From Pyruvatibacter mobilis (lineage in GTDB: Bacteria > Pseudomonadota > Alphaproteobacteria > CGMCC-115125), in NCBI RefSeq assembly GCF_012848855.1, contig NZ_CP051630.1:1901501-1965500 (forward strand): a stretch of 64,000 nucleotides of DNA, read 5' to 3'. Shown one piece after another: positions 1-64,000 of the stretch. The notes below the pieces were generated by a model. It worked only from the letters and a program-made list of their open reading frames with translations. It was not told where the DNA came from and searched no databases. Numbering within the stretch: position 1 is the first letter of the stretch; each line of letters begins with the position of its first letter. Made by a program: the position numbers and the translations under genes.

Positions 1-72
1 CAATTGACGCGCGGGATCGGGGGCAACGCAGTGACGTGAAAATTGATTCGCTGCGCCACGAAGCAGACAGGA

Positions 73-1059
73 TCAGGCCCGTGTGGCCGTGGCGAGGTTG
101 AGGGCAGTGATGATGCCGAAGACGATGCCGATCTCCTCAAACAGCCGTGCGATGGCTGCCGGGTCATCGAGGCGGGCGCTGAGGCCGCCGCCTTCAAAGC
201 GGTCCTTGCCGCCATTGACCGAGAGGAGCAGATGGTCGGCGTCAAAGGCCAGCTGCAGCTTGCCGTCCAGCAGGGCTTCAAGCTCCATCACCCGTTCCAT
301 GAAGCGCGGCGTGAGGAGGTAACGCGCTTCGACCTGGTCCGATGAGAAGACCTCGAAGCTTTTTTCGAAGCGCGGGTCCTCCAGGCGGACGCGCTCGCCG
401 GACTTGCCGAAGCGACTGAATAGATTGCCGAGCATGCCGCCGTCGCGCACGAGGATGGTGCGGCCCGCAAACGGCTTGGCGAAAGTGAAGCGCGCCAGCA
501 GGCCGCGGAACACCGTTACATAATATGTTTCGGTGCGGCCATTGCTGTCGCGGCGGGTGCGGCGGTCTTCCAGATGGGCTTCGGACAGCGCGAAGCTGAT
601 GCCGTCACACTCCCCCAGCAGTTCATCTTCCAGAGACGACCGGTCATAGCTGGGTACGATCCGCGTGTCGCGGAACCAGTCGAGGCGCGCCTGGGTGGGC
701 TCTGCGTTGTAGGTGAAGTCCAGAAAGGAACTGATGCGAGCCAGCATTTCCTGCTTCACGCGGGAGGTCACCGCGGTGACCTTGCTGGTAAGCCAACCAA
801 GTGTGCCCAGGGTGGCAACGACGGTCAGGCCGGCCATCACCCAGCCGACCCAGCCTGCGTCGAACCCGCCAGCGAACCAGATCGCTGCGATGGTGGCAGC
901 CGCAAGCGGCAGCAGGATCAGCGAATAGCGTACCAATTGTTTGTAGGCGGCGCTGCGCAGGGCCTCCTGCTCCACGAGGAATGGCTCGAGTTCCTTGTGG
1001 TAGAAGGCCGCAGCGCCCACAAAGCGCGGGTGCAGCCGTTCGACGTCTTCAAGGGTCAT
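73..1059 (-). CDS. DUF3137 family membrane protein
   Basis: A 328-residue protein recognised as DUF3137 by its overall pattern: a short N-terminal helical region, two hydrophobic segments (about residues 44-64 and 70-90), then a long soluble part with a repeated beta-rich pattern ending in a hydrophobic stretch. It lies 24 bases downstream of lemA on the same strand, and LemA with DUF3137 is a recurrent pair in alphaproteobacteria, so the two probably form one envelope-associated unit. The biochemical role of the family is unknown. The 72 bases between its stop and the window edge hold no recognisable feature. Confidence 0.75.
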   Translation of the reverse strand: MTLEDVERLHPRFVGAAAFYHKELEPFLVEQEALRSAAYKQLVRYSLILLPLAAATIAAIWFAGGFDAGWVGWVMAGLTVVATLGTLGWLTSKVTAVTSRVKQEMLARISSFLDFTYNAEPTQARLDWFRDTRIVPSYDRSSLEDELLGECDGISFALSEAHLEDRRTRRDSNGRTETYYVTVFRGLLARFTFAKPFAGRTILVRDGGMLGNLFSRFGKSGERVRLEDPRFEKSFEVFSSDQVEARYLLTPRFMERVMELEALLDGKLQLAFDADHLLLSVNGGKDRFEGGGLSARLDDPAAIARLFEEIGIVFGIITALNLATATRA

Positions 1060-1083
1060 GGCCGCCCCTCCTCCGCCGCCGGA

Positions 1084-1653
1084 TTATTTGAGGTAATCAC
1101 CTGCATTCACCGGGGCGCGGGCTGCTTCCTCGACCTCGTAGAATGGCATCGGCTTCACGCTGGCCATGCCGGCGATGACGCTACCGGGGAAAACCTCAAC
1201 CGCATTGTTCAGATCTGTAACGGCTGCGTTGTAGAAGCGCCTGGCTGCCGAGATATGGCCTTCCACCTCGGTATAGGTGTCCTGGGCCTTGGTCATGGCC
1301 TCCGCCGAGCGCAATTCCGGATAGGCCTCGGCTGTGGCGAAGAAGCGCATCATGCCTGCCTGCAGGCTGCGCTCAGCCTCGATGTGGCTCTTCACCGCTG
1401 CCGGATCGTCGGGATTGTAATCAGCCATGGCGCGGGCACGCAGCTCCGTCACCTCCGTCAGCAGCTCCTTTTCGTGCTCCATGAACCTCTGGGCGATGGT
1501 GAGCACGTTGGGGATCAGATCGTGGCGCTTGCGCAGCTGCACATCGATGGATGAGAGCGCTTCGCGGGCGCGGTTGCGCCGGGCGATGAGCGTGACATAC
1601 CAGATGTACCCGCCGATGAGCACGAGCGCGACAATACCGAGAATGATTTCCAT
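1084..1653 (-). CDS. lemA: LemA family protein
   Basis: Product of 189 residues when started at the ATG at 1653, where the family's typical N-terminal membrane anchor begins (residues 2-22, followed by a basic stop-transfer stretch). The remainder is the alpha-helical LemA core, with the family's RKRHDLIPNV-type motif near residue 44 and conserved helices after it. A longer open frame upstream (to 1710) only adds a non-conserved extension. LemA proteins are anchored with a cytoplasmic N-terminus and a large helical domain, function unclear. It is first in a two-gene operon with the DUF3137 gene and is divergent from the hydrolase gene at 1743. Confidence 0.9.
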   Translation of the reverse strand: MEIILGIVALVLIGGYIWYVTLIARRNRAREALSSIDVQLRKRHDLIPNVLTIAQRFMEHEKELLTEVTELRARAMADYNPDDPAAVKSHIEAERSLQAGMMRFFATAEAYPELRSAEAMTKAQDTYTEVEGHISAARRFYNAAVTDLNNAVEVFPGSVIAGMASVKPMPFYEVEEAARAPVNAGDYLK

Positions 1654-1742
1654 GGGAGCCCTGTTCCGGAAACATGCGGGGTGCAGACAAATACGGGCCG
1701 TAGTATGCACAGAGTGGATGACGATTTGAAAGGAAGCAGCTC

Positions 1743-2624
1743 ATGCGCCTGGCCGCCTTTACCCACAACGACACCACCCATATCGGTCTTGTGGAGACCA
1801 CCGGGTCGGGCACCGTCCTGCGGCCTGCAAGGGGGCTGTCGTCCGAGGGATTGACCCTGCGTGACGTGCTGGCCGGAGGCGAGGCACTGCTGACACGTCT
1901 GCGCGACGAGGCGCAGGCGAGTGACGCGCTGCCGCTTGAGGCCGTGACGCTGACTGCGCCCATACCCCGTCCCGGCAAGGTGCTGGCCATCGGTCTCAAT
2001 TACAAGGCGCATGTGGAGGAGACGGGCCGCGAGGTGCAGCCGCACCAGATCTGGTTCAACAAGCAGCACACCTGCATTACCGGCCCCTTCGGCGTCATCG
2101 ACAAGCCGGTGGCGTCCGACATGGTGGACTACGAGGGCGAGCTTGTTGTGGTGATCGGCAAACGCTGTCGCCATGTGCCTGCGGACCGTGCGCATGAGGT
2201 GATCGCCGGCTATATGGCGGGCAATGACGTGTCGGTCCGCGATTGGCAGAAGCGGACACCGACAATGCAGATGGGCAAGAGCTTCGACACTCACGGGCCA
2301 ACCGGACCATGGATCGTGACCGCTGACGAGGTTGCCGACCCGCAGGCACTGACCATCACCACAAAGGTCAACGGCATCCAGCGTCAGCACGCGTCCACAG
2401 CGGCGATGATCCACCCGATCCGCCAGCAGATCGAACATCTGACGACGGCGTTTACCCTCGAACCAGGCGATCTCATTTTCACCGGCACGCCGGAAGGTGT
2501 GGGCATGGCGATGGACCCGCCCCTGTTCCTCAAGGACGGGGACAAGGTCCGGATCGAGATCAGCGAGATCGGGGTAATCGAGAACGACGTGCGCAACGAG
2601 GTGGCACAGACACTCATCGCCTGA
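1743..2624 (+). CDS. Fumarylacetoacetate hydrolase family protein
   Basis: A 293-residue FAH-family enzyme. The catalytic domain starts with the family's GKVLAIGLNY motif near residue 80, followed by VDYEGELVVVIGK, in which the Glu residues bind the divalent metal, the GYMAGNDVSVRDWQ segment and a C-terminal GDLIFTGTPEGVG motif. Family members cleave or decarboxylate acylpyruvates and 2-hydroxy-hepta-2,4-diene-dioate-type aromatic catabolites; the exact substrate cannot be read here. A good ribosome-binding site (GAAAGGAAG) precedes the ATG. It converges with the kinase gene at 2637, only 12 bases away, with no obvious terminator. Confidence 0.88.
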   Translation: MRLAAFTHNDTTHIGLVETTGSGTVLRPARGLSSEGLTLRDVLAGGEALLTRLRDEAQASDALPLEAVTLTAPIPRPGKVLAIGLNYKAHVEETGREVQPHQIWFNKQHTCITGPFGVIDKPVASDMVDYEGELVVVIGKRCRHVPADRAHEVIAGYMAGNDVSVRDWQKRTPTMQMGKSFDTHGPTGPWIVTADEVADPQALTITTKVNGIQRQHASTAAMIHPIRQQIEHLTTAFTLEPGDLIFTGTPEGVGMAMDPPLFLKDGDKVRIEISEIGVIENDVRNEVAQTLIA

Positions 2625-2636
2625 CGCCTGCCCTCC

Positions 2637-4058
2637 CTATTCGGCAGCCGCCTCATGGCTTTGATGGCGGGCGCGGCGGGCAAGGCCAATGACGACGCGC
2701 AGGCCCGGCTCATTGTCTTCAAGGCGCAGCGCCCCGCCATGCAGGCGCGTGACGGCGCTGACGAGGCTGAGGCCCAGGCCGCTGCCCGGTGTGTTGCGGC
2801 TCTGCTCAAGCCGAACGAAGCGGCCAAGCACGCGCTCCCGGTCTTCGGGGGCGATGCCGGGGCCATTGTCGCTGACGCTTACCTCTGCGCCGCGTGCCCC
2901 GCGGCTCCGGACAGCGAGGCGGATCACACCTTCGCCTATGCCTCCGGGATGGGCGGCGTGCTTGATGGCATTGTCGAGCAGATTGGCGATGGCCTGCGCC
3001 AGCAGCTCCCTGTGGCCGTGATATTCGATGCCCGGCTCAATCGCGAGATCGAGGCGAAGGCCCGCTTCTTCAGCAACGGGCTCATAGAGTTCGGCTGCAT
3101 CCTGCGCCAGAGCGCTCAGATCCACCCAGTCCATGCCGTCCCGCGCAGCGCCGGCCTCGGCGCGAGCGATGAGCAGCAGCGCGTTGAAGGTGCCCAGAAG
3201 CTCGTCCGCCTCGTGGATCGATTTTTCCAGCGCCTGGGCATATTCCTCCTGTGTCGCGGGTTTCATCAAGGTGACTTCGAGGCGGTTGCGCAGGCGGTTG
3301 AGCGGACTTCTGAGATCGTGGGCGATGTTGTCGGTCACCTGCCGCATGCCCAGCATCAGGCGCTCGATCTGATCGAGCATGTCATTCAGGTTTTCCGCGA
3401 GCTGATCAATTTCATCGCCTGCCCCGGTTACCGGAATGCGGCGGGACAGTTCCCCACCCATGATGTCCTTGGCGGTGCGGTTGATATCGTCAATCCGGGC
3501 GACGAGATTTCGGCTGATGATCGCGCCGCCGAGAATGCCGAGCACGATCATGGCACCGACGGCCCAGCCCAGCGCATTGGTGATCTGCGCTTCAAGCTGG
3601 CGGCGCTCCTCGATGTCCTGACCCACCAGCAGGCTCATGCCTTCGGGCAGCCGCGTCATCACCGCGATGGCTTCATGGATCTCGACCTCCCCTTCCACGG
3701 TGCGGCGAGGATAGACGAAGCTGAGCCAGCCATCGGTGTCGCTCGCCATCAGCGGCCAGCTTGTGAGATTGCCGCCCAGCGCTTCGCCGTTCTGGTCTTC
3801 CAGCAGATAGAGGTTCTGGCGGGGGTCACGCGCCTTGGTGATGACGCCATGAACGAGCGCGGCGCGGCCTCCCTCGTCATACTGGCTGACCAGCGCTGAG
3901 GTTTCCGCGAGGATGGTGGTCTCGGTCTGGCGAGCCAAGAAGCCTGCGGTGTTCCAGTAGAGATAAGCCAGCAGCGCGCTGGCGGATGCGAGGAACAGCG
4001 CCAGGTAGACAAGGGCGAGCCGGAAGGTGGTGGTCGAGAGCAGCTTATCCAGGGGCAC
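2637..4058 (-). CDS. Two-component sensor histidine kinase (HAMP, HisKA, HATPase)
   Basis: A 473-residue membrane sensor kinase. Two transmembrane segments (about 13-35 and 163-183) bracket a roughly 125-residue periplasmic sensor region. A HAMP linker follows (about 185-237), then a HisKA box with the phospho-accepting His247 in DNIAHDLRSPL. The ATPase domain carries the N box (NLLDNAIKH), G1 (DNGPGI) and G2 (GSGLGLS). The signal is not identifiable. Its start overlaps the end of the response-regulator gene by 14 bases, so the two are translationally coupled and should be a cognate pair. Confidence 0.93.
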   Translation of the reverse strand: MPLDKLLSTTTFRLALVYLALFLASASALLAYLYWNTAGFLARQTETTILAETSALVSQYDEGGRAALVHGVITKARDPRQNLYLLEDQNGEALGGNLTSWPLMASDTDGWLSFVYPRRTVEGEVEIHEAIAVMTRLPEGMSLLVGQDIEERRQLEAQITNALGWAVGAMIVLGILGGAIISRNLVARIDDINRTAKDIMGGELSRRIPVTGAGDEIDQLAENLNDMLDQIERLMLGMRQVTDNIAHDLRSPLNRLRNRLEVTLMKPATQEEYAQALEKSIHEADELLGTFNALLLIARAEAGAARDGMDWVDLSALAQDAAELYEPVAEEAGLRLDLAIEPGIEYHGHRELLAQAIANLLDNAIKHAAHPGGIGEGVIRLAVRSRGARGAEVSVSDNGPGIAPEDRERVLGRFVRLEQSRNTPGSGLGLSLVSAVTRLHGGALRLEDNEPGLRVVIGLARRARHQSHEAAAE

Positions 4059-4770
4059 GGAGGGTGTATCCCGCGCCGCGCACCGTGTGGAGCAGCGGCG
4101 TCTCGAAGTTCTTGTCGATCTTGGCGCGCAGGCGGGAAATGTGCACGTCGATCACGTTGGTCTGCGGGTCGAAGTGATATTCCCAGACATTCTCCAGCAG
4201 CATGGTGCGTGTCACCACCTGCCCGGCATGCTTCATGAGGTATTCGAGAAGGCGGAATTCGCGCGGCTGCAGGTCGATGTCCTGGCCGTCGCGGGTCACC
4301 TTGCGGGCCAAAAGGTCCATCTCCAGGCCGCCGACACGCATCCTTGTTTGTGTTTCGCCGGGGTTGGCACGGCGCACCAGCACCTCGATGCGGGCTAGGA
4401 GTTCCGCGAAGGCGAAGGGCTTTGTCAGGTAATCATCACCGCCGGCGCGGAGGCCGCTGACACGGTCCTCGACCTCGCCGAGCGCGCTGAGAAACAGCAC
4501 CGGCGTGGTCTGCCCTTCCTCGCGCAGGGTGGAGACGACGGACAGGCCATCCTGACGGGGCAGCATGCGATCAATCACCAACACATCGAACTGGCCGGAC
4601 ATGGCAAGGTTGAGCCCGTCATCGCCATTGGCGGCATGATCGACCACATGGCCGCTCTCGCGCAGGCCCTTCACGATATAGGCTGCTGCTTCCACATCAT
4701 CTTCGACGACAAGTACGCGCACGTCTTCTCCCGCAAGGTCGGCCCCCATGGGGCTGGGCTGAACCGTCAT
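4045..4770 (-). CDS. OmpR/PhoB-family response regulator
   Basis: A 241-residue regulator when started at the ATG at 4770, which has a GGAG ribosome-binding site; the open frame extends further upstream but that part resembles no receiver domain. The receiver domain has the acidic pair VVEDD (21-25), the phospho-acceptor Asp67 in VLVIDRMLP and the KPFAFAEL lysine motif. The C-terminal winged-helix domain includes LQPREFRLLEYLM and RAKIDKNFE-type recognition elements. It is the first gene of a two-gene operon with the sensor kinase. Target genes are unknown. Confidence 0.95.
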   Translation of the reverse strand: MTVQPSPMGADLAGEDVRVLVVEDDVEAAAYIVKGLRESGHVVDHAANGDDGLNLAMSGQFDVLVIDRMLPRQDGLSVVSTLREEGQTTPVLFLSALGEVEDRVSGLRAGGDDYLTKPFAFAELLARIEVLVRRANPGETQTRMRVGGLEMDLLARKVTRDGQDIDLQPREFRLLEYLMKHAGQVVTRTMLLENVWEYHFDPQTNVIDVHISRLRAKIDKNFETPLLHTVRGAGYTLRAPG

Positions 4771-5127
4771 GATTTGCGCCTCCAGCTTACGCCGGTGCGC
4801 GCAGAGCTGCCACCGGCGGATGAGACCGGGGATTGCGCATCTGTCGGCGCCTGATTGGAAGAAAAGAGCCGCACCGGCAACACTCGTGGGGGAACACGAC
4901 ACACTGTGTCCACCGGTGCGGCTGATTAAAACGGCCTGGAGTGATGACGCTTGTGATGAAAGCGACCGGGCCGTTTCCAATCCACAGAAACGGACCCTTC
5001 GGACCCGAATCCTGCTTCCCGGAATGGTCTCAGTCTCGGCCCCGCCGCCTTACAGCCGGCTTGCGGCCACATGACAAATTGGTAATGAACCACAGCCTGC
5101 CACACGTGCGGACTCGTGACCTACCGA
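4771..5127. other. Intergenic region of 357 bases
   Basis: No gene could be supported here. It separates the end of the hydrolase-OsmC gene from the start of the response-regulator gene, both on the minus strand, so it should hold the regulator's promoter. The notable structure is the nested inverted repeat at 4867-4923, listed separately. Short open frames in this stretch have no ribosome-binding site or family resemblance. Confidence 0.6.
4867..4923 (-). terminator. Nested inverted repeat, possible terminator or operator
   Basis: An 11-base perfect inverted repeat (AGCCGCACCGG at 4867-4877 and its complement at 4913-4923) encloses a second one, GACACA-C-TGTGTC, at 4898-4910. Read on the minus strand the outer stem is followed by a T-rich stretch (CTCTTTTCTTCC), which fits a terminator for the hydrolase-OsmC transcript. 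The 35-base loop and the 200-base distance from that gene's stop are unusual, and the inner palindrome could instead be an operator for the response-regulator gene. Confidence 0.35.
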
Positions 5128-6369
5128 TCAGCTCCGCAGGCTGGTGCGCACCACGATCTTGTTTTCAAGCGTGCGGTGCACGGGGCACTTGTCGGCGATT
5201 TCCATCAGGCGGCTGCGCGTTTCATCGTCGAGATCGCCCTCGAGCTCAATGTCGCGCTCGAGGAGATCGACCATCCCTTTGGTGTTGCCCTCATGCTCTG
5301 CGCATTCCGCGCAATCATCTACGTGGATGCGGTCATGGCCGACGCGCACCACAACCCGGTCGAGCGACAGCTTCTTGTGGTCCGCATACATGCGCAGGGT
5401 CATGGCTGTGCAGGTGCCGAGCGCGGCGTTGAGATATTGGTAGGGCGTGGGGCCGGTATCCATGCCGCCGACACTCACCGGCTCATCGGCGAGCAACAGG
5501 TGCTCTCCGGCAATGACCTGGTTCTGGAACTTGCCGGAGCGGGTTTCGACCACCGTCACACGGTCCGGCTCGCCCTTTACGAGAGGCTTGTTGTCAACGG
5601 CTTCCTCACCCAGATAGCGGGTGGCCCAGGCGGACAGGACGTCGGCCACGTAGGCCGCGTCCTTGCGGCGGGTCAGCAGATGATCCGCATCATCCAGCGA
5701 GACGAAGCTCTTGGGGTGACGCGCGGCAACGAAGATCTTTTCGGCATTGTCGATGCCCACGGTTTCATCGCGTGGCGCGTGGAAGACGATCAGGGCCTTC
5801 TTCATGGTGGTGATGCGCGGCGTGAGCTCCTGGCTGCGGATGTCCTCGAGGAATTCCTTGCGGATGTTGAAGCGCCGCCCGGCCAGCTCCACCTCCGCTT
5901 CGCCATCGGTTTCGATGGTCTCGAGATGGGCGTGGAAGTTTTCCGCCACATGCGCGGCATCGGCCGGCGCCCCGATGGTGGCAACGGCCTTTGCCTCGGG
6001 CACGTCACCGGCCGCTGCCAGAACTGCCGCACCACCAAGGCTGTGACCGATCAGGATCGAGGGTGCTTCATGCTCCGACCGCAGATAGTCGACTGCCTTC
6101 AGGAGGTCCGCCACGTTGGACGAAAAATGGGTGTTGGCAAAATCGCCGTCCGACTGGCCGAGGCCGGTGAAATCGAAGCGCAGTACAGCAATGCCATGAG
6201 CACACAGGCGTGCGGCTATGCGCGACGCAGCGAACACATCCTTGGAGCAGGTGAAGCAATGGGCGAAGAGGGCGAAGGCGCGCGGCTTGCCATGGGGCAG
6301 TTCCAGCCGACCGGCCAGCTTGCCGCCCTGGCTGCCTGCGAATTCCACCCTTTGTGTCTGCTGTGCCAT
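5128..6369 (-). CDS. Alpha/beta hydrolase fused to OsmC-type peroxiredoxin domain
   Basis: A 413-residue fusion. Residues 1-255 form an alpha/beta hydrolase with nucleophile Ser110 in GHSLGG and likely triad partners Asp201 and His230. Residues about 265-413 form an OsmC/Ohr-like domain with the two expected redox cysteines, Cys320 (ALGTCTA) and Cys395 (DKCPVH). OsmC-family domains reduce organic hydroperoxides, so coupling to a lipase-like hydrolase suggests clearing peroxidised acyl esters; that coupling is inference. The start at 6369 removes a short unconserved extension. It follows ccmH with a 38-base gap and may be cotranscribed with the ccm cluster. Confidence 0.9.
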   Translation of the reverse strand: MAQQTQRVEFAGSQGGKLAGRLELPHGKPRAFALFAHCFTCSKDVFAASRIAARLCAHGIAVLRFDFTGLGQSDGDFANTHFSSNVADLLKAVDYLRSEHEAPSILIGHSLGGAAVLAAAGDVPEAKAVATIGAPADAAHVAENFHAHLETIETDGEAEVELAGRRFNIRKEFLEDIRSQELTPRITTMKKALIVFHAPRDETVGIDNAEKIFVAARHPKSFVSLDDADHLLTRRKDAAYVADVLSAWATRYLGEEAVDNKPLVKGEPDRVTVVETRSGKFQNQVIAGEHLLLADEPVSVGGMDTGPTPYQYLNAALGTCTAMTLRMYADHKKLSLDRVVVRVGHDRIHVDDCAECAEHEGNTKGMVDLLERDIELEGDLDDETRSRLMEIADKCPVHRTLENKIVVRTSLRS

Positions 6370-6407
6370 AGGCCCTGCCCTTGCTGCTTCCGTCAGGGCA
6401 CAGACGG

Positions 6408-6887
6408 TCAATTGTCCTGCGGGGTGCCCAGCAGGCGGTCCACGCGGGCGCGCTCATCCTCAGTCAGCGGCGTGCCCTCGCCCGCTGCCTCTTCAACGCT
6501 GCGGGTCCTAACGTAGCGAAGGGCGAACAGGCCTGCCAATAACAAGACGATGAAGGGACCGAACCACAGGATATAGGTGTGCGGGGCCACGCGCGGGCGC
6601 AAGAGCACATATTCCCCGTAACGGTCGACCACGAATTCGATCACTTCCTCGTCCGTGTCGCCGGCCAGCAGGCGGTCACGCACCAGGATGCGCAGGTCCT
6701 TGGCGAGCGGCGCATTGGAATCATCGATGGACTGATTCTGGCAGACCATGCAGCGCAGCTCCGCGCTGATGGTGCGGGCACGGGTTTCAAGTGCCGGATC
6801 ATCCAGCACTTCGCTCGGCTCATAGGCTGCGGCATGACCGGCCATGAGGCTGAGGGCGAGCAGGCTTATGATCAGAGTCCGGATCAT
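6408..6887 (-). CDS. ccmH: Cytochrome c-type biogenesis protein CcmH
   Basis: A 159-residue protein with a signal peptide (residues 1-21), the defining RCMVCQNQ motif with redox Cys46 and Cys49, a helical domain containing LRILVRDRLLAGDTDEEV, and one C-terminal transmembrane segment (about 105-125). CcmH acts in the periplasm with CcmF, reducing or presenting apocytochrome c for haem ligation. Its start overlaps the end of ccmF by four bases (ATGA), so the two are coupled. In many alphaproteobacteria ccmG lies between ccmF and ccmH; here it does not. Confidence 0.95.
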   Translation of the reverse strand: MIRTLIISLLALSLMAGHAAAYEPSEVLDDPALETRARTISAELRCMVCQNQSIDDSNAPLAKDLRILVRDRLLAGDTDEEVIEFVVDRYGEYVLLRPRVAPHTYILWFGPFIVLLLAGLFALRYVRTRSVEEAAGEGTPLTEDERARVDRLLGTPQDN

Positions 6888-8884
6888 TCAGCCGCCGCTC
6901 CCGCGGGCTGGACGCGTGACTTGCGGGACGGCGCACCGACGCGCAGGCGGCGGTCAGCAAGCGATACGCAGGCACCGAGCACCATGACGATGCAGCCGAT
7001 CCATACCAGGGGCTGGAGCGGGTTGTGGTAGGCGCGGACGATCCACCTCGTCTCGCCCGGGGCTGCACCCGGCTGCGGATCGCCGAGCACCACATAGACA
7101 TCATCGAGTATGGTGGTGCGGATCGCGGCTTCGGTCGTCGGCATGCGGGCGACGGGATAGAAGCGTTTTTCCGGGAAGAGTTGGCCGACTTCCTGCCCGC
7201 CCCGCTTCAGGGTGAAGATGCCGCGATCAGCTTCATAATTGGGGCCGGGTGCTGGCTGCACACCCTCAAAGACAACCTCATAGCCCCCAATTTCGATGGA
7301 CTGACCGGCGGACATGAGCTCAACGCGCTCTTCCGCGCCGGCTGTGACGCCGACCACACCGAAGACGAGCACACCGACGCCCGCATGGGCGATGGCCGTG
7401 CCCCACGCGGAGCGCGGAAGGCCTTTGAGGCGGTTGAGACTTTGCGCAAACGGGATACGCCCGACGCGTGCGCGCTCGGCGAGATCAACCACCGCACCGG
7501 CCACAAGCCATGTGGCCAGGGCAAGGCCGAGGGCGGCGAGCACCGGCGCGCCTTCCACCACGAACAGGGCGATGAGCCCGACCGCGAGGGCGATGACGGC
7601 AGCCGCGTAGAGACGCTGGGCCGTCGCCATGGCATCTGCCCGCTTCCAGGCCAACATGGGGCCGAAGGGGACGAGCACCAGGAGCGGCAGGATGATGGGG
7701 GTGAAGGTCGCGTTGAAGAAGGGCGGGCCGACGGAGATCTTCTCCCCGGTTACCCCCTCAAGCACCAACGGATACAGGGTGCCGATGAGGACAGCGGCCG
7801 TGGCGGCGGTGAACAGCAGATTGTTCACCACCAGCGCTGACTCGCGACTGACCGGGGCAAAGAGCCCGCCCAGCTTGAGAGTGGGCGCACGCCACGCATA
7901 GAGCGCAAGCGCGCCGCCGATGAAGAAGATCAGAATACCGAGGATGAACAGGCCCCGCTCCGGGTCCACCGCGAAGGCATGCACCGAGGTCAGCACGCCT
8001 GACCGCACCAGGAAGGTGCCCAGCAAGGACAGGGAGAAGGCGAGCACTGCCAGCAGCACAGTCCAGGATTTAAGCGCGCCGCGCTTTTCCACCACGATGG
8101 CTGAATGCAGCAGGGCGGTCGCCGCCAGCCACGGCATGAGGGACGCGTTTTCCACCGGGTCCCAGAACCAGTATCCGCCCCAGCCAAGCTCGTAATAAGC
8201 CCACCAGCTGCCAAGGGCGATGCCGACCGTGAGCGAGGCCCAGGCGGCAAGTGCCCAGGGGCGCACCCAGCGCGCCCAGGCCGCATCCACGCGGCCTTCA
8301 ATCAAAGCCGCGGCGGCGAAGGAGAAGGCGACCGACAGCCCCACATAGCCGCCATAGAGAAAGGGCGGGTGAAAGGCGAGGCCCGGGTCCTGCAGCAGTG
8401 GGTTGAGGTCGGTGCCGTTGATGGGGGCAGGGTCGAGCCGGATGAAGGGGTTGGACGCCAGCACCACGAACAGCGCGAAGACGGCGCCGATGAGCCCCTG
8501 CACACCCAGCACGCGCGCCTTGAGGCTGTCCGGCAGATTGCTGCCGAAGGCCGCAACGCTGCCGCCGAAGATGGCCAGGATGAGGATCCACAGCAGCATG
8601 GAGCCTTCATGGTTCCCCCAGACGCCGGAGATCTTGTAGATCATTGGCTTGGCGGAATGGCTGTTCTCGTAAACGTTGATGACCGAGAAATCGGACGTGA
8701 CGAAGGCGTGGGTCAGCGCCGCGAAGGAGGCGGCAAGCAGGACAAGCTGCAGGCCTGCGGCACGGGAGGTCATCGCCATCAGGCGGGCATCATTCAGCTG
8801 CGGGCCGTACAGGCCGAGGGCTGCCTGGGCAAAGGCAACCGCCATGGCGAGCACGAGAACGAAATGGCCAAGCTCAGGAATCAC
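6884..8884 (-). CDS. ccmF: Haem lyase subunit CcmF
   Basis: A polytopic haem lyase of 666 residues when started at the GTG at 8884. That codon begins the usual family N-terminus (IPELGHF) and overlaps the ccmE stop as GTGA, making it preferable to the ATG six codons upstream. The WWD-type haem-handling motif is present (GGYWFWDPVENASLMPW, near residue 220), as are about 14 hydrophobic segments and the periplasmic loop late in the protein. CcmF attaches haem delivered by CcmE to CcmH-bound apocytochrome c. Confidence 0.95.
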   Translation of the reverse strand: MIPELGHFVLVLAMAVAFAQAALGLYGPQLNDARLMAMTSRAAGLQLVLLAASFAALTHAFVTSDFSVINVYENSHSAKPMIYKISGVWGNHEGSMLLWILILAIFGGSVAAFGSNLPDSLKARVLGVQGLIGAVFALFVVLASNPFIRLDPAPINGTDLNPLLQDPGLAFHPPFLYGGYVGLSVAFSFAAAALIEGRVDAAWARWVRPWALAAWASLTVGIALGSWWAYYELGWGGYWFWDPVENASLMPWLAATALLHSAIVVEKRGALKSWTVLLAVLAFSLSLLGTFLVRSGVLTSVHAFAVDPERGLFILGILIFFIGGALALYAWRAPTLKLGGLFAPVSRESALVVNNLLFTAATAAVLIGTLYPLVLEGVTGEKISVGPPFFNATFTPIILPLLVLVPFGPMLAWKRADAMATAQRLYAAAVIALAVGLIALFVVEGAPVLAALGLALATWLVAGAVVDLAERARVGRIPFAQSLNRLKGLPRSAWGTAIAHAGVGVLVFGVVGVTAGAEERVELMSAGQSIEIGGYEVVFEGVQPAPGPNYEADRGIFTLKRGGQEVGQLFPEKRFYPVARMPTTEAAIRTTILDDVYVVLGDPQPGAAPGETRWIVRAYHNPLQPLVWIGCIVMVLGACVSLADRRLRVGAPSRKSRVQPAGAAAE

Positions 8885-9366
8885 TCTCCGGTTTCCTTCC
8901 ACTGGCCGGATGCCTTGATCGCGTCAGCGACCTCCGGCGGCATGTAATTCTCATCATGCTTGGCGAGCACGCGGTCGGCCTTGAAGCGGCCGCCCTCGGC
9001 GAAGCTGCCTTCAGCGACGATGCCCTGCCCCTCACGGAACAGGTCGGGCAGGATGCCCGCATAGGCGATGTCGATGGAATGGCGGGTGTCGGTGACGGAG
9101 AACAGGGTCGTCTCGCCCTGCGTGCTGACGCTGCCCTCGACGACCAAGCCGCCGACGCGGGCCTGCTGGCCGGCGGAGACGCCTTTTTCGGCGACGTCGG
9201 TGGGGCTGTAGAAGAACACCACGGTGTCCTCCAGCGCGCTTAGGGCCAGGATCACAGCGGCGCCCAGAATAACCACTGCTGCCACGATGAAGGCAGCACG
9301 ATGCGACTTGCGGGTGCGCTGGCGGGTGCGCGGCTTGGGAGTCGGGCTTGCGGAGTTCTGTGTCAT
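8881..9366 (-). CDS. ccmE: Cytochrome c maturation haem chaperone CcmE
   Basis: A 161-residue protein started at the ATG at 9366. It has a basic cytoplasmic N-terminus, one transmembrane anchor (about 24-44) and the periplasmic OB-fold domain. The haem-binding motif HDENY is present, with His137 the covalent haem ligand and Tyr141 the axial partner, followed by the conserved MPPEV. CcmE carries haem from the CcmABCD exporter to CcmF. It is coupled to ccmF by a four-base overlap. A chitosanase-like gene separates it from ccmI. Confidence 0.95.
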   Translation of the reverse strand: MTQNSASPTPKPRTRQRTRKSHRAAFIVAAVVILGAAVILALSALEDTVVFFYSPTDVAEKGVSAGQQARVGGLVVEGSVSTQGETTLFSVTDTRHSIDIAYAGILPDLFREGQGIVAEGSFAEGGRFKADRVLAKHDENYMPPEVADAIKASGQWKETGE

Positions 9367-9458
9367 GACGCGGATGAATATATCCCGCCGGGGCATCCGC
9401 GCCCAACGGTCAAAAGATCGCAGAAGATCACGAGGGTTTTAGCGGCGCGGGTCACCCG

Positions 9459-10394
9459 TCAGGCAAGGCCGAGGGCAGCCAGGGTGGCGGGCCCCGCGAT
9501 GCCGTCGGCCACAAGGCCCATTTCGTCCTGGAACTGGCGCACGCAGCGCTGCGTACCCTCGCCAAACTCGGAATCGATGTTGATTGCCCATCCTCTTGCA
9601 GCCAGCGCCTCCTGCAGCGCGCGGACATCCGCCCCGGTCATCTGCGGATCGGTGAGATGGAGGGTCCGCTGGCCGCTGTCCTCGGCGCTGACACGGACGG
9701 GGCCGAACCCCAGCACATCATGGGTAATTTCCTGCCCGCGCACGGTGAAGGGCACCGACAGGGACCAGTTGCCCGCAGCAAACAGGGCGCGGAAGGCGTC
9801 CATGCGATAGACGGTGCGGCGGAGCAGCTGATTGCTGTGGCCTGCGAGCCAGGACCGGCGCTCGGCCACATAATGCTCCACCCATCGCCTGTGGCCGATC
9901 TGACCCGGCCTGCCACGGCCCGAGAGCACCCGGTCGCGGATGAGGGGCCAGGACCCATGCACCCTGCTGTCATAGATAACCGCAAGGGCCAGCGGATCGC
10001 CCAGACCCAGCTCGCGGGCCGCGACATCGGACGGGTCCCAGTAGAGCCGATCGAAAAAGGCGTCCTGGGCGTCCTGCATCACGGGGTCGGCCCCTGCTTC
10101 CCGCAGCAGGCGGTGCAGATGCTCATCCCGGTCGAGGCGGGTGTCCCGGTCGGCAAGGCGCGGCAGATAGGGGCGCAACTCGTCATCGAGTGCTGCATGG
10201 GCGGCGCGGCAATAGGCGCTGATGAGCAGATGCAGATTGCCGGAACCCAGGGTGGTCTGCGCGCGGCCATAGGTCAGGTGGCCGGTATCGCCCGGCAGCA
10301 CGGTGACGGCGGCATAATCGCCGCGGGGCGTACCCGTTTCAAAGACGTTGACGATGGCCTGGGCGGCGCTTTTCTGGAGGCTGGTAAGGGGCAT
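9459..10394 (-). CDS. GH46 chitosanase-like protein with C-terminal peptidoglycan-binding domain
   Basis: A 311-residue protein started at the ATG at 10394. The N-terminal two-thirds resemble a family 46 chitosanase: an AIVNVFETG helix with the expected acid residue Glu, a GDTGHLTYGRAQTTLGSGNL segment carrying the second acid, and a YWDP/YDSRVHGSW region typical of that lysozyme-like fold. The last 65 residues are a PG_binding_1 repeat (DVRALQEAL, then FGEGTQRCVRQFQDEMGLVADGIAGPATL). No clear signal peptide is visible, which is odd for a wall enzyme. It lies inside the ccm cluster between ccmI and ccmE. Confidence 0.78.
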   Translation of the reverse strand: MPLTSLQKSAAQAIVNVFETGTPRGDYAAVTVLPGDTGHLTYGRAQTTLGSGNLHLLISAYCRAAHAALDDELRPYLPRLADRDTRLDRDEHLHRLLREAGADPVMQDAQDAFFDRLYWDPSDVAARELGLGDPLALAVIYDSRVHGSWPLIRDRVLSGRGRPGQIGHRRWVEHYVAERRSWLAGHSNQLLRRTVYRMDAFRALFAAGNWSLSVPFTVRGQEITHDVLGFGPVRVSAEDSGQRTLHLTDPQMTGADVRALQEALAARGWAINIDSEFGEGTQRCVRQFQDEMGLVADGIAGPATLAALGLA

Positions 10395-10523
10395 GGGCTG
10401 CCTGCCTGAGACGCACAAATGGGGGAGACCGGCGGGACGCGAATCCCGTCACCAGCCGGTTAGCGCGCAGGCTATCACGGCTGACCTTCGGCGGGGAAAA
10501 GGTGCAAGCGAAAGTGCCGCCGC

Positions 10524-11687
10524 TTAGTCTTCCGAGGGGGCCAGCCCGAGGGCATCGGCTTCGGTCAGCAACCGGTCGCGGGCGGCCTCATCACCTTCAA
10601 AAGCCGACAGGGCGCGGGTTAGCACGTCTGTCGCCTGTTCTTCCTGCTGCAGCACGGCGCGGGCGCGCATCAGGCGCAGCCATTGGTCCACCGGGCCGCC
10701 TTCGGCATCGAGGCGGGCATCCAGATTATCCACCATGGCCTCAATGGCTGCGGCGCGATCTTCCGGCGGCAGATCCGCGATCGCCTGACCGGCTTCGGAC
10801 GCGGGGCCCGTCGCCGGGGCCTGGGCAGGGGCCGAGCCGGGTGCTGTTTCAACGGCGGGCTGATCAAGGGCTGCGAGGCTGCGCAGGGCCATCTGGCCCC
10901 ACTGACTGCTCTCCCCGAAATCGGATGCGAGGGTTGCCCAGATGGCGCGGGCCTCATCGGTGTCGCCTTCCTGCACGGCAGCAAGACCAAGGAAATAGCG
11001 GGCCTGCGGCAGGGTCGGATCAAGGGACAGGGCGCGCTCGAAAATCGCGACCGTCCGTTCACCGACGAGTCCTTCATCGGCGAAGACCAGCGCCTCGCCC
11101 AAGCTTGCCAGGAGTTCAGCGCTTGGCCCTTCGATATCCACGAGGCGGCCATAGGCGTCTGCTGCATCCTCGAAGCGGCCCATGCGGGCATAGATGGGGG
11201 CGACCACACGCCAGCCGTCGGCATCCTCGGGATTGGCCCGCAGATGCTGTTCGACACGGGCGACGAGTTCTTCGATGTTCTGCTCTTCCGGCGGCTTGCT
11301 GATGCGCGCCTCGAAGGGCTGAGCCGGCAGACCGGGCGCGCCGCCATGCAGATAGAACAGCACCGCCAGCACCGGGACGGCAGCAACCATGATGAGGGCA
11401 AACGACGTGCCCGCGCGCGTCCGGGTGCCCTTTTCCGCGTCGCGGGCGGCATCGGCCGCCAGCAGCCTGCGGGAAATCTCGGTGCGAGCGGCAGCGGCCT
11501 CGGCATCGCCGATGAGGCCGCGCTTCAAATCCTGCTCCACCTCGTCAAGCTGGTCCCGATAGACCGCGACGTCACTTTCAGACCGGCTGCGCAGGCGGCC
11601 GGGCCCGCGCAGGGGCGCAAGCACAAGGGCAGCCGACACGATGATCAGCAGGGCCGCGGCGATCCAGAAGAGCAGCATACCGGACAT
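10524..11687 (-). CDS. ccmI: Cytochrome c maturation protein CcmI (CycH)
   Basis: A 387-residue protein with the CcmI layout: an N-terminal transmembrane segment (4-24), a coiled cytoplasmic linker with the conserved VYRDQLDEVEQDLKRGLI motif (about 42-59), a second transmembrane segment (about 95-115), and a periplasmic TPR domain (about 135-300). CcmI binds the C-terminus of apocytochrome c and hands it to the CcmFH lyase. It is the first gene of the minus-strand ccm cluster and is divergent from the acylase gene. The C-terminal tail after residue 270 is rich in Ala and Pro. Confidence 0.9.
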   Translation of the reverse strand: MSGMLLFWIAAALLIIVSAALVLAPLRGPGRLRSRSESDVAVYRDQLDEVEQDLKRGLIGDAEAAAARTEISRRLLAADAARDAEKGTRTRAGTSFALIMVAAVPVLAVLFYLHGGAPGLPAQPFEARISKPPEEQNIEELVARVEQHLRANPEDADGWRVVAPIYARMGRFEDAADAYGRLVDIEGPSAELLASLGEALVFADEGLVGERTVAIFERALSLDPTLPQARYFLGLAAVQEGDTDEARAIWATLASDFGESSQWGQMALRSLAALDQPAVETAPGSAPAQAPATGPASEAGQAIADLPPEDRAAAIEAMVDNLDARLDAEGGPVDQWLRLMRARAVLQQEEQATDVLTRALSAFEGDEAARDRLLTEADALGLAPSED

Positions 11688-11872
11688 GAAAGACCTTTGC
11701 GGGCAGCCTCACGCCCCATTGGCGGGCGGCGAGGGAGAGTTGGGTGTCTGCTCACGGCGGGAGCCGAGTGGGCGGACATATCTCTCATGTAACATTCGTG
11801 TCAGCCCACCGCCACGGGTGCTATGGTCGCGGCCAACAGAACAAGTCCATACAGGTTTTGAGGAAACCGCCC

Positions 11873-14035
11873 ATGTCCCGACTTCGCCTTGCCGGCCTAA
11901 TCGCCGGCGCGCTGGCCGTGCTCACCCTTGCCGTGCTGTTCACGCTCGGACTGCGGATCAATACCGGCAGCGACATGCCCGACCTTGCCGCGCTGAAGGC
12001 CCCGGCCGCGGATCATGATGTGGAGATCATTCGCGATGCGTGGGGTGTGCCGCATGTTTATGGGGCGCGGGATCGTGATGTGGCGTTCGGCCTGGCCTAT
12101 GCGCAATCGGAGGATGACTGGGCAACATTGCAGGAAGTGGTGGTGGCCACGCGCGGTGATCTGGCCAGACACAAGGGCATGGATGCGGCGGTGACGGATT
12201 ACCTCGTCCACCTGTTCCGCATCTGGCCGACGCTGGACACGGAATATGACGCCCTGCCCGCCTATATTCGTGAGATTGCGGAAAGCTATGCGGCGGGGGT
12301 CAATCTGTGGGCTGCGGAAAACCCTGGGCAGGTGTGGGACGGGGTGCTGCCGATGACCGGCAGGGACGTGATCGCCGGCTTCATGTTCAAGACGCCGTTC
12401 TTCTACGGGCTCGACAAGACCTTCAAGGAACTGTTTGCCGAGACGCGGGCGAAGGAAATTTCGCTGGGGCCGGACAATGCCTTCATGTGGACGGACAAGC
12501 CTACCTACCCGATCGGGTCGAACGGCTTTGCCGTGGCCCCTTCCCGCTCGACGGACGGGCATACCCGCCTGCTTGTCAATTCGCACCAGCCCTATACGGG
12601 GCCCGTTGCATGGTATGAGGCGCGGCTGAAAAGCGAAGAAGGCCTCGACATCACAGGCGGCGTGTTTCCCGGGGCACCGGTCATCCTGCACGGGCACAAC
12701 CAGCACCTGGGCTGGGCCAATACGGTGAACAAGCCCGATCTGGCGGACGTCTATGTGCTTGAGGTGAGCCCGGACAATGCAAACCAGTACCGGCTGGACG
12801 GCGCGTGGCGGGACATGGACGTCTCGACGGCCACCATCCGGGTCAAGCTGTTCGGCCCGTTCGAGTGGCACGCCGAGCGCGAGGTCAAATTCTCCGACCA
12901 CGGACCGGTGCTGGAGACCGAACACGGCACCTATGCCGTGCGCTATGCGGGCATGGGCGAGACAAGGCAGCTCGTGCAGTATCATGCACTGAACCGGGCG
13001 ACATCGCTGGAGGAATGGCTGGAGGCGATGCGGCTTCTCGCGTTGCCGAGCATCAATTACATCTATGCCGACAAAGCCGGGAACATTGCCTATGTCTACA
13101 ATGGGCAGATGCCGGTACGGCCTGAGGGCTGGGACTGGCATCAATATCTGCCCGGCGACCGGTCAGACCTGATCTGGCAGGAATATCACGACTTCGAAGA
13201 CATTCCGAAGCTGATCAATCCGGCCAGTGGCTTTGTCATCAACGCCAACAACACGCCCTTCGAGGCAACCGCGGAAGCGGATGATCTACGGCCGGAAGAC
13301 TTTCCCCCGCATATGGGCATTGAGACCCAGATGACCAATCGCGGCCTGCGGGCGCTGGAGCTGATGCGGGCTGATGACGCAATCAGCGACGAGGAGTTCC
13401 TGGCCTACAAGTTCGACAAGACCTACTCGCAGGACAGTGAGCTTGCGGCGCTGATCCGCCTGTGGCTGGAACAGGATTTCTCCGGTGACGAGAGGATGGA
13501 GGCCGCGCAGGCACACCTGGCGGCGTTCGACATGAGCGCTGACAAGGACGACACACATGCAGCCCTGGCGCTGCTGGCCGGGGAACCCGTGGTGTGGGCC
13601 CGTATGCAGGGCGAGCCGGAGCCTGACCCGGTGCAATCGCTGCGGGAGGCGGTGGCCCATCTCACCACCCATTGGGGGCGGCTGGATGTGCCGTGGGGCG
13701 AAGTGAACCGGTTGCGGCGCGGGGATGTGGACCTCGCGCTGGGCGGCGGGCCGGACCTGCTGCGGGCCGTCTATGCACGCGACCCCAAGCCGGACGGGCG
13801 GCTGGTGGCCCAGGGCGGCGACACGATGATCTATGTGGCGGACTGGGCGCCGGACGGAACACTGCGGACGCGCAGCATTCACCAGTTCGGGTCGGCCACG
13901 CTGGATGAGGACAGCCCGCATTATGCCGATCAGGCGCTGCTCTACGCGGACCAGAAGTTCCGGACGATCCCGCTGGACCGGTCGGCGCTGGAAGCGGAAG
14001 CAACGCGCACCTACCGCCCCGGCAGGGATGGCTGA
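11873..14035 (+). CDS. Penicillin acylase family Ntn hydrolase
   Basis: A 720-residue preprotein started at the ATG at 11873, preceded by GAGGAAACC. It has an N-terminal membrane/signal segment (about 5-25), the alpha-subunit motif IIRDAWGVPHVYG, and the autocatalytic site in PIGSNGFAVAP, where Ser216 becomes the beta-subunit N-terminal nucleophile after cleavage. Later motifs GHNQHLGWANT, NRATSLEEWL and INANNTPF also fit. The family hydrolyses amide bonds of beta-lactams, acyl-homoserine lactones or other N-acyl compounds, and the substrate cannot be told from sequence. It is divergent from ccmI, with about 185 bases shared for promoters. Confidence 0.9.
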   Translation: MSRLRLAGLIAGALAVLTLAVLFTLGLRINTGSDMPDLAALKAPAADHDVEIIRDAWGVPHVYGARDRDVAFGLAYAQSEDDWATLQEVVVATRGDLARHKGMDAAVTDYLVHLFRIWPTLDTEYDALPAYIREIAESYAAGVNLWAAENPGQVWDGVLPMTGRDVIAGFMFKTPFFYGLDKTFKELFAETRAKEISLGPDNAFMWTDKPTYPIGSNGFAVAPSRSTDGHTRLLVNSHQPYTGPVAWYEARLKSEEGLDITGGVFPGAPVILHGHNQHLGWANTVNKPDLADVYVLEVSPDNANQYRLDGAWRDMDVSTATIRVKLFGPFEWHAEREVKFSDHGPVLETEHGTYAVRYAGMGETRQLVQYHALNRATSLEEWLEAMRLLALPSINYIYADKAGNIAYVYNGQMPVRPEGWDWHQYLPGDRSDLIWQEYHDFEDIPKLINPASGFVINANNTPFEATAEADDLRPEDFPPHMGIETQMTNRGLRALELMRADDAISDEEFLAYKFDKTYSQDSELAALIRLWLEQDFSGDERMEAAQAHLAAFDMSADKDDTHAALALLAGEPVVWARMQGEPEPDPVQSLREAVAHLTTHWGRLDVPWGEVNRLRRGDVDLALGGGPDLLRAVYARDPKPDGRLVAQGGDTMIYVADWAPDGTLRTRSIHQFGSATLDEDSPHYADQALLYADQKFRTIPLDRSALEAEATRTYRPGRDG

Positions 14036-14061
14036 CAGGCAGGCTGAAGAGGGATGCGTCG

Positions 14062-15456
14062 TCAGCGCCAGGCGGGACGGCTGTTGCCTTGCGGCTCCGG
14101 CGGCAGGTCCCAATGGGATGGCGTTGCGCTGAGGCTGTCAGCGGGGCGGAGGAACCGCATGGCGCCGAAGGGCGTATCCCGCGTATCCGACAGCTCCGCG
14201 GCCTCTTCTTCCGTCACGGGGTCGGCCTTGCGGTGGTTGGTGGCTCCCAGATCCATCATCCACATGGCGGTACGGCTGAGAGACACGCGGACATGCCAGC
14301 TGCCGCCGTCACGCGCCTGGCGGCGGAGGCCTGCGAGCGCACCGAAGGCGGCCAGGTAGCCGGTTGTGTAATCGGTCGCCGCAGCGGGCATGAGCTCCGG
14401 CACAGCCGCCTCGCCCTGGGTTTCATCCGTATGCCACCGGGCCATGCCCGTGGTGCTCTGGGCCAACTGCTCCCAGCCCGCACGGGCGGCGAAGGGGCCG
14501 TCATGGCCGTAGCAATTGATGGACACATAGACGATGCCCGGTCGCAGTTCGGCCAATTCCTCTGGCCCCAGGCCGTGACGGGCCAGCGCGCCGGGCCGGT
14601 AGCCCTGGACGAAAAGATGTGACGTCTCGGCAAGGTCGCGCAGGGTCTCCGCGTCGTCCCTGTTGCCGAAATCAAGTGTGGCGAAGCGCTTGCCATGACC
14701 CGTATCCATCACGAAGGGTTCGATGGTGGGCAGGTGGGCGGCTCCGACACGCAACACATCCGCGCCGTGGGACGCAAGCGTACGCCCGCAGGTCGGGCCT
14801 GCCAGCACGCGCGTCATATCCAGCACGCGGAGGCCTTCCAGCGGGCGGCCCGACGTGGCCGGCAACGGGCGTGCGGGGGCGTCTCCGATACGGGTGAGTT
14901 CCACCAGCGGCGCGGTGGCGAGGTGCCTGCCATGGGCGTGGGCGGCCCACTCTTCCCGCGAGCGGACGACGGCGCCGCACAGATTTACATAGGCAAGCGC
15001 GTCTTCCAGGGCGACGGCGTCCCACTTGCCGACCGCTTCGGCAATGGCGTCCTCGGACAATTCGCAATCCAGCAGGCGCAGAATGCCGTCGCGCAGATGG
15101 GGAAAGCCGCCGTGGAGGTGAATATATTTGCCGCAAGCGGCACGATAGATGCCGATGGTGGGGTTGGTGAGCGCAGGACGCAGCACCATTTCGCCATCGA
15201 GCCGCATATGGAGAAAGCCCAGCAGCGATGCCGCAGCGGCGCGCGTGTTGACCGTCAGGCTCTGGCGCTGGAGCCCCCTGTCGGCCCCCACTTCCTGCGC
15301 CATGGCTGCAGCGGCTCCGAGGGCCCCGGCGGCGGCATCGCCCACGCGCAGGCAGGACGGATAGACCGGGTCCGCGCCATCGAAGCTGACGGAAAGGGGC
15401 TGCGCTGCCACGTCACCCGCCTGCCGCATCACCTGCCGGTATGCATCGCCTGCCAC
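14062..15456 (-). CDS. CaiB/BaiF family CoA-transferase, two-part architecture
   Basis: A 464-residue protein started at the GTG at 15456, which has a strong GGGGAGG ribosome-binding site. A canonical CaiB/BaiF N-terminus (PLEGLRVLDMTRVLAGPTCGRTLASHGADVLRV) does not appear until about residue 205. The preceding 200 residues look like the family's usual C-terminal lobe, so the fold appears permuted or duplicated, as in a known subfamily. At the position of the catalytic Asp (GFD/GHD in relatives) this protein has GWE (Glu329). It would move CoA between carboxylic acids, or may have changed function. Divergent from a second CaiB gene. Confidence 0.82.
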   Translation of the reverse strand: MAGDAYRQVMRQAGDVAAQPLSVSFDGADPVYPSCLRVGDAAAGALGAAAAMAQEVGADRGLQRQSLTVNTRAAAASLLGFLHMRLDGEMVLRPALTNPTIGIYRAACGKYIHLHGGFPHLRDGILRLLDCELSEDAIAEAVGKWDAVALEDALAYVNLCGAVVRSREEWAAHAHGRHLATAPLVELTRIGDAPARPLPATSGRPLEGLRVLDMTRVLAGPTCGRTLASHGADVLRVGAAHLPTIEPFVMDTGHGKRFATLDFGNRDDAETLRDLAETSHLFVQGYRPGALARHGLGPEELAELRPGIVYVSINCYGHDGPFAARAGWEQLAQSTTGMARWHTDETQGEAAVPELMPAAATDYTTGYLAAFGALAGLRRQARDGGSWHVRVSLSRTAMWMMDLGATNHRKADPVTEEEAAELSDTRDTPFGAMRFLRPADSLSATPSHWDLPPEPQGNSRPAWR

Positions 15457-15637
15457 TGATCGCCTCCCCACCTGCCGTTGCCGCCGACACTGCCTGTCAG
15501 GCAGTCTGCCACGGCGTGCGCGACTCGGTCAGTATGGTAGCCTGTTCGCGACAGAGGCATAGAGAAGATGTGGCCGGATACCGGGTTTTGCGCCGGTGGC
15601 GGATCAATTGCATCCCTATTCAGAAGAGACGTTCCAG

Positions 15638-16882
15638 ATGAGTGACACCCCCTCCCCCGCCCCGGCAGGCACCCCGGCATGCGGCGGCCCTTTAGCCGGC
15701 CTCCGCGTCCTGGATTTCGGCCGCTACATTGCCGGGCCCTTTTGCGCCACGCTGCTGGCCGACATGGGAGCGGATGTCATTCGCGTCGAGCGCCGTGACG
15801 GCAGCGAGGACCGCTATGTGCAACCCATCGTGCCGGGGGCCGCGCCGGGCGAAGGGGGCGAAGGCTCCATGTTTCTGCAGATGAACCGCAACAAGAAGAG
15901 CATCACCCTCGACCCGATGCACGACGCCGGACGCGAGGTGGTGCAGCGCCTGGTGACGACGGCCGACGTGGTGGTGGCCAACCTGCCGCCGGCGACACTG
16001 ACCCGGATGGGGCTGGATCTCGACAGCCTGCGCGCGGTGCGCGATGACGTGATCCTCACCACCGTCTCAGGCTTCGGGCGGGGTGGCCCGGACAGCGAGA
16101 AGACGGGGTTTGACGGGGTGTTCCAGGCCATGTCCGGCGCGGCCTATCTGTCGGGCTTCGGCGACGCGCCGGTGAAGAGCTATGCGGCATGGGTGGATTT
16201 CGGCACCGCGGCGTTTGCAGCTTTGGGCACAATGGCGGCGCTGATGGAGCGCGGCAAATCAGGCAAGGGACAGATGGTGGAAGGCGCGCTGCTGGGCACC
16301 GCGCTCACCTATTTCAATTTCCACCTGATCGAGCAGCAATTGCGCGGCACCGACCGGGTGGCGAGCGGCAACCGCAGCCAGTATGCAGGCCCGGCAGACT
16401 CCATCCGCACCAAGGATGGCTGGATTTTCGTGCAGGTGCTGGGCACGCCCCTGTTCAAGCGCTGGGCGCGGCTGATGGGCGAGGAGCACTGGCTGGAAGA
16501 CGCGCGCTTCAAGGATGATCTGGCGCGTGGCGACCATGGTGAGATCCTCAGTAAGCGGACGGCGGAATGGGCGGCGCAACGCACAACCGAAGAGGCGCTG
16601 GCCGAGCTCGAGGCTGCGCGCATTCCCGCAGGGCCGGTGCTGAAGCCTGCTGACGTGCTGACGCACCGGCATGTCAACGAGGCCGGCTTCTTCACGCCGG
16701 TGGAGTTCCCCGGCATGCCTGAGCCTGCACCGGTGACGGGCTTTCCGGTGCGGATGACCGAAAGCGACGTGGGCATCCGCATGCGCCCGCCCCTTCTGGG
16801 TGAACACACGGACGACGTGCTGGCATCACTCGGCTATAGCGCTGACGAGATTGCGGCCCTGCGCGACGCCGGGGCCATCTAA
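15638..16882 (+). CDS. CaiB/BaiF family CoA-transferase
   Basis: A 414-residue class III CoA-transferase started at the ATG at 15638. It has the family N-terminal PLAGLRVLDFGRYIAGPFCATLLADMGADVIRVE, the TGFDGVFQAMSG motif with catalytic Asp159, and the C-terminal PAGPVL/PPLLGEHTDDVL segments. These enzymes form acyl-CoA thioesters without ATP; relatives act on carnitine, bile acids, oxalate/formate or 2-methylacyl-CoA epimerisation. Substrate not assignable. It is followed 44 bases later by a PLP enzyme on the same strand and is divergent from the other CaiB-like gene. Confidence 0.9.
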   Translation: MSDTPSPAPAGTPACGGPLAGLRVLDFGRYIAGPFCATLLADMGADVIRVERRDGSEDRYVQPIVPGAAPGEGGEGSMFLQMNRNKKSITLDPMHDAGREVVQRLVTTADVVVANLPPATLTRMGLDLDSLRAVRDDVILTTVSGFGRGGPDSEKTGFDGVFQAMSGAAYLSGFGDAPVKSYAAWVDFGTAAFAALGTMAALMERGKSGKGQMVEGALLGTALTYFNFHLIEQQLRGTDRVASGNRSQYAGPADSIRTKDGWIFVQVLGTPLFKRWARLMGEEHWLEDARFKDDLARGDHGEILSKRTAEWAAQRTTEEALAELEAARIPAGPVLKPADVLTHRHVNEAGFFTPVEFPGMPEPAPVTGFPVRMTESDVGIRMRPPLLGEHTDDVLASLGYSADEIAALRDAGAI

Positions 16883-16926
16883 CGGACAAATCAACCCACA
16901 GGACTGCGACCGGAGCGGGGGACGTG

Positions 16927-17961
16927 ATGGACAGCCAATTCGACAAGATCAGCCGGGAAGACTTGGCCGGACCTCCGACGCCGCTTATGGAGATGGCGCG
17001 CTTCAAGGCGGCACTTGAGACAACCGGTGTCACCTGCCCGCGCCTCTTGGTAAAGCGCGAGGACCTGACGCAGACAGCGGGCGGCGGCAACAAGATCCGC
17101 AAGCTCGAATATCTGCTGGCCGACGCGAAGGCGAATGGCGCGGATGTGGTGATTACGGCGGGGGCTGTGCAATCCAACCATGTGCGGCAGACCGCAGGGG
17201 CTGCAAGCCGGCTGGGCCTTGACTGCGTCGGCCTGCTGTTCTCGACGGTGCCCAATGAGAGTGACGCCTACCGGACGTCCGGCAATGTGCTGCTGGATGA
17301 CATTTTCGGGGCCGATATCCGGGTGTTCCCCGGCGACGCGAACGGGCGCGAGGTTTTTGACGAGGTCATCGGGGAAATGGTGAAGGCGGGCCGCAAGGCC
17401 TATGTCATTCCCGTGGGCGGGTCGAGCGACGTTGGCTGCCTTGGCTATGTGCGGGTGTTCCGTGAACTGATGGAGCAGACCGCGAGCACAGGCGGCATTG
17501 ATCACGTGGTCGTGGCCAACGGGTCTTCCGGCACGCAGGCGGGGCTTGCGGCCGGTGCGTCGCTTTATGCACCGCAGGTGATGGTGCACGGGATCAACGT
17601 GCTGAGCCCGGACGGCGAAAAGGCCCGCGAGACCACCGCGGCCCTTGCCGGTGCCACGATGAAACGCGCCGAGCCGGACAGGGCGATGTCGCTGTCGGCG
17701 GATGAGATCATCCTGCACGAAGGGTTTCTGGGCGAAGGCTACGGCATGCCGACCCCGGAGATGGTGGCAGCGCTGCAGCTCGTGGCCCGCACGGAGGGAC
17801 TGCTGCTTGACCCTGTTTACAGCGGCAAGGCGATGGCCGGGCTGATCGCCCTTATCCAGGTGAGGACGTTTGCCGCGGATGAGACCGTGGTGTTCATGGC
17901 CACCGGCGGCACGCCCGGCCTGTTTGCCTATGCGGACGCGCTGCGCAGCCCGGCAGGCTAA
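16927..17961 (+). CDS. D-cysteine desulfhydrase/ACC deaminase family PLP enzyme
   Basis: A 344-residue fold type II PLP enzyme. The GGGNKIRKLEYL motif contains the likely cofactor lysine, Lys56. It is followed by GAVQSNHVRQTAGAA, a substrate-loop signature of the D-cysteine desulfhydrase/ACC deaminase family, and VANGSSGTQAGL for phosphate binding. D-cysteine desulfhydrase gives pyruvate, ammonia and sulfide; ACC deaminase or L-cuprolyl-type activities are alternatives. The start is the ATG at 16927, just after an in-frame GTG. It may be cotranscribed with the upstream CoA-transferase, and converges with the enoyl-CoA hydratase gene. Confidence 0.85.
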   Translation: MDSQFDKISREDLAGPPTPLMEMARFKAALETTGVTCPRLLVKREDLTQTAGGGNKIRKLEYLLADAKANGADVVITAGAVQSNHVRQTAGAASRLGLDCVGLLFSTVPNESDAYRTSGNVLLDDIFGADIRVFPGDANGREVFDEVIGEMVKAGRKAYVIPVGGSSDVGCLGYVRVFRELMEQTASTGGIDHVVVANGSSGTQAGLAAGASLYAPQVMVHGINVLSPDGEKARETTAALAGATMKRAEPDRAMSLSADEIILHEGFLGEGYGMPTPEMVAALQLVARTEGLLLDPVYSGKAMAGLIALIQVRTFAADETVVFMATGGTPGLFAYADALRSPAG

Positions 17962-17972
17962 GCCCTGCCTGC

Positions 17973-18782
17973 CTAGAGCGGGCTGTGGGGGTTGAAGACC
18001 GGCGGCCGCTTTTCCTTGCGGGCATTGATAGATTCCCGCGGGTCAGGGCCGGTGAAGCCCAGCATCTCCAGTGCCGTTGAGGCATCGAAGGCGGGGCCGA
18101 ACATGCGCAGCACATTGTTGAGGGCATATTTGGTGAAGCGCATGGCGCTGGGGCTGCCCTCGGCGAGGCGGGTGGCGATGTCGATTGAGGTGGCTTCCAG
18201 CTCTTCCTCCTCGACCAGCCGCGACACGAGGCCGATGCGCTCGGCCTCCGTGCCGTCGATCGGTTCGCAGAGCATGAGATAGTATTTGGCCTTGGCCATG
18301 CCGCAGAGCAGCGGCCAGATCAGAACCGAATGATCGCCCGCGGCGACACCCAGGCGGGTGTGCCCGTCGACGATCTTGGCGTTGGGGGTGGCGATGGAGA
18401 TGTCCGCCAGCAGTGCTGCCGCAAGCCCCGCCCCGACGCAGGGTCCGGTAATCGCGGAGACGATGGGCTTGTTGCAATTGGCGATGTTGTAGACGAGATC
18501 GCGGGCCTCCTTCCACAGGCCGGTGAGGGCCGTGAAGTCATCCAGCACCTCTTCGATCATCTGGAAATCACCACCAGCGGAGAATGCCTTGCCGCGCCCG
18601 CGAAGGATCACCGCGTTGACGCTGTCGTCACGGTCGATCTCGTTCCACACATAGGTGAGCTCGCGATGGCCATCCGCGTTCAGCGCATTGAGGCGGGCTT
18701 CATTGTCGATGGTGATGCGCAGCACCCGGTCGTGGGGCCGGTCGAAAGAAAGCTGGGAATAGCCGTCATAGGAAGTCGCCAT
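17973..18782 (-). CDS. Enoyl-CoA hydratase/isomerase family protein
   Basis: A 269-residue crotonase-family protein. The CoA-binding and oxyanion-hole elements are visible: [13 protein letters not shown] near residue 60-72 and the [16 protein letters not shown] helix near 114-129. The typical C-terminal region is full length. Crotonases hydrate, isomerise or cleave acyl-CoA thioesters. The two acidic catalytic residues of true hydratases are not both evident (Asp and His occupy the DGHTRLG and AAGDH segment), so an alternative crotonase activity is possible. It fits the acyl-CoA theme of its neighbours but is on the opposite strand from them. Confidence 0.85.
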
Positions 18783-18888
18783 CTGCGTGATGCCTCACCT
18801 GAATTGCCTGTTGTTGCGCGCCAGCATACCGGCTGATGCGGCAAGGCAAAGAGGAAAGAAGTAGCAGACTGACAGGCGCCTCCTAGCG

Positions 18889-20313
18889 TCAGGCAATGGC
18901 GCTTTCGACGGCGAGAAGGCCCCGCTTGCGCAGCAGAGCAGCCTCTTCCGCGTTGCGGAAGACATCCACCACGCTTACGACTGCTTCGAGATATGCCTTG
19001 CCGCGCTCGCGGATGGCAGCGTCCTCGGTGCGCAGCTCATCGATGATGGTGCGCTCATAGTCTTCAAGATATTTGTCCACGTCAGCGATGGCCGCATTGA
19101 GCGCCCCCACGAAGGAGCCTGCCTCAGCAAAGCGCCGCGCGCCTTCAAGGAAGCGGACGGTGTTGACCGCGTTGGCAACAAGCCCTGGTTCCAGCTCGCG
19201 CGACAAATTTGGACGCTTGGGGCCCGACCGCCCGAACCGGCCGGTGGAGCGCAGGGGCAATGCTTTGTAGATATGGGTGGGAGCCTTATCCATCCGCTCC
19301 CGGATGATTTCGGACACGGCACCGCGCGCGCTCATCAGGCGGGTGGCCCAGGCACCATCGCGGCGCACACCGATCTCCTCCGTTACACCGCGGGAAATGC
19401 GGGTGAACTGGCGCAGCTGGTCAAGCGTCGTGTCAGGATCCTGCGCCGGGTCTACGGTCTCGAGGCAATCAACCGCGTCTTCCATATCGCAAAGCAGCAG
19501 CTCGCCGACGATGGAAATGTCCGTCCGGCTGATCAGCACATCGGTGTTTGTGTGGGCCACGCCCTTGACGATGCGGAACATCTGCCAGGGCTTCTCGAGA
19601 TGGCGCATGGCAATGACGGCCGCATAGGGGGCTGCGTCAGGCTGGTTGTGTGCGAGGATCTCGAACAGGTCACGCACCCGATTTGCCAGTTCCGAGGTGA
19701 GATCGGGGATGTGCTTCGGCAGCCCTTCTTTGAAGGTGCGCAGATGAGGCGCCGCATTCAGCAGCAGGCCCATCTCCGCCGCATCCTGCAGAACCTCCTC
19801 GCCCCCCAGTTTCTCTGCCACGGCCCGCCTCGGCTTGCTGTCGGGACGCAGTTCCTCAAGCTTTTCACGAATGGCGACGGCGCAGGTCGCATGAAGCACG
19901 TCAACCGCGTTTGCCAGCGCTTCTTCGTCTTTCGCCAATGTGTGTTCGACAATCAGTTGTGAAATCTTAGCCAGCGCGTCGGGGATCAGGTCTTCAGACA
20001 GCCATTGCCAGACGGGCATGATGGAGGTACGGGCCACGCGGCCCCGGTGCTTCTTGCCGCCGCGGCGGTTGACCAGCAGTTCCTCGAACGGCCAGCACAG
20101 ATGGCGGACGGGTGTCGGGGCACCGCCGCGCTTCTTGCTGGCCATGTCACGTGCCTGGAGGCGCGGCCGCAGGGCTGCGAGAATGAGATCATGAGGCAGC
20201 TTGCCGCCCGAGAGCCTGTCCCGCTCCAGCGCGCGCGTGAGCTTGTCCGCTTCCGCATCGCTAAGCTGCGAAAGGGCAAGCTGAAGCTGCTCGACTAGGC
20301 TGCTCTCCGACAC
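18889..20313 (-). CDS. Uncharacterised alpha-helical protein
   Basis: I do not recognise this 474-residue protein. The GTG start at 20313 has a GAGG ribosome-binding site and begins SESSLVEQLQLALSQLSDAEADKL; a longer frame to 20418 has no such site. It is predicted almost wholly helical and soluble, with no signal peptide or membrane segment, a basic patch near residue 70-95 (KKRGG, NRRGGKKHRGR) and regularly charged helices. There is some resemblance in style to HEAT-like DUF2336 proteins of alphaproteobacteria, but I cannot align motifs. It is divergent from yihY across a 216-base spacer with two inverted repeats. Confidence 0.7.
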   Translation of the reverse strand: MSESSLVEQLQLALSQLSDAEADKLTRALERDRLSGGKLPHDLILAALRPRLQARDMASKKRGGAPTPVRHLCWPFEELLVNRRGGKKHRGRVARTSIMPVWQWLSEDLIPDALAKISQLIVEHTLAKDEEALANAVDVLHATCAVAIREKLEELRPDSKPRRAVAEKLGGEEVLQDAAEMGLLLNAAPHLRTFKEGLPKHIPDLTSELANRVRDLFEILAHNQPDAAPYAAVIAMRHLEKPWQMFRIVKGVAHTNTDVLISRTDISIVGELLLCDMEDAVDCLETVDPAQDPDTTLDQLRQFTRISRGVTEEIGVRRDGAWATRLMSARGAVSEIIRERMDKAPTHIYKALPLRSTGRFGRSGPKRPNLSRELEPGLVANAVNTVRFLEGARRFAEAGSFVGALNAAIADVDKYLEDYERTIIDELRTEDAAIRERGKAYLEAVVSVVDVFRNAEEAALLRKRGLLAVESAIA

Positions 20314-20458
20314 GGGTGACCCGCCTCTATACGGCTTTCCCCGTGGAAAGCCTGTTTCCGGCCACGCCCGACAGCCGGGCGCAAATTTGGTAGAGTAAAC
20401 ACCAGGCAAGCTTAACAACGGCTTTCCTAAAGCGCGGTCTTTACCCGGGGTTAACCAA

Positions 20459-20514
20459 ACTCACGGGATCGATATCGTGAGTGAGCCCAGACCTAGGCCT
20501 GAATTGTTTCAGGC
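20459..20514. promoter_or_regulatory. Two short inverted repeats in a divergent promoter region
   Basis: Two perfect 7-base inverted repeats lie side by side between divergent genes. ACTCACG at 20459-20465 pairs with CGTGAGT at 20476-20482 around a 10-base spacer. GCCTGAA at 20497-20503 pairs with TTCAGGC at 20508-20514 around TTGT. The second sits 15 bases before the yihY start and would be in its leader RNA. They could be operators or leader hairpins. A nearby GGGGTTAACCAAAC (about 20448) resembles a CtrA half-site, without its partner. Confidence 0.35.
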
Positions 20515-20529
20515 ATGTGAGAGTGTGAG

Positions 20530-21909
20530 ATGACCCTGAGCGACCTGACCAACCGGGCCTGGTATTTCATCTGGGACGCCCCCTTGGACGGCGCGCCGTG
20601 GTGGCAGCGGCAGGCGCAGCACATGTTGCGCATCGCAGGCGTGCTGATCCGCGATTTTTCGTCCGGAACGCTCAATCTGCATGCCATGAGCCTCGTCTAC
20701 ACGACCCTGCTGGCGCTGATCCCGGCCCTGGCGATCGTGTTTTCGGTGCTGAAAGGCTTTGGTGTCGACCGGGAGCTTGAAGTCTTTCTGACAGAATTCC
20801 TGGCACCGCTGGGCAGCCAGGGGTTGGAAATCCGCGACACTATCCTGCGCTTCGTCGAGCAGGTGAATATCGGCCTGCTCGGCTCGGTCGGTATCGCGGT
20901 GCTGATCTATACGGGGGTGTCGCTGCTGCAGAAGGTGGAAGCCGCCCTTAACGAGATATGGCAGGTGCGGCGGCTGCGGCCGCTGGCGCGCCGCTTTTCG
21001 GATTTTGTCAGCGTGCTGCTGGTCGGCCCGATCCTGATGGTGGTTGCCATGGGCCTTATGGCCAGCGTGGCGGGATCTGCCGCTGTTGACGGGATCGGCG
21101 GGGAATCCATGCAGGCCGTGCTGTCGGAAGTGTCGCGGCTGGTGCCTTACTTCCTGGTCGTGCTGGTTTTCATGATCATCTACATGGTCATTCCAAACAC
21201 GCGGGTGACGCTGACAGCGGCCTTTGTCGGCGCGGTGGTGGCCGGCCTTGCCTGGAACATTGCCGGCTGGGCATTTGCGAGCTTCGTGGTGACATCAGCC
21301 CGCTATGCCGTGATCTATTCGGCTTTCGCGTCGCTCATTGTCTTCATGTTCTGGATGTATGTGGGCTGGCTCATCCTGCTCGCGGGCGCAGGCATCGCAT
21401 TTTATCATCAGAACCCGGCCTATCTGACGCGCAGCGCGGTCTATCGCCTGTCCATTGAAGCGCGGGAGCGCCTGGCCCTGGACATTGCCTATCTGGTGGC
21501 AGCCGCGTTCGAACGCGGGGAGACGCCGTGGACGTCGCAACGGCTTGCGCGGATCATGCACCTGCCGCTGCCGCCAGTAGAGCGGGTGATCAGCTTCCTG
21601 CTCCAGGAGGGCATGCTGCTGGAAACCGGTAGCGACGTGCCGGGGCTTGTGCCCGCGCGCCCGCTGGATCGGATACCGGTGGAAGAATGGCTGCGCATCG
21701 TACGGCAGGGCGCTGAAGGTCATGCCCAATTGACCCTGCGCCCCGGGGCGGAAGTGATCGTCGACAATGACAAGCTTGGCCCGCTGATCGACAGGCTGGA
21801 TGAGGCGCGCCGTGATGCGCTTGACGGCCTGACCCTGCGCGACCTCGTGACCGGCACGCATGAGGCCAAGCCCGTGACGGACAAGGTGGCCTCCATCTCG
21901 AAATCCTGA
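20530..21909 (+). CDS. YihY/BrkB family inner membrane protein
   Basis: A 459-residue polytopic protein of the YihY/UPF0761 (BrkB) family, formerly misnamed ribonuclease BN. It has the family's N-terminal MSLVYTTLLALIPALAIVFSVLKGFG segment and about six transmembrane helices between residues 50 and 300, including the VIPNTRV loop and the WMYVGWLILLAGAGIAFY helix. The final 150 residues are a soluble domain with a winged-helix-like part (ERGETPWTSQRLARIM, then RVISFLLQEGML). Some family members are proposed lipid-flippase-like transporters; function here is unknown. The gene ends at a strong hairpin. Confidence 0.9.
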   Translation: MTLSDLTNRAWYFIWDAPLDGAPWWQRQAQHMLRIAGVLIRDFSSGTLNLHAMSLVYTTLLALIPALAIVFSVLKGFGVDRELEVFLTEFLAPLGSQGLEIRDTILRFVEQVNIGLLGSVGIAVLIYTGVSLLQKVEAALNEIWQVRRLRPLARRFSDFVSVLLVGPILMVVAMGLMASVAGSAAVDGIGGESMQAVLSEVSRLVPYFLVVLVFMIIYMVIPNTRVTLTAAFVGAVVAGLAWNIAGWAFASFVVTSARYAVIYSAFASLIVFMFWMYVGWLILLAGAGIAFYHQNPAYLTRSAVYRLSIEARERLALDIAYLVAAAFERGETPWTSQRLARIMHLPLPPVERVISFLLQEGMLLETGSDVPGLVPARPLDRIPVEEWLRIVRQGAEGHAQLTLRPGAEVIVDNDKLGPLIDRLDEARRDALDGLTLRDLVTGTHEAKPVTDKVASISKS

Positions 21910-21939
21910 AGGGCCTTCCCTGCCCTGCGGCCAAAAGAA

Positions 21940-21967
21940 AACGGGGAGGACTTTCGTCCTCCCCGTT
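21940..21967 (-). terminator. Rho-independent terminator between convergent genes
   Basis: A perfect 12-base-pair stem (AACGGGGAGGAC at 21940-21951, loop TTTC, complement at 21956-21967). On the minus strand it is followed by TTCTTTTGG, a good T-tract, so it best terminates the surface-antigen transcript. On the plus strand the tail is poor, but the stem may also slow transcripts arriving from yihY. Confidence 0.85.
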
Positions 21968-22014
21968 GACTTGCCATAGGCCGGGAAGCGGTCACTGACG
22001 CGCGCGTGGGTGCC

Positions 22015-22497
22015 CTAAATGGTGCGCCAGCTTCCATCCGGCATACGGCAGGCCGTTGCGTAATTCTGATAGGGGCCATTGGGGCCGTAGAACGTGCTTT
22101 CGATCTGCTTGCACTGGCGGCCGCCGTGGTTGTAGGCCGGGCCCGCCTCGAACTGGCCGTGATGGCCGGAGCGCGGGTTGCGCCAGTGGACGGGGCCCTG
22201 GCTGTAGATCGAGTCCGAGTAGGCACGCTCCGCATACAGCGCGTCGGCCCGGTCGAGGCTCTGGCCCGCGCTGCCGCCGACGGCAGCGCCCAGAAGCGTG
22301 CCGACACCCGTGGCGATGAGCTGACCGGAACCTGAACCGAATTGCGAGCCAAGGAGGCCACCGGCTACGCCGCCGATGACCGCGCCGCCCACCGTCTTGG
22401 GGCCGTAGCCGTTGCTGCCATAGCCGCCGCCATAGGTCTGGCAGGCGCCAAGGGCGAGTGCACCGGCAATGATTGCTGCGAGCTTGATGTGTCGCAT
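22015..22497 (-). CDS. 17 kDa surface antigen-type lipoprotein (glycine zipper)
   Basis: A 160-residue lipoprotein started at the ATG at 22497 behind AGGAAGG. The signal peptide ends in a lipobox (ALALGAC, Cys at about residue 19). A glycine-zipper 2TM domain follows (about 35-75, with repeated GGxxGG steps such as VGGAVIGGVAGGLLGSQFG), as in the rickettsial 17 kDa antigen and RcpA/OmpA-like slipins. The C-terminal part contains WRNPRSGHHG and a RQCKQIESTFYG segment typical of the family. Outer-membrane location is expected. Reading begins 22015 after a terminator, so it is monocistronic. Confidence 0.9.
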   Translation of the reverse strand: MRHIKLAAIIAGALALGACQTYGGGYGSNGYGPKTVGGAVIGGVAGGLLGSQFGSGSGQLIATGVGTLLGAAVGGSAGQSLDRADALYAERAYSDSIYSQGPVHWRNPRSGHHGQFEAGPAYNHGGRQCKQIESTFYGPNGPYQNYATACRMPDGSWRTI

Positions 22498-22686
22498 GGT
22501 CTTCGCCTTCCTGTTGCGCCGGTTTCCTGCCCTCCCGACGGGACGGCTGAACCGGATTTGAGTTTCGGATGACGCCACGGGCCTGAAAAAGCGCCGGGCA
22601 TGAGGGGCAAATCGAGGAGGCGGTCCAACCGGGCCGTCCGCGCCATCCGATGAACAAAGATTAGGGAAGATGAATTGAGGCAGCGC

Positions 22687-22712
22687 TGAACCGCGCATTC
22701 ATATGCGGTTCA
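22687..22712 (-). other. Hairpin downstream of the kinase operon
   Basis: A perfect 8-base inverted repeat, TGAACCGC at 22687-22694 and its complement at 22705-22712, lies 35 bases beyond the stop of the PepSY-regulator-kinase operon (minus strand). No T-tract follows, so it is only a weak terminator candidate; it could stabilise the 3' end of the mRNA. Confidence 0.3.
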
Positions 22713-22746
22713 TGATGCGGCTGCAGGTGCCGGCTTGCGCTTGTTC

Positions 22747-24105
22747 TCAGGCTGCACGCGGCAGGATGAGCACGGCCTTCACGCCGCCGAGGGGGGAAGC
22801 GTCCAGCTTGAACGCCCCGTCATAGAGGCCTGAGATATCATCAACGATGGACAGGCCGAGGCCGGAGCCGGGAACGGATTCATCCAGGCGGGCGCCGCGC
22901 TTGAGCACACGGGCGCGTTCTTCCTCGGTGAGGCCGGGGCCGTCATCCTCTACAGTAATTGTCAGGCGGCCGGGGTCATCCGGTGTGGGGGCCGCTGAGA
23001 GTGAGATGCGGCCTTCCGCCCATTTGAAGGCGTTGTCGAGAAGGTTGCCGAGCAGCTCTTCCAGATCCTGCTTTTCGCCGCGGAAATCCAGCCCTTCCGG
23101 GCAGGTGATGGTGACATCATAGTCCCGGTCGCGGTGAATGCGTTTGAGGGTGCGGACGAGGTCTTCGCTGACGCCCGCGACCGAGGCACGGGCGCCGAGC
23201 ACGCTGCCGGAAGCTGCTGCCCGGGCGCGGACGAGATAATGGTCCACCTGGCGGCGCATGAGACCCGTCTGGCGGCGCACGGTCTCGGCCAGTTGGGCGC
23301 TGTCACCGGGAGAGACGGCTTCGTTGGTCAGCACGCTCAGAGGCGTCTTGAGGGCATGGGCGAGATTGCCCACATGGGTGCGGGCGCGGTCGACCACCTG
23401 GGCATTGTGGTCGAGGAGCATGTTCACTTCCTCGACGAGCGGTGAGATTTCAGACGGGAAATCGCCGGTCAGCCGCTCAGCGCGGCCGGAGCGGATATCG
23501 GCAAGGCCGGTTTCGACGCTGCGGAGGGGACGCAGGCCGTAGCGGACCTGCACCAGCAGCGCGCCGATGAGGCCGAGCAGCAGCACGACAACGGCCACAG
23601 CGAGCGTGCCGTTGAAAGACTCCGTCTCGCGCTCGATCTCATTAGCGGCACCGGCGACGATGAAGGTGAAGGTCCGGGTGTCGCCCGGCAGGGTGACGTC
23701 GCGGGCAACGAGGCGCAGGCTCTGGCCTTCCGGGCCCATGGCTTCGCTGCGGCGGGGGCCGGGCTCTTCGCGCCGGGGCGGCACGGGCAGTTGCTGGTCC
23801 CAGATGGAGCGCGAGCGCAGCAACACCTGGCCGGTGCCGCTTTCCGTGACCTGCCAGTAGAGGCCGGAGAAGGGGCGCTCGAAACGCGCCTGGGTGAAAC
23901 GGCGGCGCAGGACGAGGCGGCCTTGGGGATCTATCTCCGCGTCGGCGATCAGGCCGCCGAGCAGCACGTCCATGCGGGCATCGAAACTGCTTTCGACGCT
24001 TTCACGGAAAGCGGAGGCGAGCAGGAGCCCGCCGCCGATGAGCAATATGGCTGTGAGAAGCGCTGCCCCGGCGACCAGCCGGAAGGCAAGCGAATCAGGC
24101 CGCAT
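22747..24105 (-). CDS. Two-component sensor histidine kinase
   Basis: A 452-residue membrane kinase started at the ATG at 24105, which overlaps the end of the response-regulator gene by 11 bases. Transmembrane segments at about 9-29 and 172-194 flank a periplasmic sensor domain. HAMP and HisKA follow, the H box being NLAHALKTPLSVL. The catalytic domain has NLLDNAFKW, DDGPGL and GSGLGLS. The H box with ALKTPL is typical of the PhoQ/FeuQ-like group. With the PepSY protein upstream it may monitor envelope or cation stress; that is inference from similar operons. Confidence 0.92.
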   Translation of the reverse strand: MRPDSLAFRLVAGAALLTAILLIGGGLLLASAFRESVESSFDARMDVLLGGLIADAEIDPQGRLVLRRRFTQARFERPFSGLYWQVTESGTGQVLLRSRSIWDQQLPVPPRREEPGPRRSEAMGPEGQSLRLVARDVTLPGDTRTFTFIVAGAANEIERETESFNGTLAVAVVVLLLGLIGALLVQVRYGLRPLRSVETGLADIRSGRAERLTGDFPSEISPLVEEVNMLLDHNAQVVDRARTHVGNLAHALKTPLSVLTNEAVSPGDSAQLAETVRRQTGLMRRQVDHYLVRARAAASGSVLGARASVAGVSEDLVRTLKRIHRDRDYDVTITCPEGLDFRGEKQDLEELLGNLLDNAFKWAEGRISLSAAPTPDDPGRLTITVEDDGPGLTEEERARVLKRGARLDESVPGSGLGLSIVDDISGLYDGAFKLDASPLGGVKAVLILPRAA

Positions 24106-24766
24106 CTTCCGGCTGAGCGAGGCAGTATCCAAGCCCCCTGACAGTCTGGATAAGATTGACGCCAAGTTTCTTCCGTACGCGGCCGACGAACACTTCGATG
24201 GTGTTGGAATCACGATCAAAGTCCTGATCGTACAGATGCTCCACCAGCTCGGTGCGGGATACAACCCGGCCCTTGTGCATCATGAGATAGGCCAGCAGGC
24301 GGTATTCAAGCGCGGTGAGCTTGACCGGCGTACCGTCCACGGAGACGCGGGCGGCGCGGGTGTCGAGCCGCAAGGGGCCGCATTCGAGTTCTGATGTGGC
24401 GTGGCCGGCGGCGCGGCGCACCAGGGCACGCAGGCGGGCCAGCACTTCTTCCACGTAGAAGGGCTTGGCGACGTAGTCATCGGCGCCGGCATCGAAGCCC
24501 GCCACCTTGTCGCTCCAGCGGTCGCGGGCGGTGAGAATCAGCACCGGCGTCTTGATGCCCGCACGGCGCCACCGCTCCAGAACCGTAACGCCGTCGATGG
24601 CCGGGAGACCAAGATCGAGCAGGATCGCGTCATAGGGTTCGGTCTCGCCCAGGTAATGGCCTTCTTCACCATCGGCTGCGGCATCCACCGCGTAGCCTGC
24701 ATCGGTGAGCACGGTCACCAGCTGGCGGGAGATATCCGCATCGTCTTCAACTACAAGGACACGCAT
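24095..24766 (-). CDS. OmpR/PhoP-family response regulator
   Basis: A 223-residue regulator with a complete receiver: acidic residues in VVEDDAD (6-11), phospho-acceptor Asp51 in AILLDLGLPA and Lys in VAKPF. The winged-helix DNA-binding domain includes LTALEYRLLAYLMMHKGRVVSR and the recognition helix RDSNTIEVFVGRVRKKLG, as in PhoP/QseB-type regulators. It lies between a PepSY-domain gene (17 bases upstream) and the kinase gene (overlapping), so the three are one operon. Such systems often control their own operon. Confidence 0.95.
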   Translation of the reverse strand: MRVLVVEDDADISRQLVTVLTDAGYAVDAAADGEEGHYLGETEPYDAILLDLGLPAIDGVTVLERWRRAGIKTPVLILTARDRWSDKVAGFDAGADDYVAKPFYVEEVLARLRALVRRAAGHATSELECGPLRLDTRAARVSVDGTPVKLTALEYRLLAYLMMHKGRVVSRTELVEHLYDQDFDRDSNTIEVFVGRVRKKLGVNLIQTVRGLGYCLAQPEDAA

Positions 24767-24783
24767 CGGTCTGCCTCGTCTTG

Positions 24784-25182
24784 CTACCGCCCGCGCACAT
24801 CAAGCACGCGGCCGGTCTTTCCATCCACGATCACGACAACGACTGCATCATTGGCCCGCAGCATCTTGAGGCGGTAGACGCCGGTGCGGTCGTTGAGATC
24901 GACCTCCAGCAATTCACCACCGCCGATCTCGCGGCGGGCGATACCCAGAACGGTTTCCAGCGGCAGAACATCGGCCCGCTGGACCATCTGCCACTCACGC
25001 CGGTCCGGCTCCGCTGCGCGGTGCTGGCGGACACCCACTTCCATTTCCGTGCGGGCGGACGCAGCCGCCGGCATGGCGCCCGTGGCCATCATGGCCGCGA
25101 GGACCAGGAGGGCCGCAAGGCCTGCACGCCGCAGGGAGGTTGCGGCGTTGGAGGGGGTGATATGTGCGATCGTTGTCCACAT
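24784..25182 (-). CDS. PepSY domain periplasmic protein
   Basis: A 132-residue exported protein: signal peptide or anchor at about residues 18-42 (ending AAASA), then a single PepSY domain of about 65 residues (PLETVLGIARREIGGGELLEVDLNDRTGVYRLKML, and VVVDGKTGRVLDVRGR at the end). Small PepSY proteins often precede PhoPQ-like two-component genes and are thought to modulate the sensor or proteases in the periplasm. It is the first gene of the three-gene operon. Confidence 0.85.
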   Translation of the reverse strand: MWTTIAHITPSNAATSLRRAGLAALLVLAAMMATGAMPAAASARTEMEVGVRQHRAAEPDRREWQMVQRADVLPLETVLGIARREIGGGELLEVDLNDRTGVYRLKMLRANDAVVVVIVDGKTGRVLDVRGR

Positions 25183-25305
25183 GATTGTGGAGTCCTAACG
25201 AGGCGAGCGTGAACCCGGCATGAACATGAACAGGCGGCGGCCTTCACGCAGCAAAGGAATCCGCCACGAAAGGACCGCCGCCTCTCATTACACCATCAAT
25301 CGGCG

Positions 25306-25977
25306 TCAGATGCCCTTGAAAGTCACGAATTCCTCAAGCGGCGCCCGATCCGTGCGCAGGGCATTGATGGGCGCGTCAGGGTCGCGGTAGCCGAGACCGA
25401 GGCCGCAGAACAGCATCTGCTCTTCGGGGATGTTCACGAACTCGCCAATGGTCTTGTACCAGATGGCCCAGGCTTCCTGCGGACAGGTATCGAGGCCGTG
25501 CTCACGCGCCAGCAGCATGATCGACTGGATGAACATGCCCAGATCGGCCCACTGGCCTTCCTGCATGGTGCGGTCGATGGTGAAGAACAGGGCGACGGGC
25601 GCGCCGAAAAACTCGAAATTGCGGGCGAACTGGGTGAGACGGCCGACCTTGTCCTCCCGCGCCACGCCGATGGAAGCGTACATGTCCTCGCCGACCTTGA
25701 AGCGACGGGAGCGGTAGGGCTCCTTCAGCTTAGGCGGATAGACATTGTACTCCGAGCCCTCACCCATGGGATTTTCCGGCAGCTTGGAGGCGATGAGCTT
25801 CTTGAAGCCGGCCAGCTCTTCGCCGCCGACCACATAGACGTGCCAGGGCTGGAGATTGCCGCCGGAGGGCGCGCGCTTGGCGGTCTCCAGGATCTCGATG
25901 ATGGTGTCGCGCGGGACCGGGGTGTCCTTGAAGGCGCGGCAGCTGAAGCGGCTGTCCAGGGCTTCCGAGACTTTCAT
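25306..25977 (-). CDS. Nitroreductase family FMN oxidoreductase
   Basis: A 223-residue nitroreductase-family protein started at the ATG at 25977 behind AGAGGAA. Family motifs are present: SRFSCRAF near the start, with RAPSGGNLQPWHVYVV (FMN phosphate and ring binding) near residue 37, a mid-region with QWADLGMFIQSIMLLAREHGLDTCPQEAW, and the C-terminal FCGLGLGYRD. It reduces nitroaromatics, quinones or flavin-type substrates using NAD(P)H. It is 29 bases downstream of an acyl-CoA dehydrogenase gene on the same strand and is the last gene of that likely operon. Confidence 0.9.
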   Translation of the reverse strand: MKVSEALDSRFSCRAFKDTPVPRDTIIEILETAKRAPSGGNLQPWHVYVVGGEELAGFKKLIASKLPENPMGEGSEYNVYPPKLKEPYRSRRFKVGEDMYASIGVAREDKVGRLTQFARNFEFFGAPVALFFTIDRTMQEGQWADLGMFIQSIMLLAREHGLDTCPQEAWAIWYKTIGEFVNIPEEQMLFCGLGLGYRDPDAPINALRTDRAPLEEFVTFKGI

Positions 25978-26006
25978 GGGAATTCCTCTTGTTCGGGTAA
26001 TGAATG

Positions 26007-27041
26007 CTAGCGCGCGGTGACGGACGCCCACAGGGCCTTGCCGCCATCGGCGATGGCCTGACGGCCGAGGACGCGCGCCCAGTGGGAAGCGCCGCCGAAT
26101 TCAGGCCCCCAGGACCACAGGCGGCGGGTCCAGAAATGCAGGCCGTGCTCATAGGTGAAGCCGATGGCGCCATGAGTCTGATGCGCGATTGAGGCTCCGA
26201 GCTGAGCGGCATCAGCGGCCCGCAGCTTGGCGGCAGCGATCTCGAAGGCCGCATCGGTGGGGTCGGCGCTCATGGCGCGGGCGGCGACATCCGCCGCCAC
26301 GCCGACGGAGGCTGCATGGGTGGCCATTTCGGCCAGCTGGTGCTGGATGGCCTGGAACTTGGAGATGGGACGGCCGAACTGCACGCGTTCACCGGCATAT
26401 TGCATGGCCTGTGCGAGCGCTGCCTGAAGCGCCCCGGCGATGCCGGCCGCCCGCATCAGTGCACCGGCCTGCATGGCGGCATCCTGCGGCAGGGCGGCCT
26501 TGCCTGTCGCGGTCACAGCACCTGCGGCCGTCACATCAGCGACCGGGTCGCGGGCGATGGAGGCGGCAGGCTCAGCAATGGTGACATCGGACAACAATGC
26601 GACCGTGACGCCGTCACCAGCAGGGGCAATGGCCACCACATGGGCCGCTTCGGCGGCGTAAGGCACTTTGCGCATGGGGTCTGCGAGGCGGGTGTCCGCC
26701 CCCTCGCCTTTCAGCTCGGCCGGGCCGAAAGTGAGCGGGCCGTCCGGCACGTCAAGGCCTGCCTGATCTAGGAACCAGGCGGCGACGATGGTTTCAGCCA
26801 AGGGAAGCGGGACGGCGTGCAGGCCACAGGCCTTGAGCAGCACCATGGCATCGCTCCAGGACGCGCCTGCGCCACCGCGCGCTTCGCTGACCAGGATGCG
26901 GCAGAAGCCATTTTCCTCCACCGCCTGCCACAGGGCCTGCGGCCAGGTGCCATCTTCGGCGGCGATGCGGGTGTCCTTGGTGAGGTTGTCCGTAAACAGA
27001 CGGTTTGCCGTATCGGACAGGATGGTCTGGAACTCGTTCAT
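26007..27041 (-). CDS. Acyl-CoA dehydrogenase, small-subunit type
   Basis: A 344-residue acyl-CoA dehydrogenase-like protein. The N-terminal domain lacks a good FAD/substrate middle-domain signature, while the C-terminal helical domain is well kept (ERVQFGRPISKFQAIQHQLAEMA, QTHGAIGFTYEHGLHFWTRRLW). This asymmetry matches subunits such as FadE29/ChsE2 that work only as a heteromer with a partner. The partner is plausibly the next gene upstream, six bases away on the same strand. Those heteromers oxidise short branched or sterol side-chain acyl-CoA; the present substrate is inferred only as bulky or branched acyl-CoA. Confidence 0.85.
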   Translation of the reverse strand: MNEFQTILSDTANRLFTDNLTKDTRIAAEDGTWPQALWQAVEENGFCRILVSEARGGAGASWSDAMVLLKACGLHAVPLPLAETIVAAWFLDQAGLDVPDGPLTFGPAELKGEGADTRLADPMRKVPYAAEAAHVVAIAPAGDGVTVALLSDVTIAEPAASIARDPVADVTAAGAVTATGKAALPQDAAMQAGALMRAAGIAGALQAALAQAMQYAGERVQFGRPISKFQAIQHQLAEMATHAASVGVAADVAARAMSADPTDAAFEIAAAKLRAADAAQLGASIAHQTHGAIGFTYEHGLHFWTRRLWSWGPEFGGASHWARVLGRQAIADGGKALWASVTAR

Positions 27042-27047
27042 CGCCGC

Positions 27048-28199
27048 TTACCTCAGGCCCAGGCCGCGGGCGATGATGCCGCGGAGAATTTCACGGGTGC
27101 CGCCACGCAGGGAGAAAGACGGCGCGTTCTGCACGAGATATGCAGCGGCTTCATCAAGCCCGCCTGTGCCCAGATGGAAGGGCCGCTCAAGCAACTCGGT
27201 CGCAAGGCCGGGGATGCGCTGCTCAAGCACCGCACCGAGATCCTTGACCACGGACGCTTCCAGCGCCGGGTTCTGACCTGCTTCCAGCATGCCGGCGACG
27301 GAGACCGACATGTGGCGAAGCGTGGAGAGTTCGGCGACGAGGCGGCCGATTTCGACTTCTGCCCGCTCGCCGACATCATCGCGGTCGGAGAGTTCTTCGA
27401 CCAGTTCAGCTACAAGGGGGTAGCAGGAGAGGTAGCGCTCGGGGCCGGAGCGCTCATAGGCCAGTTCGGCGGTTACCTGGTTCCAGCCACCGCCAACCTC
27501 GCCGACACGCTGGCTGTCGGGCACCAGCACGTCCTCGAAAATGACTTCGTTGAAATGCGCGTTGCCGGAAAGATCCTTGATGGGGCGGACCGTGATGCCC
27601 GGCGTATCAAGGTCCACGAGGAACTGGGTCAGACCGCCATGGCGATTGCCTTCTTCCGTCGACGTGCGGAACAGGGCAATCATGACGTGGGATTTGTGGG
27701 CGCCGGAGGTCCACAGCTTGGTGCCGGTGACGCGCCAGCCCTCATCGGTGCGCTCGGCCCTGGTGCGGACAGAGGCAAGGTCGGAGCCTGAATCCGGCTC
27801 GCTCATGCCAATGCAGAAGAAGCACTGACCGGAGGCGATGCGAGGCAGGTATTTCTGCCGCTGTTCCTCGGTGCCGTAGTTCAGAAGCAGGGGGCCCGAC
27901 TGGCGGTCGCCGATCCAGTGGGCGGCGACGGGTGCGCCCGCGGAAAGCATTTCCTCAAGCACCACATAGCGCTCGAGCGCCGAACGCTCATGGCCGCCAT
28001 ACTGCTTCGGCCATGTCATGCCGATCCAGCCGCGCTCCCCCATCTTGCGGCTGAAATCAGCGTCCCAGCCCATCCAGGTTTCGGCGCGCTTGCGGGCGGG
28101 ATAATCGGTCAGTTCGGCGGCGAGAAAATCGCGCAGTTCCTGACGGAGGGCCTGCGTGCCGTCAGGCAGATCGCAGGGGTCGAAGCGGAAGGTTTGCAT
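27048..28199 (-). CDS. Acyl-CoA dehydrogenase
   Basis: A 383-residue acyl-CoA dehydrogenase. The substrate and FAD-binding middle domain carries FFCIGMSEPDSGSDLASVRTRAERTDEGW and GTKLWTSGAHKSHVMIALFRT; the C-terminus ends GGTREILRGIIARGLGL. It resembles the large partner of FadE28/FadE29-type heteromers. The enzyme would introduce a 2,3 double bond into an acyl-CoA and pass electrons to ETF. Immediately followed by the shorter dehydrogenase gene; preceded by two SDR genes on the same strand, with a 77-base gap. Confidence 0.9.
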   Translation of the reverse strand: MQTFRFDPCDLPDGTQALRQELRDFLAAELTDYPARKRAETWMGWDADFSRKMGERGWIGMTWPKQYGGHERSALERYVVLEEMLSAGAPVAAHWIGDRQSGPLLLNYGTEEQRQKYLPRIASGQCFFCIGMSEPDSGSDLASVRTRAERTDEGWRVTGTKLWTSGAHKSHVMIALFRTSTEEGNRHGGLTQFLVDLDTPGITVRPIKDLSGNAHFNEVIFEDVLVPDSQRVGEVGGGWNQVTAELAYERSGPERYLSCYPLVAELVEELSDRDDVGERAEVEIGRLVAELSTLRHMSVSVAGMLEAGQNPALEASVVKDLGAVLEQRIPGLATELLERPFHLGTGGLDEAAAYLVQNAPSFSLRGGTREILRGIIARGLGLR

Positions 28200-28276
28200 G
28201 GCGTGATCGAGCGTTTCCGGCCTGAAGGCATTGAGGTTTTGCGGGACTGTGCCCCGCCTTTCACACCCAATTCAAG

Positions 28277-29077
28277 CTAGAGCGCGAGGGCTGCCGCGCC
28301 ACCATCGACCCGCAGGTTCACCCCGTTGATATGGGCGGCCGGATCGCTTGCCAGAAAAACCACCGCTGCCGCTACGTCCTCGCGGGTGGACATGCGGCCG
28401 GTGGGGTTGCCGCCGCCCATCTCCTTCATGGCGCGTTTTTCTATCTCCGCCCAGTCGTCACCCCACCCCTTGCGGGCGGCGCGGGCGCGGAAATGCGCTT
28501 CCACCTCGTCTGTGCGGATCAGGCCGGGGCTCACCAGGTTAACGGTGATTCCGTGGCCGCCGAGCTCGCGGGCGAGGCTTGCCGAAGCTCCGGCAAGGGC
28601 GCTCTTCGCCGCATAATAATGGGGGGTGCGGGCGGGCGGCTGGATGGTGCCCAGCGTGCCGAGATTGACGATGCGGCCCCAGCCGCGCGCCTTCATGCCG
28701 TCTGAAAGGCGGATCGACAGGCGCACCATGGAGAGCACGTTGCGCTCATAATCGGCATGCCATGTCCCGGGGTCGCTGTCTTCCCAGCGGCCGGGGGCGA
28801 CGCCGCCCCAATTATTGATGAGCACATCCACCGGGCCACCCTCGCAGGCAGCGATGGCGGCATCCGCGCCTTCATCGGTGGTGAGGTCGCCATGGGCGGC
28901 GATTGCGTCGTGCCCCGCGGACCGCAGTTCCCCGACAGTTGCATCCGCGTCACCGGGCGCGGGCCCGTGGACGATGACCTGCATCCCCTCTTCGGCCAGC
29001 AGCCGCGCGATGACGGCGCCGGTGCCGCGATGGGCACCGGACACAAACGCCGTCTTTCCATCGAGGCCGAGCTTCAT
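28277..29077 (-). CDS. Short-chain dehydrogenase/reductase
   Basis: A 266-residue SDR. The cofactor motif SGAHRGTG (14-21) is a variant of TGxxxGxG. NNWGG replaces the usual NNAG. The active-site Tyr and Lys are kept in HYYAAKSAL, but the catalytic Ser position reads NLGTLGT, so Thr may replace Ser. The C-terminus DVAAAVVFLASDPAAHINGVNLRVDGG is typical. It overlaps the upstream SDR gene by four bases (ATGA) and probably acts in the same acyl-CoA pathway, for example as a 3-hydroxyacyl-CoA dehydrogenase; substrate unknown. Confidence 0.88.
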   Translation of the reverse strand: MKLGLDGKTAFVSGAHRGTGAVIARLLAEEGMQVIVHGPAPGDADATVGELRSAGHDAIAAHGDLTTDEGADAAIAACEGGPVDVLINNWGGVAPGRWEDSDPGTWHADYERNVLSMVRLSIRLSDGMKARGWGRIVNLGTLGTIQPPARTPHYYAAKSALAGASASLARELGGHGITVNLVSPGLIRTDEVEAHFRARAARKGWGDDWAEIEKRAMKEMGGGNPTGRMSTREDVAAAVVFLASDPAAHINGVNLRVDGGAAALAL

Positions 29078-29874
29078 CGGGCGGTCAGGCCGCCATCGAC
29101 GATGAGTTCGGCACCGGTGACGAAGGCAGAATCATCGCTGGCCAGATAGACCACCGCATTGGCCACATCCTCCGGCATGCCGAGGCGGCCGAGCGGATGC
29201 ATCATGGTGATGAGAGCCGTGCCCTCATTGCTGGAAACGCCCAAGGCATCGGACATCTGCCCCACGAGGTCACGGCCCATATTGGTGTCGATGACGGCGG
29301 GGTGCACGGAATTGGCGCGCACCTTAGCCTCGCCTTCCGCGCCTTCGAGGGCGAGGGATTTCGTCAGCAGGCGGACGGCGCCCTTGGATGCGTGGTAGGC
29401 GGTGCCATTGGCCGCGCCGATGATGCCGGCGACGGAGGACAGGTTGACGATCGAGCCGCCGCCACGCCACTTGCCGGCGCGCTCCCGCAGCAGCGGCAGG
29501 GCCGCGCGGCAGCCGAGAAAGACGCCATCGACGTTGATGGACATCATACGGCGCCAGTCATCCATCGAGGTTTCGCCGATGGGCTTGCTGTAATAGATGC
29601 CGGCATTGTTGACGAGGATATCAAGACCGCCGAAGCGTGATTTTGCCTCGGCCACCACGGCGCCCCACTCCTCTTCGGAGGTGACATCATGGTGCATGTA
29701 ATGCGCCTTGCCGCCCTTGTCGGCGATGGCGTCCGCCGTCTGGCGGCCTTCGTCATCGAGGATGTCGGTAAGCAGGATTGACGCGCCGGCTTCGGCCAGG
29801 CGCTTGGCGGTTTCAGCGCCGAGGCCGCGGGCGCCCCCGGTCACAAGGGCGATTTTTCCATCACAGCGGTTCAT
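29074..29874 (-). CDS. Short-chain dehydrogenase/reductase
   Basis: A 266-residue classical SDR started at the ATG at 29874 with a strong GGGAGGAAA ribosome-binding site. All signature elements are present: TGGARGLG cofactor loop, NNAG, the catalytic Ser in LSSVAG, YHASK and the C-terminal YLASDDSAFVTGAELIVDGG. It resembles 3-alpha/20-beta-hydroxysteroid dehydrogenase-type and FabG-like enzymes. It is the first gene of the SDR-SDR-dehydrogenase-dehydrogenase-nitroreductase string. Hydroxyacyl-CoA or hydroxysteroid oxidation is a reasonable guess. Confidence 0.9.
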   Translation of the reverse strand: MNRCDGKIALVTGGARGLGAETAKRLAEAGASILLTDILDDEGRQTADAIADKGGKAHYMHHDVTSEEEWGAVVAEAKSRFGGLDILVNNAGIYYSKPIGETSMDDWRRMMSINVDGVFLGCRAALPLLRERAGKWRGGGSIVNLSSVAGIIGAANGTAYHASKGAVRLLTKSLALEGAEGEAKVRANSVHPAVIDTNMGRDLVGQMSDALGVSSNEGTALITMMHPLGRLGMPEDVANAVVYLASDDSAFVTGAELIVDGGLTAR

Positions 29875-30008
29875 CCGCTTTCCTCCCGATTTGTTTTCGG
29901 GCGGGATGGTGCGCAGACGCGGGGCCGGGGTCAACCGGACAAATGGCACAGGGGGAGGGAAAGGCGCCGCGAGGGGCGCCTGGAAGGATCAGCCTTTCCG
30001 GCGGGAGG

Positions 30009-30200
30009 CTATTCGCCCGCGAGGCTGGCAGCGGACACGATCACGCGGGGCGTGTCGTAAGAGCCGCCATAGGTCACGCCCACATGCAGACCGGCGGCAA
30101 AGGCCGCACCGGTAGTGCACATCAGCGCCGCACCCACGATGAGGGTGGACAGGCGCGGTGCACGGCGCTTGGGCGATGAGAACATCATGCGTTTGGACAT
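30009..30200 (-). CDS. Small exported protein of unknown function
   Basis: A 63-residue protein started at the ATG at 30200. A basic N-terminus and a hydrophobic core (LIVGAALMCTTGAAFA) form a convincing signal peptide, leaving a mature part of about 28 residues that begins GLHVGVTYGG. I recognise no family. The ribosome-binding site GGAAG lies within the 3' arm of an 11-base-pair hairpin (30205-30234), suggesting control of translation. It lies between the SDR operon and the lysin gene, all on the minus strand. Confidence 0.6.
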   Translation of the reverse strand: MSKRMMFSSPKRRAPRLSTLIVGAALMCTTGAAFAAGLHVGVTYGGSYDTPRVIVSAASLAGE

Positions 30201-30204
30201 TGGT

Positions 30205-30234
30205 CGTCTTCCGTTCAACCCGGAACGGAAGACG
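30205..30234 (-). promoter_or_regulatory. Leader hairpin covering the ribosome-binding site of the small exported protein
   Basis: A perfect 11-base inverted repeat: CGTCTTCCGTT at 30205-30215 and AACGGAAGACG at 30224-30234, with an 8-base loop, ending four bases before the ATG at 30200 (read on the minus strand). The 3' arm holds GGAAG, the Shine-Dalgarno sequence, so the folded RNA should block translation. No T-tract follows, so it is not a simple terminator. Confidence 0.6.
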
Positions 30235-30344
30235 TATCTGCCTTGTGCCGTTCCGGCGGGTCCGGACGAATTTCCGGATCACACAGGCAAGCACTATGTC
30301 CGAAGGGGCTTAAAAAAACGCAAACCGGTGAACGGAAAATAACG

Positions 30345-30800
30345 CTAAATGCTGCTGCCCTGCTCGCGGCAGAAAAAGTGATCGCCGATGAGGGCCGTGG
30401 GAATCATCTGCGCGGACCAGGACGGCGTTTCGGAATGCAGGTGACAGGCTGTTGCGCCATCGACAAGGTCTTTCTCCTCTCCCGCAAAAACGCGGCAGAT
30501 GCTGGCCATAGCGCGGAAATGGGCGCGGGTGAGCTGGGACGGCACACCCACCGCATGGCCGGGCGGACAGGAGAGCTGCCAGCTGCCATCACCGAACAGG
30601 GGGTGGGCCGGGTTGCCCTTGCTGACATGGGCCAGGGCGTGGTCACGCCGGTTGCGGATCATCTGTGCTAGGGCCACGTAGGAATCTTCCGGCCCATTGC
30701 CCGCGAGACTGACCACCACGCAGGTCATGAAGAGAATGTCGTCATGCCCGGGCGGGCCGGCGACATCGGGGGGCGGCAGGTGGCGGATCGGCGTTGGCAC
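30345..30800 (-). CDS. SleB-like cell wall hydrolase (GTA/phage lysin), probably degenerate
   Basis: A 151-residue protein with the later motifs of the SleB/Hydrolase_2 family: ALAQMIRNRRDHA (usual VALVVLNR position), FGDGSWQLSCPPG (FSCW region), DLVDGATACHLHSETPSW (usually DPTGGATHYH...PRWA) and IGDHFFCRE at the end. In working members a catalytic Glu sits in a GEARGE or AEAGG motif just before the first of these; here the equivalent stretch reads VSLAGNGPEDS, with Leu in the Glu position. The start is a GTG at 30800. It lies 208 bases downstream of the holin gene, as expected for a lysis partner. Confidence 0.68.
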   Translation of the reverse strand: MPTPIRHLPPPDVAGPPGHDDILFMTCVVVSLAGNGPEDSYVALAQMIRNRRDHALAHVSKGNPAHPLFGDGSWQLSCPPGHAVGVPSQLTRAHFRAMASICRVFAGEEKDLVDGATACHLHSETPSWSAQMIPTALIGDHFFCREQGSSI

Positions 30801-30833
30801 CAGGGGATACCCTGTTTCTGACGGTTATCGGCC

Positions 30834-30922
30834 GGCGACAGGGGCTCACCCCCGCCTCGCCAAACGGAAATAGGATTTTAATCCTATACCGCTTCTGCAA
30901 CCGGGTTCAATCCCTGTTCGCC
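30834..30922. other. Structured 89-base element with tRNA-like features
   Basis: Outer arms GGCGACAGGG (30834-30843) and CCCTGTTCGCC (30912-30922) pair over ten bases with one bulge. Between them is an 18-base palindrome, ATAGGATT-TT-AATCCTAT (30870-30887), and on the plus strand GGTTCAATCC (30904-30913) matches the tRNA T-loop consensus. Size and arm placement resemble a class II tRNA, but the central hairpin loop would be six or eight bases, not seven, and no D-arm is recognisable. It could be a decayed tRNA, a structured RNA or a palindromic operator. It fills the holin-lysin gap in unusually AT-rich surroundings. Confidence 0.35.
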
Positions 30923-31008
30923 TTCCTCATATGGTACAATTCTATCTTAAGTTGTTAATAGGTTGTATTGGGTTGATGGGTAATCGAGATACCCGCGCCG
31001 ACTGCCCC

Positions 31009-31410
31009 TCAGGGACGGGCAGCCCAGTTGCGGACCGCCTTTTCCGTTGACCGGCCAATGACATACCCGCCGACGCCGACGGTGAGCAGGTTCCACATGG
31101 GCTCCGGCAGGGGCAGGTGCACGGCGACGCCAAACAGGAGCTCCATGTAGGGCGCCAGCAGGTAGTTGTTGATCAGGATGGCCGTGATCGACAGCATCAG
31201 GACAGGCCGCCACTGGGCAGCAAGCGGATGCTCGCTGCGGGCTTCGGCCTCAATGATGGCGCCGGCGGCACGGGCCAGCTCCCCCTCCCTCTCCAGCGCA
31301 AGACGCTGCAGATCCTGCTTCAAACGGGCGGCGAGATCGCGGTCGGACACCGATTTGTCGATCAGTCCGGCGACGGGGCCTGTGAGGAAAGACAGAATGG
31401 CGGACAGCAT
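31009..31410 (-). CDS. GTA-type 3TM holin
   Basis: A 133-residue protein matching the 'holin of 3TMs, for gene-transfer release' family: short hydrophobic N-terminus (LSAILSFLTGPVAGLIDK), a charged amphipathic helix (about 25-55), then AAQWRPVLMLSITAILINNYLLAPYMELLFG and a C-terminal VGGYVIGRSTEKAV segment. The WRP, NNY-APY and GRS-EK motifs are the conserved marks of the family. It would permeabilise the inner membrane so that the lysin reaches the wall. It follows the DUF2793 gene by 51 bases that contain an 11-base tandem repeat. Confidence 0.88.
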   Translation of the reverse strand: MLSAILSFLTGPVAGLIDKSVSDRDLAARLKQDLQRLALEREGELARAAGAIIEAEARSEHPLAAQWRPVLMLSITAILINNYLLAPYMELLFGVAVHLPLPEPMWNLLTVGVGGYVIGRSTEKAVRNWAARP

Positions 31411-31423
31411 CGGGAGGCTCCCT

Positions 31424-31466
31424 TGGCGTTTTCTGGGCGTTATCTGGGCGCTACCTGAGCGCTACT
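31424..31466 (-). repeat. Four imperfect 11-base tandem repeats before the holin start
   Basis: On the plus strand the units TGGCGTTTTC, TGGGCGTTATC, TGGGCGCTACC and TGAGCGCTACTG follow each other without spacers. The array covers the stop codon of the DUF2793 gene and ends ten bases before the holin ribosome-binding region, where GGGAGCCTCCC can itself fold. The position suggests slippage-prone DNA that sets the spacing between the two genes. Confidence 0.7.
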
Positions 31467-32166
31467 GGAAATCGGGGATCTGCAGGCGGGCGATATGGGC
31501 GGAGACCTGGACGCTGCCCCCGGTGAAGGGCACGTCCGGCGAGGTGAAACGGATCGGCGTGTCTGCCCAATAGACGATGGGCTGGGCGGGGCCGTTGAGC
31601 TGGGAATTGAGGCCGGTGCCGATGCCGTTGCCGAACCGCTGCGCGTCGCCGCTGACACCGACGGCAAAGCTGGCCGGGCCCGTGACCGGGTCCGTCACCA
31701 GGCAGGTGACACCGAAGAGAAGCGACCGCTGGGGGATGACGATGGCGGTGTCCGACGTGACAGCAGCGTCAAGCACATGAGTTTCGGCAATGGCATCGAA
31801 GAAGAGGGCCGAGCCGAAGGACGTGATCGCATGGCCCTGCCGCCAGCGGCCGTGCAGAAAGCGGGTATCGCTGCCCTCCTCCACGACAAGGCAGCGCCAG
31901 CCCTCCGGCGGGGGAAAGAACCGCCAGGCCCCGTCGTGCCAGGCGGCAATGCTGTGATCGTTACCGGCCCAGTCGCCGGTGGCGGCGGCAGGCACGAGGT
32001 AGCGGTCACCCTCCCCGGGGATTGCAGGTGGCGCGGTGAGGCTGCGGCTGATCACAGATAGCTGCACAAGCGCGTCCAGCATCATCAATGCATCGTTGTG
32101 GGTAACGTGCTTCTGCGCCTGGGCCGGGGCGATGACAGGCAGGGAGAGGGACGGCGTCTCAGACAT
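31462..32166 (-). CDS. DUF2793 family phage/GTA protein
   Basis: A 234-residue protein whose first 100 residues match DUF2793, with the hallmark LPVIAPAQAQKHVTHNDALMMLDALVQLSV, then GDRYLVP and HDGAWRFFPPPEGWRCLVV. The C-terminal half is beta-rich with a VGVSGDAQRFGNGIGTGLNSQLNGPAQPIVYW segment, like a tail-associated or carbohydrate-binding module. DUF2793 genes commonly follow GTA gene 15. Its start overlaps the gp15 stop by eight bases (ATGTCTGA), so translation is coupled. Confidence 0.88.
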   Translation of the reverse strand: MSETPSLSLPVIAPAQAQKHVTHNDALMMLDALVQLSVISRSLTAPPAIPGEGDRYLVPAAATGDWAGNDHSIAAWHDGAWRFFPPPEGWRCLVVEEGSDTRFLHGRWRQGHAITSFGSALFFDAIAETHVLDAAVTSDTAIVIPQRSLLFGVTCLVTDPVTGPASFAVGVSGDAQRFGNGIGTGLNSQLNGPAQPIVYWADTPIRFTSPDVPFTGGSVQVSAHIARLQIPDFQ

Positions 32167-35100
32167 GGAAGGTGGCCTCTGCTGGGGTGCCGGGGCCGTA
32201 AGCCCGGCTGATCTGCGCGATGGTGACTGTCAGCACGGTGACCGGCGCGCCGGTATCCGCAAGCTGGTCAGCGGCGGTGTAGGTGAAGGCGGGCGTGGTG
32301 GTTTCAGCCGCGTGGATCACGGTGCCGCCCGCGCTTATGGTGAGGGCATAGCGCTCCGCGTCCTCCCCGACGGGGACGTCCAACGGTTCCCACGCATCGC
32401 CGTTGATCCGGGTGCGGCGTATCCAGGTGAGGTGAATGTCACCGGCGGCATCGCGGCAGGCATGAAGGTGGACAGGCGACAGCGGCCGCAGCCCCCTGCC
32501 TGCCAGCGTGATCTCGCGGGCCTGATAGGCCGGGTGAGAAATGGCGGCGGGGGCCGGTCCGTAGCGCCACAGGAAGGGAAAGCCATGCTCCTGTTCTGAC
32601 AGGGAAGGCTGACGCAATGGGCCGCCGAGCAGCACGAAACGGGCACCGGCTGCGCGCAGCGGATGCATTTCGGGCTCAGACCCGGCCTGGCCGCGCAGGA
32701 GATGGGACAGCTCGTATGTGTCCGGGGCGATGAGATCGGCCTCACGGAACTGGATGACTTCGAAGCCGGTGGCCTCGTCGCCGATTACCGCGGCGTTGGC
32801 CCCGCCCATGAGCGCCGTTGTGGAAACACTCTCAAGCGTGCCGCCATAAAGACGGAGCTGAAGGCGGTTGGCGCGGTCCCACCGGCCGACGGGCCCTGCC
32901 GGCAGATCCGCCAGCACCTCACCCATGACAGCGGGCGCCGGCAAGGCGGTATCGAGCGTGAGATCATCCGGCGAGGTGCCGCGATAAAGAGCAACGCCGC
33001 CCGGCCAGGGACTGGCTGTGGCGGCGATGAAGGGGGCGTGCGGCACCTGGCCGTCGCGCAGCATGGGCAGATCCAGAAACAGGAGCTCAACCGGGCCGAA
33101 GCTTGCAACCGCGGGGCCTGCTGCACTGCGATCGGGCGCGCTTAGGGGGCCGAAGATGCCGGGCTCGGCGGCCAGGGCTTCCGCAGCCCGGAAGGGGCCA
33201 TCTGAAATGCGCATCAGGCGCAGAATGTGGCTGCGGCCATTATGGGCGCAGGTGATGCTGTCGCCGGGATCAACGGCGAGGGCCGAGGGCGGCAGGGCGA
33301 AGGATGCCTGCTCTCGGGCGATCCAGCTGTCCTGCAACCCCGTTTCGGCGATGCGCAGGGCTTCCTCCTGCCGCAGGACCACCGGCAGGGCTGCGCCCGT
33401 GACCCTGTCAGACTTCACCGTCTGGCGCTGCACGCCGATGGCGGCCTGCCGGTAGCCCGTGTCCGCTTCGATGTAGGAGAGCTTGCTGGCGGCGGGCAGA
33501 TCCGTCTCCTGGGCGCGGGTGAGGCTCAGGGGCGGGGCGGCGCTTCCGGTTTCAACGGCCAGGGTGTCGGTGCTTGTGGTCAGCACGGGCTGGCTGCCGC
33601 GGTGGATGAAGCGGATCACGCCCTCGCTTTCCACCGCGTCGAAGAAATAGGCGCGCATGAGAGGGCCAAGGGCGGCGCGGGCGCTCATGGCGCGGTCGAT
33701 GATGTAGCCGTCGACGAGGCCGGATAGTCCGCTTACGTCATAGTCACCAAAGCCCTGCGCCTCCATCAGGACCGCGACGAGGCGGCCGAGGGGGACGGCA
33801 CCGAGGCGGCCGGTGAGCCAGTGGCCCAGGCGCCAGTTGTCGCCGTCGCTCCACAGGCGGGTGGCCTGGGGGAAAGCGGGCCAGGGGCGCGCGTCCCATG
33901 TCCAGACATGGATGGCGTCCGGATCGACCATGCGGCCGCCATAGAGCGGCGAGACGGGATTGTCAGCCTCATCGAAATCCGCCGACGAGGGGTGCCAGTG
34001 GGCGTGGTGGGCGAGCAGGAACTGGCGCTGGATCACGTCGTCGCGCAGGCCGCGCGAGAAATGGGGCAGATGGCTTTCGGCGGATTTGGTGTCGAAGAAG
34101 ACGTTGGGCTGATTGGCGCCACGGTCCACCGCCGGGCAGCCGAGCTCGGTGAACCAGATGGGTTTCGAGCGGGGGACCCAGGCCGTCTGGCCGCCGGTCT
34201 CAGTGCCGCCGATGCGGTTGACGTGCGGGTTGGACCACCAATTGACGAGGTCCTTGTAGCGGAAGACCCAGGGCTTGCCTGCAGCACCATCGGTAATGGG
34301 GGTACGGGTCTGGGCGGTGCGGTCCGCGTCGGATGCATAGAACCAGTCAAAGCCCTCGCCGCCTGCAATGTTGCCGCGCAGATAGGCCAGGTCCTGGGTG
34401 GACGGGGCACCCGCGAGGGCATCGAGGTGCCCCTGCCCGTCCCGCCAGTCGGCCAGGGGCATGTAATTGTCAATGCCGATGACATCGATATGGGGGGATG
34501 CCCAGAGGGGATCGAGATGGAAGGTGACGTCGCCTGATCCATCCGTGGGCTGGTGGCCGAAATATTCGGACCAGTCAGCCGCATAGATGAGCATGGTAGC
34601 GGGGCCGAGGATCTGACGGACATCGGCGGCGAGCTGCTGCAAGGCGGCGACGGCGGGGTAGCCGGTATTGCCCCGTACCCAGGTGAGGCCCCTCAGCTCG
34701 GTGCCGATGAGGAAGGCCGCGACGCCGCCTGCAGCCTTGCACAGATGGGCGTAGTGCAGGATCTGCCGGCGATAGGACCATTCGGGCGGGCCGGCATAGG
34801 TGACATTGGTGCCGGTGACCGTGAAGTCGCCTGGCCGGGCTGACCCGAAGAAGGCTGCGACTTGCGCTGCCGCAGCCGCCGACCTGTCCGGGGAGCCAGG
34901 CTGGCCGGGCGCAGGATCGACGGTGATGCGGCCGCGCCAGGGATGCTGCGGCTGACCAATGAGGCCCGTATAGGGATCCGCCAGCACATTGCCGGGCGGG
35001 ATGTCCATCATGATGAAGGGATAGAAAGTGACGGCGAGGCCGCGGGCGGCAAGGTCCTGCAGGGCCTCGATCACGGAGGTGTCCGACGGGGTGCCGCCAT

Positions 35101-35962
35101 AGGCCGGGCGGCCGTCGATGGTGGTGACCAGGTCCGCCGACTGACGGTCAAGGCCGGAGACGTGCCAGGTGGCGGGCGTTGTTGCCTGCCCCGCTTCGAC
35201 CACCTTGGGGCGCAGGGTGCAGGTGCCGGCACGCAGATCATCGCCGAACCAGGCCACGATAAGCCCGGCGCGGGCGAGGTTCGGGCAGGTGTCCTGCAAC
35301 TGGTCGATGGCCACGGTCCAATCGGTGGCACCGAGCGCGTTGTTGGTGTTGAGGGGTTCTGAAACGCCACCAGGGAACAGACGGGTTTGCGGCGCGGGGC
35401 TGTAGCCGAACTCAGTTGCGCCGGGGATGATGGTGACGGCGCGGATGAGGCTTTCAACGTCGTTCAGGGCACGGAACACTTCCACCTGCAATTGCGGCAG
35501 GCGGTTACCGTAGGGCGCAAGCGGCAGGCGCTCGAAGACCACATAGGCAAGACCGCGAAAGGCGGGGACGCGGCCTGCCCCTTCCACGGCTTCGATCAGC
35601 GGATCCGGACCTTGCGTCTCCGTGCCCGTGTGCAGGCGCCAGGCAATCTGGCTCAGATCCATCAGCTTGCCGTCGGCCCAGATGCGGCCGATGCGGGTGA
35701 TGGGGCCTTCGCACAGGCCGAGGGCGAAATTGCCGAAATAGCGGTACTCGATCGTGGTAATGCGCTGGGTCTGGGTGGTGGTGGCGCCGCTGCCGCTGCC
35801 GCCCTTGCCGCCTCCTGAAGAAGACGCCGTGGCGGTGGATTCAGTGACCGTCTCGACGATGTCCTCATCGAAATCGGTGGCCCAGATGAGCTGGCCGGAC
35901 AGACGCGCCCGCCCGAAGGCGCGGGGAATGGGCGCACCTTCGCTGGAGGACATGACCTGCAC
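32159..35962 (-). CDS. GTA host-specificity/tail megatron protein (gp15-like), N-terminally truncated
   Basis: A 1267-residue homologue of the Rhodobacter GTA gene 15 tail protein. It starts inside the conserved region (QVMSSSEGAPIPRAFGRARLSGQLIWATDF). Residues about 395-700 form the GTA TIM-barrel domain, with Glu422 (IGTEL) and Glu606 (WFTELGCP) in the positions of glycosidase acid/base and nucleophile. The phage-tail_3-type region follows at about 760-1150. The start shown is a GTG without a good ribosome-binding site. In-frame homologous codons continue upstream to a stop at 36035-36037, so the original N-terminus (tens of hydrophobic residues in relatives) is lost. The rest of the frame is intact. 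Confidence 0.9.
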   Translation of the reverse strand: MQVMSSSEGAPIPRAFGRARLSGQLIWATDFDEDIVETVTESTATASSSGGGKGGSGSGATTTQTQRITTIEYRYFGNFALGLCEGPITRIGRIWADGKLMDLSQIAWRLHTGTETQGPDPLIEAVEGAGRVPAFRGLAYVVFERLPLAPYGNRLPQLQVEVFRALNDVESLIRAVTIIPGATEFGYSPAPQTRLFPGGVSEPLNTNNALGATDWTVAIDQLQDTCPNLARAGLIVAWFGDDLRAGTCTLRPKVVEAGQATTPATWHVSGLDRQSADLVTTIDGRPAYGGTPSDTSVIEALQDLAARGLAVTFYPFIMMDIPPGNVLADPYTGLIGQPQHPWRGRITVDPAPGQPGSPDRSAAAAAQVAAFFGSARPGDFTVTGTNVTYAGPPEWSYRRQILHYAHLCKAAGGVAAFLIGTELRGLTWVRGNTGYPAVAALQQLAADVRQILGPATMLIYAADWSEYFGHQPTDGSGDVTFHLDPLWASPHIDVIGIDNYMPLADWRDGQGHLDALAGAPSTQDLAYLRGNIAGGEGFDWFYASDADRTAQTRTPITDGAAGKPWVFRYKDLVNWWSNPHVNRIGGTETGGQTAWVPRSKPIWFTELGCPAVDRGANQPNVFFDTKSAESHLPHFSRGLRDDVIQRQFLLAHHAHWHPSSADFDEADNPVSPLYGGRMVDPDAIHVWTWDARPWPAFPQATRLWSDGDNWRLGHWLTGRLGAVPLGRLVAVLMEAQGFGDYDVSGLSGLVDGYIIDRAMSARAALGPLMRAYFFDAVESEGVIRFIHRGSQPVLTTSTDTLAVETGSAAPPLSLTRAQETDLPAASKLSYIEADTGYRQAAIGVQRQTVKSDRVTGAALPVVLRQEEALRIAETGLQDSWIAREQASFALPPSALAVDPGDSITCAHNGRSHILRLMRISDGPFRAAEALAAEPGIFGPLSAPDRSAAGPAVASFGPVELLFLDLPMLRDGQVPHAPFIAATASPWPGGVALYRGTSPDDLTLDTALPAPAVMGEVLADLPAGPVGRWDRANRLQLRLYGGTLESVSTTALMGGANAAVIGDEATGFEVIQFREADLIAPDTYELSHLLRGQAGSEPEMHPLRAAGARFVLLGGPLRQPSLSEQEHGFPFLWRYGPAPAAISHPAYQAREITLAGRGLRPLSPVHLHACRDAAGDIHLTWIRRTRINGDAWEPLDVPVGEDAERYALTISAGGTVIHAAETTTPAFTYTAADQLADTGAPVTVLTVTIAQISRAYGPGTPAEATFHV

Positions 35963-36034
35963 GTCCGAGAGGCGCGGGCCTGCTGTAAGGCGCAGGCCGG
36001 CTGTGTGGGCGAGCCGGTTAGCTAGCGCGGCAGG
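35963..36034 (-). pseudogene. Untranslated remnant of the gp15 N-terminus
   Basis: Reading upstream in the gp15 frame gives PAALANRLAHTAG, then LRLTAGPRLSDV, directly joined to QVMSSSEGAPIP. GPRLSD-V is the sequence expected immediately before this point in GTA gene 15 proteins. No ATG, GTG or TTG occurs in these 24 codons before the TGA at 36035-36037, so they cannot be translated with gp15. The end of the kinase gene (stop at 36022-36024) overlaps this remnant, marking the junction of the rearrangement. Confidence 0.7.
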
Positions 36035-37266
36035 TCAATGCCGAAGCGCGCGCCGCTGGTTTCGCGGTTTTCAACCCAGGCCGTCCCGCCATGGGCTTCG
36101 GCGATGGCCTTGACCAGGGACAGGCCGAGGCCAGTGGCGACTTCACCGCCGGTGGGGGCTGCGGAGAGCGTCTGGAAGCGGCCGAAAACACGGGCCATGT
36201 CGTCGTCGGTAAGGCCGGGGCCTTCATCCTCGACGGTGAAGCGCAGGCGCGCGTCACCCGGCGAGGCGGCCACGCGGATGGCGCTGCCGGGCGGGGCGTA
36301 CTTGACTGCGTTGGAGACAAGATTATCCAGCGCTTCGATGAGAAGATCCTCATCGGCGGACAGGGTGAGACCGTCAGGCACGGCGACGGTGATGGCCATC
36401 TGCTTGCCGGCGGCATGATCCTGATTGAAGCCTATGGCGCGGGAGAGGACATCAGCCACACCCACCTCGGCGCGGTGCAGCGGCAGGGTTTCGGTCTCCT
36501 TGCGGGCCCGGTCCATCATGCCTGCGATGAGGGTGGACATGCGGTCCACGGCTTCGAGTGATTTTTCAGCGGCCTTGCGGATGTGATCGTCAGTGGCCGG
36601 AGCATCGGCTGCGAGTGCGGCGAGGATCGCGTCGCTGCGCAGGGAGATGGTTTGCAGGGCGCCGCGCATGTCGTGGGCGGCGAGCGCCAGAAGCTGGCTC
36701 TTGGTGGCGTTGGCGGCGCGGGCGGCGGCGGCGCGCCTGTCCAGCCGCTGATTGGTGCGGCGCAGGGACTGGATGAGCTGCTCCCGCTCCCGCTCCAGCC
36801 GCATGCGCTCGATTTCCGCCTGGGCGCGGACGCCATAGATGCGCAGGATGCGCTCCACCTGATCGGGAGACTCGATGGGGGTTTCGGACAGCACGGCCAG
36901 ATGGCCCTTCACTTCTCCGTCGGCGGACCACAGGGGCACCCCCGCATAGCCTTCATAGCCCTGCTCGACCGGAAACAGGCGGGCGACGTCGCAGGGGATG
37001 ACGACGGTGCGGCCTTCATAGACGCGCTGGCAGGGGGTGCCCGCCAGATCATATTCAAAACCCTGGGCGGTCTGGTTTTCGCGGACGACGAAGCGGGCAT
37101 GGGCACGCTCGGGCGGCGCGCCCACCGCTTCGGTCAGGAAGGCGACGGTGACGTCCATCGCGGATTGCAGGGAGCGCACCAGGGCAAAGAGAAACTCCTC
37201 CCCCACATGGGCGGCCACGCCTTCGGCGATGGCGAGCAGGACAGGCTCGTCAGCCGGGTTTGCCAT
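36022..37266 (-). CDS. GAF-domain sensor histidine kinase inside the GTA cluster
   Basis: A 414-residue soluble kinase started at the ATG at 37266 (ribosome-binding site GGCGGAGGA). A GAF domain (about 20-155) is followed by a coiled coil (152-190), a HisKA box with His198 in LAAHDMRGALQ and an HATPase domain with NLVSNAVKYA, DEGPGL and TGLGLS. No transmembrane segment, so it senses a cytoplasmic ligand or partner. No response regulator is adjacent. It occupies the place of GTA genes 3-14 between terminase and gp15, separated from terL by 107 bases. The C-terminus looks natural, so the kinase itself is complete. Confidence 0.9.
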   Translation of the reverse strand: MANPADEPVLLAIAEGVAAHVGEEFLFALVRSLQSAMDVTVAFLTEAVGAPPERAHARFVVRENQTAQGFEYDLAGTPCQRVYEGRTVVIPCDVARLFPVEQGYEGYAGVPLWSADGEVKGHLAVLSETPIESPDQVERILRIYGVRAQAEIERMRLEREREQLIQSLRRTNQRLDRRAAAARAANATKSQLLALAAHDMRGALQTISLRSDAILAALAADAPATDDHIRKAAEKSLEAVDRMSTLIAGMMDRARKETETLPLHRAEVGVADVLSRAIGFNQDHAAGKQMAITVAVPDGLTLSADEDLLIEALDNLVSNAVKYAPPGSAIRVAASPGDARLRFTVEDEGPGLTDDDMARVFGRFQTLSAAPTGGEVATGLGLSLVKAIAEAHGGTAWVENRETSGARFGIDLPR

Positions 37267-37373
37267 GGCGTGTTGATCCTCCGCCGGGGTTGCGGTCAGG
37301 TCTGGTGCGGGCAAACACATAATTCCGTTCGGGTTATTCTTCAATCGCCTGTGCGGCATGACGCACAGGGAGC

Positions 37374-38693
37374 CTATAGGGGCCGCAACCGGGGGTTGCC
37401 CTGGCGGGCATCGAGCATGAGATCCGTCAGTGCCCAGACAAGCGCATCCAGCCTGTCCGGCGAGCCGGATTGTGCGGGCGCCGAGGGGTCGAACTCGCAG
37501 AGCTGATCCTCCAGTCGGCGGTGGGTGCCGAGGTGATGCACCCGCGCCTGTTCGTAAAGCGCGGCGACGGGTTCGGCCCGCACGGCCTTGCCGCGGGTGG
37601 CGCGCACGAGGCGGACCGGCAGGGCCGGGTCCACCTGGCGCAGCACGGCCGCAACCATCTCGCCGCCCTGATTGGCCTCGGCCACGACACGGTCGGCCTC
37701 GTGGCTGTGATAGGCATCGGCCACCCGCCGGGCCCAGCGGGCGGGGCTGAGGCCGCCCATGGACCGGTCAGCCAGGACATAGCCGTGGCCGTCCTCCCCT
37801 GCCCCGGCGACGACAATGCCGCATTCATCCGCAGACGGAGAAGACGAGGCCGGCGGGTCCACCGCGACGACGATCCGCTGCAGCGGCGGCACTGCCGTGA
37901 CGCGCGCACCATCGAGCATGGCGCGCTGCCAGAGGGCGCGGGGGTTATCCTCCAATATCTCCGCTTCGAGTTCCTGCCGCCCCAGGCGGGTGCCGTGATA
38001 GCGGCGCATGACGGCGCTCAGGAAACCCGGTGCCAGATTGGCCGCGTTGGCGCTGGTACCGGCGCGGCTGATACGAGTCATGTCGTCGGTCATCAGGCGC
38101 TTCAGGGCCGGGAGCGGACGCGGTGTGGTGGTGACAACCTGGCGGGGCCGGTCTCCCAGCCGCAGGCCGAATTGCAGCATGTCCCATGTCTCCTGCACAT
38201 GGCGCCATTTGGCGAACTCATCCGCCCAGGCGGCGTGGACCTGATGGCCGCGCAGGGCATCTGGGTCCTCCGACGAAAAGGCGAAGGCGCGGGCGCCGGA
38301 GGGCCATTCAAGCAGGCGCTTGGAGGCGACCCAGCGGGGGCGCGCGGCGGGCGGCGCGATGGCGATGAGGCCGGAGGGGCCTTCGATCATCACGTCGCGC
38401 ACATCGGCTAGGGTTTCGCCGACAAGGGCGATGCGGACGGGCTTACGGGCACAGGCGCGGATCCATTCGGCCCCGGCGCGCGTCTTGCCGGCACCGCGGC
38501 CACCGAGCAGCAGCCATGTGGTCCAACAGTCGGTGCCGGGCGGCGGCAACTGATCGTCGCGCGCCCAGACGGACCAGGTGTAATAGAGCGCTTCAGCTTC
38601 CCGCACCGTCAGGCTGCGGAGGAAGGCTGCCCTGTGATCGGGCGGCAGTGAGGCGAGCCACCCGCTCAGCGATCGCAGCGACGATACGGTCAT
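37374..38693 (-). CDS. terL: GTA/phage large terminase (gp2-like)
   Basis: A 439-residue large terminase. ATPase: Walker A GGRGAGKT (64-71), Walker B region AAWADEF (154-160) and a TTTPRPLPALKRLM coupling motif. RNase H-like nuclease: Asp279 in VVAVDPP, Glu339 in VVAEANQGG and Asp416 in SPDRLDALVW. All catalytic residues are present, so the packaging motor could be functional. The first part of the gene overlaps the small terminase by about 100 bases. It is the first large gene of a GTA cluster but is followed by a kinase instead of a portal gene. Confidence 0.93.
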   Translation of the reverse strand: MTVSSLRSLSGWLASLPPDHRAAFLRSLTVREAEALYYTWSVWARDDQLPPPGTDCWTTWLLLGGRGAGKTRAGAEWIRACARKPVRIALVGETLADVRDVMIEGPSGLIAIAPPAARPRWVASKRLLEWPSGARAFAFSSEDPDALRGHQVHAAWADEFAKWRHVQETWDMLQFGLRLGDRPRQVVTTTPRPLPALKRLMTDDMTRISRAGTSANAANLAPGFLSAVMRRYHGTRLGRQELEAEILEDNPRALWQRAMLDGARVTAVPPLQRIVVAVDPPASSSPSADECGIVVAGAGEDGHGYVLADRSMGGLSPARWARRVADAYHSHEADRVVAEANQGGEMVAAVLRQVDPALPVRLVRATRGKAVRAEPVAALYEQARVHHLGTHRRLEDQLCEFDPSAPAQSGSPDRLDALVWALTDLMLDARQGNPRLRPL

Positions 38694-39129
38694 GGTCGGC
38701 GGCGGTGTCCCTGTCCGGTGGGGTTGCCTGGCTGATGCGCTCGGACAGGGCCATCAGCTTGTCGAGCACCTGGGCGAGCGTGACGAGGAGCTTTGCTTCC
38801 CGCTCGCGCTCGGCGTCAGTGCGGCCAGGGTCCTTCGCGCAGTGTTCGAGATCGTCGATATTGGTCTGCAGGGCGCCGATGAGGCGGCTGAGCATAGCCA
38901 GTGACGGGTCCGGTGTCGGATCCGGTGGCAGCAGAGTCTCTCCGGCCGGTGCGTCCGTCTCCGGCGCGCGGCAGATGACCGGGAGACGGGGGCGGCGCTG
39001 TGGCCACTTCTCGGTCCTGACCCGGTGATAGAGCTGGGTCTGGGTTATGCCGAACAGCGCCATGATCTCGACGACCGTGAGCGCGCTGTCCCTGTAGGCC
39101 TGCTCGACGCCGGGCCAGTCTGGGGTCAT
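38593..39129 (-). CDS. GTA small terminase (gp1-like)
   Basis: A 178-residue protein with an N-terminal helix-turn-helix (TVVEIMALFGITQTQLYHRVRTEKWPQR, about 17-44), a Pro-rich linker (50-75) and a long helical oligomerisation region (about 78-165). This layout and the position directly before terL match GTA gene 1, the small terminase that recruits DNA to the packaging motor. Its end overlaps the large-terminase start by 101 bases. A probable promoter lies about 90 bases upstream. Confidence 0.8.
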   Translation of the reverse strand: MTPDWPGVEQAYRDSALTVVEIMALFGITQTQLYHRVRTEKWPQRRPRLPVICRAPETDAPAGETLLPPDPTPDPSLAMLSRLIGALQTNIDDLEHCAKDPGRTDAEREREAKLLVTLAQVLDKLMALSERISQATPPDRDTAADHDRIVAAIAERVARLTAARSQGSLPPQPDGAGS

Positions 39130-39217
39130 GGAAGCCGTTTATGTGAGGTGGGTGTCGGGCCCGGTGGGGTCTGCTGGTGGCGGGGTGCCGTCAGACCCAA
39201 TTCTCGAGCATGGGTGA

Positions 39218-39247
39218 ACCATACCGGAGGAGCGGTGCGGTCGTCAA
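39218..39247 (-). promoter_or_regulatory. Predicted sigma-70-type promoter for the GTA remnant
   Basis: Read on the minus strand, TTGACG (39247-39242) and TATGGT (39223-39218) are separated by 18 bases, a good housekeeping promoter. It points at the small terminase start, 89 bases downstream, and lies just after an AT-rich hairpin. It could drive the whole terminase-kinase-gp15 string, because no other clear promoter was found in front of terL. Confidence 0.5.
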
Positions 39248-39250
39248 TGA

Positions 39251-39276
39251 GAAAATTACATATTTCGTAATTTTTT
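39251..39276 (-). terminator. AT-rich hairpin between ycgN-like gene and terminase
   Basis: AAAATTAC (39252-39259) pairs with GTAATTTT (39267-39274) around ATATTTC, with T-runs on one side and A-runs on the other. It lies 26 bases past the stop of the YcgN-like gene (minus strand), so it may be its terminator. The weak AT-only stem could instead be an UP element or operator for the adjacent terminase promoter. Confidence 0.45.
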
Positions 39277-39301
39277 CTGCTAAGCCGTGGTTGGGGGCTG
39301 C

Positions 39302-39805
39302 TCAGTCGTCGAGATCTTCCCAGATGGCCAGGAAGTCTTCGAGTTCGTCTTCGGCGATGCCTTCCTCGCTGACGACCTTGCCGCGAACGGACATGCCGAC
39401 CGCGTGGATGCTTTCCGGATCGCCGGATATGAGCGGATGCCAGCTGGCGAGGCCACGGCCCTCGGCGAGGCGGCGATAGGCGCAGGAGGTGGGCATCCAC
39501 TTGATGGCGGCGACATTGCCGGGGGTGAGCTTGATACAGGTCGGGACGCGTTTTGTACGGTTTGCGTAATCCGTGCAGGCACAGGCCTGCTGGTCGAGCA
39601 GGTGGCAGACGATGTTCGTGGTCTCGATCTCGCCGGTGTCCTCGTCCTCAAGCTTGATGAGGCAGCAGCGGGCGCAGCCGTCACACAGGCTTTCCCATTC
39701 TTCCGCCGTCATGGCGGACAGGGGCTTGCGCTCCCAGAAGGGGCTCGTGTCTTGACCGGATTGCGGCGGCTGGCCGGGCCGGGACCCGGGCGGGACGGCG
39801 CCCAT
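39302..39805 (-). CDS. YcgN/UPF0260 family cysteine-cluster protein
   Basis: A 167-residue protein started at the ATG at 39805 behind GAGGTA. It has the family's CxxCxxC-type cluster (LCDGCARCCLIKLEDEDTGE), then NIVCHLLDQQACACTDYANR, PTCIKLTP and CAYRRLAEGRGLASWHPLISGD. The cysteines probably bind a metal or iron-sulfur cluster. YcgN-family function is not established. It is on the same strand as the GTA remnant but is a common single-copy housekeeping gene; it is divergent from the penicillin-binding protein gene. Confidence 0.9.
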   Translation of the reverse strand: MGAVPPGSRPGQPPQSGQDTSPFWERKPLSAMTAEEWESLCDGCARCCLIKLEDEDTGEIETTNIVCHLLDQQACACTDYANRTKRVPTCIKLTPGNVAAIKWMPTSCAYRRLAEGRGLASWHPLISGDPESIHAVGMSVRGKVVSEEGIAEDELEDFLAIWEDLDD

Positions 39806-40004
39806 GATGTACCTCGATCTGGGGGGCACCCTGACCGCGGTCTTACCGCGATCCGGGGATTTACCTCGATTTTGGGATGGTCTTTGCGTTCGGGCCGGGA
39901 AACCCTAGTTTCGCGCGGCCTTAAACGGCATCATCCGACGGCGACATCTCGCACAGGGTGGGGGTGGCCGCAAGACATGCGGCGGCCGGATCGGGGGCAT
40001 CCGG

Positions 40005-40030
40005 ATTGGGGATCATGATTGGGGATCATG
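40005..40030 (+). repeat. Perfect 13-base tandem duplication at the PBP gene start
   Basis: ATTGGGGATCATG occurs twice in tandem (40005-40017 and 40018-40030). Each copy contains an ATG; only the first (40015) is in frame with the penicillin-binding protein. A length change of 13 would shift which ATG leads the gene, so the repeat could affect start choice. Confidence 0.85.
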
Positions 40031-42312
40031 GGCAGGTCGTGACGCAGAACGGGGATCAGAGGATCGAAGGCGCGCCGGTTCCGGACGCTGTGGCCTCGCG
40101 TGCGCAGGCGGCCCGCAGGGTAACACCGACGGCAGACGACCGGATCGGCGCGGGAAGCGCGGGCGGCATGAGCTGGTTCAGCCGGTGGCGGCTCGAAACC
40201 GGGCGGCTGGGCGGCGGGTTCCGGTTGATGCTGGTGTCGTCTCTGGTGACGCTGCTGGCGGTGTTCCTGCTGCCGCTGGCGCTGGGACTGCCGGACAAGG
40301 TGGACCCGCGCAGCATCACCAGCATCGCCAATGGCAATGTGAATGTGACGTTCCTTGATGCCGGGGGCGCGGTGCTGGCGCACCGGGGCTACCGGCAGGA
40401 AGAGAATGTGCCGCTGCACGAGATGCCGCCCTATCTGGTGCATGCGGTGCTGGCGATGGAGGACAAGCGCTTCTACCGCCACTGGGGGGTGGACATTCTG
40501 GGCGTGCTGCGCGCGGCGCGGGCCAATTTCGTGGCCAACCGGATTGTCGAGGGCGGCAGCACGATCACCCAGCAGCTGGCGCGCAACCTTTATCTCGATG
40601 CGTCGCGGGAGTTCGGGCGCAAGGCGCAGGAGGCGGCGCTGGCCTTCTGGCTGGAGCAGCAGCTGAGCAAGGACGAGATCCTCGAGCTTTATCTCAACCG
40701 CATCTATCTGGGCGCCGGCGCCTATGGGGTGGAAGCGGCGTCGCAGGTCTATTTCCGCAAGAGCGTGCGCGAGCTGACCCTGAGCGAGGCGGCGCTGATC
40801 GCCGGGCTGCCCAAGGCTCCGGCGCAGCTGTCGCCGGCGCGCGATCTGCAGCTGGCTCATGAGCGCGCGGCGCTGGTGCTGGACCGGCTGGAGACGACCG
40901 GGCTGCTGCCGGCCGCCGAGATCGAGGCGGCACGGCAGGCCCCGGCGCTGGTGGACCTTGAAGAGCGCGGCGACGACCTCAAGGCGGCCTATTTCCTTGA
41001 CTGGGTCACTCAGCGGCTGGGGCTGTGGATCGACGGGCCGCCGCGGGAGCTGGTGGTGGAGACGACCATCGACACGCGGCTGCAGGAGATGGCCGAGCTG
41101 GCGCTGAACCAGGTGCTGGATGATCTGCCGCGCGGGGTGGCAATCGACCAGGGGGCGATGGTGGTGCTGGACCACCAGGGTGCGGTGAAGGCGATGGTGG
41201 GCGGGCGCGACTATCTGGCGAGCCAGTTCAACCGCGCGACCCAGGCGGTGCGCCAGCCGGGCTCGGCGTTCAAGCCGATCGTCTACATGGCGGCGCTGGA
41301 GAACGGCTACACGCCCTATAGCGGGGTGGTGGACCGGCCGGTGCGCATCCGCGGGTGGAAGCCGCAGAACGCCAACAAGCGCTATGCGGGGTGGATGCAG
41401 CTGCGCAACGCGGTGGCGTGGTCGGTCAACACGGTGGCGGCGCGGGTGGGCAACAAGGTGGGGCTCGACAAGGTGGCCGAATATGCCCGCCGCTCGGGCA
41501 TCACCACGGAGCTGCCGGAACATCCGTCGATGACGCTGGGGGCGGTGGGCACGCAGCTGCACGAGCTGACGGGGGCCTATGTACCGATCGCCAATGGCGG
41601 CTACGCGGCGCCGGCGTTCGGCATCAGGCGCATCCTCAATGTGGACGGGGACGTGCTTTATGAGCGGGCGCGGCGGATCATCGGGGTGATGCCGCAGCCC
41701 TATCGCGAGACATCATCGGGCCGGGAGATCACACCGAAGACGGCGGACCCGGTGCCCCTGTTCGAGAAGGTGACGGCGACGCGGACGGCGCGGACGATGA
41801 CCGGCATGCTGACGCGGGTGATCTCCATGGGCACCGGCAAGAAGGCCGGGCTCGGCAGCCGCCAGGCGGCGGGCAAGACGGGCACGACCAATGACAACAG
41901 GGACGCGCTGTTTGTCGGCTATACGGCTGACCTCGTGGCCGGGGTGTGGGTCGGCAATGACGACAATTCGGAGATGGGCCGGGTCTATGGCGGCACGGTG
42001 CCGGCAACGATCTGGGCGACTTTCATGACCGAGGCCCATGAGGGATTGAAGAAGCGGCCGATCTACCGGCGTTACTGGGTGATGCCGCATCCCTCGCAAC
42101 TGGCCGAAGACGAGGCGGAGGAAGAGACCGAAGAAGAGCAGGTGCCGGCGCTGACCCTGTCGAGCCGGGACAAGGCGCTGAAGCGCACGCTGATGGATCT
42201 GTCATCGGCGCTGCGCGCCGCCCCGCGGCTGGAGGCGCGGGCGGAAGAGCCTGCCTCGAGCGGACGGGTGCGGCGGATGGACCGCAGCGTGTTCCGCAGC
42301 CGCGACGACTGA
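40015..42312 (+). CDS. Class A penicillin-binding protein (PBP1-type)
   Basis: A bifunctional peptidoglycan synthase of 765 residues from the ATG at 40015. A cytoplasmic tail of about 70 residues and one transmembrane anchor (about 72-94) are followed by a GT51 glycosyltransferase (MEDKRFYRHWGVD with catalytic Glu149; GGSTITQQLARNL) and a transpeptidase with Ser417 in SAFK, SVN in AWSVNTVAAR, and KTGTT. The C-terminal tail is acidic (EDEAEEETEEE). The start is uncertain: a GTG at 39958 or the ATG at 40168 are possible. Confidence 0.93.
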   Translation: MIGDHGQVVTQNGDQRIEGAPVPDAVASRAQAARRVTPTADDRIGAGSAGGMSWFSRWRLETGRLGGGFRLMLVSSLVTLLAVFLLPLALGLPDKVDPRSITSIANGNVNVTFLDAGGAVLAHRGYRQEENVPLHEMPPYLVHAVLAMEDKRFYRHWGVDILGVLRAARANFVANRIVEGGSTITQQLARNLYLDASREFGRKAQEAALAFWLEQQLSKDEILELYLNRIYLGAGAYGVEAASQVYFRKSVRELTLSEAALIAGLPKAPAQLSPARDLQLAHERAALVLDRLETTGLLPAAEIEAARQAPALVDLEERGDDLKAAYFLDWVTQRLGLWIDGPPRELVVETTIDTRLQEMAELALNQVLDDLPRGVAIDQGAMVVLDHQGAVKAMVGGRDYLASQFNRATQAVRQPGSAFKPIVYMAALENGYTPYSGVVDRPVRIRGWKPQNANKRYAGWMQLRNAVAWSVNTVAARVGNKVGLDKVAEYARRSGITTELPEHPSMTLGAVGTQLHELTGAYVPIANGGYAAPAFGIRRILNVDGDVLYERARRIIGVMPQPYRETSSGREITPKTADPVPLFEKVTATRTARTMTGMLTRVISMGTGKKAGLGSRQAAGKTGTTNDNRDALFVGYTADLVAGVWVGNDDNSEMGRVYGGTVPATIWATFMTEAHEGLKKRPIYRRYWVMPHPSQLAEDEAEEETEEEQVPALTLSSRDKALKRTLMDLSSALRAAPRLEARAEEPASSGRVRRMDRSVFRSRDD

Positions 42313-42403
42313 GCCAGGCCGGCCGGTCCACGCCCGCACCAGCCTCGCCCGTTAACCGTCGAAACGAAGGAGACTGGCCCCGAAAGGCGCAGCAGGGCAT
42401 AAG

Positions 42404-43084
42404 ATGCGGCTGTTCCGGGTATGCGGGGTGCGGTCGGGGGCCATGTCGGGATTTCCCAAGCTTTTGAAGATTGCAGGCGTCGTGGTGTTCGCGCTGGTGG
42501 CGGGCATCGGCTCGGCCTGGTGGTCGATCCTTGGCGCCATGTCGGCGACCGGCATCCAGAACGGTGCGTGGTACACCTCGACGGCCATCGGCTCACAGGC
42601 ATCCGACCCCTATATGCGGGCGCAGATCGCGCTGACGGGCCTGCTGGCGCTGACCAAGGCCGAGGCCATCTACTTCACCGCGACGGAAGATGATGACGGC
42701 AACGCGCTGTCGGGCAACTGCACCTATGAGGTGACGGGCCGCAGCTTCGCCGCGCGGTGGTGGAGCCTGACGGCTTATGGCGACGACCATTACCTGATCG
42801 ACAATCCGGCGGACCGCTATTCCTACAATGTGGCATCGCTGGGCCTGCGCTTTGCGCCGCTGGCCAAATGGCAGCTGACCGTTTCCGCCGAGCCGCGGGA
42901 GATGAACTGGCTGCCGGTGGACACCGATTCTTTCTTTTCGCTGACCTTACGGCTCTACAATCCATCGCCCGACATCGTGGCCGACCCCGGCGCGGTACGG
43001 CTGCCGTCGATCCGCAAGGTCGCGTGCACGCCTGAGGCTGAGGGCACGGCTGACTGGACAACTGAACCGGAGGCCGCGTCATGA
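42404..43084 (+). CDS. DUF1214 domain protein
   Basis: A 226-residue exported protein with one N-terminal membrane/signal segment (about 22-45) and a DUF1214 domain (ALTKAEAIYFTATEDDDGNALSGNCTYEVTGR, RWWSLTAYGDDHYLIDNPADRYSYN, then WLPVDTDSFFSLTLRLYNPSP). It is coupled to the next gene by a four-base overlap (ATGA). The DUF1214/DUF1254 pair is common in Rhizobiales as two small membrane-anchored proteins; function unknown. An alternative start at 42443 would shorten the tail. Confidence 0.85.
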   Translation: MRLFRVCGVRSGAMSGFPKLLKIAGVVVFALVAGIGSAWWSILGAMSATGIQNGAWYTSTAIGSQASDPYMRAQIALTGLLALTKAEAIYFTATEDDDGNALSGNCTYEVTGRSFAARWWSLTAYGDDHYLIDNPADRYSYNVASLGLRFAPLAKWQLTVSAEPREMNWLPVDTDSFFSLTLRLYNPSPDIVADPGAVRLPSIRKVACTPEAEGTADWTTEPEAAS

Positions 43085-43611
43085 GGACCTGGCCGCTGTG
43101 GATCGCCGCCGCCTTCGTGGCGGCAATCATCGTCCATATCCTGACGGTGCTGCTGCTGCCGCCGGCCATCATGTCGATGGCGATGATACGGATGGCGGAT
43201 GCGGGGGCGGATGCGGGCGTTGTGCATGCGCCGCCGCCGGACGCGCGGGCGCGGACGGTGGTGCGGCCGAGCCCGGACCTTGCCTATTCCATCTGCCTGT
43301 TCGACCTCACCAAGGGACCGCTGCTGGTGAAGGCCACGGTGCCGGACACCTATTGGTCGGTGTCTGCCTTTGCGCACAACACGGACAATTTCTTCGTGGT
43401 CAATGACCAGCAATTGCCGGGCGATACGCTTGAGCTGCTGATCAAGCGCGAGGAAGACGAGATTTCGGGCTTTGACGGCGTGCCCGTCTCCTTCGCGCCG
43501 ACCGACAAGGGCGTGGTGCTGATGCGGATGCTGGTGACCGACCGCGACAGCTATTTGAAGAACGACACGGTGCGCCGCTCGGCAAGCTGCGAGACCATTC
43601 CCCAGGGGTGA
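43081..43611 (+). CDS. DUF1254 domain protein
   Basis: A 176-residue protein with an N-terminal transmembrane anchor (about 7-37) and a reduced DUF1254-type domain (VVRPSPDLAYSICLFDLTKGPLLVKATVPDTYWSVSAFAHNTDNFFVVND). It is the second gene of the pair and overlaps the first by four bases, so the two products probably act as a complex at the membrane. Substrate or role unknown. Confidence 0.82.
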   Translation: MRTWPLWIAAAFVAAIIVHILTVLLLPPAIMSMAMIRMADAGADAGVVHAPPPDARARTVVRPSPDLAYSICLFDLTKGPLLVKATVPDTYWSVSAFAHNTDNFFVVNDQQLPGDTLELLIKREEDEISGFDGVPVSFAPTDKGVVLMRMLVTDRDSYLKNDTVRRSASCETIPQG

Positions 43612-43733
43612 CACCCTCCCCTCTCTTTTCTTTCATCCGTCACAACATGACCCAGCCCGGTCCGCTTTTGCTGGCAGGGGGGCTGCAACATGCTATTTTT
43701 TGCCGCGAATGAAGACAGTGGGAGGGGCTGTGC

Positions 43734-44786
43734 ATGGGCCGCCTTGGAATTGTGGTCGCGGGGCTGGCGGCGCTGGTGCTGCTGGCGGTGGGCATGTGGA
43801 ATGCCGGGCCGGTGCCGGACGCCCAGAGCGACGAAGACAATCTGCAGCGCATCACCTTCGCCACCGACTGGAAGGCGCAGGCCGAGCATGGCGGCTTCTA
43901 CCAGGCGCTGGCCAAGGGCTATTACGCCAAGCGCGGGCTGGAGGTGCAGATCCTGCCCGGCGGCCCGGGGGTGAACGTGCCGCAGCTTATTGCCGGCGGG
44001 GCGGTGGATTTCGGCATGGGGTCCAACAGCTTCATTCCGCTGCGCATCGTGGAAGCGGAGCTGCCGGTAAAGGCGGTGATGGCGGTGTTCCAGAAGGACC
44101 CGCAGGTGCTGATCACCCATCCGCGGGATGACGTGACATCGCTGGAAGACCTGAAGGGCAAGCCGATCATGATTTCGGATGCCACCATCAGCGCATTCTG
44201 GCCGTGGCTGCGGGCAAAATATGGGTATACGGACGATCAGATCCGCAAATACACTTACAACCTCGCCCCGTTCCTGGTGGACGAGACGGCGGTGCAGCAG
44301 GGCTATGTGACGAGCGAGCCCTATGCCATCGCCAAGCAGCTTGGCACCGAGCCGCAGGTGTTCCTGCTGGCGGATAACGGCTATCCCGGCTACGCGACCA
44401 TGGTGCTGGCGCCCAACTCGTGGATCGAGGAAAGCCCGGACATCGTGCAGGCCTTCGTCGATGGCACCATCGAGGGCTGGTATGACTATCTGCACGGTGA
44501 CCCCGCCCCGGCGGACGCGCTCATCCTGCAGGACAATCCGGAGATCAGCCAGGACGTGCTGACGCAGGCGCGCGACAAGATGATTGCCTTTGGCCTTGCC
44601 ACGAGCGGTGACGCACGGCGGCTGGGAATTGGCGCGATGACCGAGCAGCGCTGGGGCATGTTCTATGACACGATGGCGGAGGCTGGTGTCTATACGGACG
44701 ATCTTGATTGGCGGGCGGCGTTTACCACCGATTTCGTCAATCACGGGCCGGTGGTGCCGGAGGGCGCGGGGCTGAAGCCGCGATGA
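43734..44786 (+). CDS. ABC transporter substrate-binding protein (nitrate/sulfonate/taurine type)
   Basis: A 350-residue binding protein of the NMT1/SsuA-like family. It has a single N-terminal hydrophobic segment (5-22) acting as signal or anchor, then ITFATDWKAQAEHGGFYQALAKGYYAKRGLEVQILPGG, with LIAGGAVDFGMGSNSF and LKGKPIMISD. The ligand could be a sulfonate, an aromatic acid or a thiamine precursor; the family cannot be resolved. A strong ribosome-binding site (GGGAGGGG) precedes it. It is coupled by four-base overlaps to the ATPase and permease genes. Confidence 0.9.
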   Translation: MGRLGIVVAGLAALVLLAVGMWNAGPVPDAQSDEDNLQRITFATDWKAQAEHGGFYQALAKGYYAKRGLEVQILPGGPGVNVPQLIAGGAVDFGMGSNSFIPLRIVEAELPVKAVMAVFQKDPQVLITHPRDDVTSLEDLKGKPIMISDATISAFWPWLRAKYGYTDDQIRKYTYNLAPFLVDETAVQQGYVTSEPYAIAKQLGTEPQVFLLADNGYPGYATMVLAPNSWIEESPDIVQAFVDGTIEGWYDYLHGDPAPADALILQDNPEISQDVLTQARDKMIAFGLATSGDARRLGIGAMTEQRWGMFYDTMAEAGVYTDDLDWRAAFTTDFVNHGPVVPEGAGLKPR

Positions 44787-45544
44787 CGCACCCCCTGCTG
44801 TCGCTGGAGCACGTCAGCCGCCGGTTTGACGGCGGGCGGCACGGGCTGGGTGCCCTGTCGCTGGACATCGCGCGCGGCAGCTTCGTGTCCATCGTCGGCC
44901 CGTCGGGCTGCGGCAAGAGCACGCTGCTGCGGCTGGTGGCGGGGCTGGATGCGCCGGAGGCCGGGCGGCTGAGCTGGCCCCTTGGGCGGCCCGGCAAGAT
45001 CGGCTTTGTGTTTCAGGATGCGACCCTGATGCCGTGGGCGACCGTGTTCGACAATGTGTGGCTGCCGCACCGGCTGAACGGCGTCTCCCGCGAGGATGCC
45101 CGCGCACGGGTGGAGGACGCGCTTGAGCGCGTGGGGCTTGCTGACCGGCGGGATGCCTATCCGCGCCAATTGTCCGGCGGCATGCGGATGCGCGTGTCGA
45201 TCGCCCGCGCCCTGTCGCTGAAGCCCGACGTGCTGCTGATGGACGAACCGTTCGCTGCGCTGGATGAGATCACGCGGGAGCGGCTGAACGAGGAGCTTAA
45301 TGATCTGTGGGCGGAGCATGGGTGGACCGTGCTTTATGTGACCCACAGCGTCTATGAGGCGGTGTTCCTGTCCACGCGGGTGCTGGTGCTGCCGGGGCGG
45401 CCGGGGCCGCTGCTGGCGGACATGGAGGTGCCGGGGCCCGAAGACCGGGGCGATGCATGGCGGGCGGACGGACGGTTCGCGGCGCTGTCGGCCTCGATCA
45501 CGGCGCATCTGCGCACAGCTTCCGGGGACGGAGGGGCATCATGA
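44783..45544 (+). CDS. ABC transporter ATP-binding protein
   Basis: A 253-residue ATPase started at the ATG at 44783, overlapping the binding-protein stop as ATGA. Walker A is GPSGCGKST, the Q-loop follows VFQDATLMPWATV, the signature is LSGGM and Walker B is LLMDEPFAALDE. This SsuB/TauB-type sequence, with DNVWLPHRL, pairs with the downstream permease. It energises uptake of the substrate bound by the preceding protein. Confidence 0.95.
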   Translation: MTHPLLSLEHVSRRFDGGRHGLGALSLDIARGSFVSIVGPSGCGKSTLLRLVAGLDAPEAGRLSWPLGRPGKIGFVFQDATLMPWATVFDNVWLPHRLNGVSREDARARVEDALERVGLADRRDAYPRQLSGGMRMRVSIARALSLKPDVLLMDEPFAALDEITRERLNEELNDLWAEHGWTVLYVTHSVYEAVFLSTRVLVLPGRPGPLLADMEVPGPEDRGDAWRADGRFAALSASITAHLRTASGDGGAS

Positions 45545-46368
45545 GCCGCAGCAACGGCACAGGGCCGGACGGCTGGGCGGCCCGCTGGGGGCTGCCGCTG
45601 CTGTTCGGTCTCGTCTTCCTGGGGGCCTGGGAATGGCTGGTGGCGGTGACGGAGACCCCCGCTTACGTGCTGCCGGGGCCGCTGGCGATCGGGACCGCGC
45701 TGGTTCAGGGCTTCGGGCCGCTGATGGCGTCACTGTGGGTGACCCTGCGCATCACCCTCATTGCCTTTGTGCTGGCGCTGGTGCTGGGCACGGGGTTTGC
45801 GGTGCTGTTCAGCGAAAGCCGGCTTGCCGAGCGGGCGCTCTATCCTTATGCGGTCGCCTTGCAGGTGACGCCCATCGTGGCGATTGCGCCGCTGATCCTG
45901 ATCTGGGTCGGGCTCGACAATGCGGAAGCAGCCGTGACGATCCTTGCGGTCATTGCTGCGTTCTTTCCGGTGCTGGCCAATATGACGGCGGGGCTGAAGA
46001 CGGCTGACCGCAATCTCATCGACCTGTTCCGCCTCTATGGCGCCAGCCGCTGGCAGATCGTGACCGGGGTGCGGCTGCCCAGCGCCCTGCCCTATCTGCT
46101 GTCGGCCATGAAAGTGTCGGCGGGACTGGCTCTGATCGGCACGGTGGTGGCGGAATTTGTCGCAGGGTCGGGCACGTCGACGGGGCTGGCGTGGCGGATC
46201 ATCGAGGCCGGCAACCGGCTGGAGATTGCCCGGATGTTCGCCGCGCTGGTGCTGCTCTCCGGGCTCGGAATTGCCCTTTTCTGGGCGCTTTCGGCGCTGG
46301 AGCACCTGTTGCTGCGCCACTGGCATGACAGCCGCGACGGGGCATCGGAGAGCGGTCAGACCAGCTAA
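45541..46368 (+). CDS. ABC transporter permease
   Basis: A 275-residue permease started at the ATG at 45541, four bases within the ATPase gene. It has about six transmembrane helices and the cytoplasmic EAA-like loop (DRNLIDLFRLYGASRWQIVTGVRLPSALPYLLSAMKV) of the SsuC/TauC family. It completes an importer with the two preceding genes. No substrate-processing enzyme is adjacent, although the sulfite reductase genes begin 155 bases later. Confidence 0.93.
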   Translation: MSRSNGTGPDGWAARWGLPLLFGLVFLGAWEWLVAVTETPAYVLPGPLAIGTALVQGFGPLMASLWVTLRITLIAFVLALVLGTGFAVLFSESRLAERALYPYAVALQVTPIVAIAPLILIWVGLDNAEAAVTILAVIAAFFPVLANMTAGLKTADRNLIDLFRLYGASRWQIVTGVRLPSALPYLLSAMKVSAGLALIGTVVAEFVAGSGTSTGLAWRIIEAGNRLEIARMFAALVLLSGLGIALFWALSALEHLLLRHWHDSRDGASESGQTS

Positions 46369-46522
46369 TTCCACACGGTTTTTGTGTTATCCATATATTT
46401 TCACACCGGGATTGACGGATAATTGCTTGTTCCCCATGTTCCCGGTAGATGTTGCGCGGCGACACCCGGTGCGACGGGCGCGCGTATTCCCGCAGAGCGA
46501 GTTTGGAGCGGTTTGGACAGGC

Positions 46523-46840
46523 ATGGCCCAGCACATCAACAAAAAGGCGCGGTTTCACTCGGTGACGGCGAACCGTCTGCTGGACGGTGAACCGGTGTAC
46601 CTGACCGCCGCCAATGTATGGTCGGACGTGATCACGGACGCTGCCATTGCCGACGGCAAGGAAGAAGGCGCCAAGCTGCTGGAGCAGGCCCAGGCCGGTG
46701 TCGTGGACCAAATCGTGGTCAACCCGTACCTCTTCGACGTGGATGGCGAAGACGGCGAAGCCAAGCCGCTGAGCGTGCGCGAACAGATCCGCGCCGCCGG
46801 GCCGACCGTCCGCCTCGATTTGGGCAAGCAGGCCTCCTGA
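46523..46840 (+). CDS. DUF2849 protein
   Basis: A 105-residue protein started at the ATG at 46523; it matches DUF2849 (KKARFHSVTANRLLDGEPVYLTAANVWSDVITDA, then PYLFDVDGE). In alphaproteobacteria such genes are regularly found just before the assimilatory sulfite reductase gene, so it is probably an accessory or coupling protein. A TTGACG at 46412-46417 in an AT-rich stretch is a likely promoter element for this operon. The coupling role itself is inferred from gene order. Confidence 0.85.
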   Translation: MAQHINKKARFHSVTANRLLDGEPVYLTAANVWSDVITDAAIADGKEEGAKLLEQAQAGVVDQIVVNPYLFDVDGEDGEAKPLSVREQIRAAGPTVRLDLGKQAS

Positions 46841-46938
46841 CCGTCCGGACACGCCCTCCGGCAGGAGGACGTCCGGGCCAAGAGAATTCGGCCGGCCGGT
46901 GATGTCCCGGGCCATGGCCAGACCAACAGAGACGCAAG

Positions 46939-48597
46939 ATGTATCGCTACGACGAATTCGACCACAGCATTGTTCAGGACCGGGTGAAGGAATTCACCGG
47001 TCAGGTTAAGCGGCGCCTTGCGGGCGAGCTGACGGAAGACGAGTTCAAGCCGCTGCGGCTGATGAACGGGCTTTACCTGCAGCTGCACGCCTACATGCTG
47101 CGCATCGCCATTCCCTATGGCACGCTGGCGAGCCGCCAGATGCGGATGCTGGCGCATGTGGCGCGCACCTACGACAAGGGCTACGGCCACTTCACGACGC
47201 GGCAGAACATCCAGTTCAACTGGCCGAAGCTGAAGGATGTGCCGGCGATCCTGGAAGACCTTGCGACCGTCGAGATGCATGCGATCCAGACGTCGGGCAA
47301 CTGCATCCGCAACGTCACGTCCGACCAGTATGCGGGCGTGGCGGCGGGCGAGATCGACGACCCGCGCATCTGGGCGGAGATCCTGCGCCAGTGGTCGACC
47401 TTCCACCCGGAATACACCTTCCTGCCGCGCAAGTTCAAAATCGCCATCACCGGCCATTCGAGCGACCGCGCGGCGATCCGCGTGCATGATGTGGGCATCA
47501 TCATCGTGGAAGGCGAGAACGGCGAGCCGGCCTTCGACATCTATGCCGGTGGCGGGCTTGGCCGCACGCCGATGGTGGGTCACCTGGTGGGTGAAAAGAT
47601 CCCGGCCCGCGACCTGCTGCACTTCATGGATGCGATCATGCGCGTCTACAACATGCATGGGCGGCGCGACAATCTCTACAAGGCGCGCATCAAGATCCTG
47701 GTGCATGCTCTGGGTGCGGAGGAATTCGCGCGCCAAGTGAAGGACGAATTCGCGAAAGGCGGCGCGGGCGAAGATTTGAAGCTGCCGGACGGCGAGATCG
47801 AACGCATCCGCGCCTATTTCGCCCCGCCGGCCTATGAAAGCCTGCCGGATGCCGTTGAAGTGTTCGACAAGGCGCTGGCGGACGACAAGGCCTTTGCCCA
47901 GTGGGCGCGGACGAACCTCGCGGACCACAAGGTGCCGGGCTATGCCATCGTCAACATCTCGCTGAAGCCCATTGGCGGCATTGCGGGGGACGCTACGGCG
48001 GACCAGATGGACGCTGTGGCCGACATCGCGGAGACCTTCAGCCTCGGCGAGATCCGCGTGACCCATGAGCAGAATCTCGTGCTGCCCGACGTCAAGAAGC
48101 GCGACCTCTATGAGGTGTGGAAGCGGCTTGATGCGGCGGGGCTGGCAACGCCGAATATCGGCCTGATCTCCGACATGATCGTGTGCCCGGGGCTTGATTA
48201 CTGCGACCTCGCCAATGCGCGGTCAATCTCCATCGGCCAGGCGATCTCGGAGCGGTTTGCCGATCTCGACCGCGAATACGATATCGGTGAGCTGAAGATC
48301 AAGATTTCGGGCTGCATCAATGCCTGCGGCCATCACCATGTGGGCCATATCGGTATTCTCGGCGTCGACAAGAAGGGCGTGGAGAACTACCAGGTGACCC
48401 TCGGCGGCTCGGCCAACGAGAACGCCGCTGTCGGCGACATCGTGGGCCCGGCCTTCACCGAGGACCGCATCGTGGATGCGGTCGAGACCATCGTTGAAAC
48501 CTATGTGGCCAACCGGAAAGAGGGCGAGAGCTTCCTTGCCTGCTATCGCCGGATCGGCATCGACCCGTTCAAGGAGACCCTTTATGCCGCTGCTTAA
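46939..48597 (+). CDS. cysI: Nitrite/sulfite reductase, siroheme-[4Fe-4S] type (assimilatory)
   Basis: A 552-residue reductase with two ferredoxin-like halves and the siroheme/4Fe-4S cluster motif: Cys416 and Cys422 in CPGLDYC, Cys459 and Cys463 in GCINACGHHH. FTTRQNIQFNW and NCIRNVTSDQYAG mark substrate and cofactor binding. Context (DUF2849 before, DUF934 after) is that of sulfite reductase CysI in alphaproteobacteria, which reduces sulfite to sulfide; nitrite as substrate cannot be excluded from sequence. It ends overlapping the DUF934 start. Confidence 0.93.
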   Translation: MYRYDEFDHSIVQDRVKEFTGQVKRRLAGELTEDEFKPLRLMNGLYLQLHAYMLRIAIPYGTLASRQMRMLAHVARTYDKGYGHFTTRQNIQFNWPKLKDVPAILEDLATVEMHAIQTSGNCIRNVTSDQYAGVAAGEIDDPRIWAEILRQWSTFHPEYTFLPRKFKIAITGHSSDRAAIRVHDVGIIIVEGENGEPAFDIYAGGGLGRTPMVGHLVGEKIPARDLLHFMDAIMRVYNMHGRRDNLYKARIKILVHALGAEEFARQVKDEFAKGGAGEDLKLPDGEIERIRAYFAPPAYESLPDAVEVFDKALADDKAFAQWARTNLADHKVPGYAIVNISLKPIGGIAGDATADQMDAVADIAETFSLGEIRVTHEQNLVLPDVKKRDLYEVWKRLDAAGLATPNIGLISDMIVCPGLDYCDLANARSISIGQAISERFADLDREYDIGELKIKISGCINACGHHHVGHIGILGVDKKGVENYQVTLGGSANENAAVGDIVGPAFTEDRIVDAVETIVETYVANRKEGESFLACYRRIGIDPFKETLYAAA

Positions 48598-49078
48598 GAA
48601 CGGGAAGGAAGTGACCGAGGACAAGTGGGTGCGCGTGGAAGATGACGCGGACCTGCCGGAGGACTGCCACGCGCTGGTGAGCATGGGCCGCTGGCTGAAG
48701 GACCGTGAGACGCTGCTGACGCGCAACAAGCCGATCGGCGTGGCGCTGGAAAGCAGCGACAATCCGGACGAGATCATGGACGATCTTGACCGGTTCAGCC
48801 TGATCGCGGTGGACTTTCCGCAGTTCAAGGACGGGCGCGGGTTTTCCTATGGGCGGCTGATCCGTCATCGCGGCGGCTATCAGGGTGAGCTGCGGGCGAC
48901 CGGCGGGGTCTTGGTGGACCAGCTGCATTACCTTGCCCGCTGCGGCTATGACGCGGTGGATGGTGATGCGCGCATTACCGAAAGTGCGTGGGCGGAGGCC
49001 AACAGCCGCTTCCGCGAGGTTTATCAGCCGACCGGCGACGGGCGGAAGACGGTGATGCAGAAGCGGCACGCGGGCTAG
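48584..49078 (+). CDS. DUF934 sulfite-reductase-associated protein
   Basis: A 164-residue protein started at the ATG at 48584 (ribosome-binding site GGAG) and overlapping the end of cysI by 14 bases. It matches DUF934 (LVSMGRWLKDRETLL; DLDRFSLIAVDFPQFKDGRGFSYGRLIRHRGGYQGELRATGGVLVDQLHYLARCGYDA). DUF934 proteins accompany CysI, sometimes as the partner standing in for the flavoprotein subunit. cysH, often between cysI and this gene, is absent here. Confidence 0.9.
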   Translation: MPLLKNGKEVTEDKWVRVEDDADLPEDCHALVSMGRWLKDRETLLTRNKPIGVALESSDNPDEIMDDLDRFSLIAVDFPQFKDGRGFSYGRLIRHRGGYQGELRATGGVLVDQLHYLARCGYDAVDGDARITESAWAEANSRFREVYQPTGDGRKTVMQKRHAG

Positions 49079-49163
49079 GCGGGCCTGCGCCCCGCGCCGC
49101 GCCTCTTGCGGAGTTTCATCTCCCATTCAAGACGACAGCGCGCGACCGCGCTAGGATGCGGTC

Positions 49164-49742
49164 ATGTGCGCGTCGCCCCTCCCCTCACCTGTTTCCGATG
49201 ACACGCCACGCGCGGCGATTTCTGCCGGCGAGCAGGCTGTGCCACGTGCAGCCGGCAGGCAGGCTGCATCACGCCTGCGGGTGCATGCGGCGGCGGCGCT
49301 GCTGTGGGCGGCGCTGGGACTGATCCTCGGCGGGGTGACGCTGCCGGCCCTTTCGGTGAGCTCGTTCTGGGTGTTCGAGCGCAGCTATTCCATTCTCGGC
49401 GGCATTGTCAGCATGGCGGAGAGCGGCCAGACGGCGCTGGCGGTGTTCGTGTTCACCGTGTCGGTGCTGTTTCCGGTCGGCAAGATTGTGCTGGGGCTTG
49501 CGGCCGTCAGGCAGATGCGGGCACCGGGCGCGCGGCTGCACCGGACCCTGCCCCGGACCCTGTGGTGGCTGGCGGCGCTGTCGCGTTGGTCGATGGCGGA
49601 TGTGCTCGTGCTGGCGCTCCTGGTCATCCTGCTCAACGGCCAGCTTCTGACCACGGCGGACGTGCATTCCGGCATCGCCCTGTTCGCGCTCGGCGTCATT
49701 GCCTCGGCGCTGGGGCTTGGGCTCATCGAGCGCGCCAAATAG
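49164..49742 (+). CDS. Paraquat-inducible protein A (PqiA)-like membrane protein
   Basis: A 192-residue protein with about four transmembrane helices. Features of the PqiA family: LRVHAAAALLWAALGLILGGVTLPALSVSSFWVFERSYSILGGI, ESGQTALAVFVFTVSVLFPVGKIVLG, and a conserved LSRWSMADVLVLALLVILLN. It lacks the usual zinc-ribbon cysteines at the start, so it is a single-domain variant. PqiA proteins take part in envelope lipid transport with MCE partners, none of which is adjacent. It converges with the phasin gene. Confidence 0.85.
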   Translation: MCASPLPSPVSDDTPRAAISAGEQAVPRAAGRQAASRLRVHAAAALLWAALGLILGGVTLPALSVSSFWVFERSYSILGGIVSMAESGQTALAVFVFTVSVLFPVGKIVLGLAAVRQMRAPGARLHRTLPRTLWWLAALSRWSMADVLVLALLVILLNGQLLTTADVHSGIALFALGVIASALGLGLIERAK

Positions 49743-49744
49743 CA

Positions 49745-49779
49745 AACGCCCGGCTGCGCGGGAGGGGCGGCCGGGCGTT
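49745..49779. terminator. Hairpin between convergent pqiA-like and phasin genes
   Basis: AACGCCCGGC (49745-49754) pairs perfectly with GCCGGGCGTT (49770-49779) around a 15-base GC-rich loop. It lies three bases beyond one stop codon and 26 bases beyond the other, in a convergent gap. T-tracts are short on both sides, so it is a probable shared terminator of modest quality. Confidence 0.65.
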
Positions 49780-49805
49780 GCTGTCTTCGGGTCGGTTGCC
49801 GCAGG

Positions 49806-50177
49806 TTACGCGGCGCGGCCCAGAGCTTCGTTCACATTGGTCTCGACGCGGGTGCGCACGTCCTGCACACGCTTCACCAGCGGCTCGCTGGCTTCCTTGA
49901 CGGCCTTGGAGGCAATGCCGGAGACCTTCTCGGCGCCCTGACGGGTGCGCTTGAGGGCGGTTTCGGCATATTTGCGCTGAATGTCGAGCGCGGCCTGCAG
50001 GTCCTTGGCGTCAACCGTCGCGCGGACGGCCTTGAAGCCGTCAACCACATTGGCCTCGACCGTGTCGATCACGGTGTGGGCGGCGGTGCGGATCGGGCTC
50101 TTCGGCGCGGCCTTCTTGGCAGACGGGCGGCGACGGGTGGTGGTCTTCTTGGTGGTGGTCTTCTTGGCAGCAGCCAT
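49806..50177 (-). CDS. Phasin family protein with basic histone-like N-terminus
   Basis: A 123-residue protein started at the ATG at 50177 with AGGAGTGAC. The first 25 residues are Lys, Thr and Pro rich (AKKTTTKKTTTRRRPSAKK, then AAPKS), like H1 histone tails. The rest is an amphipathic phasin-type helix bundle (QAALDIQRKYAETALKRTRQGAEKVSGIASKAVKEASEPLVKRVQDVRTRVETNVNEAL). Phasins coat polyhydroxyalkanoate granules. A basic tail would allow DNA binding as in PhaF, where it helps segregate granules. The promoter region has three phased inverted repeats. Confidence 0.85.
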   Translation of the reverse strand: MAAAKKTTTKKTTTRRRPSAKKAAPKSPIRTAAHTVIDTVEANVVDGFKAVRATVDAKDLQAALDIQRKYAETALKRTRQGAEKVSGIASKAVKEASEPLVKRVQDVRTRVETNVNEALGRAA

Positions 50178-50348
50178 ATCGGTCACTCCTGTGCGCGGCG
50201 GCTTGGGATGGGGGCGCCGCGGGGTCTTCCCATGATGAGGAACTGGAACAACCCCAGATACGCGGGGGACAAACTCTGTCGTCGGGGTGGCCTCCGGGCG
50301 CCACGGACGCGGAACGCGCGGTGCCGGGCGGCGGGGGCCGTTTTCCCC

Positions 50349-50414
50349 TTGTGCGACGCAACATATATATACGCAGCGCAACATTGACAAGCGATAATTT
50401 GTGCAGCGCACAAA
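50349..50414 (-). promoter_or_regulatory. Phasin promoter with three phased operator-like inverted repeats
   Basis: On the minus strand a promoter TTGTCA (50390-50385), 17-base spacer, TATATG (50367-50362) is overlapped by three related sites. A: TTTGTGC-AGC-GCACAAA (50398-50414), a perfect repeat upstream of the -35. B: GC-AGC-GC core within ACGCAGCGCAACA (50371-50383), in the spacer. C: TTGTGC-GAC-GCAACA (50349-50363) over the -10. Centres are at 50406, 50376 and 50356, that is 30 and 20 bases apart, on one helix face. This is the layout of a repressor such as PhaR, whose known sites are TGC/GCA-rich. Confidence 0.6.
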
Positions 50415-50474
50415 AATCTGCTCAAACGGCAGAAACCCGGGGAAAACCCGTGTTTCGGCGGCGGGGAAAACCGG

Positions 50475-51737
50475 TCAGCGGAAGCGGGCGAGACTCACCA
50501 GGCCCATATCCAGCGGCGGCGTTTCGCCGCTCACGAGATCGGCCACCAGCCGGGCGCTGCCGCAGGCCATGGTCCAGCCATAGGTGCCGTGGCCGGTATT
50601 GAGGGTGAGGTTGGCCCAGGGCGGGGCTGCACCGATGATGGCGCCGCCATCGGGTGTCATCGGGCGCAGGCCGGTCCACACCCTGGCGTCCGGCAGGCGT
50701 GCAAGGCCGGGAAACAGGTCATCGAGGGCCTGGCGCACGGCGCGGGCGCGGGCCGGGTCGATGGTCAGGTCGTTGCCTGCCAGCTCCGCCATGCCGGCGA
50801 CGCGCAGCTGCGTCCCGAAGCGGCTGACCACCACCCGGCGTTCCTCATCGGTGAGGCTGACCGCCGGGGCGATGTTGCTGCCGTCGAGATCGACCGTCAC
50901 CGAATAGCCCTTTACCGGATAGACCGGCAGGCGGATGCCCAGCGGCCGGAGCAGGGCGCGGCTGCCGACACCGAGGCAGACCACCACATGGTCACATGCG
51001 ACGGGTCCGGACGATGTGCGGATGCCGGTGACGGCCTTGCCTGCTGTCTCAAGCGCCTCCACCGCCGTGCCGTAGCGGAAGGTGACGCCTGCCTCTTCAG
51101 CGGCTGCCGCCACCTGCTCGGTGAACAGATGCGCGTCGCCGCTTTCATCATCAAGGAAGTGGATGCCGCCGCGCACTTCGCCGGCTGTAACAGCGGGCTC
51201 GAGCGCCGGTTCGATCGCGGCGCATTCCGCCGCATCGACAAAGCGCACCTGGGCGCCCTTGGCCGTGAGCTTGGCAGCCTTGTCCCTGAGGTCGGCCAGG
51301 TCCGCGTCGGACTTGGCAATCTTCAGGATGCCTTTTGTCTGCTGGTGATAGTCAAGCCCGAGGCGGGCCCTGAGCAGGCGCAGCTCGGTGATGCTGAGTC
51401 GGCCCAGGGTCAGGTTGCGCGTCACACCCGCATCATAGGCTTCGGCCGTGCAACGGCGCAGGAAGGCCATGAGCCAGGACCATTGCGCCGGATCAAGCCG
51501 CGGCTTCCAGCGCAAAGGCGCATCCGCCCGGCCCAGCCATTTGAGCCCCTGCCAGGGCACACCCGGCGCTGCCCAGGGCGCGCTGCCGGAGGCAGACACC
51601 TGGCCTCCATTGGCGAAACTGGTTTCAAGGGCCGGGCCCTCGGCCCTGTCGATGACGGTTACCTCATGGCCCCGCTCGGCAAGGTAATAGGCCGTGGTGA
51701 CGCCCACCACACCGGCACCGAGAACGACTATTTTCAT
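50475..51737 (-). CDS. dadA: D-amino acid dehydrogenase (FAD)
   Basis: A 420-residue FAD oxidoreductase of the DadA family: dinucleotide-binding GAGVVGVTTAYYLAERGHEVTVID at the N-terminus, SFANGGQVSASGSAPWAAPG and SWLMAFLRRCT, and the C-terminal GLRPMTPDGGAIIG and TGHGTYGWTMACGSARLVADL. It deaminates D-amino acids such as D-alanine, passing electrons to the respiratory chain. It is divergent from the aminotransferase gene, with 163 bases between them. It is separated from the phasin by an upstream region of about 300 bases with the operator sites above. Confidence 0.9.
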   Translation of the reverse strand: MKIVVLGAGVVGVTTAYYLAERGHEVTVIDRAEGPALETSFANGGQVSASGSAPWAAPGVPWQGLKWLGRADAPLRWKPRLDPAQWSWLMAFLRRCTAEAYDAGVTRNLTLGRLSITELRLLRARLGLDYHQQTKGILKIAKSDADLADLRDKAAKLTAKGAQVRFVDAAECAAIEPALEPAVTAGEVRGGIHFLDDESGDAHLFTEQVAAAAEEAGVTFRYGTAVEALETAGKAVTGIRTSSGPVACDHVVVCLGVGSRALLRPLGIRLPVYPVKGYSVTVDLDGSNIAPAVSLTDEERRVVVSRFGTQLRVAGMAELAGNDLTIDPARARAVRQALDDLFPGLARLPDARVWTGLRPMTPDGGAIIGAAPPWANLTLNTGHGTYGWTMACGSARLVADLVSGETPPLDMGLVSLARFR

Positions 51738-51900
51738 GGCCTGACTGTCCGTCTACCCTTCCTGGCATTCATGCGAACGCCGAACGGCGTCCCATACCCG
51801 GGTGATATGGCGGTTTGCAGCCCGCGACAAGCAGCGCTGGCGCAGACAGGCCATGCATCACCCATCCTTGATGATATCTGCCTGCCCGGAGCCCCGTGCC

Positions 51901-53244
51901 ATGTCCCCTGCCCCGCATCCAAAATCAGACGTTTGGCCGTTCATTCCCTCACCGCGCATCATCGACGTGGTGAAGGCGGAAGGTGTGTGGCTGGAGATGG
52001 CCAACGGAACACGCATTCTTGACGCGGCGGGCGGTGCCATCGCCGCCAGCATTGGCCATGGGCGCAAGGAGGTGGCCGCGGCCATGGCCGAAGCGGTGGG
52101 TGATACGGGCTATATCGTGCCCACCTTCCTCACCCCGCAGCGCGAGCGGCTGGTGGCACGGCTCAAGGCGTCATGGCTGCCGGATCATCTCACCCGCGTG
52201 CATCTGTCGAGCGGCGGGTCGGAGGCAGCGGATGCCGCCATCCGTCTTGCGCGCATGTATCAGATAGCGATCGGGCAGGACACGCGCTGGAAGATCATCG
52301 GCCGCGTGCCCTCCTATCATGGTGCCACGGCGCTGACCCTGGCCGCCGGCGGCCACACCGCGCGGCAGAAGGGCTTTGAGCCCTACGCCCCGCACTTCCC
52401 CAAGGTGCCCGCGCCCTATGCCCTGCGCAGCCCGCTTGGGCGCAATCATCCGGATGAGGACATTCGCTGCGCGAAAGCCCTTGAAGACACGATCCTGTCC
52501 GAGGGACCGGAAACGGTGGCGGCGTTTCTGGCAGAGAGCATCACCGGCTCCTCCGGCGGGGCGCAGGAGCCGGGCCCGCGCTACTGGCCGGAAGTGCAGC
52601 GCATCTGCCAGCAATATGGGGTCTTGCTGATCATCGATGAAGTGATGACGGGCTTCGGGCGCACCGGCGCGCGGTTCGGGATCGAGCATTTCGATGTGCG
52701 GCCGGACATCATGTATGCGGGCAAGGGACTGACGGCGGGCTATGCACCGCTCGCAGGCATCTATGCCAGCGACGAGGTGCTGGCACCGCTGGCTGAACGC
52801 GGCGACAGCCTGATGTTCTATACCTATGGCGGCCATCCGGGGGCCTGCGCGGCTGCCGACAAGGCGCTGGAGATCATGGAGCGGGAAGACCTGGTGGCCC
52901 GCGCCGCCACCCAGGGCCGCAAGCTGGAAGCGCTGCTGCGGGACCGGCTGGGCCAGCACCCGCATGTGGCGGAGATACGCGGGCGCGGTCTTCTCTGGGG
53001 GATCGAGCTTGTCGCTGACCGGGAGACGCTGGCGCTCTATCCGGCCGAGGCGGGCATCACCAATGCGGTGGTTGGTCAGGGGCTGGCGCGCGGCGCGTTC
53101 TTCTATCCCGGCGGCACGGGCGACATCCGCGACATCATCTGCCTCGGCCCGGCTTTCACCATTTCGGATGACGAGCTGGAAATGCTGGTGGAGCGGCTGG
53201 CGGGCGCGATCGACGCTGCCACGCAGAAGGCAGCGGCGGCCTGA
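51901..53244 (+). CDS. Class III aminotransferase
   Basis: A 447-residue PLP aminotransferase started at the ATG at 51901. Motifs: HLSSGGSEAADAAIRLARMY, YHGATALTLAAGGH, the cofactor-aspartate segment LLIIDEVMTGFGRTG and the PLP lysine in MYAGKGLTAGYAPLAG. C-terminal GDIRDIICLGPAFTISDDELE is typical of omega-amino acid, beta-alanine or adenosylmethionine-8-amino-7-oxononanoate-like enzymes; exact substrate unknown. It is divergent from dadA, so amino-acid or amine metabolism is the shared theme. Confidence 0.9.
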   Translation: MSPAPHPKSDVWPFIPSPRIIDVVKAEGVWLEMANGTRILDAAGGAIAASIGHGRKEVAAAMAEAVGDTGYIVPTFLTPQRERLVARLKASWLPDHLTRVHLSSGGSEAADAAIRLARMYQIAIGQDTRWKIIGRVPSYHGATALTLAAGGHTARQKGFEPYAPHFPKVPAPYALRSPLGRNHPDEDIRCAKALEDTILSEGPETVAAFLAESITGSSGGAQEPGPRYWPEVQRICQQYGVLLIIDEVMTGFGRTGARFGIEHFDVRPDIMYAGKGLTAGYAPLAGIYASDEVLAPLAERGDSLMFYTYGGHPGACAAADKALEIMEREDLVARAATQGRKLEALLRDRLGQHPHVAEIRGRGLLWGIELVADRETLALYPAEAGITNAVVGQGLARGAFFYPGGTGDIRDIICLGPAFTISDDELEMLVERLAGAIDAATQKAAAA

Positions 53245-53274
53245 TCCCCTCCCCGCCTTAACAGCCCGGCAGGG

Positions 53275-53472
53275 TCAGGACTTGGCGATCTCGGCCACGG
53301 TCTTGCGGCGCTTCTTGCGCGGCGCGCGCAGCGGCAGCACATCGGCTTCATGGCCCTTTGGAAAATCACGCATGGGGCGCTCCGGCGGCGCGAAGGCAAT
53401 CACCTTCTCGGCGATGGCACCGGGCTCGGGTGCTGCGTCAGTCGTGCCGGGTTCGGCTGGCTTGGTGGCCAT
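53275..53472 (-). CDS. Small basic protein of unknown function
   Basis: A 65-residue protein started at the ATG at 53472 with a strong AGGAGCAGG ribosome-binding site. It contains a Pro/Glu/Ala-rich N-terminus and a basic C-terminus (PLRAPRKKRRKTVAEIAKS). No family is recognised. It lies between convergent aminotransferase and minus-strand chrA, and could be an independent small gene. Length and codon use fit a real gene better than a shadow frame. Confidence 0.55.
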   Translation of the reverse strand: MATKPAEPGTTDAAPEPGAIAEKVIAFAPPERPMRDFPKGHEADVLPLRAPRKKRRKTVAEIAKS

Positions 53473-53567
53473 GGTCCTGCTCCTCACTCCTGGTTCATGA
53501 CCAAAAGCGTGAGCCTGACATGGTGAACCAACCGTTAACGGCGGGCCGTGCTTGTGGATAAATCGCC

Positions 53568-54758
53568 TCAGACGAATGCCGCGAAGGCGAGGCCGAAGCC
53601 CGCGCCGATGGGCACCACCACCCATGCCGGCCAGCGCAGCACCTGCAGCGCCAGGAAGGCCATGAGCGCAATCGCGATGTCGGTCCAGTCATGGATGGCG
53701 GTCGTCGCAACGGGCGTGTAGAGCGCGGCCGCCAGAATGCCGACCACCGCCGCATTGACCCCGGTAAGCGCTGCCCGCGCTGTGTGGTTGGCACGCAGCC
53801 CGGCCCAGAAAGGCAGTGCTGCGGCCAGCAGCAACGCGCCGGGCAGGAACACCATGACAAGGGCCAGCGCCGCATAGAGGCTTGCCGCCGCCACGCCCTG
53901 ATCAAGACCGGCTGCCCCGCCGAGGAAGGCCGCGAAGGTGAAAAGCGGCCCCGGCATCGCCTGCGCCAGCCCGTAGCCCGCGGTGAATTCCGTTGCCCCC
54001 ACAAGGCCCGGTGCCACGGTTTCGGCCTGCAACAGGGGCAGCACCACATGGCCGCCGCCGAACACCAGCGCGCCGGAGCGGTAGAAGCCATCAGCGATGG
54101 CCATGCCGAGGGAGGTATCCTTCGCCGCCAGCAGCGGCAGGCCGACCAGCAGGAGGGCAAACACCACTAGGAACAAGGTGGCGAGCCGCCGCGGGAACGG
54201 TGCATGCAGGCCTGAGCCGCGATCGCTGGTGGGCGCAAGGCCGCGCAGGAAAGCAAGTCCGGCGATGATGCCCAGCACGATGGCCGCAAGCTGGCCGGTG
54301 ACCCCGCCCACAACCAGCGTCAGTGCCAGCGCTGCACCGGCAAGAGCAAGACGCGGCAGGTCCGGCGTCAGGCTGCGGCCCATGCCCAGAAGCGCATGGG
54401 CGACGACGCCCACCACCACCGCCTTGAGGCCCGCCAGCAATCCCGCCGGAATGGCCTCTCCCAGCTCGAGCAGGGAGAACGCCGCCCCGGCCATCAGGAG
54501 GGCGGACGGCAGGGTGAAGCCCAGCCACGCGGCCAGCGCCCCGGCGGGCCCGGCCCTCAACAGGCCGAGACCCAGCCCAACCTGGCTGGAGGCGGGTCCG
54601 GGCAGGAACTGGCACAGGGCCACGAGATCCGCATAGCCCTCATCGCTGATCCAGCGGCGGCGGGTGACGAACTCGTCCCGGAAATAGCCGATATGGGCCA
54701 CCGGACCGCCGAAGGCGGTGAGACCCAGCCGCAGGAACACGAAAAACACCTCAGCCAT
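53568..54758 (-). CDS. chrA: Chromate transporter ChrA (two-domain CHR family)
   Basis: A 396-residue membrane protein with two CHR domains. The first begins VFLRLGLTAFGGPVAHIGYFRDEFV and has LCQFLPGPASSQVGLGLG; the second begins GFYRSGALVFGGGHVVLPLLQAE and has YGLAQAMPGPLFTFAAFLG. These FGGP and FGGGHVVLP motifs are diagnostic. About 12 hydrophobic segments are present. CHR proteins export chromate; in this setting sulfate-like substrates may also be handled. It precedes the DUF2336 gene divergently, with 200 bases between. Confidence 0.93.
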   Translation of the reverse strand: MAEVFFVFLRLGLTAFGGPVAHIGYFRDEFVTRRRWISDEGYADLVALCQFLPGPASSQVGLGLGLLRAGPAGALAAWLGFTLPSALLMAGAAFSLLELGEAIPAGLLAGLKAVVVGVVAHALLGMGRSLTPDLPRLALAGAALALTLVVGGVTGQLAAIVLGIIAGLAFLRGLAPTSDRGSGLHAPFPRRLATLFLVVFALLLVGLPLLAAKDTSLGMAIADGFYRSGALVFGGGHVVLPLLQAETVAPGLVGATEFTAGYGLAQAMPGPLFTFAAFLGGAAGLDQGVAAASLYAALALVMVFLPGALLLAAALPFWAGLRANHTARAALTGVNAAVVGILAAALYTPVATTAIHDWTDIAIALMAFLALQVLRWPAWVVVPIGAGFGLAFAAFV

Positions 54759-54962
54759 GCGGGCTCTCCCGGGGTCACGATTTATGGAGGGAAGGCTGCG
54801 AAAGGTACGGAAAATTTACCCTGCCTTCGCAAATCTCCTCTTCAATGAAGGCTCGCAATCTAGTCGCCCCCATGCCCCCGGGCTAGGGCACGAATGCCGC
54901 AGTTCACAGCGGATCAGACTGCCTGAGACGACCGCCCGATCACCCTGCCGTTCACCCGGAGA

Positions 54963-56105
54963 ATGTCCGTCCCCATGCCCTCTGTCCTGGTCCAGCTTGC
55001 TGCGCTGCCGACCCTTCTGCGGGACAGGTCCGCCGAGGGGCGCAGGGCGCTGCTCGACTGCATCACGGCGCTCTATCTCTCCGACGCTGACAGCTGTTCG
55101 GAGACGGTGCGCGAGGGCTTCGGCATGCTGCTGAAGGATCTCGGGGCGGTAGCCGACGAGGATGGCCGTGCCGCCCTGGCGTCCACCCTGTTGGACGTTG
55201 AGACGCCGCCGATGGTGCTGGTGGACGCGCTTCTCAACGACACGGCCTTTGTGGCGGCGCCCCTGCTGGTGCACAGCCCGCAACTGACGGAAAACGATCT
55301 CATCGACCTGATCGACCGGCACGGGGCGGGCCACGCGGCGGTGATCGCCCAGCGGCAGGGCCTGTCGGCCACGCTGGTGAGGCACATCGTTGCCCTCGAG
55401 GATCCGCATTCCCTCACCTGCCTGGCCGAAAACGCGGATGCGCCTCTGCAACGGGCGGATTTCGAGATATTGCTCAAGGCAGCGTCTGCCCTGCCCGCCC
55501 TGCAACTGGCCCTCATCACCCGGCCGGACCTGCCGGCGGATGTGGCAGTCCAGCTTGGCTGGCACGTGGCACCGCAGCTTGGCGGCAAGGCTTTCGAGCG
55601 GGCCATGGCAATCCAGCCGGACGCCCTGCAGCTTGCCTTGCAGACAGCGGCTGCGCGCGGCATCGCCACGGGCGACGCGCAGCCCCATCCGCCACACGCG
55701 CTGGCCTTTGCCGTCGACAAGCAGACGCGCAATGAACTGAAGGAACCTCTGGTGGTGCGCCTGCTGCGCGACGGCCAGCTTGATGCCTTCCATGCCTGTT
55801 TTGACAGGCTGACGGGCATCGACCGGGCGACATCGGAAGCATTGCTGGATGAACCCGGCGGCTATGGGTTGATGACGGCCTGCCGGGCGGCCGGGTTTGC
55901 GCGCTCCACCTGTTCGACCCTCGTCAGGCTTGGCGAGATGGGCAGCCGTCGCGGTACGGAGGAAGTCTTCCGCCTGATGTCATGTTTCGAGACCCTGGAC
56001 CCTGCGACGGCAGACCGGCTGGTGGGCTATTGGCGGGCGCTGTTCGCCAGTGAGCCGCTGGAAGATGACCACAGCACCGAAGCACCGCACCGCGCCGCCA
56101 TGTAG
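54963..56105 (+). CDS. DUF2336 family protein
   Basis: A 380-residue soluble alpha-helical protein with the DUF2336 pattern of HEAT-like repeats: LLDCITALYLSDADSCSE, LLKDLGAVADEDGRAALASTLLDVETPPMVLVDALLND, EDPHSLTCLAENADAPL, and LPADVAVQLGWHVA. It is typical of alphaproteobacteria and sometimes linked to general stress or cell-cycle regulators. No signal peptide or membrane segment. The ATG at 54963 follows CCCGGAGA. Converges with the MscS gene. Confidence 0.88.
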   Translation: MSVPMPSVLVQLAALPTLLRDRSAEGRRALLDCITALYLSDADSCSETVREGFGMLLKDLGAVADEDGRAALASTLLDVETPPMVLVDALLNDTAFVAAPLLVHSPQLTENDLIDLIDRHGAGHAAVIAQRQGLSATLVRHIVALEDPHSLTCLAENADAPLQRADFEILLKAASALPALQLALITRPDLPADVAVQLGWHVAPQLGGKAFERAMAIQPDALQLALQTAAARGIATGDAQPHPPHALAFAVDKQTRNELKEPLVVRLLRDGQLDAFHACFDRLTGIDRATSEALLDEPGGYGLMTACRAAGFARSTCSTLVRLGEMGSRRGTEEVFRLMSCFETLDPATADRLVGYWRALFASEPLEDDHSTEAPHRAAM

Positions 56106-56136
56106 GCGCGCGCTCTACGCACCCCCCGGGTACAGA

Positions 56137-57387
56137 TCAGGTGTCAGCGCCGGTTTCCGCCTCGCCTGCGGTCTGGCCGTCCGCGGGGTTGCCTGCGGGC
56201 AGTTTCGCCTGCGCGCCGCTGCCGCCGGATGAGCCCTCAGGTGACGACCCCTCCGGCGGGGAGAAGGCTTCCGGCGTGCCGCCGGGCAGGCTTTCCACGT
56301 AAAGGGAGGTTGAGGGGAAGGCAAAGCCCGTGCCCGCGCCTTCAACGATGTCCTTCACCGCATAGGCCAGGCGTTCCTTCGCTTCCAGCCACTCGCCCCA
56401 CACGGTGGTGCGGGTGAAGCAATAGAGCATGATGTCGATCGAGCTGTCGTTGAAGGAATCAATACGCACGAAGAGCGGCACCTCAGGCGGCTTGGCGAAT
56501 TCGTCGGAGTCCAGCAGGAAGGCTTCGATGCGGTTGCGGATCTCGGCAAGCTGGTCGCGGGTGGTGCGGTACTCGACGCCGATCTTCCAGTAGATGCGGC
56601 GATGGGTCATGGCGGAGAAATTCGTCACCGCGCCGTCGGCGAACTCCGTGTTCGGAACATAGACGGGTGCCTTGTCGAAACGGCGCACGCGGGTGGAGCG
56701 GAAGCCGATATGCTCCACTGTCCCCTCGACCACGCCATCCACCTTCACCCAGTCACCGACGCCGAAGCGTTTTTCGATGAGGATGGAAAGACCGGCCAGC
56801 AGGTTCTTGAACAGATCCTGCGCGCCGAGCGCCACCGCGACGCCGAACAGGCCGAGACCTGCGATCAGCGGGGCAACCTGGATGCCCCAGATCTGCAGCA
56901 CGGTGGCGACGCCCAGCAGGATCACCGCGATCCGCGTGGCGGTGACGAGCCAGTCCACCATTTCGCGGGTCAGCACCACTTCAAGGCGCTTGAAGGCAAG
57001 GGTCAGCGGCTTGGTGAAATTGTAGGCTGCCCAGAAGAAGGCCACGGCCACCATGGAGCGGACGAGCCGCAGATGCAGCTCCTCCGCCAGCCCGTCAAAG
57101 GCGAGGTAGCGGCCCGCGACGAAGACACCGATGGTGAAGACCATCAGCTTCAGGGCCGGGGCCAGCGCTTCCACCAGCAGGTCATCCACCTGCGTCTGGG
57201 TGCGCGCGGCCCACTTGCCGGCGGCGGCTACCACGATGCGGGCGAACAGGCCGCGCAGGATGTAGAAGAAGATGAGGATGCCGAGCGCCACCAGCACGCG
57301 GCCGAAATCGACGCCCTGGATGCCGTCCTGCCAGACGCTGACGAGCAGCTCCCAGAATTCCATGGGCAGGGTCTGGAGGTCTGTCAT
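56137..57387 (-). CDS. MscS-family mechanosensitive channel
   Basis: A 416-residue channel: transmembrane helices at about residues 20-45, 75-97, 112-130 and the pore-lining helix (LIAGLGLFGVAVALGAQDLFKNLLAGLSIL), then the MscS beta domain (RFGVGDWVKVDGVVEGTVEHIGFRSTRVR, YVPNTEF) and a C-terminal domain containing RIDSFNDSSIDIMLYCFT. A disordered tail rich in Pro, Gly and Ser extends from residue 350. It would relieve turgor on osmotic downshock. Divergent from a small conserved gene. Confidence 0.93.
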   Translation of the reverse strand: MTDLQTLPMEFWELLVSVWQDGIQGVDFGRVLVALGILIFFYILRGLFARIVVAAAGKWAARTQTQVDDLLVEALAPALKLMVFTIGVFVAGRYLAFDGLAEELHLRLVRSMVAVAFFWAAYNFTKPLTLAFKRLEVVLTREMVDWLVTATRIAVILLGVATVLQIWGIQVAPLIAGLGLFGVAVALGAQDLFKNLLAGLSILIEKRFGVGDWVKVDGVVEGTVEHIGFRSTRVRRFDKAPVYVPNTEFADGAVTNFSAMTHRRIYWKIGVEYRTTRDQLAEIRNRIEAFLLDSDEFAKPPEVPLFVRIDSFNDSSIDIMLYCFTRTTVWGEWLEAKERLAYAVKDIVEGAGTGFAFPSTSLYVESLPGGTPEAFSPPEGSSPEGSSGGSGAQAKLPAGNPADGQTAGEAETGADT

Positions 57388-57652
57388 GGCGGATCGTGTT
57401 CCTTGAGAGTACGCGGGGAAGCGCAGGCGGGGCTGGGTGGCCGGTGCGGCCGGTATCCGGGCCTCTGATAGCGGGAAGGCGGGCCACTCTCAACCCGCGC
57501 GGCACCGGGCGGGTGCCCGGAGAAGGCCCCCGAAGCAGGTCCCGTCATGGCAGCCTTGCGGATTGATTTTGATCATCGCCGCCCGGCTGGGCGCTGGTGT
57601 AGATTGCGCGCGAACCTCTTATTTACGCAACGTCCTGAGAAGGAATACGACC

Positions 57653-57871
57653 ATGGCAAATGCCCGTGAAATCGTCGAGAAGCACGTCAAGGCAGCGCTC
57701 GAGGAGGCCGCCGCCAGCAGCTATCCGCGTGACGCGGTGGCGCGCGTGCTGTTCGACGAAGTGCTGAAGCTCTACAAGATGGACCGCAGCCCGGAAGACA
57801 TCGCCAGCGAGCTGACTGCCGCTGCCGAGAACATGGACGCGGATGACGGGATTGCCTTCATGCGTCCGTGA
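57653..57871 (+). CDS. Small conserved helical protein
   Basis: A 72-residue protein started at the ATG at 57653 with GAGAAGGA. It is wholly helical and acidic (NAREIVEKHVKAALEEAAASSYPRDAVARVLFDEVLKLYKMDRSPEDIASELTAAAENMD). Short proteins of this kind recur in alphaproteobacteria without known function. The stop codon overlaps the start of a small hairpin (57871-57885) followed by a T-rich stretch, a possible terminator in the convergent gap with the DUF1491 gene. Confidence 0.7.
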   Translation: MANAREIVEKHVKAALEEAAASSYPRDAVARVLFDEVLKLYKMDRSPEDIASELTAAAENMDADDGIAFMRP

Positions 57872-57889
57872 GGGCGAAGGGCCCTTTCC

Positions 57890-58291
57890 CTATTTTCTGA
57901 ATATCTGAGCGATGAGCGGGTCTTCCTGCGGCGGGGCCGTGTCCACCACGGTGCCGTCCAGGCAGGGCCCGCTCTTTGCCGTTTCAAACTCCACCACCCA
58001 CATGTCCGGGTCCGTGTCGATGCGGCGGGAGAGCCAGGCGTTGGCCTCGTCATTCGGGACGGGGTCCGGACCCGTGGCGCAGATCCAGCGCGGGCGGCCG
58101 TCATCATCGGTGCCGGGGCCGGGGGCTGCGCAATAAAGCATCGCGGTCTGCGCGTCGGGCGCCAGCCGCACGATGATGGCCCCGGCCGTGTCATCACCAC
58201 GGCGGAGAACCGCGCCGAAGATGCCCGCGGCAGCCGCTCCGCGCAGCATGGCGTGGACACGGATTTCGGATTTGAGGCGGGGCTGCATCAT
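57890..58291 (-). CDS. DUF1491 family protein
   Basis: A 133-residue protein matching DUF1491: RLKSEIRVHAMLRGAAAAGIFGAVLRRGDDTAGAIIVRL, AMLYCAAPGPGTDDDGRPRWICATG, and RRIDTDPDMWVVEFE at the end of the conserved part. The family is confined largely to alphaproteobacteria and has no known function. It is 48 bases upstream of the PAS kinase gene on the same strand, and the two may be cotranscribed. Confidence 0.9.
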   Translation of the reverse strand: MMQPRLKSEIRVHAMLRGAAAAGIFGAVLRRGDDTAGAIIVRLAPDAQTAMLYCAAPGPGTDDDGRPRWICATGPDPVPNDEANAWLSRRIDTDPDMWVVEFETAKSGPCLDGTVVDTAPPQEDPLIAQIFRK

Positions 58292-58339
58292 CGCGCGAGC
58301 CTAGCGGGACGCATGGCCTTGCACCAGTTCAGGTGAGGG

Positions 58340-60037
58340 TCAGGCCGTCCGGCGGCCGCTCATCTGCGCGCGCGGATAGGTCAGGCGCACGGTCGTCCCC
58401 TCGCCTTCGCGCGAATGGATGGTGAAGCCGCCGCGCTGCAGCTCGGTCAGTGCCTTGGCGATGGCCAGCCCCACGCCGGCGCCGGACGGGCGGCCTTCAA
58501 GGCTGCCGCCGGTGCGCTCGAAGGGCCGCATCAGGCGGCTGATCTCATGCTCGGGAATGCCCGGGCCCTGATCGCTGATCTCGATCCAGGCGCTGATATC
58601 ATCCGCCCCGCCGGTCACCTGCACGGCGTCACCCGGCTGCGAGTGCTGGATGGCGTTGGCGAGGATGCACTGCATCGCCTGGTCCACACCACGGGCGTCC
58701 GCCATCATCATCGGCAGGTCCTCGGCGACGTGGTTTTCCACCAGCACGCGGGCGTGGCGTGCCTGCGGTTCAAGGGTGCGGATCGCAAGCGCTGCGACCG
58801 GGTGGAGACGGGTTTCCTCGATCTCCATTTCCACGTTGCCGGCCTCGATCTCCGACATGCGCAGCACGTCGGTGACGATGCGCAGCAGCGACTTGCCGCT
58901 TTCGCCGATCATGTCGGCGTAGTCCGAGTAGCGCCCGTTGCCGATGGGGCCGAAGGACTGGTCGCGGATCACCTGCGAGAACCCGATGATGGAGTTAAGC
59001 GGCGTGCGCAGCTCATGGCTCATGGAGCGCAGGAAGGCCGATTTGGTGCGGCTGGCGCTCTCGGCCATGTCGCGGGCATCGGCCAGCACCTCCTGGGCGG
59101 CCTGGCGCTCGGTGATGTCGCGGGTGACGGCCACAAGGCTCACATCCCGCGCATCGCCCACCGCGCGGATACGCATTTCCAGATGGCGCGTGCTGCCGTC
59201 ATGGGCCGGCAGAGAAAATTCGGCGCTGTGTTCGCCGCCCTTGCGCAGGGCGACAGCGAAGGCCTCCGACAAGTCGCGGGCCTCCTGCGTGTCGCTGCCC
59301 AGAAGCTCCGTCACGCGCATGCCGATGAGCTTGTGCGCGGCGACGCCCAGCAGGCGGCGGCTGGCGGGGGTGGCGAACAGCACCGTGCCGTCAATCGAAT
59401 GGCGGGTGATGAGGTCGCTGGCATTGTCGGCGACCATGCGGTAGCGCGCCTCTTCGGCGTCGGCGGCATCCTCGGCACGCTGATAGGCTTCCTGGGTGCG
59501 CAGCGCCAGGGCGCAGGCATAGATGATGGCGCTCAGGATCGCGACCATGCGGACGAGGAAGGGGTCGAGCCCCGGCAGATGCGCCGGCGGCAGGGCCGAG
59601 GCCAGCGACATCCAGATCAGCAGCGCAAAGGCGATGGCGGCATAGGAGGCGGCAATGACCGCACTGCGGCGGCTGGCCGACAGCGCCGCTTCGAGCGGTA
59701 CCAGCGCCAGCCAGAAGATGGCCGGTGAATCCACCCCGCCCGTCCAGGCGCACAGCCAGGTGACGAGGAAGGCCAGAAAGAAGGATGACAGGCTGTAGGC
59801 ACTGGTGAGGTGCCCGGTGACGCGCAGCCACAGGGCCGGCAGGCCGGTGGCGGCCAGAAGCGCGAACGCCCCCAGCGCGAACAGGTCGGTCTGGCCGGTG
59901 AAGGCGACAAAGGCGATGCCGCCCAGGGCGCCGATGATGCCACCCACCGCGTGCTGCCGGATGAACGCCAGATGCCGTGCCTTCACGCGCGGCCGGGCGC
60001 GTGCGCCCGGATGAACCTGCCAATCAGCCTCGTGCAC
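58340..60037 (-). CDS. Membrane PAS-domain sensor histidine kinase (PleC/DivJ-like)
   Basis: A 565-residue kinase started at the GTG at 60037, with GAGG eight bases before it. About six N-terminal transmembrane helices (residues 30-195) form an uncharacterised integral sensor, followed by a PAS domain (about 215-340), a HisKA box with SMSHELRTPLNSIIGFSQVI and an HATPase domain (ILANAIQHS, DQGPGI, GVGLAIA). The H-box context is that of alphaproteobacterial cell-cycle kinases such as PleC, DivJ and PdhS. No response regulator is adjacent, so it probably signals to a remote single-domain regulator. Confidence 0.9.
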   Translation of the reverse strand: MHEADWQVHPGARARPRVKARHLAFIRQHAVGGIIGALGGIAFVAFTGQTDLFALGAFALLAATGLPALWLRVTGHLTSAYSLSSFFLAFLVTWLCAWTGGVDSPAIFWLALVPLEAALSASRRSAVIAASYAAIAFALLIWMSLASALPPAHLPGLDPFLVRMVAILSAIIYACALALRTQEAYQRAEDAADAEEARYRMVADNASDLITRHSIDGTVLFATPASRRLLGVAAHKLIGMRVTELLGSDTQEARDLSEAFAVALRKGGEHSAEFSLPAHDGSTRHLEMRIRAVGDARDVSLVAVTRDITERQAAQEVLADARDMAESASRTKSAFLRSMSHELRTPLNSIIGFSQVIRDQSFGPIGNGRYSDYADMIGESGKSLLRIVTDVLRMSEIEAGNVEMEIEETRLHPVAALAIRTLEPQARHARVLVENHVAEDLPMMMADARGVDQAMQCILANAIQHSQPGDAVQVTGGADDISAWIEISDQGPGIPEHEISRLMRPFERTGGSLEGRPSGAGVGLAIAKALTELQRGGFTIHSREGEGTTVRLTYPRAQMSGRRTA

Positions 60038-60654
60038 CGGATTTACCTCATCCACCCCGCGTCCGGGAGGGCCGGTGCCTTGGCACAAGGCGGCACATCC
60101 CCCGGATGCCGGCCTGCCCCAAGCGGGCAGGCGCGATTGTCTCTCAAAAGGTCACGTCCACGCCCGGCAGATCCCCGCCGGCCGGGCATGAAGGTGGCCC
60201 ATCCGCGGCCACTCTGGCGGATCAGGGTTAAGGAAGCTGAAATGTGACGGGCATTTGAAGCAAAAGCCCCTGTGGAATCGGCATTTCGTGCAAACCGCGA
60301 CGCGCAAAAACCGGCACGCGCAATGCGCTGCCGCATTGCATGAAAGGCGGCATCGGCCTAGTGTTGGGCATGCTGGTTGCAGCGCCGACGACGTGCCCTT
60401 CGCGGGCGCCTCGATTTGGCACATTTTCGTCAGAATCGCTGCTTAGGGCCATTTGCCTGCAGCTCTGGCGGAGCTGGACCTGACGAGCAGAGACATGACG
60501 ATCGGGGAACCGGAAGGCTTCGGCTCCCCTGAATTGGGCCCACACTGACAGCGCGGGACGCGCAGGCGCTGAAAGTAGGGTTCCCTTGGTAAATGATTTC
60601 CTAAGCCTGCCTGCCGGGAGAGAGGCAGCCGGGCTTATTCGGGGGGCGACACGC
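60038..60654. other. Gene-poor stretch of 617 bases
   Basis: No gene is supported here. Hairpins: GCAATGCG-CTGC-CGCATTGC at 60320-60339 (eight base pairs), and a partly mismatched GGGGAACCGGAA...CTCCCC at 60504-60529. It must hold the promoters of the divergent kinase and lipoprotein genes. A non-coding RNA could fit in 60240-60560, but I see no recognised family. Short frames here are shadows without ribosome-binding sites. Confidence 0.55.
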
Positions 60655-61734
60655 ATGGCCGACACCTTCATTTCTTCCGGCACTTCTTCCTGCTTTGGCC
60701 TGAAGCGGGTTGCGGCTGCATCCGGCCTGGTTCTGGCCGGTCTGGCCCTTGCCGGCTGCATGACCACGGGCAGCACGCCCACCACCACCGCCTCTATCCA
60801 GCCGCAGGCGCCGGTTGCACCGGCAGCCTCCATCGCGCCCTACCAAGTGGCCAATGCGCCGGTGGTGCAGTCGGACGGCATGATTGTGCCGGTGCCGCGC
60901 GCCAAGCCGTTCATTGCCCCGCAGGCCGGTGCCAAGGCGCAGCCGAAGATCACCTCCGCCAATGCCGATCTCGCAGGCAAGGCCGCGGCCTACCGCGCCT
61001 TTGACGCCGCGATCGACGATCTGGCCAACCGCAAGTTCAAGTCGCCGCGCGATGTGCGCGCCGCCCTTGATACGCTGCGTCCCCACAATACCGAGTTCCT
61101 GGCCGAAGGCTGGATCGCCAACAGCGCCTATCTTGCTGCCGCGCAGCCGGAATTCGCTGCCGCCGTGAAGTCCGCCGTCGAGCGCGAGGGCAAGGACGCG
61201 GTGCTGAGCAAGCTCAAGTCCGGCTCCGGCGTATGGATGTTCTCCGGCTCCCAGAAGGCGCGCTCCGCCGTGGTCGCCGAGGCATCGGTCACCTACAAGA
61301 AGCTCACCAATCTGGGCCAGCGCTTCCTCACGACCGCCGTGGAATTCCAGCGCACGCGCTGGGGCAAATATGAAGCCCCGGCTCCGTTCTCCGTCGCGCC
61401 GCAATACGCCGCCAATGATGTGGCGGGTTCCGGGTTCGGTAACGTGCTGGCCGAGCTGGCCGGCGTGACCGAGGCCCATGCGGCCGTGCCGGTGATGCAG
61501 CGCATCCTGTCGATCGCCGGTCACATCGCAATCGAGGAAGACGAGCGCACCTCTGCAGCCAAGCTCACCTCGAACCGTGACCTGACGCGCTGCACGCGTT
61601 TCTCGCGCCTCAACCTCAACCAGTGCCTCGCCGCCGCGCACTTCCCCTCCGAGGAAGCCTATTGCACCGGCAAGCACGCGGTGAACGAGATCGCCTATTG
61701 CTGGGCAGAATATCTGCCGGACGCCGCCCGCTAA
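60655..61734 (+). CDS. Unrecognised lipoprotein with C-terminal cysteine motif
   Basis: A 359-residue protein started at the ATG at 60655. The lipobox LALAGC ends a signal peptide at about residue 36, followed by a Thr/Pro/Ala-rich linker (to about 90). The rest is helical with a conserved-looking cysteine-containing C-terminus (TRCTRFSRLNLNQCLAAAHFPSEEAYCTGKHAVNEIAYCW). I cannot assign a family. Predicted to be anchored in the outer or inner membrane facing the periplasm. A clean terminator follows. Sensor kinases lie on both sides. Confidence 0.7.
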   Translation: MADTFISSGTSSCFGLKRVAAASGLVLAGLALAGCMTTGSTPTTTASIQPQAPVAPAASIAPYQVANAPVVQSDGMIVPVPRAKPFIAPQAGAKAQPKITSANADLAGKAAAYRAFDAAIDDLANRKFKSPRDVRAALDTLRPHNTEFLAEGWIANSAYLAAAQPEFAAAVKSAVEREGKDAVLSKLKSGSGVWMFSGSQKARSAVVAEASVTYKKLTNLGQRFLTTAVEFQRTRWGKYEAPAPFSVAPQYAANDVAGSGFGNVLAELAGVTEAHAAVPVMQRILSIAGHIAIEEDERTSAAKLTSNRDLTRCTRFSRLNLNQCLAAAHFPSEEAYCTGKHAVNEIAYCWAEYLPDAAR

Positions 61735-61783
61735 GGCCGGACGGTCAGACAAATTGCCGGGATTTCACGTCCCGGCCCGAATG

Positions 61784-61814
61784 AGGCGGTGTCAGGTTCT
61801 GACACCGCCTTTTT
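61784..61814 (+). terminator. Rho-independent terminator after the lipoprotein gene
   Basis: A perfect 12-base-pair stem, AGGCGGTGTCAG (61784-61795) with its complement at 61799-61810, three-base loop, then a T-run (TTTTT). It lies 50 bases past the lipoprotein stop on the plus strand and makes that gene a single transcription unit. Confidence 0.95.
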
Positions 61815-61979
61815 CGTGGATACCTGCCGATCATCCATGATGCGTCGGCTTACCTGCACCGGGACGGGACGGTTGGCACGGGCAAACCCCGAAACAACAA
61901 CGATTTCATAACCCTATCCTGTCAGCTTTGGGGCCCATGTGTATTGGGGCATGTGGTCCGGGGTCAGGTGAGGCAGAAG

Positions 61980-63644
61980 ATGCCAGTGGGGACGCGCGAG
62001 GGAACTGACGCGCTCATTGCAGGACTGGACAGTCTTCGGGTCGGCATCATCGTCTTCAATGGCGATGACCGGCTTACCTACAGCAATGCCCATTTCCGCT
62101 ATATTTTCCGCACCTTCGATGACCTTGACGCCATTGTGGGCCTCACCTTCGAGGACATTCTGCGGCGCCTTCTGAGTGAAGGCGAAATCGCCGGCACGCG
62201 CGCCATCAACGACCCCGAGGGCTGGATCGCCGACACGCTGGCCTTTCATCGATCCCGCGACTGGACGCCGCGTATCGAGCGGCTGTCGGATGGCCGTTGG
62301 ATGGAAGTGAAGTCGCGGCCCCTGGATGATGGCGGCGCCATCGTTCACTGGAATGACGTGACCTCGCTGATGCGGGTTCAGATGCGCTTTGAAGCCGCCA
62401 TCGAAAGCACCGCCGACGGCTTTGCCGTATGGGATCAGGCTGACCGGCTGGTGCTGCACAACCGTGTCTTTGCCCGGCTGCACCGGGCGGCCGGTGACCA
62501 GCTCGAGCCGGGCATCACTTTCCGTGACTTCATGACCCGCACATCGGAGTCGGACGTGTTCCATACCGGCGGCGACGCCGCCCAGTGGCTGGACCGGCGG
62601 ATGGAAAAGCATGCCCTGCCGGTGGGCCAGAGCACGCTGCGCCATGTGGATGGCCGCTGGTTCCTGATGCGCGACCGGCATACGCGCGAGGGCGGCCGCG
62701 TCACCGTCTATACCGACATCACCGAATTGAAGGAGCGCGAACGCCAGCTCATCGAGCGCGGGCGGACGCTGCAATCCACCGTTCACGAGCTGGAGATGAA
62801 CCGCGCCATGCTGGAAAACCAGGCATCGAGCCTCGTGGATGTGGCCGAGAAGCTGGATTACGAAAAAGAAGCCGCCGAGCGGGCGAATGAGAGCAAGACC
62901 TCGTTCCTGCGCAATATGAGCCATGAGCTGCGCACGCCGCTCAATTCCATCATCGGCTTTTCAGAGGTGCTGGAGCAGGAGCTGTTCGGCCGGCTGGGCA
63001 ATGAGCGCTATCTCGATTACGCGAAGATGATCCACACGTCCGGGGATCACCTGCTGACGCTGATCAACCAGATCCTTGACCTGTCTAAGATCGAGGCCGG
63101 GCGCTACGAGCTGGTGCATCGCCACTTTGATCTGCGGGAGGTGATCGAGGACTGCACGGACATCCTTTCCACCCAGGCACGCGCCGGGAACATCTCCATC
63201 GACCTTTCCCTCCCCGACGAGGAACTGGAGATCGAGGCCGATCACACGGCGATCCGCCAGTCTGTTCTCAATCTCATGTCCAACGCCATCAAGTTCACCA
63301 CCGAAGGCGGCTCCGTGACGGTGCGGCTGGAGCAGGAAGACGAGATGGCGCGCATCACGGTGGCGGATACGGGCATCGGCATTGCGCCCAACGACATCAA
63401 GCGCGTGCTCATTCCCTTCGAGCAGGTGGAATCCTCCATGTCCGTCGGCGCGCAGGGGACCGGCCTCGGCCTGCCGATCGTCAAGTCGCTCGTGCAGTTG
63501 CATGGCGGCCAGCTCAACCTGGCGAGCACCCTGGGCAAGGGCACCACGGTGACCATCTGGCTGCCCATCGAGGCCTGCGACGTCCCCGAAGCGGGGATGG
63601 TGGGCCAGCGGCCCTTCGGCCTGATCGCGTCGCCCAAGGGGTAA
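61980..63644 (+). CDS. Soluble PAS-domain sensor histidine kinase (PleC/PdhS-like)
   Basis: A 554-residue kinase started at the ATG at 61980, behind AGGTGAGGCAG. Two PAS-type domains (about 15-125 and 130-250), a coiled coil (255-310) and a HisKA box NMSHELRTPLNSIIGFSEVLEQELFG precede an HATPase domain (NLMSNAIKF, DTGIGI, GTGLGLP). No transmembrane segment. The H-box surroundings match PleC/DivJ/PdhS kinases, like the gene at 58340. No regulator gene adjoins it, so the partner is remote. Confidence 0.92.
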   Translation: MPVGTREGTDALIAGLDSLRVGIIVFNGDDRLTYSNAHFRYIFRTFDDLDAIVGLTFEDILRRLLSEGEIAGTRAINDPEGWIADTLAFHRSRDWTPRIERLSDGRWMEVKSRPLDDGGAIVHWNDVTSLMRVQMRFEAAIESTADGFAVWDQADRLVLHNRVFARLHRAAGDQLEPGITFRDFMTRTSESDVFHTGGDAAQWLDRRMEKHALPVGQSTLRHVDGRWFLMRDRHTREGGRVTVYTDITELKERERQLIERGRTLQSTVHELEMNRAMLENQASSLVDVAEKLDYEKEAAERANESKTSFLRNMSHELRTPLNSIIGFSEVLEQELFGRLGNERYLDYAKMIHTSGDHLLTLINQILDLSKIEAGRYELVHRHFDLREVIEDCTDILSTQARAGNISIDLSLPDEELEIEADHTAIRQSVLNLMSNAIKFTTEGGSVTVRLEQEDEMARITVADTGIGIAPNDIKRVLIPFEQVESSMSVGAQGTGLGLPIVKSLVQLHGGQLNLASTLGKGTTVTIWLPIEACDVPEAGMVGQRPFGLIASPKG

Positions 63645-63778
63645 TGGCGCGGCACACGACCGTCTTCGGGGATTATCGATCCCTGCCCGCCTGTGCGACA
63701 CTTTGTTTCCTGCAGCGACTCACCTGTGCCCCGGCTACCGGCACCTTGTGACCGCCCCTCCTACACGGCAGACCGACC

Positions 63779-64000
63779 ATGGCATCCGGAAAGTCCGGCT
63801 CCGATACCGATACCGGGAAAGACGCTCCCAACTGGCGGGACCTGTTTGCGGTCTGGCAGACGAACGGCTTTGCCCTGGCCGATATACCGGCCGACGCGGA
63901 TATCGACGGGGAAGCCTATGAAGAGCACCTGATCGCCCTGCAGGACCGCATTCGCGAGCTGCAGCTTGCCTTTCTCTATAACCGCCTCAAGGGCGTGATC
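63779..64000 (+). CDS. Probable PPK2-family polyphosphate kinase, truncated by the window edge
   Basis: The first 74 codons of a gene that runs off the window. After an Asp/Ser-rich start (ASGKSGSDTDTGKDAPNW) it reads EEHLIALQDRIRELQLAFLYNRLKGVI, the helix that precedes the Walker A-like EGxDAAGKGG motif in PPK2 enzymes. PPK2 phosphorylates nucleotides with polyphosphate, or the reverse. The diagnostic Walker motif would lie just beyond the edge, so this is a tentative call. Confidence 0.55.
   Translation, partial: MASGKSGSDTDTGKDAPNWRDLFAVWQTNGFALADIPADADIDGEAYEEHLIALQDRIRELQLAFLYNRLKGVI

Follow-up and report, generated by a model that had tools for sequence, protein, structure and literature searches.

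A recent deletion has very probably inactivated a kinase-bearing RcGTA-like cluster in Pyruvatibacter mobilis

Comparison of a gene transfer agent (GTA) locus, a domesticated virus-like cluster for DNA transfer, of Pyruvatibacter mobilis with intact relatives indicated that this locus is, with high probability, a recently inactivated RcGTA-like GTA cluster, that is, a non-producer allele. As read from base-by-base alignment with the metagenome contig L190, the strain has lost 9,434 bp in one clean deletion, from the portal gene to the start of gp15. A recent deletion leaving a dead GTA was one of two readings offered by the original prediction, and it was strongly supported by the complete clusters of near-conspecifics and by the clean junction. 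The window, by which we mean the whole stretch of DNA analysed, comprised 64,000 nucleotides of contig NZ_CP051630.1 (positions 1,901,501 to 1,965,500 of the forward strand).

Analysis of open reading frames and family searches of the window detected, on the minus strand, terS, terL, a histidine kinase gene, gp15 (megatron), a DUF2793 gene, a GTA holin gene and a lysin gene, in the order originally predicted. The absence of portal, protease, capsid and tail genes from the window was likewise confirmed. The features of the locus were as follows.

38593..39129, minus strand: terS (gp1), small terminase, 178 aa (PHROG 1206, E = 1.4e-6; 49% identity to the co-located terS of a sister species, G001)
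37374..38693, minus strand: terL (gp2), large terminase, 439 aa, complete (Pfam Terminase_6N/6C)
36022..37266, minus strand: stand-alone histidine kinase, 414 aa from the likely start (Pfam HisKA and HATPase_c); the ORF first described was 36022-37359
35980..35981, no strand: deletion junction (base-level comparison with the L190 flanks)
32159..35980, minus strand: gp15 (megatron) remnant, codons 65-1338 in frame (NCBIfam NF048004 and alignments)
31462..32166, minus strand: DUF2793 protein, 234 aa, downstream of gp15 (Pfam PF10983; co-located in G001 and L189)
31009..31410, minus strand: GTA holin, 3 TM, 133 aa (Pfam PF11351, E = 1.1e-17; 71% identity to G001)
30345..30800, minus strand: probable GTA endolysin, 151 aa (PHROG 938, E = 5e-4; co-located in G001)

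The terL product had 77% identity to that of G001 and 98-99% identity to those of the metagenome contigs L109 and L110. GTA-type terL, gp15 (GTA_TIM), DUF2793 and GTA holin genes were present in the canonical order, in synteny with the complete cluster of another genome in the genus; judged by these families and their synteny, the locus is an RcGTA-like cluster by descent. The lysin had been described as SleB-like; its probable assignment as an endolysin was supported by PHROG 938, but its likeness to SleB/Hydrolase_2 (E = 0.03) was below the Pfam cut-off. This protein (30345-30800) exhibited only 27% identity to the co-located G001 lysin, while the holin and terL products had 71-77%, and either rapid divergence or replacement of the lysin could account for this difference.

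A search of the rest of the genome for GTA structural genes, by capsid profile and by DNA similarity to G001, found none. No match to the HK97 capsid family (PF05065) was detected anywhere in the genome in a profile search that did produce matches in control genomes and in G001, and the 11.5 kb of G001 DNA equivalent to the missing segment had no match in the genome other than a dispersed repeat of 40-50 bp. Absence was examined by profile for the capsid and by DNA similarity to G001 for the other missing genes, and the possibility that the missing genes are encoded elsewhere was rejected on these two results. The head-tail genes left in the window were terS, terL and the truncated gp15, which is below the 14 of 17 head-tail genes by which a complete RcGTA-like cluster has been defined (PMC10883770). 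A dispersed palindromic repeat, CCCTCCGGCTTGACCGGAGGG, was present in the terL-portal spacer of G001 (L033 19775-19822; G001:C2:857774-857821) and had ~60 matches in the window's genome and ~11 in that of another sister species, G003. Among the 76 genomes searched, including that of the window, the GTA_TIM family was detected in 10 and the capsid family in 19; a 32,612-codon open frame at G057 was discarded as an artefact of masked N.

IMG/VR was scanned with terL and gp15, and the nearest contigs had ~95-96% DNA identity to the window. Contig L110 had the order PBP1, CxxCxxCC, terS, terL, kinase, portal, gp3.5, protease, capsid and onwards, and L109 was similar. L190, which is the same contig as L260, carried the kinase, portal, all of the tail genes, a 1338-aa gp15 and DUF2793, while L189 and L259, which cover the 3' part of the cluster, had an intact 5' end of gp15. 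In these intact near-conspecific clusters, the kinase gene lay between terL and portal in the same orientation. The complete kinase-bearing cluster was pieced together from L110 (5' half), L190/L260 (kinase to DUF2793) and L189 (3' half), none of which spans terS to lysin, and these relatives are metagenome contigs rather than one closed genome of the same strain. This composite showed, at the level of sequence, that a complete head-tail cluster with a kinase at the terL-portal junction exists in the species or in its nearest relatives. Contig L111/L191, which is more distant (terL, 85%; gp15, 77%), had a complete cluster without the kinase. IMG/VR contigs are selected for viral content and are therefore enriched for structural genes, so that the frequency of the deletion is not estimable from them. 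The terL gene of L110 (2275-3593) was left out of the terL comparison because its reading frame is broken by a length change of one base, which is probably an error of assembly.

The presence of both the kinase and genes 3-14 in the intact clusters L109, L110 and L190 contradicted the original prediction of a kinase in place of these genes. Since intact clusters already have the kinase at the terL-portal junction, its insertion and the deletion are two separate events. A single replacement, in which incoming foreign DNA brought the kinase and eliminated genes 3-14 by recombination, would agree with the location of the kinase exactly at the junction and with the lack of a kinase orthologue in the three remaining genomes of the genus. 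This explanation is refuted by the three intact contigs and is also at odds with the left-hand homology, which continues 41 bp beyond the kinase stop into the kinase-portal spacer; we give it practically no chance of being correct. Most simply, the kinase gene would have inserted into the terL-portal junction within this species lineage without displacing anything.

The lost stretch extended from 41 bases beyond the kinase stop, in the kinase-portal spacer, to the inside of gp15 codon 65. The window followed L190 up to 35981 and then resumed at L190 9982-9983, and the blastn blocks in L189, L109 and L110 stopped at the same base as the junction. Base-level comparison with L190 detected no repeat or insertion sequence (IS) at the junction, and only one base (A) was common to both sides of the join, which suggests that the deletion arose by illegitimate recombination, possibly end-joining or a slippage-like process. 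The deletion removed the start of portal with its ribosome site, every gene through gp14, and the start and first 64 codons of gp15. The megatron profile NF048004 matched the window gp15 only from profile position 57, and the ORF began at residue 72 of the full-length protein (1337 aa in G001 and 1338 aa in L190). The first in-frame start left was a GTG at 35962, giving the 1267-aa ORF; in full-length relatives, this position is a normal codon in the interior of the gene, and on that comparison the start is fortuitous. The earlier description of an undamaged gp15 of 1267 codons was correct as to the lack of an internal stop but not as to the 5' end, where the native start and codons 1-64 are gone. 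As in pseudogenised clusters, there was a lesion at this locus and a close relative was complete at the same position. That the deletion is known from a single genome would be consistent with loss of the segment when the genome was assembled. The 3.33-Mb host genome is, however, a single contig and 100% complete, and neither breakpoint has a repeat that could collapse, which makes an assembly artefact quite improbable.

Synteny was then compared within the genus. In the sister species G001, this locus carried a complete GTA that lacked the kinase, and the flanks common to G001 and the window were PBP1 and a CxxCxxCC protein on one side and SDR genes on the other. The same flanks were present in G003, which is close to G001, but only the last 53 lysin codons of the GTA remained (L068 10502-10710; G003:C1 ~900557-900712); on this pattern, the near-total loss in G003 is independent of the window-strain deletion. 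In G002, the contig ended inside terS, and a 218-aa membrane-protein-like ORF that was found in neither G001 nor the window was located between the CxxCxxCC gene and the terS start (L069 109-765; G002:C459). GTA loss has usually been inferred from old absences. One locus in one genus is here seen complete without the kinase (G001), complete with the kinase (metagenome relatives), freshly deleted (window strain) and almost wholly lost (G003), and these four states make the origin and fate of non-producers in GTA-producing species directly testable.

The age of the deletion was estimated from the retained genes. No stops were present in 2402 retained codons, compared to a neutral expectation of ~183 stops per substitution per site, and this gave a 95% bound of ~0.016 per site on the neutral divergence since the deletion. 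The dS values to the nearest intact contigs were 0.11-0.16 for gp15 and 0.11-0.12 for the kinase, and terL had a dN/dS of 0.06 against L109. Branch lengths in the window strain (G000) and G001 were 0.279 and 0.246, respectively, for gp15 and 0.168 and 0.178 for terL, indicating no acceleration, and the two branches had 1 and 2 changes, respectively, at invariant sites in each gene; pairwise dS between these genomes was ~0.8-2.2, near saturation, and rates were trusted only at the strain level. Neither branch lengths nor dN/dS detected relaxed selection in terL or gp15, a result that is uninformative for so young a deletion and cannot show present selection. These data fit a deletion that would be too young to have left decay.

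The second reading in the original prediction was that the terminase, gp15 and lysis proteins have been kept for another function under kinase control. Although the open frames on both sides and the low dN/dS values could be taken in its favour, both are expected of a young deletion: zero stops are expected if the deletion is younger than ~1.6% neutral divergence, and low dN/dS is mostly a pre-deletion record, since intact strains are at a dS of ~0.11. Furthermore, gp15 is without its start and first 64 codons. Polarised gp15 changes in the window strain (13 non-synonymous and 17 synonymous) were similar to those in intact L190 (13 and 16) and were nominally above those in L189 (11 and 40; P = 0.047), with a pooled P value of 0.26. 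Repurposing of the remnants thus found no support and is very improbable.

Recent inactivation of the cluster suggests the following course of events. The kinase gene would first have settled between terL and portal of a complete cluster, and one later, separate deletion would have removed portal through gp14 and the gp15 start. No particle should be able to form without capsid, portal or tail, and TerS, TerL, the holin and the lysin would be decaying leftovers. A GTA non-producer may still receive DNA. The ComEC and DprA families, which are kept by most bacteria, were present in the window's genome. The soluble kinase, which has no response regulator next to it, could be a passenger or could provide input to a host phosphorelay controlling GTA production.

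The clusters of L110/L190 and G001 have the same content and order as the RcGTA-like clusters of Rhodobacter capsulatus and Caulobacter (terS, terL, portal, protease, capsid, tail genes and gp12-gp15). What sets this species apart from these is the histidine kinase gene at the terL-portal junction; the window strain further differs in lacking portal to gp14 and the gp15 start. Pseudogenised GTA clusters have been proposed as possible recent 'cheater' lineages (Kogay et al. 2024, PMC10883770). As in those clusters, structural genes are lost, remnants are in place and DNA-uptake genes are present; unlike them, this locus presents one exact, young deletion that can be read against intact near-conspecifics, together with the independent loss in G003. 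The window locus, whose lesion is exact and for which intact clusters of near-conspecifics are available, is a concrete candidate for such a 'cheater'.

The likely start of the kinase was an ATG at 37266, which follows a GGAGG motif and from which relatives align, making this the most likely start. All of the motifs of an orthodox sensor histidine kinase were present in the sequence (H-box, HDMR; N, DNLVSNAVK; G1, DEGPGL; F, FGRF; G2, GLGLS), and these were largely conserved in relatives. The GAF domain ascribed to this protein was not detectable by sequence, as the N-terminal 180 residues had no Pfam match and no credible PDB profile match and only HisKA and HATPase_c were matched; a single-sequence structure model (mean pLDDT, 49) was too poor for use. 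Copies with 99% identity were present between terL and portal in L109, L110 and L260, and near-identical copies were found only in these three metagenome contigs. Full-length relatives with 38-40% identity and the same length and architecture were detected in G012 and G204; these are also stand-alone cytoplasmic HisKA and HATPase_c kinases but are located beside metabolic or other genes, outside GTA loci, whereas the kinase of the window species is within a GTA cluster. A GTDB pattern scan with the kinase yielded one weak relative; searching the class with the N-terminal domain was the more productive approach. The base composition of the kinase gene was that of the genome (GC3, 0.81). Among strains, its dN/dS was 0.04-0.06, indicating that it makes a protein under constraint, and intact strains probably transcribe it together with the late genes. 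The literature searched contained no description of a GTA cluster with an internal kinase, which is weak evidence given partial coverage. A constrained stand-alone histidine kinase within an otherwise complete GTA cluster is, as far as this literature goes, new, and it indicates that arrival of a signalling gene at the terL-portal junction need not remove the neighbouring genes.

A role for the kinase as a dedicated GTA regulator in intact strains, acting through a host phosphorelay (e.g., CckA-ChpT-CtrA or similar), would be compatible with the deletion. In three metagenome contigs, the kinase gene is flanked by terL and portal and shares the orientation of the late genes. Its dN/dS is low and its catalytic motifs are complete; moreover, RcGTA production is known to depend on CtrA (PMC3999984). 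Against this, the relatives in G012 and G204 lie outside GTAs, the clusters of G001 and L111 manage without a kinase, unrelated genes occupy the same junction in other GTA-like clusters and the kinase persists in a strain with a dead GTA, so that we consider a regulatory role rather unlikely. A still more tentative proposal, which we regard as doubtful, is that the kinase is a GTA-dedicated sensor tuning particles in intact strains and that the window strain is a 'cheater' keeping the kinase and DNA uptake. If true, this would provide a natural producer/non-producer pair for measuring GTA cost and benefit.

Examination of 79 collected loci with terL and portal detected 5 with >700 bp between these genes (L109, L110, L138, L176 and L164). 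As the terL-portal junction tolerates cargo in other clusters, the kinase is likelier to be a passenger in a permissive junction than a regulator. Reading of the sequences, rather than family searches, suggested a membrane protein and a diguanylate cyclase on the opposite strand in the gap of L138 (1757-3838), a membrane-protein ORF in that of L176 (3185-3817) and a DNA methylase in that of L164, a phage-like locus. An extra gene was likewise located between terL and portal in L122 (1854-2330).

Follow-up and report, generated by a model that had tools for sequence, protein, structure and literature searches.

The sequenced genome is a complete single contig of 3,333,914 bp, of which bases 1901501-1965500 were analyzed (this whole 64-kb stretch is the window, and positions are numbered within it). 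The minus strand of the window carries a reduced cluster of a gene transfer agent (GTA, a domesticated phage-like carrier of DNA) with the gene order terS-terL-histidine kinase-gp15'-DUF2793-holin, where gp15' denotes a truncated gp15. The features are listed below from terS to holin.

38593..39129, minus strand: terS, small terminase subunit-like (phrog_1206, E 1.4e-6; 49% identity to the gene in the matching position of the congener G001)
37374..38693, minus strand: terL, GTA large terminase subunit, intact (Terminase_6N and Terminase_6C; 77% identity to G001 over 1-439 of 439)
36022..37266, minus strand: sensor histidine kinase (HATPase_c and HisKA; likely start ATG 37266, the ORF being open also from ATG 37359)
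35982..36021, minus strand: spacer between kinase and portal, with the initial stretch of the portal leader; gives rise to the LRLTA codons and is no part of gp15
35981..35981, minus strand: deletion breakpoint (A from either side; 1 bp common to both edges)
35963..35980, minus strand: retained gp15 codons 66-71 (GPRLSD), probably untranslated; the same codons occur in the intact gp15 of L143, L144 and L213
32159..35962, minus strand: truncated gp15, a megatron homologue (1267 aa from the start at GTG 35962, 1264 aa from ATG 35953)
31462..32166, minus strand: DUF2793 gene, directly 3' of gp15 (PF10983; syntenic in G001 and G012)
31009..31410, minus strand: GTA holin, 3TM (PF11351; syntenic in G001, 69% identity)

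The ordered block of RcGTA-like clusters (terS, terL, portal, protease, capsid, tail genes and gp12-gp15) is present in near relatives and incomplete in the window, and a search of the complete sequenced genome with capsid and portal from G001 and hub from L144 returned no match. The chromosomal site is shared with relatives, as the flanks, consisting of a PBP and a CxxCxxCC gene and of SDR genes, are the same in G001 and G003, and those of the GTA site in G012 are largely the same as in the window. Beyond the holin lies a small ORF (30345-30800) with weak syntenic counterparts (~26-27% identity) in G001 and G012 and no Pfam match. Scans for promoters and terminators found none, and RNA structure spanning the junction was not significant (z -0.86).

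A sequence-only reading of this DNA had proposed a deletion junction in front of gp15, with the break lying within a few dozen bases, and had recommended alignment with the intact gene of relatives, a comparison that sharpened the position to base 35981. The undeleted comparison set consisted of five IMG/VR contigs that retain the sequence on at least one side of the break and share 95-97% DNA identity with the window over the common parts; they were obtained by scanning viral contigs for matches to gp15 and to the kinase. They provide six junction loci from five records, since IMGVR_UViG_3300037589_000129 supplies both sides. All three kinase-side alignments (L214, L215, L216) stop at window position 35981, and all three gp15-side alignments (L143, L144, L213) start there, the sequence above this base being kinase 3' flank and portal leader, and that below it gp15 from codon 66 onward. 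In IMGVR_UViG_3300037589_000129, which spans the entire interval, the two edges are separated by 9,433 bp. On the left the break falls 11 nt short of the portal ATG and on the right at the final base of gp15 codon 65, and the lost segment comprises the genes from portal through gp14 together with gp15 codons 1-65. The same contig encodes the kinase, portal, prohead protease, capsid, tail completion, DUF2460, hub and NlpC/P60 peptidase proteins and a gp15 of 1338 aa.

Both edges have a single A in common, which makes the position of the join ambiguous by one base, and with so little shared sequence neither homologous recombination nor a mobile element is needed to account for it. Edge repeats were rejected as a cause, with no 8-mer pairs between the edges among the matches listed and no repeat pair joining them. 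Hairpins beside both edges (arms of 8 bp and 7 bp) were rejected as well: G390, a near contig, lacks them at the matching edges, and perfect short hairpins are common in the window (23 with arms of at least 8, and 72 with arms of at least 7). This site very probably marks where an RcGTA-like GTA cluster recently suffered a simple deletion. It represents ordinary GTA decay, and the deletion itself is unremarkable.

In the gp15 frame, the codons preceding GTG 35962 read ...LRLTAGPRLSDV and continue without a start codon back to a TGA (36037-36035) inside the 3' end of the kinase gene, the stop of which is TAG 36024-36022; the original description of this frame was accurate. These codons had also been taken as remains of the old gp15, which is true of the six codons GPRLSD (GPRLSDV with the GTG included) and untrue of LRLTA and everything above it. 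Homology to five aligned relatives starts at GPRLSD (35980-35963) in every case and never earlier, and G001 reads EGPRLSDLQVM at the gp15 counterpart. A wider set of 102 gp15 N-terminus rows was reduced to 90 usable ones after removal of 3 own copies, 5 duplicates and 4 unsafe frames. At least 4 of the 6 GPRLSD residues are matched in 34 of 86 usable relatives (mean 3.4 of 6), and for LRLTA (35995-35981) the mean over the 86 relatives is 0.33 of 5, with a best match of 2 of 5. An origin of LRLTA in gp15 was rejected, as the same DNA is kinase 3' flank plus portal leader in near relatives; the spacer at 35982..36021 matches the kinase-portal spacer of L214, L215 and L216, and the portal leader is still recognizable in G387, which has no kinase.

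Loss of a hydrophobic N-terminus from gp15 had been suggested too, and is borne out by the hydropathy (GRAVY) of the lost residues 1-65, which is 0.61 compared with -0.15 for the remainder. The protein is 1338 aa long in an intact relative and 1267 aa from GTG 35962 in the window, and a start of the form (M/V/L)A-x-hydrophobic is found in 82 of 86 relatives. The megatron domain set is present in gp15' in the order GTA_TIM, Phage-tail_3 and Rcc01698_C, and residue 3 of gp15' aligns to RcGTA megatron residue 63 onward (6tba). Residue 1 of the intact gp15 of a near relative aligns to megatron residue 1, indicating that the whole N-terminal iris/penetration domain (the counterpart of RcGTA residues 1-46) is missing here, codons 1-65 having been deleted. 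In the RcGTA megatron, residues 1-46 constitute the iris/penetration domain, the helices of which close the tail channel and have been proposed to pierce the outer membrane (excerpts of PMC7296036).

With portal, capsid, hub and peptidase gone, particle formation would be impossible, and DNA-carrying particles are predicted to be absent from this strain since portal and capsid are missing; if no particle can form, the remaining genes would be relics that are still undecayed. The reading frame of gp15' is open over its full length and has kept all 176 near-invariant positions (83 relatives compared, conservation of 97% or more), an intactness that could alternatively reflect retained function. 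The dS of gp15 to the nearest intact relative is 0.114, which points to a young event, and the branch length of gp15' is 0.271 compared with 0.234 for G001. It is very unlikely that gp15', together with DUF2793, holin and terminase, has been retained for a new role. Such a role would fit the unchanged near-invariant positions and the codon changes in gp15' that are unique to the window, 6 of them nonsynonymous and 12 synonymous; under full neutrality more of the 18 would be expected to be nonsynonymous (P 0.0003). However, most of the gp15' branch may predate the deletion, the partners for tail-tip assembly are gone, and the 6:12 ratio leans toward relaxation when compared with 7 nonsynonymous and 43 synonymous changes in the intact relatives L143 and L144, although not significantly (Fisher P 0.09). 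A recent deletion would explain the conservation of gp15' without any new function.

An assembly artefact, in which the strain possesses a full cluster that was collapsed by the assembler, is somewhat less probable again. It would be consistent with the junction being found in one genome only: viral contigs searched with one exact 27-base pattern gave no further isolate carrying this junction, in a collection that favors viral-looking contigs and may omit near records. Against it, the genome is a complete, single-contig assembly, and neither a direct repeat of at least 8 bp between the edges nor a pair joining them was seen among the matches listed.

The gene that now precedes gp15' encodes a sensor histidine kinase with a HisKA phospho-acceptor domain and a HATPase_c domain. 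The gap between terL and portal is less than 300 bp in 84 of the 94 loci rows that have both genes (duplicates retained), and the kinase is held by three of these 94 rows (two records). In G387, where gp15 shares 77% identity with that of the window, the gap is 30 bp and has no kinase, and G001 also has none at this position. From the sequenced genome alone, where the kinase occupies the exact place of portal-gp14, and from its absence there in G001, it might be supposed that the missing GTA genes were exchanged for the kinase gene in a single insertion-deletion event, but this is refuted by the near contigs and retains hardly any probability: in G390 and G391 a kinase 98.7-99.1% identical separates terL from an intact portal, and in G386 it stands right in front of the portal, so that the insertion preceded the deletion.

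The kinase is likewise located between terL and portal in the otherwise intact near-relative GTA clusters of loci L214, L215, L216 and L218. Loci L228 and L266 have 2.3 kb and 1.4 kb, respectively, between terL and portal, without this kinase. Outside the lineage, the nearest kinases share 34-41% identity (from 385 genomes in the class, of which 5, counting the sequenced one, gave a match at 1e-40), and that of G012 is far from the GTA cluster of G012. Pairwise dN/dS values of 0.04-0.06 indicate that the kinase has been under constraint (strong purifying selection). Among the papers listed in literature searches for histidine or sensor kinases together with GTA terms, none was seen to describe a kinase gene at the terL-portal site, and the novelty of a kinase at this position is weakly indicated. 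It is conceivable, but rather unlikely, that the kinase gene became an integral part of the GTA structural operon and regulates, or answers to, the production of GTA, the strain having kept the kinase and lost the agent. If true, the GTA of this lineage would have its own sensor, and the kinase in intact near-relative clusters is a testable candidate for such a GTA-linked sensor.

That GTG 35962, the start selected by the ORF caller, is the normal gp15 start in this lineage can be dismissed, because in the intact gp15 of near relatives it is an internal valine (codon 72; ATG 35953 is codon 75) and in 86 of the 90 usable relatives the reading frame continues upstream without a stop for 30 codons or more; of the remaining four, three are interrupted by a contig end and one by the end of the locus (L010, for which the wider view L015 is open). 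No full-length homologue beginning at the same GTG, which had been named as evidence that would contradict a truncation, was found.

It had further been argued that gp15 lacks a good ribosome-binding site and may be poorly expressed. Scored against an anti-Shine-Dalgarno tail, GTG 35962 gives -3.2 kcal/mol and ATG 35953 gives -6.5, with a background median of -2.7, and the intact gp15 start in a near relative scores -1.7 kcal/mol. Since the start of the intact gene is also without a Shine-Dalgarno site, the deletion cost gp15 no such site; the argument does not discriminate, and an absent ribosome-binding site says little about the expression of gp15'. As to the suggested coupling of gp15 expression to the kinase, the distance from kinase stop to GTG is 59 nt, and that from gp14 to gp15 in the intact cluster is 27 nt. 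Taken together, the original observation at this junction is confirmed in part and its interpretation partly supported.

The comparison with the near contigs shows the following course of events. A cluster that was still intact first acquired the histidine kinase gene in its short terL-portal spacer, and about 9.4 kb, from 11 nt before the portal start through gp15 codon 65, were subsequently lost in the sequenced strain. Since then gp15 would be read, if at all, from the internal GTG 35962 or ATG 35953, and its product would be devoid of the iris/penetration domain.

The order holds only four genomes, all of one genus, and at least one other member has evidently lost its GTA. In the complete genome G003 the SDR genes come immediately after the CxxCxxCC gene. 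Relative to G001 (~90% identical there), G003 lacks 18,695 bp, and no more than two extra bases stand at the join (L137, G003:C1:896001-914000, around 4555); a clean deletion has removed the entire GTA cluster from this congener. No gp15, terL, capsid, portal or hub was found in the draft G002 (81% complete), which at most suggests a GTA loss. One genus thus presents an intact cluster (G001), a middle deletion (the sequenced genome) and a clean, whole loss (G003), making GTA loss visible at base resolution. Redfield and Soucy argue that GTA clusters are not easily maintained by the recombination they cause (excerpts of PMC6209664).

Among known systems, the megatron of the Rhodobacter capsulatus RcGTA (Rcc01698, g15; 6tba, 6teh) has the same domain set as gp15' (excerpts of PMC7296036), and the neighboring terS, terL and holin genes in the window resemble those of the RcGTA head-tail cluster. 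Unlike RcGTA, the window is without the iris/penetration domain and all genes from portal to gp14, and it has a histidine kinase gene between terL and gp15'. Remnant RcGTA-like clusters also occur in another alphaproteobacterium, Methylobacterium nodulans, as prophage remnants LC3 and LC4; the excerpts of PMC11409702 describe them as prophage remnants belonging to a multi-copy set, whereas the window has a single GTA-type cluster, the middle of which was lost in one event. In Agrobacterium, GTA-like clusters carry a lysozyme gene at the terL-portal position (same excerpts), where the extra gene of the window is a histidine kinase.
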